A stretch of DNA of 64,000 nt from Candidatus Blastococcus massiliensis AP3. GTDB lineage: Bacteria > Actinomycetota > Actinomycetes > Mycobacteriales > Geodermatophilaceae. Under the pieces are notes generated by a model. That model was not told where the DNA came from. It searched no databases and was given only the letters and a program-made list of their open reading frames with translations. Below are positions 1 to 64,000 of this stretch, one piece after another. Made by a program: the position numbers and the translations under genes. How positions within the stretch are numbered: the first letter of the stretch is position 1; each line of letters opens with the position of its first letter. The stretch is from positions 134,899-198,898 of the forward strand of contig NZ_HG931174.1 of NCBI RefSeq assembly GCF_000582785.1, in the 5' to 3' direction.

Positions 1-516
1 GACGCGGTCCTTGGTCATGCCGCCGAGCGGGAACATCGCCGCGGCCAGCTGCTCACCGGTCAGGACGGCCAGCACGTAGGACTGGTCCTTGGCGGCGTCG
101 ACCGACCGGCGCAGGACGCCGTCGGCCAGCCGGGCGTGGTGCCCGGTCACGACGGCGTCGAAGCCCAGCGCCCGGGCCCGGTCCAGCACCGCCGAGAACT
201 TGATCTTCTCGTTGCAGCGCAGGCACGGGTTCGGCGTCCTGCCCGCGGCGTACTCGGCCACGAAGTCGTCGACGACGTCCTCGGTGAACCGGTCGGCCAT
301 GTCCCACACGTAGAACGGGATGCCGAGCTCGTCGGCGACCCGGCGGGCGTCGTGCGAGTCCTCGACGCTGCAGCAGCCGCGCGAGCCGCTGCGCAGCGTC
401 TGCCGGTTCTGCGACAGCGCCAGGTGCACCCCGGTGACGTCGTGTCCGGCGTCCACGGCCAGCGCCGCGGCGACGGCGGAGTCCACTCCCCCGCTCATCG
501 CGGCGAGGATCCTCAC
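1..516 (-). CDS. mnmA: tRNA-specific 2-thiouridylase MnmA (partial)
   Basis: MnmA adenylates and thiolates U34 of the wobble position in Lys, Glu and Gln tRNAs, taking sulfur from a cysteine-desulfurase relay. The N-terminal 172 codons are present; the C-terminus lies beyond the left edge. Visible motifs are the PP-loop SGGVDS at residues 8-13, [13 protein letters not shown] near residue 47, and the NPCLRCN segment holding the first catalytic cysteine. The GTG start at 516 overlaps the stop of the upstream cysteine desulfurase by four bases (GTGA), so the two are translationally coupled, which fits a sulfur donor-acceptor pair. Confidence 0.95.
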
Positions 517-1703
517 GACCGGCCCATCCCGGCGCGGCGCGCCCGCTCCACCACGGGGGCGATCACCTCGAGGACGGCGTCGACGTCGGCGTCGGCGGAG
601 GTGTGGCCGAGGCTGAACCGCAGCGAGCTGCGGGCGCGGTCCGCGTCGGCCCCCACGGCCAGCAGCACGTGGCTGGGCCGGGCCACCCCGGCGCTGCACG
701 CCGAGCCCGTGGAGCACTCGATGCCCTTGGCGTCGAGCAGCATGAGCAGGGCGTCGCCCTCGGCACCGGGGAAGGACAGGTGCGCGTTGCCGGGCAGCCG
801 CCCCGGCCCGCCGGCGACGACGTCGTCCAGCGGGGCGCCGTTGAGCTGGGCGTCGGGTACCTGCGCCACGACCCCGGCCACGAGCCGGTCGCGCAGCGCG
901 GCCAGCCGGGCGGCCCGCTCCTCGCGGGTGGCGACGGCGCTCGCCGCGGCGGTCGCCAGGCCGACGATCGCGGCGACGTCGAGCGTCCCCGACCGGACGT
1001 CGCGCTCCTGGCCGCCGCCGTGCAGCAGCGGGGTGCACTCGACGTCGCGGCGCAGCAGCAGCACCCCCGCGCCCATCGGCCCGCCCAGCTTGTGCCCGGT
1101 CATGGTGAGGGCGTCGACCCCGCTCGCGCCGAAGTCCACCGGCACCTGCCCGACCGCCTGGACGGCGTCGGTGTGCAGCGGCACCCCCACGGCGTGCGCG
1201 GTCTCGGCCAGCACCGCGATGTCGCTGACCGTGCCGATCTCGTTGTTGGCCCACATGGCGCTGGCCAGAGCCACGTCCCGTCCGTCGCCCAGCGCGTCGG
1301 CCAGTGCCTCGGGACTGACCCGCCCGGTCGGCCCGACCGGCAGCCAGGTGACCTCGGCCCCGTCGTGCTTGATCAGCCACTCGACGCTGTCCAGGACGGC
1401 GTGGTGCTCGGCGGGACTGACCACGAGCCGGCGCCGCTGGGCGTCGGCGGCCCGGCGGGCCCAGAACAGGCCCTTGACCGCCAGGTTGTCGCTCTCGGTG
1501 CCCCCGCCGGTGAACAGCACCTCCGAGGGGCGGGCGCCCAGCGCCTCGGCCAGCCGCTCGCGCGACTGCTCGGCCACCCGGCGCGCGGCGCGACCGCTGG
1601 CATGCAGGGAGGACGCGTTGCCGACGCGGCCCAGCTGCTCGCTCATCGCGGCCAGCACCTCGGGGAGCACCGGGGTCGTCGCCGCATGGTCCAGGTAGGT
1701 CAT
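513..1703 (-). CDS. Cysteine desulfurase (NifS/IscS class)
   Basis: PLP enzyme of 396 aa that removes sulfur from cysteine as a persulfide for tRNA thiolation and Fe-S clusters. It begins [11 protein letters not shown], the usual start of the class V aminotransferase fold. It shows [12 protein letters not shown], the HTDAVQA segment, the PLP-lysine motif [15 protein letters not shown], and the active-site loop [13 protein letters not shown] with the catalytic cysteine. Length is normal for group I desulfurases. It overlaps the MFS gene upstream (ATGA, 1700-1703) and mnmA downstream (GTGA), so all three look like one transcript. Its job is probably sulfur supply to MnmA, inferred from context. 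Confidence 0.95.
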
Positions 1704-3091
1704 GTCGCCGCCAGGGTAGTCGCGCCCGCCGGGGCCTCCTGCCCCGACGGGACCGTGCGGTCGGCCACCCGGGCACCCACGAGCGCCGGGACGGTGAGGA
1801 CGGCGACCGCGGCGACCACCGCGGGCCACAGCGCACCCCCGCCGTCCGCCGCCCCGGCCACCAGGACGCCCGCCAGCCCCACGCACAGGGCCGACGCGGT
1901 GACGTCGGAGATCTGGAAGGCAGCGGAGTTGGCACCGCGGTCGGCCTCGGGCGACTGGTCGAGCAGCAGCACGCCGACGCTGGGCATGCCCAGCCCCATG
2001 CCGACACCGGCCACGGCCCAGGTCAGGTAGGCCGGCCAGCCGCCCAGGGCCGGGATCGCGGTCGTGGCCGTCGCGGCGAGCCCGAGGGCGAGCAGCAGGA
2101 ACCCGGCACGCAGCACCCGCTCCCGCGGCACGTGCGTCAGTCGCCCCTGGAGCTGCGCGGCGGTCACCCAGCCGACGGCCCCCGCGGTCAGCGGCAGCCC
2201 GGCGGTGGTGGCGCTCCACCCGTGCTGCGTGGTGAGGACGAACGGGAGCAGGGCGTCCATGCCGAAGAAGGAACCGGCCAGCAGCCCGCGGCCGGCGATC
2301 ACGGCCGGGATGCCCGGGCGGGCGCGGACCGTGCCGCGCGGCAGCAGCCGCCGCAGTCCGGCGGCCAGGGCCAGGGCGCCCAGGACGGCCAGGCCGGCCG
2401 CGGCGAGGTCGAGTCGCTGACCGGCGTAGAGGCAGGTGGCGATGCCGACCCCGGTCAGCAGCGCCCACGGGACGTTGCTGGCCCGGCGGCGTGCCGGCTC
2501 CGGATCGGGTGCGTGCCCCGATCCGCCGCTGAACAGCAGTGCCAGCCCCGCCCCGACGAGCGGCAGCAGCCCGAGGAAGACGCCGCGCCAGCCGATGTGC
2601 GTGGTCACCAGCCCGGCGACCAGCGGTCCGATCAGCGCGGGCAGCACCCATCCGGCCGCGAAGGCGCCGAACAGCCGCGGGCGGAGCTCTGAGGAGAACG
2701 CCTGCCCGGCGATGACGTAGAGCAGCACGATGACGATGCCGGCGCCGAGCCCCTGCACCGCCCGGCCCAGGACGAGCACGGCCATGCTCTGGGCGAGGCC
2801 GGCGATCAGCAGCCCGGTCGCGAACAACGCCACTCCGGCGAGCACGCCCGGGCGCGGCGGCCTCCGGTCGCCCACCTCGCCGCCGATCACCATGCCGGCC
2901 ACGGACGCCACGAGGAAGGCGCTGAAGGTCCAGGCGTACCAGGCGACGCCGTCGAGCTCGGCGACGGCGGTCGGCATCGCCGTCCCCACGGCCATCGCCT
3001 CGAAGGCGATGAGGGTGACGAGGGTGAGCAGTCCGATCGTCGCCCGACGGTGCTCCGCGTCCCAGATGCTCGCCGCCGCAGTCCCGTCCAC
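1700..3091 (-). CDS. MFS drug-exporter-like transporter
   Basis: Integral membrane transporter of 463 aa with about 14 predicted hydrophobic helices, typical of the DHA2 drug:H+ antiporter group. The N-terminal helix is [20 protein letters not shown], followed by the motif-A-like [13 protein letters not shown] loop and the [17 protein letters not shown] segment (motif C region). Start is GTG at 3091. It is the first gene of the operon with the desulfurase and mnmA. The substrate cannot be read from sequence, and the link to sulfur metabolism may be only positional. Confidence 0.85.
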
Positions 3092-3112
3092 GAACCGCCC
3101 AACCGTCCGGGT

Positions 3113-3137
3113 GCCCCGGAGCTTCCCGCTCCGGGGC
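3113..3137 (-). terminator. Hairpin downstream of the 3158-3832 gene
   Basis: A perfect 10-bp inverted repeat (GCCCCGGAGC / GCTCCGGGGC) with the loop TTCCC lies 20 bp past the stop codon of the minus-strand membrane protein gene and just before the MFS start. There is no clear U-tract, which is common for actinobacterial terminators. It could also be a leader structure of the MFS operon. Confidence 0.6.
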
Positions 3138-3157
3138 CCGGATCCGGACGATCGGCG

Positions 3158-3832
3158 TCAGCCGCGGACGGCCACGCTCTCCCCCGGGACGGCGGCCGGT
3201 GCCGTCTCCTCCTCCGGCCGGCTCAGCGCCCGCCCGAGCAGGACCAGCGCGACCGTCGCGACCGCGATCCCGGCGACCTCGGTCGCCTTCACGGTGAACT
3301 CGGTCGCGACGAAGGCCCCGATGCCGAGCAGCCAGCAGGCCAGCGCCGCCCACGGGAGCGCCCCGGCCCGCCGTGCCCGGAGCAGTCCCGCGGCGAGGAC
3401 CACCGGGCCGAGGAGCAGGGCGGGCAGGGTGAGCACCAGCGGCAGGAAGCCCGGGCCGACGTCGGCGTTCGCGACCGTCTCGGCCGCCTCCCGGCCGATC
3501 GCCGGGTCGGTCAGCTGGTACATGTGCAGGTTGAAGGCGCCGCGGCCGGCGGCGAGCCAGACCCCGCCGAGCCCCAGCATCACGGTGCCGGCACGCATCA
3601 GGCCACTGCCGCGGCCGGAGACGTCCGCTCGCCCGGCCACGACGGCCGCGGCCACGAGCAGCACCCCGGCCAGGGCGAACAGCGCGGTGGCGAGGGCCTG
3701 CATGGGGCGGTCGGCGGCGACGGCCGCCAGCCGGTCGGACCAGGCGGTGCCCATGTCGGGGAGCACCGCCTGGCCGGCGGTCCAGGCGGCACCGGCGAGC
3801 AGGAGCAGCACGGGCAGGGACGAACGCTTCAC
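3158..3832 (-). CDS. Small polytopic membrane protein, function unknown
   Basis: Protein of 224 aa with an N-terminal hydrophobic segment ([20 protein letters not shown]) and roughly five or six transmembrane helices, ending in a short charged tail. I do not recognise a family. The GTG start at 3832 was chosen because AGGAGATCCCC lies directly upstream. It diverges from the histidine kinase gene across 159 bp, so it could be a target or partner of that two-component system; this is inference from position only. Confidence 0.75.
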
Positions 3833-3991
3833 GGGGATCTCCTCAGGACGACGTCGACGGACCCGCCGATCGTCAGCACCGGAACCGTCCCGGGAACTGG
3901 CGCGCGGCACCCGGCTGCCTGCACCACGCTCCAGGTGGATCCTGCAGCCCACTCCCTCCCCCGCAGCCGCCGCGACTGCCACAGTGACGCG

Positions 3992-5353
3992 GTGCCCGCC
4001 GACGTCCTCATCGGGATCGTCCTGGTCGCCTGGCTCGCGTCGGGCCTGGCGGCCGTCTGCCTGACGCCGCGCAACACCGCGGCGCGCACGCTGCTGCTGG
4101 CCGGTCTCCTGCTCGCGGCGAGCGCCCTGGCCGACTCGCTCGCCGCGGATCCCGACGTGGGCGACCTCCCCTTCGCCCTCCTGCGCACCGCCGGCTGGAT
4201 GTCGTTCCTCGGTGCCGTCGCGGCCATCGTCGCGACCCTGGCCCGGCTCCCCGACGGCGCGGCCGACCGGCCGTGGCACGTCCGGCTCGCAGGGGGCCTG
4301 GCCGTGCTCGCCGTCGTCGCGCCGCTGCTGGAACTGGTGGGTTCGGAGTCCCTGGCGGTGGACGAGGACGGTGTGGTCCACGCCAACCCGCTGGCCGTCG
4401 ACGCGCTCGAGCCACTGGCAGGTCTGGGCGCCGCCGTACGGGTCACCGAACCGGCCTGGGTGCTGCTGGGCGTCGCCGTGCTGGTGCTGCGGTGGCGCAG
4501 CGGGGATGCCGAGCGGCGGCGCGAGCTCAGCTGGGCCATCCGGAGCATCGCCCTCCTGGCCTGCCTCCTGCTGCTCATCGTGGTGGTCGAGGTCAGCGGC
4601 CTGCCCATCCCGCCCGAGCGGGTCTTCGTGCCGCTCTTCCTGCTGGCGCTCGCGCTGTTCCCCCTCGCCCTGCTCGTCGGGATCACCCGCCGGGTCCGCG
4701 TCCTGGAGGACCATCTGGTCGAGTCGCGCGAGCGGCTGGTCAGCGCCGAGGACGCCGCCCGGCGGACGCTGGAGCGCGACCTCCACGACGGAGTCCAGCA
4801 GCAGCTCGTCGCCGCGCTCTCGCTCGTGGCGCTGGCCTCGCGCCAGGCGTCCCGCCGTCCCGAGGAAGCCCGGGCCACCGTCGGTGAGGTCGGGCAGCGC
4901 ATCCAGGACGCCATCACCGAACTGCGCGAACTGGTGCGCGGCCTGCGCCCGCCGGTGCTCGCCGACGCCGGACTGGTGGCCGCGGTGGAGAGCCGGCTGA
5001 CCGGCCTGCCCGCCCGGGTCGAGCTGGAGACGCCGCTGGGCCCGGCCGACCGGTGCGCGCCCGCCGTGGAGGCCGCCGCCTACTTCGTCGCGACGGAGGC
5101 GGTCACCAACGCCCTCAAGCACGCGCCGGGCAGCCGGGTCGTGGTGCGCATCGACCTCGTCGACGATCGGCTGTGCCTCGAGGTGGCCGACGACGGCCCC
5201 GGGCTCCCGGACGACCCGCCGGCCGGGCCCGGCCCGAGCGGCCTCAGCGGTCTGCGGGACCGGGTGGAGTCGCTCCGCGGCACCTTCGCCGTCGTCCGCG
5301 CGCCCGGTGGCGGCACCGTCCTGCGGGCCTCGTTCCCGGCGGGAGGGAGGTGA
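3992..5353 (+). CDS. Sensor histidine kinase (HisKA_3, NarL-type partner)
   Basis: Membrane sensor kinase of 453 aa. The N-terminal ~230 residues hold several transmembrane helices, followed by a linker and the dimerisation/phosphoacceptor box [17 protein letters not shown] with the phosphorylated histidine at about residue 265. The HATPase domain has the N-box NALKHAPGS and the G-box DDGPGLP. This is the LiaS/NarX/DesK architecture. GTG 3992 follows CACAGT by 6 nt, suggesting a leaderless start. The stop overlaps the response regulator start (GTGA), so they form a cognate pair. The signal is unknown. Confidence 0.93.
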
Positions 5354-6018
5354 CGGTGCGACTCGTGCTGGCCGACGACAACTACCTGGTGCGCGAGGGC
5401 GTGCGCCGACTCCTCGACGACGGACCCGAGGTCGAGACGGTGGGCACGGCCGCCAGCGCACCGGAGCTGCTGGCGCGCGTGGCGCAGCTGCGTCCCGACG
5501 TCGTCCTCACCGACATCCGGATGCCGCCGGGGTTCAGCACCGACGGGATCACCGCGGCACGGCAGATCCGGGCCGAGCACCCCGGCGTCGGCGTCGTCGT
5601 GCTCTCGCAGCACGCCGACGCGTCGTACGCGACCACGCTGTTCAGCGCCGGCACGGCGGGTCTGGGTTACCTGCTCAAGGACCGCGTGTCCGACCGCGAC
5701 GAGCTGGTCCGCGCGCTGCGCGCGGTGCACGACGGCGGCTCCGTGGTCGACCCGGCCGTCGTCGACGCGTTGGTGGCCGCGGGACGGCGCACCCGCGACT
5801 CACCGGTGAACCGGCTGACCGGCCGGGAGCTGGACGTGCTGCGCGAGATGGCGCAGGGGCGGACGAACGGCGCGATCGCGGCCCGGCTGCACGTCTCGGA
5901 GTCCGCCGTCAGCAAGCACGTCGCGGCCATCTTCGCCGCGCTGGGCCTGCACGAGTCGCGGCAGGTGGACCGCCGGGTGAGCGCCGTCCTGGCCTGGCTG
6001 GAGCACCGGGACCCCTGA
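5350..6018 (+). CDS. NarL/FixJ-family response regulator
   Basis: Response regulator of 222 aa. The receiver domain starts [15 protein letters not shown] with the acidic pair DD, has the phosphoacceptor aspartate in VLTDIRMPP at about residue 55, and the conserved lysine in GYLLKDRV. A LuxR-type helix-turn-helix follows ([22 protein letters not shown], then [16 protein letters not shown]). GTG 5350 overlaps the kinase stop; GTG 5356 is an alternative start. It is the output of the preceding kinase, with targets not deducible here. Confidence 0.95.
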
Positions 6019-6020
6019 GA

Positions 6021-6066
6021 TCGCGTCGAGCGCCGGCCCCCGTACGGGGACCGGCGCTCGACGCGA
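6021..6066. terminator. Bidirectional terminator, near-perfect 46-nt palindrome
   Basis: A 16-bp perfect stem (6021-6036 with 6051-6066) encloses a second self-complementary block centred on CCCCGTACGGGG; only one position pair is unmatched. It sits 2 bp past the response regulator stop and 13 bp before the etfA stop, so it can terminate both convergent transcripts. Confidence 0.85.
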
Positions 6067-6079
6067 GGTGCTGCTGTCG

Positions 6080-7042
6080 TTACTTGCGGGCCTGGATCAG
6101 CTCGGTGGCCTGCGGGACGACGGTGTTGAGGTCACCGATGACACCGAAGTCGGCGAGCTCGAAGATCGGCGCCTCCGGGTCCTTGTTGATGGCGACGATC
6201 GTCTTCGACGTCTGCATGCCGGCGCGGTGCTGGATCGCACCGGAGATGCCGACCGCCACGTACAGGTTCGGCGAGACGGTCTTGCCGGTCTGCCCGACCT
6301 GGAAGCTGTGCGGGTAGAAGCCGGAGTCGACCGCGGCACGCGAGGCACCGACGGCCGCGCCGAGCGAGTCGGCCAGCGCCTCGATGATCGAGAAGTTCTC
6401 GGCGCTGGCGACACCACGACCACCCGAGACCACGATGGAGGCCTCGGTGAGCTCGGGACGGCTGCTCTTCTGCTCGACCACGCGGTCGGTGACCTTGGCC
6501 TGCTTGGCGGCGTCGGAGACCGACACCGACACGGCCTGCTCGGCACCCGCGGCCGCAGCCGGCTCGGGGGTGACCGAGTTGCCGCGCAGGGTGTAGATCG
6601 GCGTGCCGGCGGTGACCTTCGAGTGCACGATCACCGCGCCGGCGAAGGCGGCCTGCGTGGCGGTGCCGTCGGCGGCGATCTCGGTGACGTCGGTCAGGAA
6701 ACCGCTGCCGATCTTGATCGCCAGCCGGGCGGCGACCTCCTTGCCCTCGGGCGAGGAGGGGATGACGACGGCGGCCGGCGACTTCTCGCCCACCAGCTGC
6801 GCCAGCACCTCGGCCTTGGGCGCGACGAGGAACTCGTCGATCTCGGGGGCCTCGGCGACGTAGACGGTGGCGGCGCCGTACTCGGCGAGCTGGTCGCGCA
6901 CGCCCGCGGCGGTGCCGGGCGCGGCGATGACGACCGCCGACGGCTCACCGAGCGCACGCGCCGCGGTGAGTGCTTCCAGGGTGGTCTTGCGGACTCCGCC
7001 GCCGGCCGGGTTGAGCTCGGCCAGGACCAGGACCTCTGCCAT
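6080..7042 (-). CDS. etfA: Electron transfer flavoprotein alpha subunit
   Basis: EtfA (320 aa) holds the FAD of the ETF heterodimer and passes electrons from acyl-CoA and other dehydrogenases to the quinone pool through ETF:quinone oxidoreductase. The C-terminal FAD domain is clear: [11 protein letters not shown], the [10 protein letters not shown] segment, [25 protein letters not shown], and the closing [21 protein letters not shown] signature. The ATG start at 7042 lies 36 bp after etfB on the same strand, giving the usual etfBA order. Confidence 0.97.
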
Positions 7043-7078
7043 GCGTGGGTTCTCCTCTTCCTTCGATCCGGGCCGGAC

Positions 7079-7858
7079 TCAGACGATCTTCTGGCTGGCG
7101 AGGTAGTCGACGAACTGCTGCCCGCCGTCGCCCTCGTCGGTGACCTTGACGCCCTCGCCCTTGGGCGGGCGGCCGGAGAAGTCGAGGACCTGGGTCGTGG
7201 CGTTGGCCAGCCCGACGGCCGAGGCGTCGACGCCGATGTCGGCCAGCGACTTGGTCTCGACCGGCTTCTTCTTGGCGGCCATGATCCCCTTGAACGAGGG
7301 GTAGCGCGGCTCGTTGATGGTGTCCCAGGTGGACACGATCGCCGGCAGCGGCGCCTCGACGGCCCAGTAGCCGCCGTCGGTCTGCCGCTCGATCTTCGCG
7401 GTGCCGCCGTCGACCGTGAGCTTGCGGGCACCCGACAGCTGCGGGAGCCCCAGGCGCTCGGCCAGCAGCGCCGGCATGACGCTCATCTGGCTGTCGGTCG
7501 CCTCGGCGCCGCAGATGATGAGGTCGTACTCCAGCTGCCCCAGGGCAGCGGCCAGGACGGCGCTGATCTGCACGGCGTCGGAGCCCTTGATGGCCTCGTC
7601 GGAGATGTGCACCGCCTTGTCGGCGCCCATGGAGAGCGCCTTGCGGATGGCGTCGGTGGCGCTGTCGGGGCCGACGGTCAGCACGGTGACCTCGCCGCCC
7701 TGGGCCTCCTTCACCACGAGCGCCTCTTCGATGGCGTACTCGTCGATCTCGTTGACGACGTTGTCCGCGGCGGCGCGCGCGACGGTGTTGTCCGCCGGGT
7801 CCAGCTTGCGCTCGCTGCCGGAATCGGGGACCTGCTTGACCAGTACGACGATGTTCAC
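7079..7858 (-). CDS. etfB: Electron transfer flavoprotein beta subunit
   Basis: EtfB (259 aa, normal length) binds AMP and docks dehydrogenases. It begins NIVVLVKQVPDS and contains the family signature near DLIICGAEATDSQMSVMPALLAERLG. The start is GTG 7858, preceded by a GGAGG-type ribosome site. It is the first gene of etfBA. A near-palindrome at 7929-7940 in its upstream region is a candidate operator. Confidence 0.97.
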   Translation of the reverse strand: MNIVVLVKQVPDSGSERKLDPADNTVARAAADNVVNEIDEYAIEEALVVKEAQGGEVTVLTVGPDSATDAIRKALSMGADKAVHISDEAIKGSDAVQISAVLAAALGQLEYDLIICGAEATDSQMSVMPALLAERLGLPQLSGARKLTVDGGTAKIERQTDGGYWAVEAPLPAIVSTWDTINEPRYPSFKGIMAAKKKPVETKSLADIGVDASAVGLANATTQVLDFSGRPPKGEGVKVTDEGDGGQQFVDYLASQKIV

Positions 7859-7928
7859 GCCAGACCTACCTCCGCGACGGGGTCAGGGGGTGCGGGCATG
7901 AGGCCCGCCCAGCTCCGACCAAGGAGGT

Positions 7929-7940
7929 TACTTGCAGGTA
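7929..7940. promoter_or_regulatory. Candidate operator upstream of etfBA
   Basis: TACTTGCAGGTA is a 12-bp sequence with 10 of 12 positions palindromic around TGCA, lying 70-80 bp upstream of the etfB start in the 116-bp gap between etfB and the Cds1-like gene. It is relatively AT-rich for this region. It could be a TetR-type operator, as is common for fatty-acid genes; no regulator is visible nearby. Confidence 0.3.
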
Positions 7941-7974
7941 TGAGGGACGCGGCACGAGGGCCGGGTGAGCCACG

Positions 7975-9087
7975 TCACGAGGGGTCGCCCCATAGCCCCG
8001 TGCGGGCGAATCGCTGCAGCCTGGCGGCGTGCGGGGCCAGGTCCAGTCCCTGCGCGGCGACCCACTCGTCGGAGTAGTAGGTGTGCGCGTAGCGCTCCCC
8101 GCCGTCGCACAGGAGGGTGACCACGCTGCCCGTGCGGCCGGCGGCCACCATCTCGGCGACCAGCGCGAAGGCGCCCCACAGGTTGGTGCCGGTGGAGCCG
8201 CCGGCCCGTCTGCCGGTCGTCGTCGCCAGGTGCCGCATCGCGGCGAGCGAGCCGGCGTCGGGCACCCCGATCATCCGGTCGACGATCGTGGGCACGAAGG
8301 AAGGCTCCACGCGCGGCCGGCCGATGCCCTCGATGCGGGAGGGCATCCCGGTGGTCCAGTCCGGCTCCCGGGCCGCGTAGCCGGGGAGGAACGCCGAGTT
8401 CTCCGGGTCGACGACGGCCAGCCGGGTGGGGTGCCGGCGGTAGCGGATGTACCGGCCGATCGTCGCGCTCGTGCCGCCCGTGCCGGCACCGACGACGACC
8501 CACTCGGGGACCGGGTGCCGCTCGGCGGAGAGCTGCTCGAAGATCGACTCGGCGATGTTGTTGTTGCCCCGCCAGTCGGTGGCGCGCTCGGCGAAGGTGA
8601 ACTGGTCGAGGTAGTGGCCCCCGCACTCGGCGGCCAGCCGGCGGGCTTCGTCGTACATGTCCGGAGCCCGGTCGACGAAGTGGCAGCGGCCCCCGTGGAA
8701 CTCGATGAGGGCGATCTTCTCGGGGCTGGTCGAGCGCGGCATCACCGCGACGAAGGGCAGGCCGAGCATGCGGGCGAAGTAGGCCTCGCTCACCGCCGTC
8801 GATCCGCTGGAGGCCTCCACGACGGTGCTGCCCTCGGTGATCTGACCCGAGCACAGGCCGTAGAGGAACAGCGACCGGGCGAGCCGGTGCTTGAGGCTGC
8901 CGGTCGGGTGGGTCGACTCGTCCTTGAGGTAGAGGTCGACACCCCACTCCGGGGGCAGCGGGTAGACGAGCAGGTGCGTGTCCGCGCTGCGCCGGGCGTC
9001 GGCCTCGACCGTCGCCACCGCCCGGTCGACCCACGCCCGGCCGGCGGGGTCCGAACGGTCGACGTCGTCTGGGCCCGATGAGCTCAT
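7975..9087 (-). CDS. cds1: PLP-dependent cysteine desulfhydrase/synthase-like protein (Cds1-like)
   Basis: Fold-type II PLP enzyme of 370 aa related to cysteine synthases and to mycobacterial Cds1, which releases H2S from cysteine. It has the PLP-lysine motif [29 protein letters not shown] binding the substrate carboxylate, and the glycine-rich phosphate loop [21 protein letters not shown] 9087 gives an N-terminus MSSSGPDD; an in-frame ATG at 9105 adds six residues and is equally possible. The upstream RGCVC miniprotein gene ends 9-28 bp away, so they may be cotranscribed. Cds1 rather than CysK is inferred from overall resemblance, not from a decisive residue. Confidence 0.82.
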
Positions 9088-9114
9088 GCCCGCATGATCA
9101 CGCATCCCCCTGGT

Positions 9115-9279
9115 TCAGGACGACGGACAGGCGCATCCCCGCGGCAGGTCGCCGGCCTGGGTGGCACGGCAGAAGCGCAGCGAGATGGTGTCGTGGGCGC
9201 TCAGCGGGTGCGGGCAGTTCCCGCAGGCGTCGGCGGGTGCGTGCTCGTCGGTGGGCGTGGCGGACGGTGCGGAGACCAT
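9115..9279 (-). CDS. Cys-rich RGCVC-type miniprotein
   Basis: A 54-aa protein whose C-terminal half is ACGNCPHPLSAHDTISLRFC, then RGCAC near the end. This is the CxxCxHP..HD..S.R.C...RGCxC pattern of the small RGCVC family that I associate with actinomycetes. Four or five cysteines plus histidines suggest a zinc-binding knuckle or redox role, but no function is known to me. ATG 9279 was chosen because conservation begins shortly after it; an upstream start at 9312 adds 11 residues. It precedes the Cds1-like gene on the same strand. Confidence 0.7.
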   Translation of the reverse strand: MVSAPSATPTDEHAPADACGNCPHPLSAHDTISLRFCRATQAGDLPRGCACPSS

Positions 9280-9396
9280 GGGTGAACCTGACCGGGCCGG
9301 CGACCGGCCCACGGCGTGCTCCTGGTCCCGGCACCGGCGACGGACGGCCGGCGCGCGAGGTGGACCAGGACCCCCCGGACGCTACGCCTCCCGGCG

Positions 9397-10182
9397 TCAG
9401 CGGCCGGTGAACGTGGCCTTGCCCGGCCCGCTCTCCAGGAACGAGCTCATGCCGGTCTTCTGGTCCTCGGTGTCGAACAGCTCGGCGAACAGCCGGGTCT
9501 CCAGCGTCAGCGCCTCGTCCATGGGCAGCTCGAGGCCCTCGTCGATGGCGCGCTTGGCGGCGGCCAGCGCCAGCGGCGGCCCGGCGGCGAACTTGCGAGC
9601 CATCGCCACGGCGGTCTCGTAGACCTCGGCGTCGGGGACGACGGCGTCGGCCAGGCCGATCTCCAGCGCCTCCTCGGCGCCGACGTGCCGGCCGGTGAAG
9701 ACCAGGTCCTTGGCCTTGGCCGGGCCGACCAGACGGGCGAGCCGCTGGGTGCCCCCCGCGCCCGGGATGACGCCGAGCAGGATCTCGGGCTGGCCGATCT
9801 TCGCCTTGCTGCCGAGCACGCGGAAGTCGGCGCACAGCGCGAGCTCGTACCCGCCACCCAGCGCGTAGCCGGTGATCGCGGCGATGACCGGCTTCGGCAC
9901 CCGCGCGACGACGCGGAACGACTCCTGCAGCTCCCGGCCCCAGTCCGCCATGCCGACGGCGTCGAGCTGGGACATGGCCTTGATGTCGGCGCCCGCGGCG
10001 AAGACACGCTCTCCGCCGTAGATGACGACGGCGCGGACGTCGTCGCGCTCCCCCGCCTGCAGCGCCGCGGCGCGCACCTCCCGGTGCAGCTGCTCGTCGA
10101 TCGCGTTCATCTTCGGGCGGTCGAGGCGGATGGTGCCCACCCCGTCCTCGACCTGCAGGGTCACGAACTCCGGATCGGCCAT
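9397..10182 (-). CDS. Enoyl-CoA hydratase/isomerase (EchA8-like)
   Basis: Crotonase-fold enzyme of 261 aa that hydrates 2-enoyl-CoA in beta-oxidation. The oxyanion-hole segments are present: [10 protein letters not shown], and [16 protein letters not shown] followed by [19 protein letters not shown], with both catalytic-region glutamates seen in active hydratases. Length is typical. The ATG is preceded by TAAGGT and a 7-nt spacer, so the mRNA may be leaderless; the TAA of that box is the stop codon of the upstream ABC gene. It probably works with EtfAB and acyl-CoA dehydrogenases elsewhere. Confidence 0.93.
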
Positions 10183-10192
10183 GCGGGGAACC

Positions 10193-11032
10193 TTAGCGAG
10201 CGCGGCGGGCGGTGAACCGGCCGTCGGTCCGGGTCACGTCCAGCGGCAGGCCGAAGGTGTCCGAGAGGTTCGCGGCGGTGACCACGTCGTCGGTCGCCCC
10301 CGCGGCCACCACCTCTCCCCCGCGCAGCAGGAGGGCGTGGTCGTACCCGGGCGGGATCTCCTCGACGTGGTGGGTGACCAGCACTTGCGCCGGGGCGTAG
10401 AGGTAGCGGGCCAGGTCCGAGAGGCGGGCCACCAGGTCCTCGCGGCCGCCCAGGTCGAGGCCGGCGCCCGGCTCGTCGAGCAGCAGCAGCTCGGGGTCGG
10501 GCATGAGCGCCCGGGCGATCTGGGCGCGCTTGCGCTCCCCCTCGCTGAGGGTCCCGAACGGCCGGTGCGCGAACTGGGCGACGCCCCACTGCTCCATGAG
10601 GATGCCGGCGCGGGTGAGGTCGTGGACGTCGTAGCGCTCCCGCCCCCGGCCCACCACGGCGTAGCCGGCCGAGACGACGATGTCCCCGGTCGTCTCCGCC
10701 GGGCTGATCCGCTGCGCCAGGGCGGCGCTGGTCAGCCCGATGCGGGGGCGCAGCTCGAAGACGTCGACCGCACCGAGGGTCTCCCCCAGCAGCTGCACCT
10801 CGCCCCGGGTCGGGTGCAGCAGCGCCCCGGCCAGCTGCAGCAGCGTGGTCTTGCCGGCCCCGTTGGGCCCGAGGACCACCCACCGGTGGTCGGCCTCCAC
10901 GTGCCAGTCGACACCGCGCAGCAGGTGGGTCTCCCCCCGCACGACGTCGACCCCGGTCATCCGGACGACAGCCCCTTCGGAGGCGTCTGTGCCGCCCCCA
11001 CCCACCCCACCGACGCTCGACACGGACCCCAT
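10193..11032 (-). CDS. ABC transporter ATP-binding protein, stand-alone
   Basis: A 279-aa ATPase with Walker A GPNGAGKTT, the signature LSEGERKRAQIARAL, Walker B LLLLDEPGAGLDLGG and the switch histidine in VLVTHHVEEIP. No permease gene is adjacent, and the sequence resembles the soluble YlmA/ModF-like group of orphan ABC proteins. The first ~20 residues are Gly/Ser-rich and a later start is possible. It ends directly before the echA promoter. The transported substrate, if any, is unknown. Confidence 0.88.
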   Translation of the reverse strand: MGSVSSVGGVGGGGTDASEGAVVRMTGVDVVRGETHLLRGVDWHVEADHRWVVLGPNGAGKTTLLQLAGALLHPTRGEVQLLGETLGAVDVFELRPRIGLTSAALAQRISPAETTGDIVVSAGYAVVGRGRERYDVHDLTRAGILMEQWGVAQFAHRPFGTLSEGERKRAQIARALMPDPELLLLDEPGAGLDLGGREDLVARLSDLARYLYAPAQVLVTHHVEEIPPGYDHALLLRGGEVVAAGATDDVVTAANLSDTFGLPLDVTRTDGRFTARRAR

Positions 11033-11094
11033 CCAACCAACCCGCCGCGCACCACGTGCACGCGCACACGCCCCGGGCTTGGCACGATCGCCCG

Positions 11095-13224
11095 GTGATC
11101 GAGCATCCGGTCGCCGAGGTCCTGCCCGGCTCCCCCTCCCCCCTCGGCGCGCACTGGGACGGCACGGGCACGAACTTCGCCCTCTGGTCGGCCGGCGCCT
11201 CCGCCGTCGAGCTGTGCCTGTTCGACGCCGACGGCACCGAGCACCGCCAGCCGCTGACCGAGACCACGCACCAGGTGTGGCACGGCCGCCTGCCCGGGAT
11301 CGGCCCCGGTCAGCGCTACGGCTATCGCGTCCACGGCACCTACGAGCCCTCGACCGGGCAGCGGTACAACCCGGCCAAGCTGCTGCTGGACCCCTACGCC
11401 CGCGCCGTCGACGGCGGGCTGGAGCTGCACCCCTCGCTGTTCGGGCACGCCGACTCCCCCGAGGGTCCGCCCGACGACCGGGACTCCGCCCCGCACGTGC
11501 CCCGCGGCGTGGTGGTCCACGACATCTTCCCGTGGGACGGCGACCGGCCGCTGCGCACCTCGTGGTCGGACACCGTGATCTACGAGGTGCACGTCAAGGG
11601 CGCGACCATGCGCCACCCCGACGTGCCGGCACACCTGCGCGGAACCTACGCGGGCCTGGCGCACCCCGCCTTCGTCGAGCACCTGCAGGGCCTCGGCGTC
11701 ACGGCCGTCGAACTGCTGCCCGTGCACCAGTTCGTGAGCGAGCCGCACCTGCTGCGGCGCGGGCTCACCAACTACTGGGGCTACAACACCCTCGGGTTCT
11801 TCGCCCCGCACGCCGCCTACAGCTCCGCGGGCGGCGGCGGTGGGCAGGTGACCGAGTTCAAGACGATGGTCAAGGCGCTGCACGCCGCCGGCATCGAGGT
11901 CATCCTCGACGTCGTCTACAACCACACCGCGGAGGGCGACCACACCGGGCCGACCCTGTCGTTCAAGGGCATCGACAACAGCGGCTACTACCGCGTCGAC
12001 CCGCAGAACCCGGCCCGCTACACCGACTACACCGGGTGCGGGAACACCCTGGACGTGCGCCGGCCCGCGGTGCTGGGGCTGCTCATGGACTCGCTGCGCT
12101 ACTGGGTCACCGAGATGCACGTCGACGGGTTCCGGTTCGACCTGGCCCCGGCGCTGGCCCGCTCGACGCACGACGTCGACCGGTTCTCGGCGTTCTTCGA
12201 CGTGGTGCACCAGGACCCGGTGGTCAGCCAGGTGAAGCTGATCGCCGAGCCCTGGGACGTCGGCCCCGGCGGGTACCAGGTGGGCAACTTCCCGCCGCCG
12301 TGGACGGAGTGGAACGCCGCCTACCGGGACACCGTGCGCGACGTGTGGACGGGTGCGCACGTGGGCGTCCGCGACCTCGCCTACCGGCTCACCGGCTCCT
12401 CGGACCTGTACCGCTCCGACGGCCGGCGCCCCTTCGCCAGCATCAACTTCGTCACCGCCCACGACGGCTTCACGATGCGCGACCTGGTGACCTACCAGGA
12501 CAAGCGCAACGAGGCCAACGGCGAGGACAACCGGGACGGCGAGAGCCACAACCGCGGCTGGAACTGCGGCGTCGAGGGCGAGACCGACGACCTGGCGGTC
12601 AACGCCCTGCGCGGCCGTCAGGTGCGCAACCTGCTGAGCACGCTGCTGCTGTCCACCGGCGTGCCCATGCTCACCGCCGGTGACGAACTGGGCCGCACCC
12701 AGCAGGGCAACAACAACGCCTACTGCCAGGACGGCGAGCTGTCCTGGCTGGACTGGACCCAGGTCGACGAGGACCTGCGGGCGTTCGTCGCACACGTGCT
12801 GCGGCTGCGCCGGTCGGCGCCCGTGCTGCGGCAGGAGGCGTTCTTCGAGGGCCACGAGCTGCCCGGCACCGGCGGCACACGCGACCTCGCCTGGTTCGCC
12901 CCCGACGGCGGTCAGCTCACGACGGCCGACTGGTTCGACACCGGGCTGCAGACCGTCGGCATGTACCTCGACGGGCGGGGCATCCGCGGCCGCGACGCCC
13001 ACGGCCGGCCAGTGGTGGACGACTCCTACCTGGTGCAGCTGCACGCGGGCCCGGATCCGGTGACCGTCGAACTGCCCGGACCGCCGTGGGCCGACGGCTA
13101 CGAGCTGGTGCTGTCCACCGAGTACGCCACCGGGGCACCGCCCGAGACGACCGTGGTGGCGCCGGGTCCCATCCAGCTCCCGGGCCGCTGCGTCTGGCTG
13201 CTCAAGGTCCTCCGCCGACCCTGA
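11095..13224 (+). CDS. glgX: Glycogen debranching enzyme GlgX (isoamylase type)
   Basis: GH13_11 enzyme of 709 aa that cleaves alpha-1,6 branches of phosphorylase-limit glycogen. Its N-terminal beta-sandwich starts PSPLGAHWDGTGTNFALWS. The GH13 regions are VILDVVYNHTAEG, DGFRFDLAPALAR (nucleophile Asp), LIAEPWDVGPGGYQVGNFP (acid Glu) and NFVTAHDGFTMRDLV. GTG 11095 is preferred because family members begin just before this point; a GTG at 11056 would add 13 residues. It diverges from the ABC gene and is the first of a glucan cluster extending to glgB. Confidence 0.96.
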   Translation: MIEHPVAEVLPGSPSPLGAHWDGTGTNFALWSAGASAVELCLFDADGTEHRQPLTETTHQVWHGRLPGIGPGQRYGYRVHGTYEPSTGQRYNPAKLLLDPYARAVDGGLELHPSLFGHADSPEGPPDDRDSAPHVPRGVVVHDIFPWDGDRPLRTSWSDTVIYEVHVKGATMRHPDVPAHLRGTYAGLAHPAFVEHLQGLGVTAVELLPVHQFVSEPHLLRRGLTNYWGYNTLGFFAPHAAYSSAGGGGGQVTEFKTMVKALHAAGIEVILDVVYNHTAEGDHTGPTLSFKGIDNSGYYRVDPQNPARYTDYTGCGNTLDVRRPAVLGLLMDSLRYWVTEMHVDGFRFDLAPALARSTHDVDRFSAFFDVVHQDPVVSQVKLIAEPWDVGPGGYQVGNFPPPWTEWNAAYRDTVRDVWTGAHVGVRDLAYRLTGSSDLYRSDGRRPFASINFVTAHDGFTMRDLVTYQDKRNEANGEDNRDGESHNRGWNCGVEGETDDLAVNALRGRQVRNLLSTLLLSTGVPMLTAGDELGRTQQGNNNAYCQDGELSWLDWTQVDEDLRAFVAHVLRLRRSAPVLRQEAFFEGHELPGTGGTRDLAWFAPDGGQLTTADWFDTGLQTVGMYLDGRGIRGRDAHGRPVVDDSYLVQLHAGPDPVTVELPGPPWADGYELVLSTEYATGAPPETTVVAPGPIQLPGRCVWLLKVLRRP

Positions 13225-13246
13225 CGAGCTGGAGAGAACTCGCACC

Positions 13247-13879
13247 GTGACGCAGAAGCCGCCTGTCGACGTGCCCGCCGACATCGCGTTCGTGCATGCC
13301 ATCGGTGGTCGTGCGGGGGTGGGCGCCTGGCCGATGCAGGCGGACCTTCCGGGCGCCCGCTTCCTGGTCCGACGGGGGTTCGGCGACGACGAGCTGCCCG
13401 AGGAGTTGACGGTCGACGGCGAGGCGACCTGGCTCGCCGCACAGGTCCACCCCGCCACGGTCCTCGTCGGGCACTCGTGGTCCGCAGTAGCGGTCCTGGC
13501 GACGGCGATCCGGTCGCCCGGGCTGCGTGGCGTGGTCGTGATCGAACCGGCAGCGACATTCGCGGCCGCCGACGAGTACAGCGTTCAGGAGCACGTCCGC
13601 GCCGTTTCCCCGGCCACGGCGCAGGACGAGCGGTCGCTGGAGCTGCTTCGCCGACACCGACCGCCGTGGGAGACCAGGCTGACACCGGCGGCTCTCGCAG
13701 GCATGGCGGTGCCGCTCGCAGTGGTGACCGGCGGCTGGAGCCCCCTCTACGAGGCCATCGGATCGGCCGTCGTGGACATCGCAGGCGGCCACCACGTTCA
13801 GATCGAGGGAGCGGGGCACCGGCCGCAGGATGTCGGGCGGTTCAACGACTTCCTGCTGAGCTGGGTCGGCCGGCTGTAG
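13247..13879 (+). CDS. Small alpha/beta hydrolase
   Basis: A 210-aa protein of the alpha/beta hydrolase fold. The nucleophile elbow is VLVGHSWSA, and a late histidine in EGAGHRPQDVGRFNDFLLSW would complete the triad. The acid is not obvious. GTG 13247 follows GGAGAG. It lies 22 bp after glgX and could be in the same transcript, but its third-position GC bias is visibly weaker than that of the neighbouring glucan genes (several CCT, CAT, GGT, CTT, TTG codons), which hints at a later acquisition. Substrate unknown. Confidence 0.8.
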   Translation: MTQKPPVDVPADIAFVHAIGGRAGVGAWPMQADLPGARFLVRRGFGDDELPEELTVDGEATWLAAQVHPATVLVGHSWSAVAVLATAIRSPGLRGVVVIEPAATFAAADEYSVQEHVRAVSPATAQDERSLELLRRHRPPWETRLTPAALAGMAVPLAVVTGGWSPLYEAIGSAVVDIAGGHHVQIEGAGHRPQDVGRFNDFLLSWVGRL

Positions 13880-13905
13880 CGGCGCTCCGACCGGAACGAA
13901 GGGTT

Positions 13906-13952
13906 GAACCCGAGAGGCCCAGGACCGGTGCGGTCCTGGGCCTCTGGGGTTC
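13906..13952. terminator. Bidirectional terminator between hydrolase and FHA genes
   Basis: Two 22-nt arms (13906-13927 and 13931-13952) pair with a single mismatch around a 3-nt loop. The hairpin lies between convergent stop codons at 13879 and 13967, so it can end both transcripts. Confidence 0.88.
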
Positions 13953-13966
13953 AGCGGTCCGCAGAG

Positions 13967-14932
13967 CTACTCGGGCTGCTCGAAGGTGATGACGGTCCAG
14001 CCGAGGAGCAGGCGGTCGCCGTCGGACAGGGGGTGGGCGACGCCCGGCTCGAGCTGGGTCCACTCGGTGGCCTCCGGCCCGGCGACGTGCGTGCCGTTGA
14101 GCGAGCCCAGGTCGATGAGCGAGACCTCCTCGCCGGAGCGGGTCAGCGCCGCGTGGGCCGAGGAGAGCACGTTCTGGGTGTCGGCGATCGGCACCGGCCG
14201 CGCGCCGCCGCTGCTGACCATCTCGTGGTTGTCGGGACGACGCCCGAGCACGAGGTCCTCGTCGACCGTGATGACCAGGCCGTCGTCGAACCGGAGGACC
14301 GGCGCCGCGGCGCCGGCCTCGGGGCGCCAGAAGGCGGTCTCCTCGCCCGTCTCGGGCGGGGTGCTGGCCCGGCTCGCACCGGCACCGGAAGCGGAACCGG
14401 ACGCGGCACCGAACCCGGAGTCCGAGCTCGCGGTGAACGACGACGGGGCGGCCTGGGCGGGCGCCGCAGCCGGGGCGGCGGTCAGGTGCAGGGCGGCGCC
14501 GGACCCGGGCACGGTCCCCTCGACGAGGTCGAAGGAGATGCCGGGAGCCGACTGCGAGGCGGCCTCCCCCGGGCCCACGTAGAGCGCGCGGCCCACCGGG
14601 AAGCCGGAGGCGACGGTGCCCCCGTCCACCGACGACCCGGACAAGGGGACGCCGTCGACGGACGGCTGGCCCTTGCCGGACCACAGGGCGACGCCGGTGC
14701 CCGATGCGCGGTCGGCGAGCACCAGCGCGAAGGAGGCGCTGCCGGAGACGAGCGACCCCGCACGCGCGGCCACGGCCGACAGGACGCGGTCGGCGCCGGG
14801 GCCGGAGACGCCGAGGCAGGCGTGGAGGGCCGCCACGAGGGCGGGCGAACCGGGAGCGTCGACCCACAGCAGGGCGCCGTCGCGGCGGGCGACGACGGCG
14901 TCTCCGGGGAGGACTTCACAGCGGTCGGGCAT
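13967..14932 (-). CDS. FHA-domain protein
   Basis: A 321-aa protein. The N-terminal ~170 residues contain no domain I can name, then an Ala/Ser/Gly-rich linker, and a C-terminal forkhead-associated domain (LVLGRRPDNHEM, SSAHAALTRSGEEVSLIDLGSLNGTHV). The Arg, Ser/His and Asn needed for phosphothreonine binding are present. ATG 14932 is preferred over an upstream start at 15007 because TAGGCT lies 7 nt before it. It probably reads a Ser/Thr kinase signal. The position between glgX and glgP suggests, but does not prove, a link with carbon storage. Confidence 0.88.
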   Translation of the reverse strand: MPDRCEVLPGDAVVARRDGALLWVDAPGSPALVAALHACLGVSGPGADRVLSAVAARAGSLVSGSASFALVLADRASGTGVALWSGKGQPSVDGVPLSGSSVDGGTVASGFPVGRALYVGPGEAASQSAPGISFDLVEGTVPGSGAALHLTAAPAAAPAQAAPSSFTASSDSGFGAASGSASGAGASRASTPPETGEETAFWRPEAGAAAPVLRFDDGLVITVDEDLVLGRRPDNHEMVSSGGARPVPIADTQNVLSSAHAALTRSGEEVSLIDLGSLNGTHVAGPEATEWTQLEPGVAHPLSDGDRLLLGWTVITFEQPE

Positions 14933-15065
14933 GGCGGCCAGCCTAGTGATGCGCAACGGACTTCGGTGCCCGGCCACCCCCGCCACGCCGTGATCGCTGC
15001 ACGTCACACCGAACAGGTGGGACCAGCGTGACGGGAGCGTCGCGACGTGTGACCGGGCGCTCCGA

Positions 15066-17615
15066 TCAGGCCGTCGTCACCACCCCGAGCTCGGCCGGGT
15101 CGGCCAGGTGCTCGGAGTACGGGAGGACCCGCACGGTGTAGCCGAAGGCGCCGGTGCGCTCCAGCGGCACGGTGGCGGTGAACCAGTGGCGGGAGCCCTC
15201 GCTCTGCTCGTGGGCCATGGGCACCGACGTGACGTCGTGCAGCCCGTCGGCGTCGTCGACCCGGCCGTAGGCCGCCTGCACCTGGACGTCGGAGGGCTCC
15301 AGGCCCGGCAGCTCCACCTCCGCGCGCAGCGCGAGGGTCGAACCGATCTCGGGCGTGTCACCGGCTCCGGTGGCCTCCACGTGGGCGACGCGGACGGTCG
15401 ACCAGTTGTGCAGCAGGTGCGCCCGCCACTGCGACTCCGACCGCGCCGGGGCGTAGCCGTCCGCGGACATCACGCGGGCCGACTGCGCGGCCGGCACGTA
15501 CAGCGCCTGCACGTAGTCGCGCACCATGCGGGTGGCCAGCACCTTGGGCCCGGTCTCGCGCAGCGTGTGGCGGACCATCTCCACCCAGCGCGCCGGCACG
15601 CCCTCCGCGTCGCGCTCGTAGAACCGCGGCAGCACCTGGGTCGAGAGCAGGTCGTAGATCGCCCGCGCCTCGACCTCGTCGCGCCGGTCGGCGTCGGCGA
15701 CACCGTCGGCCGTGGGGATGGCCCAGCCGTTCTGGCCGTCGAACCACTCGTCCCACCACCCGTCGCGGATGGAGAGGTTCAGGCCGCCGTTGAGCGCGGC
15801 CTTCATGCCCGAGGTCCCGCACGCCTCCAGCGGGCGCAGCGGGTTGTTCAGCCAGACGTCGCAGCCCCAGTAGAGGTAGCGGGCCATGCCGATGTCGTAG
15901 CCGGGCAGGAACGCGATCCGGTGCCGGATCTCCGGGTCGTCGGCGAACTCGACCATCTGCTGGATCAGCTTCTTGCCGCCGTCGTCGGCCGGGTGGCTCT
16001 TGCCGGCGATGACCAGCTGCAGCGGCCGCTCCGGGTCCAGCAGCATGGCCTTGAGGCGGGCCGGGTCGCGCAGCATGAGCGTCAGGCGCTTGTAGCTGGG
16101 CACCCGGCGGGCGAAGCCGATGGTGAGGACGTCGGGGTCGAAGGCGGTGTCGGTCCAGCCGACCTCCGCCTCGGTGGCCCCGCGGGAGAGCGCGGTCTCG
16201 CGGATGCGGCGGCGCACCTCCTCCACCAGCCGGCCCCGCAGCGTGCGGCGAATCGCCCACAGGTCGCCCGCGGCGATGGCGTCGACGCCGTCGAAGTGGA
16301 CCGGGCCGGTGACCTCCGCCGGGTCGCCCTGGCTGGAGGTCTGGGTGCCCATCTCGACCAGCTCGCGCGCGGTCCAGGTCGGCGCGTGCACGCCGTTGGT
16401 GATCGAGCCGATCGGGACGTCGCCCTCGTCGAACCCGGGCCAGAGGTTGTTGAACATGCCCCGGCTCACGTGCCCGTGCAGCTCGCTCACGCCGTTGGCG
16501 CGCTGGCCCAGCCGCAGGCCCATGTGGGCCATGTTGTACTTCGACGGATCCTCCTCGGCGCCGAGCGCGAGCAGGTCCTGCAGCGGGACGCCGAAGCCGG
16601 CGAAGTACCGCTCGATGAGACCCCTGGGGAAGCGGTCGATGCCCGCCGGGACCGGGGTGTGCGTGGTGAAGACCGTGCCCGCCCGCACCGCCTGGACCGC
16701 CTCGGCGAACGACAGCCCGTGGGACTCCATGAGCTCGCGGATCCGCTCGATGCCGAGGAAGCCCGCGTGCCCCTCGTTGGCGTGGAACACCTCCGGCGCC
16801 GGCGTCCCGGTGAGCGCGCAGTAGGCGCGCAGGGCCCGCACGCCGCCGATGCCCAGGAGCATCTCCTGACGCAGGCGGTGGTCCTCGTCGCCGCCGTACA
16901 GCCGGTCGGTCACGCCGCGCTCGGCCGGCGCATTCTCCTCGATGTCGCTGTCGAGCAGGAGCAGGGAGACCCGGCCCACCTGCGCCCGCCACACGTGGGC
17001 GAACAGCGTGCGGCCCTCGGGCAGCGGCACGGAGATGACGACGGCGGACCCGTCGGGCTCGCGCAGCAGCTTGACCGGCAGGCCGTGCGGGTCCAGCGAC
17101 GGGTAGTGCTCGAGCTGCCAGCCGTCGGCCGACAGGCCCTGGGTGAAGTAGCCGGCCCGGTAGAGCAGCCCGACGCCGATCAGCGGCACCCCGAGGTCGG
17201 ACGCGGCCTTGAGGTGGTCACCGGCCAGGATGCCGAGGCCACCGGAGTACTGCGGGAGGACCTCGGTGATGCCGAACTCCGCGGAGAAGTACGCGATCGT
17301 CGCGGGCGCCTCGGCCCCCAGCGACTGGTACCAGCGCGGCGTCGTCAGGTACTCCTCGAGGTCGTCGACGGCGTCCTGCAGCCGGCGGACGAAGCGACGG
17401 TCCTTGGCCAGGGCGGCCAGCCGCTCGGCCGACACCTCGCCGAGCGCCCGGACCGGGTCGCCGCCGCACGTCCGCCAGAGGCCGGGGTCCAGCGACTCGA
17501 AGAGGTCACGCGTCTCGGGGTGCCAGGACCACCGGAGGTTCATCACGAGCTGGGACAGGGGCGTCAGGGGTTCGGGCAGCGCCGCACGGACGGTGAACCG
17601 ACGAAGAGCACGCAC
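15066..17615 (-). CDS. glgP: Alpha-glucan (glycogen) phosphorylase
   Basis: GT35 enzyme of 849 aa that releases glucose-1-phosphate from alpha-1,4-glucan ends. It belongs to the actinobacterial/archaeal-type phosphorylases. The N-terminal DUF3417-like part starts FTVRAALPEPLTPLSQLVMN. Clear features are AYFSAEFGITEVLPQYSGGLGILAGDH, EVFHANEGHAGFLGIERIR, and the C-terminal PLP/phosphate site with SYKRLTLM, IAGKSHP and EACGTSGMKAALNGGLNLS. The GTG at 17615 has TAGTCT six nt upstream. It diverges from glgE over 149 bp. Confidence 0.96.
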   Translation of the reverse strand: MRALRRFTVRAALPEPLTPLSQLVMNLRWSWHPETRDLFESLDPGLWRTCGGDPVRALGEVSAERLAALAKDRRFVRRLQDAVDDLEEYLTTPRWYQSLGAEAPATIAYFSAEFGITEVLPQYSGGLGILAGDHLKAASDLGVPLIGVGLLYRAGYFTQGLSADGWQLEHYPSLDPHGLPVKLLREPDGSAVVISVPLPEGRTLFAHVWRAQVGRVSLLLLDSDIEENAPAERGVTDRLYGGDEDHRLRQEMLLGIGGVRALRAYCALTGTPAPEVFHANEGHAGFLGIERIRELMESHGLSFAEAVQAVRAGTVFTTHTPVPAGIDRFPRGLIERYFAGFGVPLQDLLALGAEEDPSKYNMAHMGLRLGQRANGVSELHGHVSRGMFNNLWPGFDEGDVPIGSITNGVHAPTWTARELVEMGTQTSSQGDPAEVTGPVHFDGVDAIAAGDLWAIRRTLRGRLVEEVRRRIRETALSRGATEAEVGWTDTAFDPDVLTIGFARRVPSYKRLTLMLRDPARLKAMLLDPERPLQLVIAGKSHPADDGGKKLIQQMVEFADDPEIRHRIAFLPGYDIGMARYLYWGCDVWLNNPLRPLEACGTSGMKAALNGGLNLSIRDGWWDEWFDGQNGWAIPTADGVADADRRDEVEARAIYDLLSTQVLPRFYERDAEGVPARWVEMVRHTLRETGPKVLATRMVRDYVQALYVPAAQSARVMSADGYAPARSESQWRAHLLHNWSTVRVAHVEATGAGDTPEIGSTLALRAEVELPGLEPSDVQVQAAYGRVDDADGLHDVTSVPMAHEQSEGSRHWFTATVPLERTGAFGYTVRVLPYSEHLADPAELGVVTTA

Positions 17616-17764
17616 CGGCCGAGACTAACCAGCGGACGGCGTCCCGCCAGGGGTTCGACGGAACAATCCGGGCCGGCGGCCGCACCGCTCCAACGGGTGA
17701 GGCCCGTGGGACGGCACCGCAGCCGAGGTGCTGGTGGGGCGGGACCTCAGTAGCGTGGTCGGCG

Positions 17765-19792
<2,028 letters not shown>

Positions 19793-19842
19793 AGTCAGGA
19801 CCCCGCCCACCCGCCGTACGACCCAAGGGGCCACTCCTCCCG

Positions 19843-21711
19843 ATGTCCGTTCCCGTCCCTGACTTCCCCGACAGCCGCTCCGCCCTGCCGCCGCCCGGCA
19901 CGGATCCGGAGTGGTTCAAGCGCGCGGTCTTCTACGAGGTCCTGGTGCGCGGCTTCGCCGACAGCAACGCCGACGGCGTCGGCGACATCCGCGGCATGAT
20001 CGACAAGCTCGACTACCTGCAGTGGCTGGGCGTCGATTGCCTCTGGCTGCCGCCGTTCTTCGCCTCGCCGCTGCGCGACGGCGGGTACGACGTCAGCGAC
20101 TACACCGCGGTGCTGCCGGAGTTCGGGGACATCCACGACTTCAAGGACTTCCTCGACCAGGCCCACGCGCGCGGCATGCGCGTGATCATCGACTTCGTCA
20201 TGAACCACACCTCGGACCAGCACCCGTGGTTCCAGGCCTCCCGCAGCGATCCGGAAGGCGACTACGGAGATTTTTATGTATGGGCCGACGACGACACCGG
20301 ATACGCCGACGCCCGCATCATCTTCGTCGACACCGAGAGCTCGAACTGGACGTTCGACCCGGTGCGCAAGCAGTACTTCTGGCACCGCTTCTTCTCCCAC
20401 CAGCCGGATCTCAACTTCGAGAACCCGAAGGTGCAGGAGGCGATCATCGAGGCCCTGCGGTTCTGGCTGGACCTGGGCATCGACGGCTTCCGCCTCGACG
20501 CCGTCCCCTACCTCTTCGAGGAGGAGGGGACCAACTGCGAGAACCTGCCGAAGACCCACGAGTTCCTCAAGCACGTGCGCAAGGTCGTCGACGCCGACTA
20601 CCCCGACACCGTGCTGCTGTGCGAGGCCAACCAGTGGCCGGCCGACGTCGTCGAGTACTTCGGCGAGAACGGCGACGAGTGCCAGATGGCCTTCCACTTC
20701 CCGGTCATGCCGCGCCTGTTCATGGCCGTGCGCCGGGAGCAGCGCTTCCCGATCTCGGAGATCATGGCGCAGACACCGGAGATCCCCGACAACTGCCAGT
20801 GGGGCGTCTTCCTCCGCAACCATGACGAGCTGACGCTCGAGATGGTCACCGACGAAGAGCGCGACTACATGTGGGACGAGTACGCCAAGGACCCCCGCAT
20901 GAAGGCCAACATCGGCATCCGCCGGCGGCTGGCCCCGCTGCTGGACAACGACGTCAACACCCTCGAGCTGTTCAACGCGCTGCTGCTGTCGCTGCCGGGC
21001 TCACCGGTCCTCTACTACGGGGACGAGATCGGCATGGGCGACAACATCTGGCTCGGTGACCGCGACGGCGTCCGCACGCCGATGCAGTGGACCCCGGACC
21101 GCAACGGCGGGTTCTCCAGCGCCGACCCGCAGCGCATGTACCTGCCGCTGAACCAGGACCCGGTCTACGGCTACCAGGTCACCAACGTCGAGTCCCAGCT
21201 GCGCAACACCACCTCGCTGCTGCACTGGATCCGCCGGATGATCCAGGTGCGCAACCAGCACCCGACGTTCGGACTGGGCACGTTCGAGGAGATCGGGTCG
21301 CGCAATCCGACCGTGCTGTCGTTCGTGCGCCGGTTCGGCGACGACGTGGTGCTGTGCGTCAACAACCTCTCGCGGTTCCCGCAGCCGGTGGAGCTCGACC
21401 TCCGGCAGTTCGAGGGCTACACCCCCATCGAGCTGACCGGCCGGGTCGAGTTCCCGCAGATCGGCGTGCTGCCGTACATGCTCACGCTGGCCGGGCACGG
21501 CTTCTACTGGTTCGAGCTGGCCAAGCCGGCCGAACCGGCCGCCGAGGAGCCCGAGGACTGGGAGAGCACCGGCAGCAGCGCCATCGCCGACTCCCTGCTC
21601 GCCGCGGGGGTGGTCAGCGCCGCGGAGGAGACGCCCGGCGACAACCTGCCGGCTCCCGACGCCGAGCAGAACTCCCCCGACTCCGTCGACCGCGCGGGAG
21701 GACCCCGATGA
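19843..21711 (+). CDS. treS: Trehalose synthase (maltose alpha-D-glucosyltransferase)
   Basis: TreS (GH13_16, 622 aa) interconverts trehalose and maltose. The start of the catalytic domain is [19 protein letters not shown]. The nucleophile is Asp ~219 in [15 protein letters not shown], the acid Glu ~261 in LLCEANQWP, and the stabilising Asp ~328 in RNHDELT. The C-terminal ~65 residues form an acidic, Pro/Glu-rich tail not needed for the fold. The stop overlaps the mak start (ATGA), matching the physical TreS-maltokinase complex known in mycobacteria. Codons 142-146 are an unusual run of five A/T-ending codons (20266-20280). Confidence 0.97.
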
Positions 21712-23078
21712 GCGCACTGGCAGAGCTGCTCCGCGAGTGGATGCCCGCCCAGCGGTGGTTCGGGAGCAAGGGCCGCGAGTGGGCGGACGTCACCGAGGAC
21801 GGCTTCTTCCTCGACCGCAGCGAACCCGTGCTCTCGGTGCACCTCGTGCGGGTCACCTACACCGACGGCGGCGGCGACACCTACCTGGTCCCGATCTCCT
21901 GGCGCGACGCCTACGTCGAGGAGCTCGGCTCCGCCCACATCGGCACGGTCACCGGCGACGGGCGGCAGTCGCACGCCTACGACGGCATGCGGGACCGGGA
22001 CGCGACCACCCCGTGGCTGATCCACCTGGTCCAGGCCTCCACCGTCGGGCCGATGCACTTCCACCCCGCGGGGGTGGCCTACATCCCCGAGGGCGTGCCC
22101 GGCGACATCGTCTCCACCGAGCAGAGCAACACGTCCCTGGTCTACGGCTCGGAGGCGATCTTCAAGCTGTTCCGGCGCCTGGAGCCCGGGCTGAACCCGG
22201 ACGTGGAGATCCACGACGCCCTGCGCCGCACCGAGAACCCGCACATCGCGCCGCTGCTCGGGCACATCGAGATCGACGACCCCGACCCGTCGAAGCCGCC
22301 GGCGACGGTCGCGATGCTCCAGACATTCGTCCCCAACGCCAGCGACGGGTGGCGGCTGGCCACCGCGAGCGTGCGCGACCTCTACGCCGAGGGCGACCTG
22401 CACGCCGACGAGGTGGGCGGCGACTTCGCCGCGGACAGCGAGCGGCTGGGCACGGCCACCGCGTCGGTGCACCTGGACATGGCACGGGTGCTGCCCACGG
22501 AGCCGGCCGACCCCGACTGGTACGGCGGCGTCGCCCGGCAGATGGGCGAGCGGCTGGACGCCGCGATCGAGATCGTGCCGCAGCTGGCCGAGCACGCCGA
22601 GGGCATCCGGCAGATCTACGCCGCCGTCGCGGACAGCACCGAGCCGGTCGTGCGCCAGCGGGTGCACGGCGACCTGCACCTGGGCCAGGTGCTGCGGACG
22701 GCGACCGGCTGGATCGTCCTCGACTTCGAGGGCGAGCCGGCTCGGCCCCTGGCCTCCCGCCGCGAGCTGGACAGCCCGCTGCGCGACGTCGCCGGGATGC
22801 TGCGCAGCTTCGACTACGCCGCGCGGCACATGCTCGTCGAGCAGCCCGACGACCCCCAGCGGGCCTACCGCGCCCAGGAGTGGGCCGAGCGGAACCGGGC
22901 CGCGTTCTGCACCGGTTACTCCGAGGCCAGCGGCCTGGATCCGTGCGGAGGCTCACCACTCCTTCGGGCGTTCGAGGCCGACAAAGCGGTTTACGAGTGC
23001 GTCTACGAGGCACGGAACCGACCGCACTGGTTGATGATCCCGCTCAACTCGCTGTCCCGGCTGACCAGTCGCGACTGA
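21708..23078 (+). CDS. mak: Maltokinase (Pep2/Mak)
   Basis: Maltokinase of 456 aa phosphorylates maltose to maltose-1-phosphate, the GlgE donor. The N-terminal cap begins [17 protein letters not shown]. The eukaryotic-like kinase core has [11 protein letters not shown] with the catalytic aspartate near residue 322 and [12 protein letters not shown] with the metal-binding aspartate near residue 339. Length matches mycobacterial Mak. The four-base overlap with treS implies coupled translation and probably a TreS-Mak complex. A 57-bp gap with a good ribosome site leads to glgB. Confidence 0.96.
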
Positions 23079-23135
23079 CGCTCACGAGAGACCCGAGGCC
23101 ATCACACCCACGAGCACGGCACCGGAGGACGAGAC

Positions 23136-25844
23136 ATGAGCAGCGCAGACGGAAAGGAACCGGTGGCAGACAAGGACGACCTGCAGCGCGCCGTGGAGGA
23201 CCGGGTGGCCGAGGTCGAGGCCGCCGCCGGCACCGAGCCGGTGGTCAACGCCCCCGCGAAGAAGACTGCCCGCAAGGCGGCGGCCAAGAAGCCCCCGGCG
23301 AAGAAGGCGGCCGGCAAGCGGGCGCCGCGCAAGGCGTCGGGTGCCGACGCCGGGAACGTCGCGCCCGCCGGCGAGGTCACGACCACCGGTCAGGAGAGCA
23401 CCGAGTCCACCGCGCCCGAGGGCGGGCCCACCACGGTGCCGCCGGTGGTGGCGCCGGCACCGATCGCCGAACCGGGCAACCCGGCCGGCTCCCCCGCACC
23501 GCCGCCCGAGCCGCCGGACCAGGACCCCGCGGAGCCCAGCCACCCGCAGGCACCGGAGGACGGCGGTGAGCCCTCCGCAGCGACGCCGTCGCCCACGGGC
23601 CTGGCCGCACCCGGCGAGCAGCCCACTCTCGACGAGGTGGGCGAGGACGACCTGCGCGCCATCGTCGAGGGCTGGTCGCACGACCCGCACCGCGTCCTCG
23701 GCGCGCACCAGGCCGGCGAGGGCTGGGTCGTGCGGACGCTGCGTCCGGACGCGGTCTCCGTGGCCGTGCTGGACGAGGACGGCGGGCGCTACGAGGCCCG
23801 CTCGCTGCACGCCGGCGGCGTCTACGAGGCCACGCTCCCGCAGCAGCCGGGCGACTACCGCATCGAGGTCGTCTACCCCGACGGCCAGGGCGGCACGACG
23901 ACCCACGAGGTCGACGACCCGTACCGCTGGCTGCCCACGCTCGGGCCGATGGACGAGCACCTGATCCGCGAGGGCCGCCACGAGCGGCTCTGGGAGGTGC
24001 TCGGTGCGCACGTCCGCCGGTACGAGACCCCGCGGGGGACGGTCGAAGGCGTCTCCTTCGCCGTCTGGGCCCCGGCCGCACGCGGCGTCAAGGTCACCGG
24101 CGACTTCGACTACTGGGAGTCCCGCGCCTACCCGATGCGGTCGCTGGGTTCCTCCGGCGTCTGGGAGATCTTCGTGCCCGGCGTGCAGGTCGGTTCCCGC
24201 TACCGGTTCCACGTGCTGGGCGCCGACGGGACCTGGCGGGAGAAGTCCGACCCGATGGCCTTCGCCACCGAGGTGCCGCCGCTGAACGCGTCGGTGATCA
24301 CCGAGTCCGCCCACGAGTGGAACGACGACGCGTGGCTGGCGGAGCGGGCGAGCGGCGGCTGGCACGAGAAGCCGATGAGCGTCTACGAGGTGCACGCCGG
24401 CTCCTGGCGCCAGGGCCTCTCCTACCGCGAGATGGCCGACGAGCTCGTCGACTACGTGTCGTCCGCCGGCTTCACCCACATCGAGTTCATGCCGCTGGCC
24501 GAGCACCCCTTCGGCGGGTCCTGGGGCTACCAGGTCACCTCGTACTTCGCCCCCACCTCCCGCTTCGGCACCCCGGACGACCTGCGCTACCTGATCGACC
24601 GGGCGCACCAGGCGGGCATCGGCGTCATCGTCGACTGGGTGCCGGCGCACTTCCCGAAGGACGAGTGGGCGCTGGCCCGCTTCGACGGCACCCCGCTGTA
24701 CGAGCACGGCGACCCCCGCCGCGGGGAGCAGCTGGACTGGGGCACGCTGGTCTTCGACTTCGGCCGCTCCGAGGTGCGCAACTTCCTCGTCGCCAACGCG
24801 CTGTTCTGGTGCAAGGAGTTCCACGTCGACGGCATCCGGGTCGACGCCGTCGCCTCGATGCTCTATCTGGACTACTCCCGCGACGAGTGGGTGCCCAACC
24901 AGTACGGCGGCCGGGAGAACCTCGAGGCGGTCGCGTTCCTGCAGGAGTTCAACGCGACCGTGTACCGCGAGGTCCCCGGCGTCGTGACGATCGCCGAGGA
25001 GTCGACGGCCTGGCCGGGCGTCACCCGGCCCACCCACCTGGGCGGCCTGGGCTTCGGGTTCAAGTGGAACATGGGCTGGATGCACGACTCGCTGGACTAC
25101 GTCGAGCGGGAGCCGATCTACCGCGGCTACCACCACGGGCAGCTCACGTTCTCGATGCACTACGCCTACTCCGAGAACTACGTGCTGCCGATCAGCCACG
25201 ACGAGGTCGTGTACGGCAAGGGCTCGATGCTGCGGAAGATGCCGGGCGACCGGTGGCAGCAGCTGGCGAACCTGCGGGCCTACCTCGGCTACATGTGGGC
25301 CCACCCGGGCAAGCAGCTGCTGTTCATGGGCTCGGAGTTCGCCCAGGACGCCGAGTGGGCCGAGAGCCGCTCGCTGGACTGGTGGCACCTCGACGACCCT
25401 GCGCACCGCGGGATCCTCGAGCTGGTCACCGACCTCAACGCCCGCTACCGCGAGCTGGACGCGCTGTGGGCCCTCGACATCGACCCCTCGGGTTTCCAGT
25501 GGATCGACGCGAACGACGCCGGCGGCAACGTGCTGTCGTTCCTGCGCTACGGCAAGGCGGTCGCCTCGGCCGACGAACCGGCCGACGCCGCCGACGCCGA
25601 CCGGTCGGCGGTCGCCTGCGTGGTGAACTTCGCCGGGACCCCGCACCACGAGTACCGGATCGGGCTCCCCCGCCCCGGCTTGTGGCGCGAGGTGCTCAAC
25701 ACCGACGCCGAGGGGTACGGCGGTTCGGGTGTGGGCAATCTCGGCGGCGTGGAGGCGGTCGAGGAGCCCTGGCACGGGCAGCCGTACTCGGCCACGGTCT
25801 CGGCACCTCCGCTGGGCACCGTCTGGTTCCTGCACGAGGCCTGA
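23136..25844 (+). CDS. glgB: Glycogen branching enzyme with histone-H1-like N-terminal tail
   Basis: GlgB (902 aa) makes alpha-1,6 branches in the GlgE product. The canonical enzyme starts near residue 165 ([15 protein letters not shown]), with two N-terminal carbohydrate-binding sandwiches and the GH13_9 barrel: nucleophile Asp ~570 in [14 protein letters not shown], acid Glu ~621 in [10 protein letters not shown] and Asp ~689 in [11 protein letters not shown]. In front is an extra ~164 residues: a basic segment at about 41-68 made of [14 protein letters not shown] units, then a Pro/Ala/Glu-rich linker. A GGAGGACGAGAC ribosome site precedes the ATG, so the extension is probably translated. 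Confidence 0.96.
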
Positions 25845-25872
25845 CCGGCCGCTCCACGAGGAAGCAGGGAGC

Positions 25873-27267
25873 ATGCGACGACGGCGGTGGGCCGGGCTCA
25901 CCGCCGTCGGTTGCTGCCTGCTGACGCTGCTCGGTTGCTCGGTGGTCGTCGTGGGAAAGGCCAGCCCGGCTCGGCCGCCCACCACGGACGTCGGGCTCGG
26001 CGACATCGACGTCGTCGGCTCGACCGACGAGGAGGTCGACGTGCTGGCGCGCAACGCGCTGGCCGATCTGGAGACGTTCTGGGCCGAGCAGTTCCCCGCG
26101 GTCTTCGGGACCTCCTTCGTGCCGCTGCAGGGCGGCTACTTCAGCGTCGACCCCGGCGATGCCGACCCGGGCCTGTACCCGCGGGGCATCGGCTGCGGTG
26201 CCGCGTCCAGCGAGGTCGAGAACAACGCCTACTACTGCGTGGCACCCGACTCCCCGAACTCGGACTCGATCAGCTTCGACCGCTCGTTCCTCGCCGACCT
26301 CGGCGCGGAGTTCGGCCGGTTCATCCCGGCGCTGGTGATGGCCCACGAGTTCGGGCACGCGGTGCAGGCCCGGGTCGGCTCGTCGGAGTTCTCCATCCTC
26401 GTCGAGACGCAGGCCGACTGCTTCGCCGGCGCCTGGGCGCGCTGGGTCGCCGAGGACGAGGCCCAGCACACGACCCTGCGCACCGTCGAGCTCGACGACG
26501 TCCTGCGCGGGTACCTGCTGCTGCGCGACCCGGTCGGCACCTCCCTCGCGGAGGAGACCGCGCACGGCTCCTACTTCGACCGGGTCTCCGCCTTCCAGGA
26601 GGGCTTCGACGCCGGTACGGAGGCGTGCCGGGACAACTTCGACACCGACCGCGTCCTCACCCAGGACGAGTTCGACCCCAGGAACGAATCCGACATCCGC
26701 ACAGGGGGGAACGCCGACTACGACGTCCTTCTGGAACTCGTGGAGACGTCCCTCCCTGCGGCATGGACGATCGCCTTCGAGGACGAGTTCGACACGTCCT
26801 TCGAGGCGCCGTCGATCGAGCCGTTCGACGGCGAGGCCCCCGGCTGCGCGGCGGACTCGGGCCTCGACCTCGTCTACTGCGCCGACGAGGCCCTGGTCGG
26901 GTTCGACGAGGCGGATCTGGCGACTCCGGCGTACGACGAGCTCGGGGACTTCGCGGTGGCCACCGCCATCTCGCTGCCGTACGGGCTGGCCGTGCGTGAC
27001 CAGCTCGGGCTGTCCACCGACGACGAGGAGGCCGTGCGCTCGTCCGTGTGCCTGGGCGGTTGGTACGCCGCACAGGTCTACGGCGCCGGCGACCTCGTCG
27101 GCGCCTCGGTCTCACCGGGCGACATCGACGAGAGCGTGCAGTTCCTGCTCACCTTCGGCGGCGAGCCGACGGTCCTGCCCGCCACCGACCTGACCGGCTT
27201 CGAGCTGGTGGACCTGTTCCGGAACGGCTTCGTCGAGGGCCTGCCCGCCTGCGGCCTGGACGCCTAG
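25873..27267 (+). CDS. Secreted lipoprotein, neutral zinc metallopeptidase family
   Basis: A 464-aa predicted lipoprotein: Arg-rich start, hydrophobic stretch and lipobox LTLLGC near residue 21. The zinc-binding motif [10 protein letters not shown] puts HExxH at about 158-162, and [15 protein letters not shown] supplies the downstream glutamate typical of the YpfJ-type neutral zinc metallopeptidase family. The later half is acidic with several cysteines. ATG 25873 follows GCAGGGAGC and lies 28 bp after glgB, so it may be cotranscribed. Substrate unknown. Its stop codon overlaps that of the convergent thioredoxin gene. Confidence 0.88.
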
Positions 27268-28226
27268 AAGAGGGCGGTGGTGAGCGCCCGGCGGGCTGCC
27301 CCGACGCGGGGGTCCTGATCCCCCACGACACCGAACAGCTCGACCAGGTGCTTGCGGGCCTCGTCCCGCTCCTCCCCCGCGGTGCGGCGGATCACCTCGA
27401 GCAGCCGCTCGAACGCCGCCTCGATGTTGCCGGTGCCGAGCAGGAAGTCCGCGGCGCGCGTCTGGGCGGCGATGTCGTCCGGGGCGGCGTCGGCGGCCGC
27501 CAGCGCGTCCGGCCCGGCCTCCTCGGCACGACGGAACAGCTGCACCTGCCGCAGGGCGATGCCGGCGTCGGGATGGTCCGGCTCCTCGGCGAGGACGGCC
27601 TGGTAGGCGGCCTCCGCGGCGGCGAGGTCGCCGCGTTCCAGCGCGGCCTCCGCGGCGTCGAGACGCGGGTCCTCCAGCTCCGGCTCGGCGGCCTCGCCCG
27701 GCACGGCGCCGCCGGTCGTGGCGCGCACCAGCTCCGCGACGAACTCCCGGGCCTGCTCCTCGGGGATGGCGCCGTTGAACTCGGCGATGAGCTGGCCCTG
27801 CCACACGGCCTTCACCGCGGGGATGCCCTGGACCCGCAAGCCCTGGGCCAGGGCCGGGTTCGCGTCGACGTCGACCTTCGCCAGCACCCACGAGCCGCCA
27901 CCCTCGGCGGCCAGCCGCTCGAGGACCGGGGAGAGCTGCTTGCAGGGGCCGCACCACTCCGCCCACAGGTCCAGCACGACCGGGACCTGGAACGAGCGGT
28001 CCAGCACCTCGGCCTGGAAGGTCGCCTCGGTGACGTCGACCACCGCGCCGCCGGGCGCCCCCGCCGGGGCGGCGGCGCTCGGCGGCGGTGCCGTCTGGGC
28101 GCGGGCGGCTGCCTCCGAGCGGGCCTTCACGGCGGCGAGGTCGACGGCGCCGGCCATCGCGGCGGCCATCTGCGCCTGCTGGGCCTGCGCCCGGGGGTCG
28201 GGACGTCCAGGGCGGGTGGGCTGCAT
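27264..28226 (-). CDS. Thioredoxin-TPR protein (CnoX/YbbN-like)
   Basis: A 320-aa protein with a disordered Ala/Gln-rich N-terminus, a thioredoxin domain ([23 protein letters not shown], active site WCGPC) and a C-terminal TPR-like region ([20 protein letters not shown] and later helices). This architecture matches the YbbN/CnoX co-chaperone group, but unlike E. coli CnoX it keeps both active-site cysteines. The ATG at 28226 is used; ATG 28238 adds four residues. The TAG stop shares CTAG with the metallopeptidase stop. Confidence 0.92.
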
Positions 28227-28273
28227 GCCAGCGATCATCCCACCGCTGCCCCGGGCGTGTCGGCGCGGCCCGG

Positions 28274-31024
28274 TCAGCGCTCCCGGTGGCCGGTGAAGGC
28301 CACCACCTGCTGGAACGTCGGCCGGTTCTGCCAGTCGATGTCGCGCACCCCGATCACGCCGGTCGCCGTGTGGCGGATGTCGTCCTGGTGCTTGTCGTAG
28401 GTCAGCTCGGCGAGCGAGCCGGCCCCCTGCGCGGCGAGGCTCCGGTCCACCGCGCCGCGCAGCGAGGCCCGCAGGTCCTCGGTGCACTGGGTGGCGTCGC
28501 CGCCCCCGCAGTAGCTGCGCGACCAGGCGCCGTCGGAGTTGCCGCCCAGGTCGCGGACGACGTAGCCGTACCAGGCGACGTTGTTCCAGGCCGAGCCCAA
28601 GCCCTGCCGCGGGTGGTCGTCCAGCCGCTGCGGCAGCTCGGCCACGAGGTCGCCGAGCGTCCCGCGCAGCAGGTCGTGGGCGACCGAGTGGACCGTGCCG
28701 TCCTCGGCGGTCGACTCCCACCAGGCGTCGAAGAGCGCGATCGCCGCCTGGTCCTCGTAGGTGCCGTCCCGGTCGGCGTCGATGCGGTGGGCTCCCTTCG
28801 CCTGCCAGTCGCGCAGCAGCGCCGTCGCCTCGGCGAGCGCCGGGTCGTCCCCGATCGCCTCGAGCAGTGCGGGCACCGTGTACACGGCCCGGACGTCGAC
28901 GGTGGCGGCGTCCTGCACGGCGGCGACCAGGTCGGTCGTGGTCACCCCGCCCTCCCCGACGAGGACGTCCATCCGGTCCGAGAGCGCCAGGCTGCGCTGC
29001 ACCGGGCCCCAGCCCCAGCTGTCGTCGGCCCCGGCCCAGCCGGGCGCCGGCTTGTTGTTCCAGGAGACGAGGTAGCCCGAGGGCGGGTTCGTCTGCTGCG
29101 GGTGGTCCTCCGGGGCCATCCAGCCCTGCCAGTCGTACTCGTCGTCCGCCCAGCGCGGCAGGTGCGGGTCGGTGCCCTCGGCCCGGACCGGCACCAGGCC
29201 CGACGAGTAGTACGCGATGTCCCGGTCGTCGGCGTAGAACCAGTTGAAGGTGTAGTCGATCGCCGTGGCCGCCTCCTGGAAGCTCTCGGCGTCCTGGACG
29301 TACTCGGGGTTGCCGAACCGCTCGAACCCGACCACCGAGTCGAGCTCCCGGTGGTACGTGCTGCGCTGCAGCACGATGCCGACCGGCTCGCCGCCGGCCG
29401 TGGTGCGCAGCTGCACGATGCCCTGCTCGGTGCGCAGCACCAGGAAGCGGAGGGTCTGCGGAGCACCGACGCCCCCCAGCGTCGGCAGAGCCACCTGCTC
29501 GTGCACGTGCCGGTCCATGGGCACGCAGGTGTCACCGTCCAGGTAGCCCTCCGACTCCACGGTGGCGGTGCCACCCGCGGGGTCGCACAGCCGGACGACG
29601 ACGGTGTCCACGTTGTCGTGGTTGGCGCTGGTCGCCGACCACGCGTAGTCCACGCCGCGGCCGAGCTGGACGACGACGTTGGTGCCGGCGAAGGAGACGC
29701 CGCGCGCCCGGACCCCGGGGGCGACGACGGACTGCTCGGTGAGCAGCTGCGGCGCGTAGTAACTGGTCTGCGGACCGAAGACCGCCCGCGGCCGGCCGTC
29801 GTCGGTGTGCTCGCCCGACACCAGCGCGGCATTGCTCATGCCGTCGCCGACCGCGCCGAGGTCCAGGGTCCCGAAGGGTCCGGTGACCTGCTTCGGCGCG
29901 GGGTCCAGGCGGCCGGAGAGCGAGCCCAGGGAGGGCAGCGGCAGCGGCGATCCGCCCGCGTCGGACCCGGTGCCCGGCGCGGTGGCGCCGTCGAGGTCGG
30001 GCAGCGCGACCCCGGGCCGGGTCGGGTCGACCGCCGCGCCGCCGCCGTTCGGCGCGGACAGCGACGACGTCGTCGGCGCCTGCGGGTCGTCGGCCGACCG
30101 CAGGTCGTCGAAGATGCGCCGGCCCTCCTCGGGCCCGAACTGCGCCTGCAGCTGCTGCAGCCACCGGGCGTTGGCGAACTCCGCGCCCCCGCCCTTGCCG
30201 AAGATGCCGCCGACGAGCGAGGCGATGTAGACCAGGTCGGCGCGGTCCCAGTCCTGCGGGACCTTCTGGAGCGCGACGTACTCGACCGGGCAGTGCGGAC
30301 CGAGCACCAGCCCGGGGCAGAGCGCGCGCTGCCCGGCGTTGATGCCCTCGAGGTAGGCGTCGGTGGCACGCAGCAGCGCCTGGCCCTCCTCGCCGAAGCG
30401 GGCCGCGACGTCCTCGACCTGGGCGGCGGCCTCATCCTCCGTGTAGAACGCGCTGCGCAGCTGCTCCTGGTCCATGGCGATGTTCTCGGGGCTGGGGCCG
30501 AGGAACTCCGAGGCCCGGGCGGCGCCGACGTGGCGCAGCACGTCCATGAGGAACATGCGGTCCTGGGCCCCGGCGTAGCCCGAGGCCCAGGCAGCGAGCT
30601 CACGGGTCTCCGCCTCGATGTAGGGCACCCCGAAGGAGTCCCGGCGGATGACGACGCCCTCGCGCGGACGCTCGATGCGGACCGCGTCCTCGTCGGCGAG
30701 GGTGAGCGGGGCGTCCTTGTAGAAGTCGCCGAGCCGGTCCTCGGTGAGGGCCGCGAGGTCGGTCGCGTTGAGCGCGTCGTACATCTCCAGCTGGTCGGAG
30801 AAGTTGACCGGCGCGTTCCGGCCGTCGACCGCCTGTCGCCCGACCGGGTCGCCGAGCAGTGCACCCACGGCACCGGGCAGGGTCATCGCACCCGACTGGC
30901 CGGGCGGCAGGATGTTGCGCACCCCGCCGTACTCGGTGGACTGCTCATGAGCCACGGCGGTGTGCGGGACCGCCAGGCCGGCGACCGCCACCGCCCCTGC
31001 CACCAGCACCGATGCGAGCCGCAC
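28274..31024 (-). CDS. Secreted penicillin-acylase-family Ntn hydrolase
   Basis: A 916-aa precursor with a clear signal peptide ([19 protein letters not shown], cleavage after AVA near residue 25). The family is recognised by [24 protein letters not shown] and [12 protein letters not shown] in the alpha chain, and by the autocleavage site [12 protein letters not shown], where Ser ~397 becomes the N-terminal nucleophile of the beta chain. A Pro/Gly-rich spacer of about 90 residues precedes the cut. GTG 31024 is preceded by GGAGGTCGTC. Substrates could be beta-lactams, acyl-homoserine lactones or acyl peptides; sequence alone does not decide. Confidence 0.9.
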
Positions 31025-31105
31025 GACGACCTCCGGGGTAGGGGGATGTTGCCGTGCCTCAACGACACACCTATTGGTGAGTTACGTCACCGGTGGCCCG
31101 AGGTC

Positions 31106-31477
31106 TCAGGACTGGGCCCACACCCCGAGTTCGTTGCCGCTCCGGTCGCGGAAGTGGAAGCGCCGTCCGCCCGGGAAGTCGTACGGGCCCTCGACCACCC
31201 GCCCGCCGGCCGCGGTCACCGCGCTCAGGGTGCCGTCCAGGTCGGTCGAGAAGAGCAGGACCAGCGGACCGCCCGGACGGGGCGGCTCGTCGCTCAGCGC
31301 CAGCCCGCCGGCCTCGGGTGCGCCCGCGGCGCCCCGGATGCCGGCGTAGCCGGGGCCGTAGTCGGTGAACTCCCAGCCGAAGGCGGCGGCGTAGAACCGC
31401 TTCGCCTCGGCGAGGTCGGTCACGGTCAGTTCGACGTAGTCGATGGCGTGGTGCCGGTGTGCATCGGAGTCGCTCAT
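31106..31477 (-). CDS. VOC (glyoxalase/bleomycin-resistance) family protein
   Basis: A 123-aa single VOC module pair: HAIDYVELTVTDLAEAKRFYAAAFGWEF, then a glycine-rich middle and HFRDRSGNELGVWAQS at the end. The metal positions are only partly conserved (Glu in YVELTV and Glu in GNELGV), as in many VOC proteins of unknown substrate. It lies 25 bp downstream of the marR gene on the same strand and is probably cotranscribed with it. Confidence 0.85.
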   Translation of the reverse strand: MSDSDAHRHHAIDYVELTVTDLAEAKRFYAAAFGWEFTDYGPGYAGIRGAAGAPEAGGLALSDEPPRPGGPLVLLFSTDLDGTLSAVTAAGGRVVEGPYDFPGGRRFHFRDRSGNELGVWAQS

Positions 31478-31502
31478 GCCGCGATGGTGCCGGGAGGGTC
31501 TG

Positions 31503-32033
31503 TCAGGAACGGAGCCCGGCCGCGTCGACGCCGTCCACGTCGCCGGCGCCGAGCCGGACCCGGCGCAGGACGTCGAAGAGCGCGTGCTGCTCCGCCTCGG
31601 GCAGGTCGCCGAGCCCGAAGTCCAGGGCGGTCAGCGCCCGGGTGGCCACCTCGACCACCTCGCGTCCCTGCGCGGTGATGCCGGCCAGCACGCCGCGGCC
31701 GTCGGCGGGGTTGGGCCGCCGGTCGACGTAGCCGGCCGCGACCAGTCGGTCGATCGCATTGGTCACGCTGGTGGGGTGCACCATCAGCCGGCTGCCGATC
31801 ACCTTGAGCGGGAGCTCGCCGGTGCGGCTGAAGGTGAGCAGCACCAGCACCTCGTACCGGGCGAAGGTGAGCCCGTGCGGCTTGAGCACCTCGTCGAAGC
31901 GGGCGAGCAGGATCTGCTGGACCCGGAAGACGCTCGTCGCGGCCCGCATCGCGGCGGCGGGGCCGAAGCGCTGCTCCCACGTCTCCCCCGCGCGCTCGAT
32001 CGGGTCGAACGGCAGCCCCAGCGGTCGGACCAT
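31503..32033 (-). CDS. MarR-family transcriptional regulator
   Basis: A 176-aa regulator with the MarR winged helix: FARYEVLVLLTFSRTGELPL, recognition helix region MVHPTSVTNAIDRLVAAGYVDR, wing RRPNPADGRGVLAGITAQGRE. MarR proteins usually repress their own operon and respond to small phenolic or acyl ligands. ATG 32033 was chosen because TAGCGT lies 7 nt upstream, giving a leaderless start. A 16-bp perfect palindrome 142 bp upstream is a possible binding site. Confidence 0.93.
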   Translation of the reverse strand: MVRPLGLPFDPIERAGETWEQRFGPAAAMRAATSVFRVQQILLARFDEVLKPHGLTFARYEVLVLLTFSRTGELPLKVIGSRLMVHPTSVTNAIDRLVAAGYVDRRPNPADGRGVLAGITAQGREVVEVATRALTALDFGLGDLPEAEQHALFDVLRRVRLGAGDVDGVDAAGLRS

Positions 32034-32451
32034 GCGCGCGACGCTACCGGCGCGCACGGGTCCCATCGAGGCATGCCCCTCGCCGGTGTCACCCGTCCGC
32101 GCGGATCCCGGCGCCACGACCGACGGGGTGACCCGGTCCACACCGAGGCGGTTATTCCCAGCGATGACGCGACTTGTCGACGCGTCGACACCTCGACATG
32201 ACGCCTCCCGGGTTGAGTCCACCGGAGGCCGTTCGTACGGTGGAGGAGCCGGCCGGGTGGTCGTCGCCCGACGAGGGTGACCCCGGGTCCGGTACCGCCG
32301 AAGCCCCGGTGTGCAGCGCCCGACCCCCGCGGTCGGGACCACGGCCCCCGGTGCGCGAGCCGCGCGAGACATCCGACGAATCCATCTCCGGTGTGCCGTG
32401 CCGTGCCCGCGCGGTCGGCTCGCGGCGGACGAACGGAAGGAGAGCCGCCGC
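32034..32451. other. 418-bp divergent intergenic region (marR / NlpC)
   Basis: I see no convincing gene here. It contains the marR -10 box (TAGCGT on minus, 32041-32046), a 16-bp perfect palindrome at 32175-32190, and a GC-rich ~200-bp leader in front of the NlpC/P60 gene ending in the ribosome site GGAAGGAG. Open frames on either strand have no start signals or family resemblance. Confidence 0.6.
32175..32190. promoter_or_regulatory. 16-bp perfect palindrome, candidate operator
   Basis: TGTCGACGCGTCGACA is perfectly self-complementary and lies in the divergent gap between marR and the NlpC/P60 gene. A related half site (CCTCGACATGACG) follows within 12 bp. Such symmetry fits a dimeric MarR- or TetR-type site. 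Confidence 0.4.
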
Positions 32452-32958
32452 ATGGCGACCACTCACCCGACCCAGTCCCGCACCGTGCGCCGCACCGGCG
32501 CCGCCCTGCTCACCACCGCCGCCGCTTCGGTGGGCATGTTCCTCACCCCCGCGACCGCCGTCGCCGCCGACCCGGCACCCGCACCGGCCGCCGCGTCGGC
32601 ACCTGCGCCCGCCCCTGCCCAGGTCGCCGTCGACACCGCACGCGCCCAGGTCGGCAAGGCCTACCAGTACGGCGCCGCCGGCCCCGACCGCTTCGACTGC
32701 TCCGGCCTGACCCAGTACTCCTACCGCGCCGCCGGCATCGAGCTGCCGCACTCCAGCAAGGCACAGTCGGAGATGGGCGTGACCGTGCACCCGTACGAGA
32801 TGCAGCCCGGCGACCTGGTGTTCTTCTACTCCCCGGTGAGCCACGTGGGCATCTACATCGGCGATTCGAAGATGGTGCACGCCGGCAGCGAGTCCACCGG
32901 TGTCGAGATCGCCGACGTCGGCATGCCCGGCTTCACCGTCGCCAAGCGCATCGCCTGA
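32452..32958 (+). CDS. Secreted NlpC/P60 cell-wall hydrolase
   Basis: A 168-aa secreted endopeptidase that cleaves peptidoglycan stem peptides (D-gamma-Glu-diaminopimelate bond in this family). It has a signal peptide (TVRRTGAALLTTAAASVGMF..., cleavage near AVAA, residue 39), a Pro/Ala linker, and a minimal NlpC/P60 domain: Cys83 in RFDCSGLTQYSY, His131 in SPVSHVGIYIGD and His143 in KMVHAG form the triad. ATG 32452 follows GGAAGGAG. A longer leader is present upstream. Confidence 0.94.
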   Translation: MATTHPTQSRTVRRTGAALLTTAAASVGMFLTPATAVAADPAPAPAAASAPAPAPAQVAVDTARAQVGKAYQYGAAGPDRFDCSGLTQYSYRAAGIELPHSSKAQSEMGVTVHPYEMQPGDLVFFYSPVSHVGIYIGDSKMVHAGSESTGVEIADVGMPGFTVAKRIA

Positions 32959-32976
32959 TCCACGGCTGCGTCCGGC

Positions 32977-34455
32977 TCAGTGCAGAGCCGGGCGCAGCGG
33001 CGGGATCTCCCGCACGCCGAAGACGTCGCGCAGCGCGACCCGAGCAGCCAGGTCGCCGCACATGCCGTGCACGGCCGGGCCGGGCGGGGTGGCGGCCGAC
33101 GCCATGTACACGCCCCGCACCGGCGTCCGGTAGGTGTTCCACCGCGGGACCGGCCGGGCCAGCATCTGGCGCAGGGTCGCCTGGCCGTTGGAGATGTCCC
33201 CGCCCAGGTAGCTGGGGTTCCACTGCTCCATCTGGACGGCGGTCTTCGTCGCCCGCTCGAGGATCGTGTCCTTGAAGCCCGGCGCGAACCGCTCGATCTG
33301 GTCCTCGATCGGCCCGGTCATGTCGACGTCGGCACCGTGCGGCACGTGCACGTAGGCCCAGAAGATGTGCCCGCCCTCAGGTGCCCGGGTGGGGTCGGGC
33401 ACGGTCGGCTGGACGGCGAGCACGTACGGCCGGTCGGTGATCCGGCCCTCGTTCGGGGCCCGCTCCCCCTCGATCGTCTCCTCGAGGTCGCCGGCCACGT
33501 GGATGGTCCCGGCCCGGTGGACGTCGGGGTTGGTCCACGGCACAGGTTCGGAGAGGATCCAGTCGATCTTGAAGACGCCGGCGCCGTGCTTGTACCTGCG
33601 CACCCAGCGGCGGTAGCCCTCGTTGAGCCGGTCGCCCGCCATCGCGACGAAGTCCGCGGGCGCGGTGTCGAGCAGGACGGCCGGCACGCCCTCGAACTCG
33701 CGCAGGTCGGTCACCCGGTGCCCGGTCACGACCTCGCCGCCCTGCTCCTCCAGCGCCGTGACCATCGCGTCCGCCAGCTTCTGGGAGCCGCCCTCGATCA
33801 GCGGCCACCCGACGTGGTGGGACAGCATCGCCAGCAGCATGCCGAGCGCGGAGGTCAGCGGCTGGGTGAGGTCGAGCATCCCGTGCGCCGCCGCACCGCC
33901 GAGGAGCGCCCGGCCCTCGTCGGTGTCGAAGTACCGGTGCGACAGCCAGCGCACGTTGGGCAGACCGGTGAGGGCGAACCTGGTGACCTGGGGAACGCTC
34001 TTCGTCGGCAGCGAGCGCAGCCGGCTGGACAGGAAGAAGTCGATGACGTCGGTGCCGTGCTCCACCAGGGGGCCGAACAGCCGCCGGTAGGCGTCCGCGT
34101 CGGTACCGAGCCCGGCCGCGGTCTCCTCCAGCGACCGGAAGGACAGCGCGGCCCGGCCGTCGTCCAGCGGGTGGGCGAAGCTGATCTCGGGGTGGACGAA
34201 CCGGACCCCGCGGCTCTCGGCGTCGAACTCCCGGAAGAACGGCGCGGCCACCGCCATCGGCTGCACGGTGGAGCACACGTCGTGGTGGAACCCGGGACGG
34301 ATCAGCTCCTCGGTGCGCATGCCACCGCCCGGGCGGTCCCCGGCGTCGACCACCTGCACCCGCAGCCCCGCCGCGGACAGCCGCAGCGCGGCCGCCAGCC
34401 CGTTGGGGCCCGCGCCGACCACGACGGCATCCGGTCGTCCTGCCAGCCCGCTCAC
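32977..34455 (-). CDS. FAD-dependent oxidoreductase, phytoene-desaturase/PYROXD2-like
   Basis: A 492-aa flavoprotein. The N-terminal dinucleotide fold is DAVVVGAGPNGLAAALRLSA followed by VVDAGDRPGGGMRTEEL, and the C-terminal FAD-contact signature is VYMASAATPPGPAVHGMCG. This is the NAD(P)/FAD-dependent oxidoreductase group near carotenoid desaturases. There is no carotenoid synthase nearby, so a role in pigment formation is not supported. GTG 34455 follows GAGGATCGGCGG. It converges with the NlpC gene at 32958 and diverges from the gene at 34592. Confidence 0.88.
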   Translation of the reverse strand: MSGLAGRPDAVVVGAGPNGLAAALRLSAAGLRVQVVDAGDRPGGGMRTEELIRPGFHHDVCSTVQPMAVAAPFFREFDAESRGVRFVHPEISFAHPLDDGRAALSFRSLEETAAGLGTDADAYRRLFGPLVEHGTDVIDFFLSSRLRSLPTKSVPQVTRFALTGLPNVRWLSHRYFDTDEGRALLGGAAAHGMLDLTQPLTSALGMLLAMLSHHVGWPLIEGGSQKLADAMVTALEEQGGEVVTGHRVTDLREFEGVPAVLLDTAPADFVAMAGDRLNEGYRRWVRRYKHGAGVFKIDWILSEPVPWTNPDVHRAGTIHVAGDLEETIEGERAPNEGRITDRPYVLAVQPTVPDPTRAPEGGHIFWAYVHVPHGADVDMTGPIEDQIERFAPGFKDTILERATKTAVQMEQWNPSYLGGDISNGQATLRQMLARPVPRWNTYRTPVRGVYMASAATPPGPAVHGMCGDLAARVALRDVFGVREIPPLRPALH

Positions 34456-34591
34456 CCGCCGATCCTCACACGGCGCCCGCGATGCGCAAGTTCCGTGGCC
34501 CGTGAGTCGGTCTGGTGCCCGTGAGGCACGCCGTCCGCGTTCGTGCGCGCGCCCATGGCGTGCCGTCACGGGCCGGTTCTAGCCTTCGCCG

Positions 34592-35080
34592 GTGCAGTCC
34601 TCCCTCCTCCCCCCGCCGTCGGCCGAGCCCGAGGTGCTCCGGCTCTCCCCGGCGGGACGCCGGAGGCGCCTGGCCGCCGTGGTCGTGATCCTCGGGCTGC
34701 TCCTGGCCGGCACCGTCTGGGGCGATGACGACGAGTTCCCGTTCGGGCCGTTCCGGATGTACTCCACGCGCAACGACCCGAACACGCCGGTGATCTCCAC
34801 CCGGGCCGTCGGCCTGACCGCCGCGGGCGAGGAGGTGCGGCTGTCCGGTGGCCAGGTCGGGCTGCGGCGCGCGGAGTTCGAGGGACAGATCAACCGGCTC
34901 CGCGCGCAGCCCGACCTGCTGGGCCTGCTCGCCGACGCCTACACCGAGGCCAACCCGTCGGTACCCGAGCTGGTGTCGGTGCAGATGATCCACCGCAAGT
35001 TCGAGCTGGCCGACGGCCGCCCGACCGGCGACTACACCGACACGGTCGTCGTCGAGTTCGACCTGGAGGACCACTCGTGA
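34592..35080 (+). CDS. Membrane-anchored small protein paired with HTTM protein
   Basis: A 162-aa protein with one transmembrane helix (LAAVVVILGLLLAGTVWG, about residues 28-45) and an outside domain beginning GDDDEFPFGPFRMYST. I recognise no named family, but it is coupled to the HTTM gene by a GTGA overlap and so probably works with it. GTG 34592 follows TAGCCT by 6 nt, a leaderless arrangement. No catalytic motif is visible. Confidence 0.8.
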   Translation: MQSSLLPPPSAEPEVLRLSPAGRRRRLAAVVVILGLLLAGTVWGDDDEFPFGPFRMYSTRNDPNTPVISTRAVGLTAAGEEVRLSGGQVGLRRAEFEGQINRLRAQPDLLGLLADAYTEANPSVPELVSVQMIHRKFELADGRPTGDYTDTVVVEFDLEDHS

Positions 35081-35976
35081 CCGCCGCATCGACCGGAGCG
35101 CCTCCCGCTCCCCCGCTGCCGACGACGAGCCGATGGTGGTTCAGCCCCGTCCCGCTGGCCCGCATCGCGGTGTTCCGCGTGCTGGCCTACCTCTTCATCC
35201 TCGTCGACGTCTTCCTCACCACTGCCTGGGTGCGGGCCCACGCCGACGTGCCCACGGACTGGTACCAGCCTGTCCTCATCGCCCGGCTGCTGCCGCTGCC
35301 CACACCGACGCACACCGTGGTGCTGGTCGTGCAGTGGGCGCTCGTCGTCGCCGCCGTGGCCGCTGCCACCGGCCGCGCACCCCGGGTGCTGGGCACTGCC
35401 GTCTTCCTCCTCTACCTGGAGTGGATGGTCATCGCGATGAGCTACGGCAAGGTCGACCACGACCGGATCGCCTTCCTCGTGGCGCTGGCCGTGCTGCCGA
35501 CGATCGGCCGTGCGCGGTTCCGCGACCGCCGGCTGTCCGAGGCCGCCGGCTTCGCGATGGCCGCCGTGTTCGTCAGCGTCGTGCTCACGTACTTCCTCGC
35601 CGCCTGGGCCAAGGTCCGGTTCGGCGGCTGGGACTGGCCGACCGGGTCGACCCTGACGCGGGCGGTGGTCCGCCGCGGCACCGACCTCTCCCGCTGGACC
35701 CTCGAGGTCCCGGGGCTGCTGCTCGCGGCGCAGTGGGTGATGCTGATCCTGGAGTTCCTCGCGCCGCTCATCCTGTTCGTGCGCAGCGACCGGGCACGGA
35801 TCGCGCTGGTGGCCTTCCTGATCGGCTTCCACGTCATGACGTACGCGGGCGTGCAGATCATCTTCCTGCCGCACTGCGTCGCGATCCTGTCGATCCTGCC
35901 GTGGGAACGGTTGACCGCGCGGTTCGGGCGGCAGCCGGATCAGAGCTGGGCGACCAGCTCGTCGGCGGCCCGGTAG
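35077..35976 (+). CDS. HTTM-type polytopic membrane protein
   Basis: A 299-aa membrane protein with about seven hydrophobic helices, including ARIAVFRVLAYLFILVDVF and the VLTYFLAAWAKVRFGGWDWPTG segment. The helix pattern and the AK.R.GGWDW motif resemble HTTM (horizontally transferred transmembrane) domains related to vitamin K-dependent gamma-carboxylase. The catalytic lysine of true carboxylases cannot be assigned from sequence. Its 3' end overlaps the convergent meaB gene by 37 bp. Confidence 0.75.
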   Translation: MTAASTGAPPAPPLPTTSRWWFSPVPLARIAVFRVLAYLFILVDVFLTTAWVRAHADVPTDWYQPVLIARLLPLPTPTHTVVLVVQWALVVAAVAAATGRAPRVLGTAVFLLYLEWMVIAMSYGKVDHDRIAFLVALAVLPTIGRARFRDRRLSEAAGFAMAAVFVSVVLTYFLAAWAKVRFGGWDWPTGSTLTRAVVRRGTDLSRWTLEVPGLLLAAQWVMLILEFLAPLILFVRSDRARIALVAFLIGFHVMTYAGVQIIFLPHCVAILSILPWERLTARFGRQPDQSWATSSSAAR

Positions 35977-36965
35977 GGGTCGCTCTCCCCCGCCACGACC
36001 TGCTCGGCCAGCGCGCCGAGCGCCGTCGTGCCGCGGAGGTCGCCGATCCGCTCGCGCAGCGCCGCGAGGGCGATCGCCTCGATCTCGCGGGCGGCCCGCT
36101 CGGCTCGCCGGCGGTGGCCCTCGCCGGAGGACTCCAGCCAGACGCGGTGCTCCTCGACCCGCACCAGCACCTCGTCGATGCCGTTCTCGCTCTCCCGGGA
36201 GGCGACGGTCTTCACGATGGGGGGCCGCCATCCGCCGGGCTCGCTGTAGCGCCCGCCGAGCGACTGCATGTAGCGGAGGTCGCGCACCGCCTGCTGGGCG
36301 CCGTCCCGGTCGGCCTTGTTGACGACGAAGACGTCGGCGACCTCGAGGATGCCGGCCTTGGCCGCCTGGATGCCGTCGCCCATGCCCGGTGCGACCAGTA
36401 CCAGGGTCGTGTCGGCCAGCGAGGCGATCTCCAGCTCCGACTGCCCGACGCCGACGGTCTCCACGAGCACGACGTCGCACCCGGCGGCGTCGAGCACGCG
36501 GAGCGCCTGCGGCGTCGCCCAGGACAGCCCGCCGAGATGGCCCCGGGAGGCCATGGAGCGGATGAAGACGGCGTCGTCACCCGCGTGGTCCTGCATGCGC
36601 ACCCGGTCGCCGAGCAGCGCGCCGCCGGAGAAGGGGGACGACGGGTCCACGGCCAGCACGCCGACGCGCTTGCCGGCCTGGCGCAGGGCACGGACGAGCG
36701 CGGTCGTCGTCGTGGACTTCCCGACCCCGGGGGAACCGGTGAGGCCGAGCACCTGCGCACCGCCGGTGTGCGGCGCCAGCGCCGCGGCGACCTCGCGCAG
36801 CGCGGGACTGGCGTCCTCGACGAGCGAGATCAGCCGGGCGACCGAGCGGGCGTCGCCGTCCCGGGCCCGCTCGACGAGCGCCGGGACGTCGACGGACCGG
36901 CGCCCCCGACGCCCACGAGGGGTGGCGGGGGCGCCGGTCTGGACGGCGATGCCGTCCGAGGTCAC
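35940..36965 (-). CDS. meaB: MeaB/ArgK GTPase, mutase chaperone
   Basis: G3E-type GTPase of 341 aa that protects and loads adenosylcobalamin-dependent acyl-CoA mutases. It has Walker [30 protein letters not shown], the switch [10 protein letters not shown], the NKAD specificity motif (VNKADRDG), and a C-terminal dimerisation helix. GTG 36965 overlaps the thiolase stop (GTGA). Likely clients are ethylmalonyl-CoA mutase encoded at 47865 and methylmalonyl-CoA mutase elsewhere. Confidence 0.95.
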
Positions 36966-38167
36966 GCCTGGCTGGGGGCGTGCAGGATCAGGGCGTCGCC
37001 CTGACCGCCGCCGCCGCACAGCGCGGCGGCACCGACCTTGAGTCCCCGGCGGCGCAGCTCCAGCGCGACGTCCAGGACGACGCGGGCGCCGCTCATGCCG
37101 ATCGGGTGCCCCAGGGCGATGGCGCCACCGTTGGGGTTGACCTTCTCCGGGTCGATGCCCAGCTCACGGGTGGAGACGATGCCGACGGCGGCGAAGGCCT
37201 CGTTGAGCTCGACGACGTCGAGGTCCTTGGGGTCGATGCCCTCGCGCTCGCAGGCCTTCTTGATGGCACCGGACGGCTGGCTCTGCAGCGTGGCGTCCGG
37301 GCCGGCGACGACGCCGTGCGCGCCGATCTCGGCGATCGGGGTGATGCCCAGCTCGGCGGCCTTGGCCGCGCTCATCACGACCACGGCGCAGGCACCGTCG
37401 GAGATCTGCGAGGCGGTGCCGGCGGTGATCGTGCCGTCCTTGGCGAAGGCTGGCTTCAGCTTGCCCAGGCTCTCCACGGTCGTGTCGGCGCGGATGCCCT
37501 CGTCGTCGGTGAACTCGATCGGGTCGCCCTTGCGCTGCGGGATGAGCACCGGGGTGATCGACTCGGCGAAGACGCCGTCCTTGTGCGAACGCGCGGCCTT
37601 CTGGTGGCTGGCCGCGGCGAACTCGTCCTGCTCCTCGCGGGTCAGGTCGTACCGGGAGTTGGCCTGCTCGGTCAGCGCGCCCATCGCCACCTGGTCGAAG
37701 GTGTCGGAGAGGCCGTCGTGCGACATCGAGTCGATGAGCTTGGTGTCGCCGAACTTCGTGCCCGTGCGCGAGTTGGCGAGGATGTGCGGCGCCTGGGTCA
37801 TCGACTCCTGGCCACCGGCGACGACGATGTCGTACTCGCCGGCGCGGATGAGCTGGTCGGCCATGGCGATCGCGGTCAGCCCCGAGAGGCAGACCTTGTT
37901 GATGGTCAGCGCGGGCACCGACATCGGGATGCCGGCCTTCACCGCGGCGGGGCGGGCCGGGTTCTGGCCCGCGCCGGCCTGGATGACCTGACCCATGATC
38001 ACGTAGTCGACCTGGTCGCCGGAGATGCCGGCGCGCTCGAGGGCGGCCTTGATGGCGACGCCACCGAGGTCGGCGGCCGAGAAGTCCTTGAGCGAGCCGA
38101 GCAGCCGGCCCATCGGGGTACGAGCGCCGCTGACGATGACCGAGCGGGCTCTGTTGTTCTCGCTCAC
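36962..38167 (-). CDS. Acetyl-CoA C-acetyltransferase (thiolase)
   Basis: Thiolase of 401 aa that condenses two acetyl-CoA or cleaves acetoacetyl-CoA. The nucleophilic cysteine is in [13 protein letters not shown], the histidine in [12 protein letters not shown] and the second cysteine in [10 protein letters not shown]. Length and motifs match biosynthetic AtoB/PhaA thiolases. GTG 38167 follows TGGAGGTCC. It leads the meaB operon and would provide the first step of the ethylmalonyl-CoA route. A TATCCT box on the minus strand near 38260 could be its -10 element. Confidence 0.96.
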
Positions 38168-38372
38168 AGGGGGACCTCCAGTGCCGGGCCGCCGTCGCCG
38201 GCGACCGAAAAGTGACAGAGCGGACCGCGCAGGGATCACGCGGCGTCGGGCTGCATACCAGGATAGGACCACCCCCCGACGGGCGTGGCGTGGCCCACTA
38301 CCGGTCACCCGACCGGGCACCCGGGGCGCCCCCGGAGTGTCGCCCCGGGCGGTGGCGGGGCAGGATGCCGGA

Positions 38373-38831
38373 GTGACCACCAACGATGCTGCGTCGGCCG
38401 GCCTGCCCGAGGGCCTGTTCACGACGATCGACCACGTGGGCATCGCGGTGCCCGACCTGGACGAGGCGATCGCCTTCTACGCCCAGGCCTTCGGGGTGCA
38501 CTCGGTGCACGAGGAGACCAACGAGGAGCAGGGCGTCCGCGAGGCGATGCTCGCCGTGGGCGACGGGGACACCCGGATCCAACTGCTCGCGCCGCTCACC
38601 CCCGAGTCGACGATCGCCAAGTTCATCGGCCGCTCCGGCCCGGGCCTGCAGCAGCTCGCGTTCCGCGTCGACGACGTCGAGGCGGTCAGCGCCACCCTGC
38701 GTGAGCGCGGCCTGCGGCTGCTCTACGACGTCCCGAAGCGGGGCACGTCCGACAGCCGGGTGAACTTCATCCACCCCAAGGACGCCGGCGGCGTGCTCGT
38801 CGAGCTCGTGCAGCCCGCCTCCACGCACTGA
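38373..38831 (+). CDS. mce: Methylmalonyl-CoA (ethylmalonyl-CoA) epimerase
   Basis: VOC-fold epimerase of 152 aa. Metal ligands are the histidine in [15 protein letters not shown], the glutamine in IQLLAPL, a second-module histidine and the glutamate in GVLVELVQP. It equilibrates the R and S forms of methylmalonyl-CoA, and in ethylmalonyl-CoA organisms also ethylmalonyl-CoA. GTG 38373 follows CAGGAT by 6 nt. It diverges from the thiolase and is followed by ccr 107 bp later. Confidence 0.95.
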
Positions 38832-38848
38832 CCCATTCCGACCCGGCG

Positions 38849-38864
38849 GTTACCCGTCGGTAAC
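38849..38864. promoter_or_regulatory. Inverted repeat upstream of ccr
   Basis: GTTACC-CGTC-GGTAAC is a perfect 6-bp inverted repeat with a 4-bp centre, 75 bp before the ccr start. Its right half overlaps TAACAT (38861-38866), a possible -10 box, so a bound regulator would block transcription. It is AT-rich against the local background. Confidence 0.5.
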
Positions 38865-38938
38865 ATTTCCTCACCGCAACTGCCCAGTACCGCCCTCCGA
38901 GCCGGCCGTCGACGGCCTTCCACGACCCAGGAGAACGC

Positions 38939-40270
38939 GTGAACGAGATCAGGGACGCCATCCTCGCCGACCAGCTGGACGCCATCGGCGGCCTGGCTGT
39001 ACCGGAGTCCTACCGCGCCGTCGTCGTGCGCAAGGACGAGCAGGACATGTTCGAGGGGGTGGCCACCCGGGACAAGGACCCGCGCAAGTCCCTGCACGTG
39101 CAGGACGTCGCGACCCCCGAGCTCGCCCCCGGCGAGGCCCTCGTCGCCGTCATGGCGTCGTCGGTGAACTACAACACCGTCTGGACGTCGATCTTCGAGC
39201 CGGTGTCGACCTTCGGCTTCCTCGAGCGCTACGGCCGGGTCTCCGAGCTGACCAAGCGCCACGACCTGCCGTACCACATCGTGGGCTCCGACCTCGCCGG
39301 CGTCGTGCTGCGCGTGGGCCCGGGCGTGAACAAGTGGAAGCCGGGCGACGAGGTCGTCGCGCACTGCCTCTCGGTGGAGCTCGAGGACCCGGCCGGCCAC
39401 GACGACACGATGATGGACCCGCAGCAGCGGATCTGGGGCTTCGAGACGAACTTCGGCGGCCTGGCCGAGCTGGCCCTGGTCAAGAGCAACCAGCTCATGC
39501 CCAAGCCGGCGCACCTCTCCTGGGAGGAGGCGGCCGCCCCCGGGCTGGTCAACTCCACCGCCTACCGGCAGCTGGTCAGCCGGAACGGCGCCAACATGAA
39601 GCAGGGCGACACCGTCCTGATCTGGGGCGCCTCCGGTGGCCTGGGCTCCTACGCCACCCAGATGGCGCTCAACGGCGGCGCGATCCCGGTGTGCGTGGTG
39701 AGCAGCCCGGAGAAGGCGGAGATCGTCCGCAGGATGGGCGCCGAGCTGATCATCGACCGCTCCGCCGAGGGCTACAAGTTCTGGAAGGACGAGCACAACC
39801 AGGACCCGAAGGAGTGGCAGCGCCTCGGCAAGAAGATCCGTGAGCTGACCGGCGGCGAGGACGTGGACATCGTCTTCGAGCACCCCGGCCGCGAGACCTT
39901 CGGTGCCAGCGTCTACGTCGCGAAGAAGGGCGGCACCATCGTCACCTGCGCCTCCACCAGCGGCTACATGCACCAGTACGACAACCGGTACCTCTGGATG
40001 AACCTGAAGAAGATCCTGAGCTCCCACTTCGCCAACTACAAGGAGGCGTGGGAGGCCAACCGGCTCATCGACAAGGGCCTCATCCACCCGACCCTGTCGA
40101 AGGTGTACCCGATGGAGGAGGTCGGCCAGGCCGCCCTCGACGTCCACAAGAACGCCCACCAGGGCAAGGTCGGCGTCCTGACCCTCGCCCCCGAGGAGGG
40201 CCTCGGCGTCAAGGACGCCGAGAAGCGCGAGAAGCACGTCGACGCGATCAACCGCTTCCGCGGCGTGTAA
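38939..40270 (+). CDS. ccr: Crotonyl-CoA carboxylase/reductase
   Basis: Ccr (443 aa, MDR superfamily) reduces crotonyl-CoA with NADPH and fixes CO2 to give ethylmalonyl-CoA, the defining step of the ethylmalonyl-CoA pathway. The NADPH site is WGASGGLGSYATQMA. The four CO2-holding residues described for the Kitasatospora enzyme are all present with a constant offset of two: Asn79, Phe168, Glu169 and His363. GTG 38939 follows CCAGGAGAACGC. A hairpin at 40293 ends the transcript. Confidence 0.97.
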   Translation: MNEIRDAILADQLDAIGGLAVPESYRAVVVRKDEQDMFEGVATRDKDPRKSLHVQDVATPELAPGEALVAVMASSVNYNTVWTSIFEPVSTFGFLERYGRVSELTKRHDLPYHIVGSDLAGVVLRVGPGVNKWKPGDEVVAHCLSVELEDPAGHDDTMMDPQQRIWGFETNFGGLAELALVKSNQLMPKPAHLSWEEAAAPGLVNSTAYRQLVSRNGANMKQGDTVLIWGASGGLGSYATQMALNGGAIPVCVVSSPEKAEIVRRMGAELIIDRSAEGYKFWKDEHNQDPKEWQRLGKKIRELTGGEDVDIVFEHPGRETFGASVYVAKKGGTIVTCASTSGYMHQYDNRYLWMNLKKILSSHFANYKEAWEANRLIDKGLIHPTLSKVYPMEEVGQAALDVHKNAHQGKVGVLTLAPEEGLGVKDAEKREKHVDAINRFRGV

Positions 40271-40292
40271 CGACGCCGCTCCGGCGCCCACG

Positions 40293-40322
40293 GGGGCCCG
40301 GCTCCGCACGGAGCCGGGCCCC
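40293..40322 (+). terminator. Terminator hairpin after ccr
   Basis: A perfect 14-bp GC stem (40293-40306 with 40309-40322) with a two-base loop lies 22 bp after the ccr stop and about 105 bp before the next gene. Confidence 0.85.
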
Positions 40323-40427
40323 GCTGTCGTCCCGGGCCGTGTCGCCAGTGACGTCCGGGGCGACTGGGGACGAACGGACTCGCCCGACACGCTGACGGAC
40401 GAAACCTCCGTCTGCGAAGATGTCGCC

Positions 40428-41588
40428 ATGAACGATCCCCGCCACGATCTGCCGATGCACGAGGCCCAGCACTCGTTCGACGTGGTGCTGCGGGGATACG
40501 ACCGCAGCCAGGTCGCCGACACCATCGAGCGGCTCGAGGCGGACTTCCGCATCGCCTTGGCCGACCGCGACGCCGCCGTCGCCCGTTCGGCCGACCTGGC
40601 CGGTCAGCTCTCGGCCATGCACGGCGAGATCGAGGCACTGCGCCGCAAGGCCGCCACCGCGGCCGCGCCCACCTTCGAGAACATCAGCGAGCGCATCCAG
40701 CACATGCTGCAGCTCGCCGAGGAAGAGGCCGGCGAGATCCGCCGCGCTGCCGAGCTGGACGCCCAGGCGGTGCGCGAGCAGACCGCCGCCGAGGAGCGCG
40801 CGCTGCTCGAGCGGCACGCAGCCGGTCAGGCCGAGGTCGAGCGGATGCTCGGCGAGGCCCGCCAGAACGCCGAGCAGATCATGCAGAAGGCGCAGCAGCG
40901 GGCCGACGAGCTCGTCGCCAAGGCCCAGGAGCGGGTCGCCCGCCTCGACGCCGAGTCCCAGGCCCGCCGGGCGAAGGTCGAGGAGGACTTCGACATCGCC
41001 CAGCGCGCCCGCCGCGCCGAGGCCGCCCGGCTCGAGGAGGAGCGCGAGCGCGTCTCCACCGAGGCCGCCAGGCAGCGGGTCTCCGCGGCCGAGCAGCACG
41101 CCGCCCAGCTCATCGCCGAGGCCGAGGCCAAGGCGGAGGCCATCCGGGGCGTCCGCGACGAGCTGACCACCCGGCTCGTCCAGGCCCGCCGCCTGCTCGA
41201 CAACCTCCCCGACCTCACCGACCGCCCGCAGCAGGCGTCCGGCGAGGACCAGCGTCCCGACGACCAGCGTCCCGATGCCCAGCGTCCCGAAGCCCAGGCC
41301 ACGGAGAACGCCCGCCCGGAGCAGGAGCAGCGCCCCCAGCCGGCGGCGCGGACGGCGCAGCCGGCGACGGGCACCCAGCCCGCTGCGGCGGCCGAGACCC
41401 CGGTGTCCCGCGGTGACGGCGAGTCCGCCGCGGGCCGCCAGCCCACGCGGGCCGAGGCGACACCCACGCGTCAGCTGCCGCTGCCCTCCCGGCAGGGGCA
41501 GGGGCAGGCGCCCACGGGTGCCACCGCAGCACCGGCCAACCCGACCACGCAGTCCATCGACCAGCCCGTCGGGCAGGGACGTTCCTGA
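40428..41588 (+). CDS. DivIVA-like coiled-coil protein
   Basis: A 386-aa protein. The N-terminal DivIVA signature is FDVVLRGYDRSQVADTIERL, followed by a long Ala/Glu/Arg-rich coiled coil (about residues 30-260) and a disordered Gln/Pro/Ala tail with repeated DQRPD/AQRPE units. Such proteins scaffold polar growth or cell-wall synthesis in actinomycetes (Wag31/Scy/FilP-like relatives). A promoter-like pair CTGACG-N18-GAAGAT places transcription start about at the ATG, so the message may be leaderless. The sortase gene follows with an overlapping stop/start. Confidence 0.88.
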   Translation: MNDPRHDLPMHEAQHSFDVVLRGYDRSQVADTIERLEADFRIALADRDAAVARSADLAGQLSAMHGEIEALRRKAATAAAPTFENISERIQHMLQLAEEEAGEIRRAAELDAQAVREQTAAEERALLERHAAGQAEVERMLGEARQNAEQIMQKAQQRADELVAKAQERVARLDAESQARRAKVEEDFDIAQRARRAEAARLEEERERVSTEAARQRVSAAEQHAAQLIAEAEAKAEAIRGVRDELTTRLVQARRLLDNLPDLTDRPQQASGEDQRPDDQRPDAQRPEAQATENARPEQEQRPQPAARTAQPATGTQPAAAAETPVSRGDGESAAGRQPTRAEATPTRQLPLPSRQGQGQAPTGATAAPANPTTQSIDQPVGQGRS

Positions 41589-42877
41589 GAAGGGGCGGCC
41601 TGCTGGTCCTCCTCGGCACGGCGCTCTCGCTCGTCGCCGGGGTGGGGGTCGCGCAGGCGGCCGACGAGCCCGGCCGGCTGCGACTCGCCCACCTCTCCCC
41701 TGACACCCCGGCGGTCGATGTCGCGCTGACCCGCGCACCGGCCGACGGCCCCGCGGTGGACCCGGGTCCCGAGGTCGGCGACGCGCTGCGGTACGGGGAC
41801 GTCGGCGAGTACGCGGAGCTCGAGCCCGGCGCGTACGCGGTCAGCATCCGGCCCGCGGGCACGGACGCGGACACTCCCCCGGCACTGTCCGCACGCATCG
41901 AGGTGCCGGCCGGTGGTGCACGCACGCTCGCGCTGTCGGGCGCGTTCGCCGAGCTGGCCCTCACGTCGCTGACCGACGAGCTCGCCCCGCCGGGCGCCGG
42001 CACCGCACGGGTGCGGGTCCTCGGGGCGGCCACCGGCGCGAGCGACCTCCGCATCAGCGTCGAGGGCGGTCCGCTGCTCGCCGCCGGGCTGCCCTTCCCG
42101 GGCACGAGCGGCTACACCGACGTCGCCGCCGGTCCGGCGAGCGTGCGGCTCGCGTCCGGCCTCGGCACGACGACTGTGCCGCTGGACCTCCGTGGCGGCA
42201 CCGTCGTCAGCCTGCTGGTGCTGGACGACCCGGACGGCGGAATCGTCCTGCGCCCGGTGCTCGACGCGGTCTCGCCCGCCTCGGTGCCCGTCGGCGCGGT
42301 GGAGGCAGGTGGCTCGGGCGCGCTCTCCTCCGCGGTGCTCGCCGCCGGTCCGGCACTCCTCCCGAGGCGGGTACCGGTCGCCGCCGCCGTCGCGCACGCG
42401 GGCGGCTCCCTGGGACCGGCGGGCGCCTCGCCGCCCGGAGCGCCGGTCCGGGTGCGGGTGCCCGGCGCCGGCGTCGACGCCGTCGTCGGGGTCACCGGCC
42501 TCGGTGCCGACGGCGCCCTCGCCGTGCCGGCCGACCCGGCGCTCGCGGGGTGGTACGCCGGGGGGCCCGCTCCCGGCGAGCGCGGCCCCGCCGTCCTGGC
42601 CGGACACGTGGACTGGGCCGGGCGGCCCGCGGTGTTCGACGGGCTCGCGGGAGCCGGACCCGGCGACGAGATCGTCGTGGACCGGGCCGACGGGTCCAGC
42701 GCGCGGTTCGCCGTCAGCCGGGTGCTGCAGACGCCGAAGGACGCGTTCCCGACCGACGCCGTCTACGGGCCGGTGCCGGGAGCCGAGCTGCGGCTGATCA
42801 CCTGCGGTGGGCGGTTCGACCCGGTGTCGGGCAGCTACGCGGACAACGTCGTCGTCTTCGCCCGGCTGGTCGGCTGA
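41585..42877 (+). CDS. DUF4397-class F sortase, probable CTG start
   Basis: Predicted exported protein of 430 aa. A signal peptide (GGLLVLLGTALSLVAGVGVAQA) is followed by a DUF4397 module (RLRLAHLSPDTPAVDVALT) and a C-terminal class F sortase: histidine in LAGHVDWAG and cysteine in LRLITCGGRFDPVSGSYADN. The first ATG/GTG in frame is GTG 41642, which would cut the signal peptide. CTG 41585 overlaps the previous TGA (CTGA) and has CAGGGACGTTC in front, so I prefer it. Sortases join LPXTG-type proteins to wall or to each other; no substrate is visible nearby. Confidence 0.85.
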   Translation: MRRGGLLVLLGTALSLVAGVGVAQAADEPGRLRLAHLSPDTPAVDVALTRAPADGPAVDPGPEVGDALRYGDVGEYAELEPGAYAVSIRPAGTDADTPPALSARIEVPAGGARTLALSGAFAELALTSLTDELAPPGAGTARVRVLGAATGASDLRISVEGGPLLAAGLPFPGTSGYTDVAAGPASVRLASGLGTTTVPLDLRGGTVVSLLVLDDPDGGIVLRPVLDAVSPASVPVGAVEAGGSGALSSAVLAAGPALLPRRVPVAAAVAHAGGSLGPAGASPPGAPVRVRVPGAGVDAVVGVTGLGADGALAVPADPALAGWYAGGPAPGERGPAVLAGHVDWAGRPAVFDGLAGAGPGDEIVVDRADGSSARFAVSRVLQTPKDAFPTDAVYGPVPGAELRLITCGGRFDPVSGSYADNVVVFARLVG

Positions 42878-42882
42878 CGCCG

Positions 42883-43188
42883 CTACCTGCGTCGGTCGCG
42901 GGCCCGCCAGCAGGTGGTGTGCCAGTGCCGCCGCCAGTCGGCCGCCGACTCGGTGTCCCACGGATCCAGGTCGGAGGCGCGGGCATAGGCCGGCCAGGTC
43001 ACCAGGTGCGGCGTCCCGGGCCGGACCTCCTGGTCGCAGCCCGGGCAGCGGTAGGTCTTGCCGCTGCTCGAGCCGGCGACGGTGCGCACCACCCAGTCAC
43101 CGTCACCGGCCTCCTCGACCGTCTCGACGCGCCGGACCGGGTCGCGTCCCGCAGGACGTGACCCGGTCCGGGCGCGCCGTCGCGGCAC
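42883..43188 (-). CDS. Small zinc-ribbon-like protein
   Basis: A 101-aa protein with a basic N-terminus and the motif YRCPGCDQEVRPGTPHLVTWP, later RRHWHTTCWRARDRR. Two CxxC-type cysteines and the HWHTTC cluster probably bind one zinc. I recall similar short conserved actinobacterial proteins of unknown function. It starts 8 bp after the dehydrogenase stop on the same strand and is probably cotranscribed. Confidence 0.75.
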   Translation of the reverse strand: MPRRRARTGSRPAGRDPVRRVETVEEAGDGDWVVRTVAGSSSGKTYRCPGCDQEVRPGTPHLVTWPAYARASDLDPWDTESAADWRRHWHTTCWRARDRRR

Positions 43189-43195
43189 CGAGGGG

Positions 43196-44947
43196 TCAGC
43201 GCTTGGTGTAGTCGTGGAAGCCGCGGCCGGTCTTGCGGCCCAGGTACCCGGCGGTGACCAGGTGCTCGAGCAGCGGCGCCGGGGCGAGCGCCGGGTCGCG
43301 GAACTCCGTGTGCAGCTCCTGCTCGATGGCCAGCGAGACGTCGTTGCCGACGACGTCGAGCAGCTCGAACGGACCCATCGGGTACCCGAGGCCTGCCTTC
43401 ACCGCGGTGTCGATCTCGGTGGTCGAGGCGTAGTGCGACGCCAGCATGGACACCGCGTCGTTCAGGTACGGGAACAGCAGCGCGTTGACGATGAAGCCGG
43501 CTCGGTCACTGCAGGAGACCGCGACCTTCTTGAGCTTCGCCGTGACCGCGTGCACCGTGGCGGCGACGTCCGGGGCGGTGGAGACGGTGGAGACCACCTC
43601 GACCAGCTTCATGACCGTCGCGGGGTTGAAGAAGTGCATGCCCACGACGTCGGCCGGGCGACCACTGGCCTGCGCGCACTTGATGACCGGCAGGCTCGAG
43701 GTGGTGGTGGCGAGCACCGCACCGGCCTTCGCGATGCGGCCCAGGTCGGCGAAGAGCGCCTCCTTGACCGGGAGCGACTCGACGACGGCCTCGATGACGA
43801 GGTCGACGTCGGACAGCGCCTCCACGGAGGTGGCGCCGGTGACCCGCCCGAGGACCTCGTCGCGGACGGACTGCTCGAGCCGGCCGCGCTCCACCTGCTT
43901 GTCGAGCGACTTGGCCAGAGCCTTCTCGACGCCGGCGACCTTCTCGTCGGAGCGCGCGATGAAGGTGACGTCGTAGCCGCCCTTGGCGACGACCTCGATG
44001 ATGCCGGTCGCCATCGTGCCGGAGCCGACGACGCCGACGCTCTGCACCGGACGCGCGCCCTCGGCGGCGCCACCGGGGGTCGGGGTGGCGGCGTCGGCGA
44101 CGACCTCGGCCGAGCCGACCCCGGCGTAGGTGTAGAAGCCCTGACCGGACTTCCGGCCGAGCAGGCCCGCGGTCTTCATCTGCTTGAGGACCGGGCTCGG
44201 CGCGTGCAGCCGCTTGCCCGACTCCTGGTGCAGGGCGTCGAGGACGTCGTAGGTGGTGTCGACACCGATCTCGTCCAGGACCTGCAGCGGACCCTTGGGC
44301 AGGCCGCAGCCGAACCGCATGGCGGCGTCGATGTCCTCGCGGCTGGCGTAGCCGTTCTCGAACATCGAGACCGCGTGGTTGAGGTAGCCGAACAGCAGCG
44401 CGTCGACGATGAAGCCGGGCTCGTCACCGACGGTGACCTGCACCTTGCCCAGGCGCTCGACCAGGGCCACGGCGTCCTCGACGGCCGACGCGTCGGCGAT
44501 GGCCGTGCGCACGATCTGGACCAGCTGCGCGTCCTTCGCCGGCGTGGCGAAGTGCAGTCCGACGACCTTGCTCGGCCGGCCGGTGCCCACCGCCAGCTCG
44601 GTGACCGAGAGGCTCGAGGTGTTGGTCGCCAGGACGGTGTCCGGCCCGCAGATCTTGTCGAGCTGCGCGAAGATCCCGGCCTTGAGCTCCTGGCGCTCGG
44701 GCACGGCCTCGACGACCAGCTCTGCCGCGGAGAGGTCCTCCAGCGCCGTGCTGAAGCGGATGCGGCCGAGGACGTCGTCCCGGTCGTCCCCGGCGGACTG
44801 CTCGACGGCGGCGCGCGCTCGGGCGACCGCCTCGTCGCTGACCTCGACGGCGGTGACCGACAGGCCCGCCCGGGCGAATACCTCCGCGATGCCGGCACCT
44901 GCGGTGCCCAGCCCCACGACGCCGACCTCGTTCAATTCCCTGGCCAC
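43196..44947 (-). CDS. Tandem-duplicated 3-hydroxyacyl-CoA dehydrogenase
   Basis: A 583-aa protein made of two complete HBDH-like units in tandem (about 1-278 and 302-583). Each has a Rossmann NAD fold (GLGTAGAGIAEVF; GSGTMATGIIEVV) and a C-terminal helical domain. The C-terminal copy has the full catalytic set (His438, Glu450, Asn488). In the N-terminal copy His132 is kept but the matching positions are Gln144 and Asp182, so it is probably inactive or altered. It would make or oxidise 3-hydroxybutyryl-CoA in fatty-acid or ethylmalonyl-CoA metabolism. GTG start after GGTGGAGGAG. Confidence 0.93.
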   Translation of the reverse strand: MARELNEVGVVGLGTAGAGIAEVFARAGLSVTAVEVSDEAVARARAAVEQSAGDDRDDVLGRIRFSTALEDLSAAELVVEAVPERQELKAGIFAQLDKICGPDTVLATNTSSLSVTELAVGTGRPSKVVGLHFATPAKDAQLVQIVRTAIADASAVEDAVALVERLGKVQVTVGDEPGFIVDALLFGYLNHAVSMFENGYASREDIDAAMRFGCGLPKGPLQVLDEIGVDTTYDVLDALHQESGKRLHAPSPVLKQMKTAGLLGRKSGQGFYTYAGVGSAEVVADAATPTPGGAAEGARPVQSVGVVGSGTMATGIIEVVAKGGYDVTFIARSDEKVAGVEKALAKSLDKQVERGRLEQSVRDEVLGRVTGATSVEALSDVDLVIEAVVESLPVKEALFADLGRIAKAGAVLATTTSSLPVIKCAQASGRPADVVGMHFFNPATVMKLVEVVSTVSTAPDVAATVHAVTAKLKKVAVSCSDRAGFIVNALLFPYLNDAVSMLASHYASTTEIDTAVKAGLGYPMGPFELLDVVGNDVSLAIEQELHTEFRDPALAPAPLLEHLVTAGYLGRKTGRGFHDYTKR

Positions 44948-44995
44948 GCTGCCATCTCCTCCACCGTCGGTGATCGCGGGCAGTCTCTCACCCGG

Positions 44996-45016
44996 CCCTC
45001 GCGCACCGCGCGAGGG
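44996..45016 (-). terminator. Terminator hairpin after nucS
   Basis: CCCTCGCGC / GCGCGAGGG is a perfect 9-bp stem with a 3-nt loop, 25 bp beyond the nucS stop and upstream of the dehydrogenase ribosome site. Confidence 0.75.
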
Positions 45017-45041
45017 TTCACCCCGTCGGTGGGCGGCGGAG

Positions 45042-45713
45042 TCAGAAGAGGCGCTGGGAGGGGTCGTCGGTGCCCTTGAGGACGGCGTAGTCGACGGTCA
45101 CGCAGTCGATCCCGCGGTCGGCAGCCAGCACCCGGGCCTGCGGCTTGATCTCCTGGGCGGCGAACACGCCCTTCACCGGCGCGAGCAGCGGATCGCGGTT
45201 GAGGAGCTCGAGGTAGCGGGTCAGCTGCTCGACGCCGTCGATCTCCCCGCGGCGCTTGACCTCCACGGCGACGGTCGCGCCCGAAGCGTCCCGGCACAGC
45301 AGGTCCACCGGCCCGATGGCGGTCGGGTACTCGCGGCGCACCAGTGACCAGCCGGCCCCGAAGGTCTCGACGTGCATGGCGAGCAGCCGCTGGAGCTCGG
45401 CCTCGACGCCGTCCTTCTGCAGGCCCGGGTCGACGCCCAGGTCGTGCGAGTGGTCGTGCTCGACCGACTCGATCGTGATGACCAGCTGCTCACCGGCCTT
45501 GTTCGTGACCGTCCAGGTGCCGCTGCCGTCGCGGAGCTCGTCCTTGAGCGTGCAGGGCGGCGTCATCCAGTTCAGCGGCTTGTAGGCACGGTCGTCGGCG
45601 TGGATCGACACCGACCCGTCGGCCTTCACCAGCAGGAGCCGGGTCGCCATCGGCAGGTGGGCGGTGAGCCGCCCGATGTAGTCCACGGAGCAGCGGGCGA
45701 TGACCAGACGCAC
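45042..45713 (-). CDS. nucS: Mismatch-specific endonuclease NucS
   Basis: NucS/EndoMS (223 aa) cuts both strands at mismatches and replaces MutS/MutL in most actinobacteria. The N-terminal dimerisation part begins [19 protein letters not shown]. The PD-(D/E)XK nuclease core is visible as [34 protein letters not shown], with catalytic Asp, Glu and Lys. The C-terminus [10 protein letters not shown] resembles the beta-clamp contact tail of known NucS proteins. GTG 45713 has TACCGT 8 nt upstream (leaderless). Confidence 0.96.
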
Positions 45714-45778
45714 GGGCGCCGACGGTACCCGGCGCGGGAAGCACGCCCGCGGCCCCGTCGGGCTGGCAACATGCCGAC

Positions 45779-46648
45779 ATGGGTCTCGTCCGTGCCGCCA
45801 CCGTCCTCCTGGCCGTGCTGGCGGTGACCGCGTGCGCGGAGCGCAGTCCCGGACCCCTGCGCGCCGAGGTCCCCGAACCGCCCGGGCTGCCCACGGAACC
45901 GGATGCGCTCGTGCTCCGGGTGGACCAGGTGGGTGGCTTCACGCTGCCGGGTGCCGACGCCGGGCGACTGCCGATGGTGAGCGTCCACGCCGACGGACGG
46001 GTGTTCGGCCAGGGGCCGATGGCGGCGATCTACCCCGCGTTCGCCTGGCCGAACGTGCAGGTGCGCCAGGTGCCCGTCGAGGAGGTACGGGCACTCGTCG
46101 ACCGGGCGCTGGAGGCGGGAGTGGCCGACACCGAGGACCTGGGTTCGCCGCCACTGGCCGACGTGCCCACCACCCGCTTCACGCTCGTCACCTCGGACGG
46201 TCGGCTGGTCCGCGAGGTCTACGCGCTCTCCGAGGGGCTCGGCGAAGAGGGGCTCACCGACGAGCAGCGCGACGCGCGCGCCGATCTGCAGTCCTTCCTG
46301 GACGAGCTGATGGAGGTGGCGCAGCCCTTCGACGGCTCACCGGCGGGTTACGAGCCCGAGGCGATCGCCGCCGTCGTCCGGCCCTGGACCGCTCCCGAGG
46401 ACGACGGCTCCGGCCTCGACTTCGGGGGGACGCCGCAGCCGTGGCCCGGCCCACCGCTGCCGGGCGAGCCGATCGGGCCCGACGTCCACTGCCTGGTGGT
46501 CACCGGCGACCAGGCGACGGCGGTCCGGGCGGCTGCCGCTGGGGCGAACGTGCTCACGCCGTGGGCCGGTCGGGACGGGGCAGCGTGGTCGGTGACCTTC
46601 CGGCCGCTGCTGCCGGACGAGTCGACCTGCGCCGACCTGCTGGACTGA
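45779..46648 (+). CDS. Putative lipoprotein, function unknown
   Basis: A 289-aa protein with a lipoprotein signal ([13 protein letters not shown], lipidated Cys at residue 19) and no domain I can name. The mature part is acidic and Pro-rich, with cysteines in HCLVV and TCADLL that could form a disulfide. CAACAT lies 6 nt before the ATG. It diverges from nucS over 65 bp and converges with the GT87 gene, leaving only 5 bp between stops. Confidence 0.75.
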
Positions 46649-46653
46649 GCGCG

Positions 46654-47832
46654 TCAGACGTGCGCGGGACGACGCAGGTCGGCGTCGCCGAGTGCGGGTT
46701 CCTCGGACGTGGTCCGCCGGCGCAGCGTCCAGACCAGGACGACCACGAGCAGCAGACCCCACCCCGCCGCGACCCGCGACACCGCGAACGCGTCCGGGAC
46801 GGTCGAGCCGTCGAGCACCTGCCGGCCGGCCTCCGTGAACAGCAGCACGGCCACCCAGGCCAGTGGATTGCGCATCGGCGACCCCGGACGGACCACGCTC
46901 ATCAGCAGCGGCACGAGGAACAGCGCGTAGTACGCCTGGCTCAGCGAGGAGCTGAGGAAGGTGGCCAGCAGGAGGGCACCGGAGCCCACGGCGAGGGCCA
47001 GCACCTCGTCCCGCTCGCGGCGCAGCTGCCAGACCACAACGACGGCCGCCGCGACCGCGGCGACGCGGAGCACGTCCACCAGCGGTCCGGGGATGTCGAG
47101 GTAGCGCCCGGCCGCCCACAGCGAGGAGTTGAACTCCTCCCGGGCATGGAGGATCCCGGGCACGGTGATGTCGAAGAACTCACGCCGGTTCGGCGTCACG
47201 GCGAGGCCGGCGACGTTCAGCACGGCCGGGATGGCGGCGGCCCAGGCCAACGTCGACCAGTTCCTGCGCAGCAGCGGGATCACCACGAGCAGCACCAGCA
47301 CGGGCTTGATCGCCAGCGCCAGGCCGAGGCAGATCCCCGCGAGGACCCGCCGATCGTTCCGCACGGCGATCAGGAACGCGGCCGCCAGGGCGAACAGGAA
47401 GGAGTTGTTGATGTTGCCCAGGTGCCAGGTGTCGCTCATCGGCGGCAGGATCGAGAGGGCCAGCACCAACCCTGCCGCAGGCGATCCGCCCAGCGGCTCC
47501 CCCAGGAGGCGCAGCGTCAGCACGACCCCGAGCACGACAGCGAGGACCGAGACGGTGTTCCACACGTAGAACGCCGGGTCGTGGTCGAGGAGACCGAAGG
47601 GCGCCATGGCCAGCAACCCGCTGGGCGTCAGCAGGAAGAACTCGTCGCTGTAGACCGACTGGCGCTCCAGCAGGTTGAGGGCGCCCCCGTAGAGCACCTC
47701 GAAGTCGAAGTGCCAGTCGGGGCTGCGGAAGGACCGGACCACCCGGACCGCGAACGCCACCGCCGCCAGCGCCCAGAGGGCCACCCGCACGCCCCCGTCC
47801 GCGCGGGCGCTCCACCGCTCGGTCCCCACCAT
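46654..47832 (-). CDS. GT87 polyprenol-phosphomannose mannosyltransferase-like protein
   Basis: A 392-aa membrane protein with about ten transmembrane helices, matching the DUF2029/GT87 fold of actinobacterial PimE-like enzymes that add alpha-1,2 mannose from polyprenyl-phosphate mannose to lipid glycans. An acidic pair early after the first helix (SPDWHFDFEVLYGG) fits the catalytic loop of GT-C enzymes. LGNINNSFLFALAAAFL and AIKPVLVLLVVIPLL are typical helices. ATG 47832 follows GCAGGAAGG. It lies 32 bp downstream of ecm and is probably cotranscribed, though unrelated in function. Confidence 0.85.
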   Translation of the reverse strand: MVGTERWSARADGGVRVALWALAAVAFAVRVVRSFRSPDWHFDFEVLYGGALNLLERQSVYSDEFFLLTPSGLLAMAPFGLLDHDPAFYVWNTVSVLAVVLGVVLTLRLLGEPLGGSPAAGLVLALSILPPMSDTWHLGNINNSFLFALAAAFLIAVRNDRRVLAGICLGLALAIKPVLVLLVVIPLLRRNWSTLAWAAAIPAVLNVAGLAVTPNRREFFDITVPGILHAREEFNSSLWAAGRYLDIPGPLVDVLRVAAVAAAVVVVWQLRRERDEVLALAVGSGALLLATFLSSSLSQAYYALFLVPLLMSVVRPGSPMRNPLAWVAVLLFTEAGRQVLDGSTVPDAFAVSRVAAGWGLLLVVVLVWTLRRRTTSEEPALGDADLRRPAHV

Positions 47833-47864
47833 GCCCGTGCCTTCCTGCCGCGGATGGTGGTTGC

Positions 47865-49883
47865 TCAGACCGACGCGGGAACCTTGTCGCCCAGACCGTT
47901 GGCTTCCCGGATCACGTCGACCACCGAGCCCATGATCTCGGTCAGACCGAAGTCCTTGGGTGTGAACACGCGGGCGACACCTTGTTCGCGCAGCCGCCGG
48001 GCGTCGCCGTCCGGGATGATCCCGCCGACGACCACGGGGACGTCGTCCAGACCGGCCTCCCTGAGGCCCTGGAGCACCGCCGGCACCACCTGCAGGTGCG
48101 AGCCGGACAGGACGGAGAGCCCGACGACGTGGACGTCCTCCTCCACCGCCGCGGAGACGATCTGCGACGGCGTGAGCCGGATGCCCTGGTAGATGACCTC
48201 GAAGCCGGCGTCGCGGGCCCGGACGGCGATCTGCTCGGCCCCGTTGGAGTGCCCGTCCAGGCCGGGCTTGCCGACCAGGAAGCGCAGCCGGCCGCCGAGC
48301 TCCTCGCCGGTGGCCCGCACCCGGTCGCGGATGTCGATGAGCGTCTCGTCGGCCTCGCCGCTGCCGGTCGCGGCAGAGACGCCGGTGGGCGCCCGGTACT
48401 CGCCGAACACCTCGCGCAGGACCCCGGCCCACTCCCCCGTGGTCACGCCCGCGCGGGCGCAGTCCAGCGTGGCCGACATGAGGTTCACGTCGGACGACGC
48501 GGCCTCGCGGAGCGCGTCCAGAGCCTTCTGCACCGGCTCCGGGTCGCGCTCGGCGCGCCACTTCTTCACCGCCTCCTGGGCGGCGGCCTCCACCGCCGGG
48601 TCGACGGTCATGATCGCGGTGTCGAGATCGGCGGTCAGCGGGTTGGGCTCGGTGGTGTCGAACTTGTTGACGCCGACGACGACGTCCTCGCCGCTCTCCA
48701 TCCGGCGACGGCGCTCGGCCAGCGAGGCGACGAGCTGACCCTTCATGTAGCCGGACTCGACGGCGGCGACGGCGCCGCCCATCTCCTGCACCCGGGCGAT
48801 CTCGGCGCGGGCGCCCTCGACGATGTCCGCGACCTTCTTCTCGACGACGACCGATCCGGTGAACAGGTCCTCGTACTCGAGCAGGTCGGTCTCGTAGGCG
48901 AGCACCTGCTGCAGCCGCAGCGACCACTGCTGGTCCCAGGGGCGCGGCAGGCCGAGAGCCTCGTTCCAGGCCGGCAGCTGCACGGCGCGAGCGCGGGCGT
49001 CCTTGGACAGGGTGACCGCGAGCATCTCCAGCACGATCCGCTGGACGTTGTTCTCCGGCTGCGCCTCGGTCAGCCCCAGCGAGTTGACCTGGACGCCGTA
49101 GCGGAACCGGCGGTGCTTGGGGTCCTCGACGCCGTAGCGCTCCTTCGTCAGCTCGTCCCAGAGCTGGGTGAAGGCGCGCATCTTGCACATCTCCTCGACG
49201 AAGCGGACGCCCGCGTTGACGAAGAAGGAGATGCGGGCGACGACCTCGCCGAACTTCTCCTGCGGCACCTGGCCGGAGTCGCGCACCGAGTCGAGGACGG
49301 CGATCGCGGTGCTGATCGCGTAGGCGATCTCCTGCTCCGGCGTGGCACCGGCCTCCTGCAGGTGGTAGCTGCAGATGTTGGTCGGGTTCCACTTCGGCAT
49401 GGTCGTCACCGTGTAGGCGACCATGTCGGTGATCAGGCGCATCGAGGGAGCCGGCGGGAACACGTAGGTGCCCCGCGACAGGTACTCCTTGATGATGTCG
49501 TTCTGGGTCGTGCCGGCCAGCTTGCTGACGTCGTGCCCGTGCTCCTCGGCGACCGCCTGGTAGAGCGCGAGCAGCCACATGGCGGTGGCGTTGATCGTCA
49601 TCGACGTGTTCATCTCGTCGAGCGGGATGCCGTCGAAGAGCGCGCGCATGTCGCCGATGTGGGTGACCGGCACACCGACCTTGCCGACCTCACCGACGGC
49701 GAGCTCGTCGTCGGGGTCGTAGCCGGTCTGGGTGGGCAGGTCGAAGGCGACCGAGAGACCGGTCTGCCCCTTCGCCAGGTTGCGCCGGTACAGGGCGTTG
49801 GACTCGGCCGGCGAGGAGTGGCCGGCGTAGGTGCGCATGACCCAGGGGCGGTCGCGATCCTGCGGCGATGACGGGAACGGCAT
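47865..49883 (-). CDS. ecm: Ethylmalonyl-CoA mutase (MeaA-type)
   Basis: B12-dependent mutase of 672 aa that turns ethylmalonyl-CoA into methylsuccinyl-CoA. It starts with RTYAGHSSPAESNALYRRNL, has the substrate-channel region GLSVAFDLPTQTGYDPDDE, and a C-terminal cobalamin domain with KPGLDGHSNGAEQIA (the DxHxxG lower-ligand motif) and SGSHLQVVP. The single-chain length and the short cobalamin linker match MeaA/Ecm rather than the larger methylmalonyl-CoA mutase. TAGACT is 8 nt upstream of ATG 49883. Together with ccr, this supports the ethylmalonyl-CoA pathway. Confidence 0.95.
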   Translation of the reverse strand: MPFPSSPQDRDRPWVMRTYAGHSSPAESNALYRRNLAKGQTGLSVAFDLPTQTGYDPDDELAVGEVGKVGVPVTHIGDMRALFDGIPLDEMNTSMTINATAMWLLALYQAVAEEHGHDVSKLAGTTQNDIIKEYLSRGTYVFPPAPSMRLITDMVAYTVTTMPKWNPTNICSYHLQEAGATPEQEIAYAISTAIAVLDSVRDSGQVPQEKFGEVVARISFFVNAGVRFVEEMCKMRAFTQLWDELTKERYGVEDPKHRRFRYGVQVNSLGLTEAQPENNVQRIVLEMLAVTLSKDARARAVQLPAWNEALGLPRPWDQQWSLRLQQVLAYETDLLEYEDLFTGSVVVEKKVADIVEGARAEIARVQEMGGAVAAVESGYMKGQLVASLAERRRRMESGEDVVVGVNKFDTTEPNPLTADLDTAIMTVDPAVEAAAQEAVKKWRAERDPEPVQKALDALREAASSDVNLMSATLDCARAGVTTGEWAGVLREVFGEYRAPTGVSAATGSGEADETLIDIRDRVRATGEELGGRLRFLVGKPGLDGHSNGAEQIAVRARDAGFEVIYQGIRLTPSQIVSAAVEEDVHVVGLSVLSGSHLQVVPAVLQGLREAGLDDVPVVVGGIIPDGDARRLREQGVARVFTPKDFGLTEIMGSVVDVIREANGLGDKVPASV

Positions 49884-50004
49884 ACCCGCGGAGTCTAGGG
49901 CCGACGCCGGGACGGAGTAGCCCCACCGGGGTCAGGTGGCCGGTGGCACACTCGATCGAAGGAAGGGCCCCGCCCTCGGCGAGACGGGGCCGGATGGGAA
50001 ACCC

Positions 50005-50313
50005 GTGGCGCGTGGGCTGGGACCCGTCGTCGTGGTGGTCCTCGTCGTCGTCGCGCTGGCGCTGGTGACCAGGTGGGCCTTCGGGCCCGGCTACGGGCGC
50101 TCCGCCCCGCCCACCGGTCGGTCGGCGGAGGGGCTGCTCGTCCCGGTCGCCACGGTCTCCTCACCGGAGACGGCGCGGGCTCTGCGCGCGGTCCTCTCCG
50201 ACGCCGGGATCCGCTCGACGCAGCGCAGTCCCGCCCCACCCCGGACGGACGTGCTCGTCTTCCCGGACGACGCCGACCGCGCCCGGTCCCTGGCCGCCTC
50301 GTTCGGCCGCTGA
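50005..50313 (+). CDS. Small membrane-anchored DUF2007-like protein
   Basis: A 102-aa protein with one N-terminal transmembrane helix (LGPVVVVVLVVVALALVTRW) and a C-terminal domain TVSSPETARALRAVLSDAGIRST...VLVFPDDADRARSLAASF. This resembles the DUF2007 'putative signal transducing' fold. GTG 50005 was chosen near the helix; an in-frame GTG at 49936 adds 23 hydrophilic residues. Its TGA abuts the murA stop on the other strand (TGATCA, 50311-50316). Confidence 0.7.
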   Translation: MARGLGPVVVVVLVVVALALVTRWAFGPGYGRSAPPTGRSAEGLLVPVATVSSPETARALRAVLSDAGIRSTQRSPAPPRTDVLVFPDDADRARSLAASFGR

Positions 50314-51594
50314 TCAGCCCGGGCGCTCGGTGCGCCGGACGTCGGCGCCGAGACCCTGCAGCTGCTCGACGAAGTGGGGGTAGCCACGGTCGACGTGGTG
50401 CACGTCCTGCACCTCGGTGACGCCGTCGGAGAGCAGACCGGCCAGCACGAGCCCCGCGCCCGCCCGGATGTCCGTGGCCACGACGGGTGCGCTGGAGAGG
50501 CGCTCGCGGCCACGGACGACGGCGTGGTGCCCGTCGATGCGCACGTCAGCACCGAGGCGCACCAGCTCGTTGACGAACATGAACCGGCCCTCGAACACGT
50601 TCTCGGTGATCAGCGCCGTGCCCGTCGAGACCGCGGCCAGGGCCACCGCCATGGGCTGCAGATCGGTCGGGAAGCCCGGGAAGGGCAGCGTGACGACGTC
50701 GACGCCCTTCGGCCGGTCTGTCATGGCCACGCGCAGCCCGTCGGGCCGCACCTCGACGGTGGCGCCGGCGTCGGCGAGCTTGTCGAGGACGACCCGCAGG
50801 TGCCCGGCCACCGCCCCCTCGATGACGACGTCGCCCCGGGTCATGACCGCCCCGATCGCCCACGTGCCGGCGACGATGCGGTCGGGCACGGTCGTGAAGG
50901 TGACCGGCGTGAGCCCCTCGACGCCGTCGACGGTGATCGTGGAGGTGCCCGCGCCCTCGATGCGCGCGCCCATCGCGGTGAGCATCGCGCAGAGATCGGC
51001 GATCTCCGGTTCCCGCGCGGCGTTGTCGATGACCGTCGTCCCCCGGGCCAGGACGGCGGCCATGACCAGGTTCTCCGTGGCACCCACGGACGGGAAGTCC
51101 AGCCAGATCGAGGTGCCGGTCAGCCGCGGCGCGGTGGCCACGAGGAAGCCGTGCTCGCTGACGATGGTCGCGCCGAGCCGCTCCAGCCCGGCGATGTGCA
51201 TGTCCAGCCCTCGGGAGCCGATGGCGTCCCCGCCGGGGAGTGCCACCCGGGCGCTGCCGCAGCGGGCGACCAGCGGCCCCAGCACGCTGATCGAGGCACG
51301 CATGCGGCGCACGAGGTCGTAGTCGGTCTCGGTCGACGGCTGGTCCGGCACGTCGACGACGACCCGCCCACCCCCGCCGCTGCCGGGCGAGGGCGTGTAG
51401 GTGACCTCGCAGCCGAGGCGGCGCAGCACCTCGCTCATGATCGCCACGTCGAGGATGTCGGGTACCTCGTCGATCGCCGTGCGGCCCGGAGCGAGCAGCG
51501 CGGCGGCCATGAGCTTCAGTGCGCTGTTCTTCGCCCCGGTGACCCGGACCCGGCCCGTCAGTGCCGTTCCGCCGGACACCTCGAAGCACTCCAC
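50314..51594 (-). CDS. murA: UDP-N-acetylglucosamine 1-carboxyvinyltransferase
   Basis: MurA (426 aa) transfers enolpyruvate from PEP to UDP-GlcNAc, the first committed step of peptidoglycan synthesis. It has [15 protein letters not shown] with the Lys-Asn pair at 22-23 and the loop [15 protein letters not shown]. The residue equivalent to fosfomycin-reactive Cys115 of E. coli is Asp123, as in M. tuberculosis, so intrinsic fosfomycin resistance is expected. GTG 51594 has TAGGCT six nt upstream, overlapping the divergent pduO box. Confidence 0.97.
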
Positions 51595-51600
51595 CGGGTC

Positions 51601-51610
51601 AGCCTAGGCT
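51601..51610. promoter_or_regulatory. Shared palindromic -10 for divergent murA and pduO
   Basis: AGCCTAGGCT is a perfect palindrome. On plus it reads TAGGCT at 51605-51610, 6 nt before the pduO ATG (51617). On minus it reads TAGGCT at 51601-51606, 6 nt before the murA GTG (51594). Neither side has a recognisable -35 box. Two polymerases could not bind at once. Confidence 0.75.
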
Positions 51611-51616
51611 TCCGGC

Positions 51617-52204
51617 ATGACCGTCCGGCTGACCCGCATCTACACGAAGACCGGCGACGCCGGGCAGACCCACCTCGGCGACATGAGCCGGGTGGCCAAG
51701 ACCGACCCGCGGCTGGTGGCCTACGCGGACGTGGACGAGACCAACAGCGTGCTGGGGACGGCGCTGGCCCTGGGCTCCCCGGAGCCCGCACTGGCCGATC
51801 TGCTGCGCAGCATCCAGAACGACCTGTTCGACGTCGGCGCCGACCTGTGCACCCCGGTCACGCCGGACCCGAAGTACCCGCCGCTGCGCATCACCGCCGC
51901 CTACACCGAGCGGCTCGAAGCGGCCTGCGACGAGTACAACGAGACGCTGCCCAAGCTGGACAGCTTCATCCTGCCCGGCGGCACTCCCCTGGCCGCTCTG
52001 CTGCACCAGGCGCGCGTGGTGGCCCGGCGGGCCGAGCGCAGCGTGTGGGCGCTGCTGGAGGCCGACGAGGCGGGCGGGCACACCGGCCGCAGCAACGCCG
52101 AGACCGCGCGCTACCTCAACCGGCTCTCGGACCTGCTGTTCATCCTGGCGCGCGTGGCCAACCCCGGCGGCGACATCCTCTGGCAGCCGGGCGGGCCGAA
52201 GTGA
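51617..52204 (+). CDS. pduO: ATP:cob(I)alamin adenosyltransferase (PduO type)
   Basis: A 195-aa trimeric adenosyltransferase that makes adenosylcobalamin for acyl-CoA mutases. The ATP-binding N-terminus is RIYTKTGDAGQTHLGD, then DETNSVLGTAL, and the C-terminal NAETARYLNRLSDLLFILAR signature. It matches the Rv1314c-type gene beside murA in M. tuberculosis. It supplies the cofactor for Ecm encoded 1.7 kb away. Its start and that of murA use the same palindromic -10 element. Confidence 0.95.
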   Translation: MTVRLTRIYTKTGDAGQTHLGDMSRVAKTDPRLVAYADVDETNSVLGTALALGSPEPALADLLRSIQNDLFDVGADLCTPVTPDPKYPPLRITAAYTERLEAACDEYNETLPKLDSFILPGGTPLAALLHQARVVARRAERSVWALLEADEAGGHTGRSNAETARYLNRLSDLLFILARVANPGGDILWQPGGPK

Positions 52205-52210
52205 CGTGAT

Positions 52211-52274
52211 GGAACGGCCGCCCTTCAGGGGCCCGCGCCGAGCGTGCGAGGCGTGGGGGGAAGGGTGGTCCTTC
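52211..52274. repeat. 64-bp intergenic repeat, copy 1
   Basis: GC-rich element with imperfect inverted ends (CCGCCCTTC near the left, GAAGGGTGG near the right). It is 59/64 identical to the copy at 53162-53225. It lies between convergent pduO (stop 52204) and the DUF2550 gene (stop 52277) and may act as a terminator there. Confidence 0.85.
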
Positions 52275-52276
52275 TG

Positions 52277-52678
52277 CTATCGGACCGGCGGGGCGGACTC
52301 CACCCAGGAGAGGAAGCCGGTCACCGTCGAGGGGTCCATCGCCAGATCGCGGGGTCCCTCGGCCGTCGAGCAGGAGAGGACCACGACGTCCTCGGGCAGG
52401 GCCAGGTCGTCCCGGCCGGCCCGGCGCTGGGCGGTGACCCGGAACTCGGAGCGGCCCAGCCGGTGCTGCGGGCGCACCGACAGCGACAGCGCCCGGTACC
52501 AGAGAAGCGCGTCACCGCCGTACCAGGCGACCCCCACCGACCAGCGCGGCGAGCCGGGGACCCGCAACCACATGGTCACCGCGCCGAGCCCCGACAGCAG
52601 GAACCGGCGGCGGAGCAGGAAGACCACGGCGAGCACGAGCAGGAGCACCCCGGCGAGCACCAGCAGAGCGGTGGTCAC
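52277..52678 (-). CDS. DUF2550 membrane-associated protein (Rv1312-like)
   Basis: A 133-aa protein with one N-terminal transmembrane helix (LVLAGVLLLVLAVVFLLRRR) and a DUF2550 domain (VPGSPRWSVGVAWYGGDALLWYRALSLS...). It follows atpC by 38 bp as its homologue does in mycobacteria. The function is unknown; the conserved place next to atpC is the main clue. Confidence 0.88.
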   Translation of the reverse strand: MTTALLVLAGVLLLVLAVVFLLRRRFLLSGLGAVTMWLRVPGSPRWSVGVAWYGGDALLWYRALSLSVRPQHRLGRSEFRVTAQRRAGRDDLALPEDVVVLSCSTAEGPRDLAMDPSTVTGFLSWVESAPPVR

Positions 52679-52716
52679 GGGGCGGTCCGGTCAGTCGGGG
52701 CTGGGAGCCGGCGTCC

Positions 52717-53103
52717 TCAGACGGTCTCGCCGGCGGCACGCAGCCGGGACTGCGCCCGCCGGACCGCGTCGAGCGACTCCTCGTCGTCGGCCGACCCCGC
52801 GCGCCGCAGAGCCTCGCGCGCCCGCTCGACGTCGATCTCCGTGGAGATCTCGGCCGTCTCCGCGAGGATGGACACGCCGCTCTCGGTCACCGACAGGAAT
52901 CCGCCGTGGGCGGCGACCGTGAGGTCCTCGCCCGTCTCGGTGCGGATGGTCACGACGCCACCGGGGGCCAGCTCGCCGAGCATCGGCGCGTGGCCGGGCA
53001 GCACACCGAGTTCGCCCTCGGTGGTGCGAGCGATGACCATCCTGGCCTCACCGGACCAGATCTTGCGCTCGACTGCCACCAACTCGACCTGCAGGGTCGC
53101 CAC
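52717..53103 (-). CDS. atpC: F1Fo ATP synthase epsilon subunit
   Basis: Epsilon (128 aa) of the F1 central stalk, which links rotation to catalysis and restrains ATP hydrolysis. The N-terminal beta-sandwich is [41 protein letters not shown]; the C-terminal helices are short and Arg/Ala-rich. GTG 53103 follows GAGGAGAGTC. Unusually it is separated from atpD by about 490 bp carrying a hairpin, a 64-aa ORF and a repeat, and has its own -10-like box at 53138-53143. Confidence 0.96.
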
Positions 53104-53137
53104 GACTCTCCTCGGGGGTGCACGGGACGGAACTGTC

Positions 53138-53143
53138 ACTCTA
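53138..53143 (-). promoter_or_regulatory. Candidate atpC promoter -10 (TAGAGT)
   Basis: TAGAGT on the minus strand lies 34 bp before the atpC start, leaving room for a short leader with the ribosome site. The -35 region would fall in the end of the 64-bp repeat and has no strong consensus. Confidence 0.4.
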
Positions 53144-53161
53144 ACCGCGCAGCTCCGGTCC

Positions 53162-53225
53162 GGAACGGCCACCCTTCAGGGCCCCGCGCCGAGCCTGCGA
53201 GTCGTGGGGGGAAGAGTGGTCCTTC
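53162..53225. repeat. 64-bp intergenic repeat, copy 2
   Basis: Second copy of the 52211-52274 element, same orientation, 59/64 identical. It fills the gap between the stop of the 64-aa ORF and the atpC promoter region. CCCTTC/GAAG and CCCC/GGGG arms can form a hairpin, with one mismatch in the outer arm. Confidence 0.85.
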
Positions 53226-53226
53226 G

Positions 53227-53421
53227 TCAGGCGGCGCGGCGGTACAGCAGCGTGAAGCGGCCGACCCGGACCCACGGATGCCGGACGGTCGAGGGCGGCG
53301 CCCACTCGTCGACGGTGAACCGGGGCTGCTCGACCGGCTGCTCGGGCGCGTAGGGCGCCCAGGTCCAGCCGAGCTCGTCACGATCGGCGGTGTGCTCGTG
53401 CAGTGCGCTGATCTGATCCAC
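53227..53421 (-). CDS. 64-aa hypothetical protein between atpD and atpC
   Basis: An open frame coding 64 aa from GTG 53421 (an in-frame GTG at 53517 would give 96). It has a Trp/Pro-rich centre (ELGWTWAPYAPEQPVE) and a basic end (HPWVRVGRFTLLYRRAA). No family is recognised and there is no membrane helix. An AGGGG site lies 6 nt before GTG 53421, and a 7-bp hairpin (53439-53457) precedes it. Its place inside the ATP synthase locus is odd. Codon bias is compatible with real coding, but confidence is moderate. Confidence 0.55.
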   Translation of the reverse strand: MDQISALHEHTADRDELGWTWAPYAPEQPVEQPRFTVDEWAPPSTVRHPWVRVGRFTLLYRRAA

Positions 53422-53537
53422 GTCGAACCCCTGCGACGGCGTCCGCCGGTCGGACGCTCCTCCTGATGGTCGGCACAACCGGCCGTCCGCTGGAGGGGTG
53501 TGACCTGAAGAACACACGGTCGGGTGACAGGAACGCC

Positions 53538-53572
53538 GACGGCCGGGCCCCCGCGAGGGAGACCCGGCCGTC
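53538..53572 (-). terminator. Hairpin directly downstream of atpD
   Basis: GACGGCCGGG / CCCGGCCGTC, a perfect 10-bp stem with a 15-nt loop that can itself pair CCCC with GAGGG, begins 21 bp after the atpD stop. It is well placed to end the atpB-D transcript before atpC. Confidence 0.75.
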
Positions 53573-53593
53573 AGTGACGTTCGGAGCGGACCG

Positions 53594-56081
<2,488 letters not shown>

Positions 56082-56084
56082 GGG

Positions 56085-57722
56085 TCAGGCCTTCTTCTTG
56101 ACCTGGACGCGCTCCTGGCCCCGCTCGGATGCGTCCATCGCCTCGGCCTCGGGCTCGTTCACCTTGAGGGACTCGCCCTCGCCGGTGGTGAACTGCTCGT
56201 AGAACGCCTCGACGGCGCGCTCCAGAGCGGACACGGTGTCGTCCTCGAGCTTCTTCGACGTCCGGATGGTGTCGAAGATGCCGTTGTCACCGCGGGCGAT
56301 GTAGTCCAGGAACTCCGACTCGAAGCGGCGCACGTCGCTCACCGGCACCACGTCGAGCTTGCCGGTCGTGCCCAGCCACAGGGACACGACCTCGCGCTCG
56401 ACCGGGTACGGCGAGTACTGGCCCTGCTTGAGCAGCTCGACCAGGCGCATCCCACGGTCCAGCGTCGCGCGGCTGGAGGCGTCGAGGTCCGACGAGAACG
56501 AGGCGAAGGCCTCCAGCTCGCGGTACTGGGCGAGGTCGAGGCGCAGGCGGCCGGCCACGGACTTCATGGCCTTGATCTGCGCCGACCCACCCACGCGGGA
56601 CACCGAGATGCCGACGTTGATGGCCGGACGGACACCGGAGTTGAACAGACCCGTCTCCAGGAAGATCTGCCCATCGGTGATCGAGATGACGTTGGTCGGG
56701 ATGTACGCCGACACGTCGTTGCCCTTGGTCTCGATCAGCGGCAGGCCGGTCATCGAGCCGGCACCGAGCTCGTCGGAGAGCTTCGCGCAGCGCTCCAGCA
56801 GGCGGGAGTGCAGGTAGAAGACGTCGCCCGGGTAGGCCTCGCGGCCCGGCGGGCGGCGCAGCAGCAGCGACACCGCGCGGTAGGCCTCGGCCTGCTTCGA
56901 CAGGTCGTCGAAGACGATCAGGACGTGCTTGCCCTCGTACATCCAGTGCTGGCCGATGGCCGAGCCGGTGTAGGGGGCGATGTACTTGAAGCCCGCGGCC
57001 TCGGACGCCGGGGCGGCGACGATGGTCGTGTACTCCATCGCGCCGGCCTCCTCGAGGGAGGCGCGGATCGCCGCGATCGTCGAGCCCTTCTGGCCGACGG
57101 CGACGTAGATGCAGCGGACCTGCTGGGACGGGTCGCCGGTCGCCCAGGCTTCCTTCTGGTTGATGATCGTGTCGGTCACGATCGCCGTCTTGCCGGTCTG
57201 CCGGTCGCCGATGACCAGCTGGCGCTGGCCGCGGCCGATCGGGGTCATGGCGTCGATGGCCTTGATCCCGGTCTGCAGGGGCTCGTGCACCGACTGCCGC
57301 TGCACGACGGTCGGCGCCTGGAGCTCCAGGGCGCGGCGGCCCGTGGTGGCGATCGGGCCGGCACCGTCGATCGGGTTGCCCAGCGGGTCGACGACGCGGC
57401 CGAGGTAGCCGTCGCCGACGGGCACCGACAGCACCTCTCCGGTGCGGCGGACCTGCTGGCCCTCCTCGATGCCGGCGAAGTCACCCAGGACGACGACGCC
57501 GATCTCGCGCACGTCGAGGTTCAGGGCCAGACCGCGGACGCCGCTCTCGAACTCGAGCAGCTCGTTGGTCATGACCGAGGGCAGGCCCTCGACGCGGGCG
57601 ATGCCGTCGCCCGCCTCGGTGACCGTGCCGACCTCTTCGCGCGAGACGTCGGGCCGGTACTCGGTGACGTAGTTCTGGATGGCACTGCGGATCTCGTCTG
57701 CGGAGATCGTCAGCTCGGCCAT
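56085..57722 (-). CDS. atpA: F1Fo ATP synthase alpha subunit
   Basis: Non-catalytic nucleotide-binding subunit (545 aa). Walker A is [10 protein letters not shown], then [27 protein letters not shown] and the arginine-finger region [14 protein letters not shown]. The C-terminus has a ~35-residue acidic-then-basic extension (ending QVQVKKKA-like Lys tail), as seen in mycobacterial alpha, where it suppresses ATP hydrolysis. ATG 57722 follows GGGAAGAGGA. Confidence 0.98.
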
Positions 57723-57778
57723 GGCTCTGGTCCTCTTCCCTGCGGGGTGCTTGGTCGATGTGGGGTCGGAGCGGGCGG

Positions 57779-58654
57779 TCAGCCGGCCAGCCGCCGTCGG
57801 GCGGCTTCCAGCCGGTGGAGGATGCTGCCGTCGATGACCTCGTCGCCGACGTGGACGACGAGACCGCCCAGCACGTCGGGGTCGACGATCACCTGGATGC
57901 CGACGGTCCGCCCGTACAGCCGGCCGAGCACGTCGGCGAGCCGCTGTTCCTGGGCGCTGGTGAGGGCGACGGCGCTGGTCACCCGGGCCACGGACTGACC
58001 GCGACGGTTGCTGGCCACCTGCGAGAGACGCTCGATCGCGTTCTCCGCGGCCCCGACGTGCGGGCCGGTCAGGATGTTCCGCAGCAGCTGCTCGGTCACC
58101 GGGCTGACCCGGCCGGAGAGCAGCCGGTCCAGCAGCGCCTTCCGGCCCTCGACGGGGGCCTTCCGGTCGCCGAGGATCCGTGCGAGCTCGCGGTCGCCGG
58201 CGACGATGCGCCCGAACCGGAAGAGCTCGTCCTCGACGCTGTCGAGCTCTCCGCTCACGGCCGCGGCGTCCAGGGACGCCTCGGTGGCCACGGTGGTCGC
58301 GGCGTCGACCAGGTCGAGGGGACGCGACCAGCGCTGCCGGGCGATGGTCTGGACCAGGTCCAGGGCGGTGGCGGACAGCTGGGACCCGAACAGGCGCTGC
58401 ACCAGGGCGGCGCGCTCGTCGGGCTTGCCCGCCGGGTCCGCCATGGCCCGGCGCAGCGTCAGCTGGCTGTCGAGCACCCGCGCGACGGCGAACAGCTCGT
58501 CGGCCAGCGCCAGCAGCTCCGCTCCGGTGGCGGCGCGCGGCGGCTGACCGGTGAGCCGGTCCTTCGCCTTCTCGAGGAGCCCGGAGGAAGGACGGGTCAA
58601 CTGCTCCAGGCGCTCCCGCACCTGGAGCGTCGCCGCCCGGCTGGAGGCCTCCAT
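57779..58654 (-). CDS. atpH: F1Fo ATP synthase delta subunit
   Basis: Peripheral-stalk subunit (291 aa) holding F1 to subunit b. The OSCP/delta core is in the C-terminal two-thirds ([23 protein letters not shown], ... [22 protein letters not shown]). The N-terminal ~70 residues are an extra segment, so it is longer than the ~180-aa E. coli delta but shorter than the mycobacterial b-delta fusion. ATG 58654 overlaps the atpF stop (ATGA). Confidence 0.95.
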
Positions 58655-59226
58655 CAGCGGTTGCTCTCGCCCACGGGCACGGCCCCGCCGCGACCGTCAC
58701 CGGTCGCGGCCATGCCGTCGAGCTCGTCGAGGAAGCGGTCGACCGTGCCGCTGCGCCGGGCGTCCTCGGCGAGCGACTCGCCGACCACCCGGCCGGCCAG
58801 GTCGACGGCCAGCGCGCCGATCTGCCCGCGCAGCTCGTGCACGATCTGCTGCCGCTGGGCGGCGAGCTGCTCCTCGCCGCGGGCGCGGATGCGGTCCGAC
58901 TCCTCCTGAGCCTGGGCGCGCAGCTCCTCGAGGATCTGCTGTCCCTCGGCCCGGGCGGCGTCACGGATCTGCGCCGACTCGTTGCGCGCCTCGGCCAGCT
59001 GGGCGCGGTACTGCTCCAGCGCAGCCTTCGCCTCGACCTCCATCGCCTCGGCGCGCTCGATGCCCCCCTCGATCGCCGCGCGACGGGCCTGGAATGCCTT
59101 CTCGAACTGCGGTGCGACGAACTTCCACACCACGAAGAGGAGGACCAGGAACGCGATCGTCCCGATGATGATCTCGCCGACCACCGGGAGGAGCGGGTTC
59201 GGGCTCTCCGCAGCCAGGATGCTCAT
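58654..59226 (-). CDS. atpF: F1Fo ATP synthase b subunit
   Basis: Peripheral-stalk subunit (190 aa): one N-terminal membrane helix ([20 protein letters not shown]) followed by a long charged coiled coil rich in Ala, Glu, Arg and Gln, ending in an [13 protein letters not shown] region that meets delta. ATG 59226 lies 49 bp after atpE. It overlaps atpH by four bases. Confidence 0.97.
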
Positions 59227-59275
59227 GCTTCAGTGTCCCGTCTGGATTGGGTTGTCCATGCCTCGGCGGGCTGGA

Positions 59276-59503
59276 TCAGGTGCCGTAGACGAGCGGGGCG
59301 ACGAAGCCGATCAGCGCGAGCGCCTCGGCGAGGGCGAACCCGAGGAAGGCGTAGGTACGGGTCAGACCGGCCGACTCGGGCTGGCGGGCGGTCGCCTGGA
59401 TGTAGGCGGCCCACACCAGGCCGACACCGATGCCGGGGCCGATCGTGGCGATGCCGTAGCCGACCGAGCCGATGCTGCCGGTCATCTCTGCGAGAACGTC
59501 CAT
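59276..59503 (-). CDS. atpE: F1Fo ATP synthase c subunit
   Basis: Rotor ring proteolipid of 75 aa. Helix 1 carries the packing motif [16 protein letters not shown], the loop is ARQPE, and helix 2 holds the proton-carrying Glu60 in [12 protein letters not shown]. No sodium-type ligand set (Gln/Ser pair) is obvious, so it is probably proton-driven. This is also the bedaquiline target site in mycobacteria. An AGGAGG ribosome site lies about 12 nt before the ATG. About 105 bp separates it from atpB. Confidence 0.97.
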
Positions 59504-59609
59504 TGCGGGGTGTTCCTCCTGTGTCGTCGCCCGGTGGTCACCGAGCGGCTGGCGGGGTCGTGCGGTGGTGCAGTGCGTGGGGCGACCGCGGGGCGGCCAC
59601 CGGATCAGA

Positions 59610-60437
59610 TCAGTGCGCGGCCTCGACGGAACCGTTGAGGTAGGTGCCCATCAGCATGGTGAAGACGTAGGCCTGCAGGAAGATGATCAGCAGCTCGAAG
59701 AACGTCATCACGAGCGCCATGAGCGCCGACAGCGGGAAGAAGATCACGGAGAAGTTGCCGACCTGGAACAGGTAGACCGCGCCCAGCGCGAACGTCACCA
59801 GCAGCATGTGGCCGGCGAACAGGTTGGCGAAGAGTCGGATCGCCAGGGTGAACGGCCGGACGATGAAGTTCTGCAGCAGCTCCAGCGGCGTCACCAGGAT
59901 GTAGGCGGCCTTGGGCACGCCCGGCAGGAACATGATGTCGCGGAAGTAGGGCCACAGGCCCTGGTTCTTGATGCCGACCGCGATGTAGACGAACCAGCAG
60001 ATCAGCGCGAGGACCAGCGGGAAGGAGAACCGCGCCATCGGGGAGATCTGGATGCCGGGGATGATCGCGAGCGCGTTGTTGGCGAGGATGAAGAAGAACA
60101 GGGACGCCAGGAACGGCGCGAAGGGAAGACCCTTCGGTCCGACCACGTCGCGGGCGATGCCGTCGCGCACCAGGGAGTACCCCGACTCGCCGAGGAACTG
60201 CAGGCGCCCCGGGACGATCTCGGCCTTGCGGGCGGCCATCACCAGGAAGACCAGGATCGCCGCGGTCGCGAGCCACAGCGCCAGGATGATCCGGTCGATG
60301 TCGAACTGGATGCCGAGGACCGAGAAGCCGAAGAGCGTCTCGGGGAAGAACTCCCCGACACCCGGAGGGGTGAAGCCGCCGCCGGGGTCGCTCTCCACGG
60401 CGAGGAGGTCGCCGAGCGCGTGGGCGCTGGAGGTCAC
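59610..60437 (-). CDS. atpB: F1Fo ATP synthase a subunit
   Basis: Membrane stator (275 aa) with five or six helices forming the proton half-channels. The key arginine lies in [18 protein letters not shown], and the conserved end is [18 protein letters not shown]. The N-terminal part ([21 protein letters not shown]) is typical. GTG 60437 overlaps the atpZ/I-like gene (GTGA), so the locus starts upstream of it. Confidence 0.97.
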
Positions 60438-60760
60438 CGTTGTCCCTTCTGCGTCACGGACCGGCTAGCTCGCCCGCCCGTGGTGTGGCTGCTCCGCGAC
60501 CCGGGGGGTGGATCGACGGCTCCGTACTTGACGACGACCACGTAGATCGCCACTGCCATGCCGAGGACGATGCCGATCGGGGCGAACAGGCGCAGGTCCA
60601 GCCACCGGTCGATCAGCCACCCGACCCCACCCCACACGGCCATACCGGAGATGAGCGTCCCGGTGACCGACCAGCCGATGTCCGCCCCACTGGGCTGACG
60701 GGCTGGACTGGCAGGGCGTGATCGAGCGCTCCCGTTGTCGCGGGAGGTGTTCTCGGCCAT
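60434..60760 (-). CDS. AtpZ/AtpI-like membrane protein
   Basis: A 108-aa protein with two helices (GWSVTGTLISGMAVWGGVGWLID and APIGIVLGMAVAIYVVVV) and charged ends. The GWLID motif is typical of the AtpZ/ATPase gene 1 family that aids c-ring assembly or Mg2+ handling. It overlaps atpB by four bases. Confidence 0.85.
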   Translation of the reverse strand: MAENTSRDNGSARSRPASPARQPSGADIGWSVTGTLISGMAVWGGVGWLIDRWLDLRLFAPIGIVLGMAVAIYVVVVKYGAVDPPPGSRSSHTTGGRASRSVTQKGQR

Positions 60761-60786
60761 CGGATCGGAGACTATCAGCCGCCCTT

Positions 60787-61254
60787 TCAGGCCTTCTCCG
60801 CCTCCGAGTCACGTGCCCCCGGAGGCGGGGCGGGAGCCGGTACGTACTGCAGCTGCCGGGTCCACACCCAGCGCAGCTGGACGACGCTCCAGAGCAGCGC
60901 TCCGACGACCACCGACCACCCCACGGTGCGCCGGTCCAGCCACCCGTCCTCCGGCAGCCCGGTGAACACCGGGAAGAGCACCAGCGCCTTCACGCCGAAG
61001 GCCAGCAGCGCGGCCGGGAGGGTGAGCGTGTCCCCTATCCGGCCCGCGAAGGCGACGGCCAGCCCGGACACGGCGAAGAAAGCGGTCACGATCACGGCGG
61101 TCACCGCGATCGCGGCGGCGTGCTCCCACCCGGCCACCAGACCGGCCACCGGGGCGGCCACGGCAGCGATGGCGGCGGTGACCAGGGTGCCGACGCGCAG
61201 GAACGACAGGTCCCAGGGTGCGGTGGGGCCGGCAGCCCGCGGCGAAGTGCTCAT
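60787..61254 (-). CDS. ATP synthase-linked membrane protein (Rv1303-like)
   Basis: A 155-aa protein with four predicted helices (LRVGTLVTAAIAAVAAPVAGL onward) and a Pro/Ala/Glu tail. It corresponds by position to M. tuberculosis Rv1303, between rfe/wecA and atpB, and may be a subunit-I-like assembly factor. ATG 61254 overlaps the wecA stop (ATGA), linking cell-wall and ATPase genes in one transcript. Confidence 0.8.
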   Translation of the reverse strand: MSTSPRAAGPTAPWDLSFLRVGTLVTAAIAAVAAPVAGLVAGWEHAAAIAVTAVIVTAFFAVSGLAVAFAGRIGDTLTLPAALLAFGVKALVLFPVFTGLPEDGWLDRRTVGWSVVVGALLWSVVQLRWVWTRQLQYVPAPAPPPGARDSEAEKA

Positions 61255-62501
61255 CGGACGACCTCCGGGGCCTCAGCGGCGCGGGACGAGCCGGTGCGTG
61301 AGGTGCTGCCGACCGGGGCGGGGCGCACGGCCCGGGCCGTCGGATGGTCGGCGCGGCTGCGCTCCCGCTGCGCGGCCAGCTCGGCTGCCCGCGCCTCGCG
61401 CGCCGCGCGACGGGCGCGCGGGCTCAGCACCACGACCAGGCCGACGACCAGCAGCACGGCGATGGCGACCAGCAGCTCCGCCGTTCCCCCGGTGATCGAC
61501 AGGGCGACCGCGCCGAAGGACAGCAGGGACGCCCAGAAGTACATGACCAGGACCGCACGGCGGTGCGAGTGCCCGATGGACAGCAACCGGTGGTGCAGAT
61601 GCATCTTGTCGGGGGCGAACGGCGAGCGGCCGCGCCGGGTGCGCCGGACCACGGCCATGACCAGGTCGATGAACGGGATGAACAGCACGGCGACCGGTAC
61701 GAGCAGGGGCAGGGTGAGGGGCAGCAAGGTGGCTGCCGAGTCGAACGACTGAGGGTCCACTCCCCCGGTCGCCGTCACGGCGGCCGCGGACAGCATCAGG
61801 CCCACCAGCATCGAGCCCGAGTCGCCCATGAAGATGCGCGCCGGGCTGAAGTTGTGCGGCAGGAAGCCCAGGCACGCGCCGGCCAGCACCGCGGTGATCA
61901 GCGCCGGTGCGCTGGCGACGTCGTCGTAGCCGACCAGTCCCAGGTGGTAGCTGTAGGCGAAGAAGGCCAGGGCAGCGATGGCCGAGACGCCGGCCGCCAG
62001 TCCGTCCAGCCCGTCGATGAAGTTCAGCGCGTTGACCACCAGGACGGTCAGCAGGATGGTCAGCGGGACCCCGACGTCGGGCCCCAGGGAGATCGTGCCG
62101 ATGTCGGCGACCGGCAGGAAGAGGAAGGACAGCTGGACGCCGAGCAGCACCATCACGCCCGCGGCCGCGATCTGGCCGGTGAGCTTGGTCAGGGCGTCGA
62201 GGCCCCACTTGTCGTCCAGCACGCCCAGCGCGCAGATCAGCCCGCCGGCCACCAGGACGGCGTAGGTCTGGGAGTCGTCGAACGTGCGCTGCAGCGCCGG
62301 CAGCCGGGTGGCGACGAGCACCGCCGTGGCCACGCCGAGGTACATCGCGACGCCCCCGCCGCGCGGCGTCGGGATGGCGTGCACGTCGCGCTCGCGCGGA
62401 GCGGCCATCATCCCGGACCGCACGGCGACCATCCGCACCACCGGGGTGGTCAGGAAGGTGACCAGCGCGGCGGTGAGGAGGACGACGGCGTACTCGCGCA
62501 T
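61251..62501 (-). CDS. wecA: Undecaprenyl/decaprenyl-phosphate GlcNAc-1-phosphate transferase (WecA/Rfe)
   Basis: A 416-aa enzyme with about 11 helices that transfers GlcNAc-1-P from UDP-GlcNAc to a polyprenyl phosphate, starting arabinogalactan linker or other wall-glycan synthesis. Motifs: IPTPRGGGVAMYLG, GVLDDKWGLDALTKLTGQ, NALNFIDGLDGLAAG, FMGDSGSMLVG and the HLHHRLLSIGHSHRR loop. A hydrophilic C-terminal tail of about 50 residues follows. ATG 62501 is used, since 12 residues upstream lack hydrophobic character. Confidence 0.95.
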   Translation of the reverse strand: MREYAVVLLTAALVTFLTTPVVRMVAVRSGMMAAPRERDVHAIPTPRGGGVAMYLGVATAVLVATRLPALQRTFDDSQTYAVLVAGGLICALGVLDDKWGLDALTKLTGQIAAAGVMVLLGVQLSFLFLPVADIGTISLGPDVGVPLTILLTVLVVNALNFIDGLDGLAAGVSAIAALAFFAYSYHLGLVGYDDVASAPALITAVLAGACLGFLPHNFSPARIFMGDSGSMLVGLMLSAAAVTATGGVDPQSFDSAATLLPLTLPLLVPVAVLFIPFIDLVMAVVRRTRRGRSPFAPDKMHLHHRLLSIGHSHRRAVLVMYFWASLLSFGAVALSITGGTAELLVAIAVLLVVGLVVVLSPRARRAAREARAAELAAQRERSRADHPTARAVRPAPVGSTSRTGSSRAAEAPEVVR

Positions 62502-62669
62502 CGGCTCAGCCGGCGTGCATCGGCTCGGGTCGTGCACCGAGCATGGGCGTGCTCATCCCGGCCGCCCTCCCGAACCTCGTCGTCGCCCGCGACGCCCGGT
62601 GGGGCGGCGCGGCGGTCGTCCCACGGTAGCGCGACGCCCCCGCGTCGCCCCGCGCTGGCGGCTGCGTCG

Positions 62670-63329
62670 TCAGTCGGTGATGTCCGGCACGGCGTCGCGG
62701 AGCCGGTCGACGGGGATCGCACCGACGCGCAGGACCCGGGGCGTGGAGCCGGTGCAGTCGACGATGGTGCTCGGCGCGGAGTCCGTGCGCGGTCCGCCGT
62801 CGAGGACGACGGCGGCGTGCTCGCCCAGCTGGTCCGCGGCTTCCTGCGCGGTGGTGCCGGCCGGCCGGCCGGAGCGGTTGGCGCTGGAGACCGCGAGCGG
62901 GCCGGTCCGGCGAAGCAGGTCCCGGGTCAGCTCGTCGTCGGGCAGCCGGACGGCGACGGTGCCCTCCGCGTCACCCAGGTCCCAGGCCAGCGACGGCGCG
63001 TGCTCGACGACGAGGGTCAGGCCGCCGGGCCAGAACGCCTGCGCCAGTGCCATGGCCGCGGGTGGCGTCTCCAGTACCAGTCCGGCCAGCGTCGACGCCT
63101 CGCCGATGAGCACGGGCACCGGCATGCCGCGGCCACGGTTCTTCGCGGCGAGCAGCGCGGTGACCGCCGCCGGGTCGAACGCGTCGGCCGCGACGCCGTA
63201 GACCGTGTCCGTGGGCAGCAGGACGAGCCGGCCGGCAGCCAGGGCCGCTGCCGCGGCGTCCAGGCCGGCGGTGCGTCCCTCGGGATCGGTGCAGTCGTAC
63301 GTCTCGGCCACGGGGAGGAAGTCTGTCAT
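62670..63329 (-). CDS. tsaC: L-threonylcarbamoyladenylate synthase (TsaC/Sua5 type)
   Basis: Makes threonylcarbamoyl-AMP from Thr, bicarbonate and ATP for t6A37 in ANN-decoding tRNAs. The protein (219 aa) has the YrdC core: LVLLPTDTVYGVAADAF, KNRGRGMPVPVLI and SSANRSGRPAG. It lacks the Sua5 C-terminal domain. ATG 63329. It lies 168 bp upstream of wecA, same order as in mycobacteria; I see nothing in that gap except a few short inverted repeats. Confidence 0.95.
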   Translation of the reverse strand: MTDFLPVAETYDCTDPEGRTAGLDAAAAALAAGRLVLLPTDTVYGVAADAFDPAAVTALLAAKNRGRGMPVPVLIGEASTLAGLVLETPPAAMALAQAFWPGGLTLVVEHAPSLAWDLGDAEGTVAVRLPDDELTRDLLRRTGPLAVSSANRSGRPAGTTAQEAADQLGEHAAVVLDGGPRTDSAPSTIVDCTGSTPRVLRVGAIPVDRLRDAVPDITD

Positions 63330-63358
63330 CGCCGCCGGCCGCCCCGGCGCCCGGTGCG

Positions 63359-64000
63359 TCAGTCGTCGTCGCCGTCGTCGTCGCCGTTCCCGCGGCCCCC
63401 GTTGCCGTTCCCGCCGCCGTCGTTCCCGCGGCCCTCGTTCCCGCGGCCCTCGTTCCCCCGGCCCTCGTTCCCCCGACCCTCTGGCTCGTCCTCGTCCTCC
63501 TGGACGGGCACCGGGACCGGGACCGGCACCGGGGCCGGCGCGGGAGGCGGCGCGGGCGCGGGGACGGGCGGCACCGCGTAGGACAGGCGGACGACGTCGT
63601 CGGCTGCGAGCGTGCCGACCGGGGTCGCGGCGGTGACGAGCCCCGACTCCACCTCTCCCGTCTCGACCGCGACGAGCTCCACCCGGAGTCCGCGGGCGAT
63701 CAGCTCGGCCTGGACGACCGCCACCGGCCGGCCGACGAGGTCCGCCTCCACCACGTCGATCCCCGTCGGGGTGCTCGTGCTGCCCGGCTCGCGGGCCTCC
63801 GACGTCGACTCCCCCGTGAGCTGGGCGACGAGGCCGACGGCCGCGGCGACGAGCAGTGCCGCCAGGACGACGGCGACCGGCAGCGTCCACCTCCGGCGGC
63901 GCAGGCCAGCGGCCGGCGTGACGGCGGGCGGCGTGGCGGCGGCCGGCGCGAGGGCGGTCGGGCGGGCCGAGGGGACGGCGGGGGAGAACGGCGGTGGGTG
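63359..64000 (-). CDS. PASTA-domain Ser/Thr protein kinase, C-terminal part
   Basis: Only the last 213 residues are present; the start lies beyond the right edge. The visible order is a Pro/Ala juxtamembrane stretch, RRRRW, one transmembrane helix (LPVAVVLAALLVAAAVGLVA), a Ser/Thr linker, one PASTA domain (VVEADLVGRPVAVVQAEL ... ADDVVRLSYAVP), a Pro/Val/Ala-rich segment, QEDEDEPE, four GRGNE units and an acidic end. That layout fits a PknB-like kinase, but no kinase domain is in the window, so the call rests on the PASTA-TM pattern. Confidence 0.7.
   Translation of the reverse strand, partial: HPPPFSPAVPSARPTALAPAAATPPAVTPAAGLRRRRWTLPVAVVLAALLVAAAVGLVAQLTGESTSEAREPGSTSTPTGIDVVEADLVGRPVAVVQAELIARGLRVELVAVETGEVESGLVTAATPVGTLAADDVVRLSYAVPPVPAPAPPPAPAPVPVPVPVPVQEDEDEPEGRGNEGRGNEGRGNEGRGNDGGGNGNGGRGNGDDDGDDD
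63421..63480. repeat. 15-bp tandem repeat, four copies
   Basis: Four back-to-back 15-mers of the form CGTTCCC(G/C)CGGCCCT, the last with one change (CCGACCCT). They encode the GRGNE units of the kinase tail. Slippage would change the number of units without shifting frame. Confidence 0.9.

Follow-up and report, generated by a model that had tools for sequence, protein, structure and literature searches.

A predicted bidirectional promoter with one fused -10 element between the divergent, leaderless-type genes murA and pduO of a Blastococcus genome

The 10-bp sequence AGCCTAGGCT, located between the divergent genes murA and pduO, is probably the common -10 element of one bidirectional promoter for two leaderless mRNAs, and it was likely born by a deletion that joined two boxes. 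The window, i.e., the whole stretch of 64,000 nucleotides that was analysed, contains the following features of this locus.

50314..51594, minus strand: murA, gene of UDP-N-acetylglucosamine 1-carboxyvinyltransferase (TIGR01072), predicted leaderless; +1 would be 51594
51595..51616, both strands: 22-bp gap between the divergent start codons, CGGGTCAGCCTAGGCTTCCGGC, read directly from the sequence; the same 22 bp occur in genome G004 (locus L008) of the same genus
51601..51610, both strands: predicted fused -10 box AGCCTAGGCT, whose central TA (51605-51606) is common to both directions; the fused layout is found in 6 of 186 distinct murA/pduO gaps
51601..51606, minus strand: TAGGCT, the predicted -10 hexamer of murA; 6 nt lie between it and GTG
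51605..51610, plus strand: TAGGCT, the predicted -10 hexamer of pduO; 6 nt lie between it and ATG
51617..52204, plus strand: gene of a PduO-type cob(I)alamin adenosyltransferase (PF01923, TIGR00636), predicted leaderless; +1 would be 51617

The source of the window is a soil bacterium, whose genus group includes Blastococcus aurantiacus and B. aggregatus; these are the nearest named relatives by PduO, with identities of 95% and 94%, respectively. The identity of MurA is given by a TIGR01072 score of 530.6 bits against a cut-off of 392.7, and that of the adenosyltransferase by a TIGR00636 score of 167 bits against a cut-off of 108.45, together with a match to PF01923. The start codon of murA is GTG, which reads as CAC at 51592-51594 because the gene lies on the minus strand, and that of pduO is ATG at 51617-51619 on the plus strand. 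The gap between them consists only of the 10-bp box and two 6-nt spacers, where TAGGCT occurs twice, once on each strand, with the TA at 51605-51606 in common, so that one -10 sequence is usable on both strands. The coordinates, the 22-bp gap, the palindrome and the distance of 6 nt from TAGGCT to each start codon, as given in the earlier note, were all exact on re-reading. None of GGAGG, AGGAG, GAGG and GGAG, looked for as Shine-Dalgarno sequences, is present on either strand of the gap. A scan of 51400-51800 for sigma-70 consensus promoters and terminators returned nothing, including no consensus -35 on either strand, which is little informative because the genome is GC-rich. The Rfam scan of the whole window gave no match.

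Leaderless genes of Actinobacteria are reported to carry TANNNT about 12 nt upstream of the start codon (PMC3160421), and promoters of M. tuberculosis are described as having TANNNT without a conserved -35 (PMC3898074). The window genome is like these in the motif, its position and the peak there. The peak was determined from 249 ORFs called by a simple GC3 rule in the window and 20 stretches of 20 kb, of which one overlaps the window by 5.1 kb. TANNNT stands exactly 6 nt ahead of 19 of 248 first-start codons, 7 nt ahead of 6 and 8 nt ahead of another 6, and the count is 0 or 1 at all other offsets between 0 and 23. Among 2786 internal ATG or GTG codons, 1 has the motif at 6 nt and 2 have it at 7 nt. 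The peak at 6 nt indicates that the 6-nt spacing of the murA and pduO boxes is not arbitrary. In both genes, TANNNT ends about 6 nt ahead of the start codon; unlike the leaderless genes in the cited reports, as far as their available text goes, one box would serve two such promoters here.

The two boxes are widely kept in relatives, where they are mostly separate. PduO was found in 111 of the 112 genomes of the family and, in a sample of the order, in 290 of 298 genomes. All 111 family pduO loci were read together with their flanks; murA is adjacent and divergent in 105, mostly without a common box, and in the other 6 no murA was found in the fetched flank. From pduO, TANNNT is 6 nt away in 60 loci, 7 nt in 45 and 8 nt in 6, which makes all 111; from murA it is 6 nt away in 90 pairs and 7 nt in 11, i.e., in 101 of the 105 adjacent pairs. 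Both boxes are present in 101 of these pairs. The pduO box is mainly TAGGCT (72 of 111) or TACGCT (21), the murA box is mostly TAGGGT (74 of 105), with TAGGCT in 18, and pduO is preceded by C at position -1 in 99% of the 105 pairs. The gap between the start codons ranges from 22 to 234 bp in the family, and in most relatives two separate boxes lie in gaps of 33-234 bp. Each box thus holds the distance to its own start codon while the length of the spacer varies freely, which indicates two leaderless-type promoters that are normally separate.

The wider set comprised 273 loci read around pduO, from which 44 duplicates were dropped and 186 distinct divergent murA/pduO pairs obtained; the sample outside the family was hand-chosen rather than random, with 60 places taken from a shortened list of the 298 order genomes and with weight on two families. 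Among the 186 pairs, a pduO box at 5-8 nt was found in 184, a murA box in 155 and both in 153. The 31 pairs with no murA box at 5-8 nt include 4 of the family, and the start assignment is partly uncertain for those outside it. The leaderless state of both mRNAs, which the earlier note had suggested, is supported as a prediction by the boxes kept in relatives and by a spacing that matches the leaderless signature of the genome. Its other proposal, that one box serves both directions, gains similar support as a prediction, in that TANNNT is kept at 6-8 nt while the gap varies from 22 to 234 bp.

Two side observations concern these boxes. At L048, L211, L212 and L215, all from one genus of the family, murA has no TANNNT at 4-9 nt of the assigned start and the pduO box is kept; the murA promoter was likely lost or altered there, or the start is wrongly assigned. 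Among the 43 loci with no adjacent divergent murA assigned (35 whose fetched flank showed no murA, 7 with a murA that is not adjacent by the set limit and 1 with no murA start assigned), 42 have the pduO box 6-7 nt upstream, so that the leaderless-type promoter of pduO seems to be independent of murA.

The 22-bp gap is the shortest one observed. It occurs in 6 of the 186 distinct pairs, none is shorter, and the next shortest gap is 32 bp. All six consist of 6 nt, ANNNTANNNT and 6 nt, where TANNNT stands exactly 6 nt from both starts and the TA is in common; two unshared boxes would need at least 24 bp, and the common TA reduces this to 22 bp. The fused core is AGCCTAGGCT in the window genome and G004, ACCCTAGGCT in Klenkia soli and in G072, which represents a third genus of the family (genome 88% complete), and AGGCTATCGT in two genomes of another family. 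Fusion is therefore found in 4 of the 105 family pairs. The phylogenetic positions of these four were determined with a careful DNA tree of 61 rows, hand-chosen from the 105 family pairs, in which they fall at three points. A single clade of all four is rejected with a p-AU of 8e-79 and a clade of Klenkia and the third genus with a p-AU of 0.0007, where the tested groups had been named after the first tree was seen. The window and G004 stand together in the DNA tree with mixed support (96 bootstrap, 60 SH-aLRT), whereas they are not sisters in a quick protein tree of 142 rows, which requires five changes. The fused arrangement is thus present in at least four separate lineages, i.e., the three points in the family tree and the other family. 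A search of 459 kb of the window genome (the window and the 20 stretches) found the order start-6-ANNNTANNNT-6-start once, at murA/pduO, and 12 other spacing combinations of start-ANNNTANNNT-start gave none in the same 459 kb; the sole site being the window's own, no genome-wide class could be shown.

At L241 in G176 and L246 in G224, genomes of another family, the fused core AGGCTATCGT adjoins murA, and the assigned pduO start is a later GTG behind GGAGG with no TANNNT at 5-8 nt, so that one side may have a leader there.

The palindrome AGCCTAGGCT itself occurs once in the window, where 0.01 copies are expected from shuffles, and twice in the 3.87-Mb window genome, where the control, i.e., the pattern read backwards, occurs three times; the genomic copy number is not high, and the location is the notable feature. 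In 108 family genomes AGCCTAGGCT was found 22 times, spread over 19 genomes, and the backwards control is commoner in most among the genomes listed. Inspection of 20 of these 22 sites found 8 that lie 6-7 nt from the start codon of a called ORF, and 6 of these 8 face one start only; starts on both sides were found only in the window and G004. Among the 105 family murA/pduO gaps, the palindrome is present in three (L003, L008 and L187) and faces both starts in two, since in L187, where the gap is 88 bp, it is pduO's own box at a distance of 7 nt from the start. It is absent from another 121 pair loci that do not belong to the 105-pair set (duplicates not removed). The palindrome as a conserved element was accordingly rejected, and on these counts the palindrome claim of the earlier note fails the check that the note itself had set, conservation wherever the gene pair occurs, whereas the two-box architecture passes it. 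The other fused cores, ACCCTAGGCT and AGGCTATCGT, are imperfect palindromes, which indicates that the common TA and the spacing matter and the palindrome does not; the latter is the result of both hexamers happening to be TAGGCT.

The fused state of the window is derived, with the two boxes joined and the central TA in common. Since TA reads the same on both strands, a pair of divergent -10 boxes would always carry a direct repeat of TA on one strand. With a single deletion between these repeats, the spacer would be lost and both boxes would stay 6 nt from their starts, which gives exactly 22 bp. Judged from the end states of extant gaps, each fused lineage is likely to be the product of such a deletion. 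The gap of Klenkia brasiliensis is 39 bp and contains CGCACAACCCTAG...CATAGGCTGCGGGC, and that of K. soli is 22 bp and contains CGCACAACCCTAGGCTGCCGTC; the difference would fit, as expected, a deletion between TAG repeats, one in each box. The nearest row to K. soli in the DNA tree of 61 rows is another Klenkia with a 39-bp gap.

The fused gap of the window appears to be constrained. It is identical to that of G004 at all 22 bases, while the two genomes agree at 47 of 64 fourfold sites within the first 110 codons of pduO and at 30 of 47 within those of murA, together 77 of 111 (69%). The chance of 22 identical sites would be about 3e-4 if the gap were neutral. This comparison suggests constraint in the two genomes; local exchange between the species could also be the source of the identity. 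A more general proposal is that divergent leaderless genes carry a built-in route to fusion, where the floor of 22 bp was reached at least four times at murA/pduO and a one-way ratchet to linked transcription followed, since a fused pair is hardly separable again because an insertion would have to fall exactly between the two start codons. We put this forward tentatively, as a possibility somewhat short of probable.

In the predicted promoter, the same T-A step would be captured by the housekeeping sigma factor whichever way it faces. The bubble would span 51606 to about 51619 for rightward transcription and 51605 to about 51592 for leftward transcription; the two would abut, with room for one polymerase at a time. 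murA would be transcribed leftward and pduO rightward, both as leaderless mRNAs. Occupancy of the common TA by one polymerase at a time, through steric exclusion, is plausible.

Two other readings of the box were weighed. The box may serve one direction only; the second hexamer would then be a leftover, and the other gene would use a promoter within the coding sequence of its neighbour. After fusion, the -35 position of each gene lies in the coding sequence of its neighbour and no -35 consensus was found, which suggests that one direction may be weak, and 6 of the 8 palindrome sites located 6-7 nt from a start are one-sided. However, TANNNT stands exactly 6 nt away on both sides in all six fused gaps, and the window genome and G004 agree at all 22 bp, with 69% identity at their fourfold sites nearby. 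The lack of a -35 also weighs less if M. tuberculosis promoters are considered, which show no conserved -35 (PMC3898074). Use in one direction only is thus unlikely. Alternatively, the palindrome could be an operator for a dimeric DNA-binding protein and not a promoter element, as a perfect 10-bp inverted repeat between divergent genes might suggest, the more so as the second genomic copy likewise lies between divergent genes (crgA and DUF881). In relatives, however, the halves move apart, each keeping the distance to its own start codon and not to the other half, and the palindrome is found in just 3 of 105 family gaps, with both starts faced in 2; we regard an operator as extremely unlikely.

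A different question is whether the fused promoter acts as a switch, in which the two genes compete for polymerase and the synthesis of cell-wall precursors is thereby coupled to B12 activation, as the earlier note had proposed. The common TA would make simultaneous occupancy sterically impossible, but most relatives have separate boxes, with only 4 of the 105 family pairs fused. We know of no activator site at the murA/pduO gap. Bidirectional promoters in general are reported to hold one polymerase at a time for steric reasons, and substantial activation of one direction represses the opposite one at E. coli bidirectional promoters (PMC12825309). On the other hand, five of five tested E. coli bidirectional promoters showed no competition at basal activity, which is too low for it (PMC12825309). 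Competition at murA/pduO may be negligible at low activity. With fusion sporadic and basal competition absent from all five E. coli promoters, the link between peptidoglycan and B12 is unsupported, and such a switch seems very unlikely.

The preferred reading, one box for two promoters, can be compared with known systems. It resembles the bidirectional promoters with a pseudo-symmetric -10 described by Warman, Grainger and co-workers, where divergent starts flank a common -10 (PMC12825309, PMC10268837). The commonest distance between starts in such promoters is 18 bp, and 10 and 23 bp are also common (PMC12825309). The spacing predicted for murA/pduO, taken from the start codons at 51594 and 51617, would be 23 bp, one of these three distances. 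The murA/pduO box is a bidirectional promoter candidate that would fall into the known 23-bp class, with both of its mRNAs predicted to be leaderless. It differs from the promoters of Warman and Grainger, as described in the accessible text, in that both transcripts are predicted to be leaderless, the gap consists of the box and two 6-nt spacers, and the unfused state is found in relatives. In M. tuberculosis, where closely juxtaposed divergent promoters are a common feature, prpD and Rv1129c are adjacent divergent genes like murA and pduO, and both of their starts were mapped at the start codons (PMC3898074); the available text does not state a single common -10 box for that pair. The promoters of the EcoRV restriction-modification system have overlapping divergent polymerase sites, as is predicted at murA/pduO, with consequences that were modelled (PMC5333194). 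They differ in being regulated by a C protein, and the accessible part of that paper does not describe a single common -10 box.

Bidirectional promoters are reported to be common in prokaryotes, and their origin at a single locus is not followed in the open-licence literature covered, as far as the accessible texts go. The titles and first lines of abstracts in that literature held nothing on the murA/pduO locus or on the fusion of divergent leaderless promoters, and no paper in it has both Rv1314c and Rv1315; Rv1314c is named as adenosyltransferase in PMC4428469, with no start site given in the available text. For Blastococcus with leaderless, none of the matches listed is on promoters by title. 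murA/pduO is a good natural case of repeated promoter fusion. With the unfused state, short gaps (32-39 bp) and several separate fusions at one conserved pair, the origin, constraint and effect of fusion become testable between sister species. The locus also provides a candidate for a minimal natural promoter of 10 bp and two 6-nt spacers, whose products would need no leader.

Some further observations concern the surroundings of the gene pair and other sites. Beyond murA and on the same strand lies the gene of a B12-dependent methylmalonyl-CoA mutase (47865-49883), and between the two an ORF of 125 aa (49936-50313) runs in the opposite direction, with no Pfam or NCBIfam match; its end at 50313 adjoins that of murA at 50314. 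A B12-dependent neighbour fits pduO and gives no information on murA. In L010, L011 and L013, where the gaps are 178-234 bp, the spacer has repeated GC-rich units like GCTGCAGGGGCCCGCCGCGAG, which seem to account for the length of these gaps. The second copy of AGCCTAGGCT in the window genome, at L002:1501-1510 (C2:1077244-1077253), lies between the divergent crgA and a DUF881 gene and is a second candidate for a bidirectional promoter, where both genes, by reading of the sequence, would have longer leaders and Shine-Dalgarno-like sequences.
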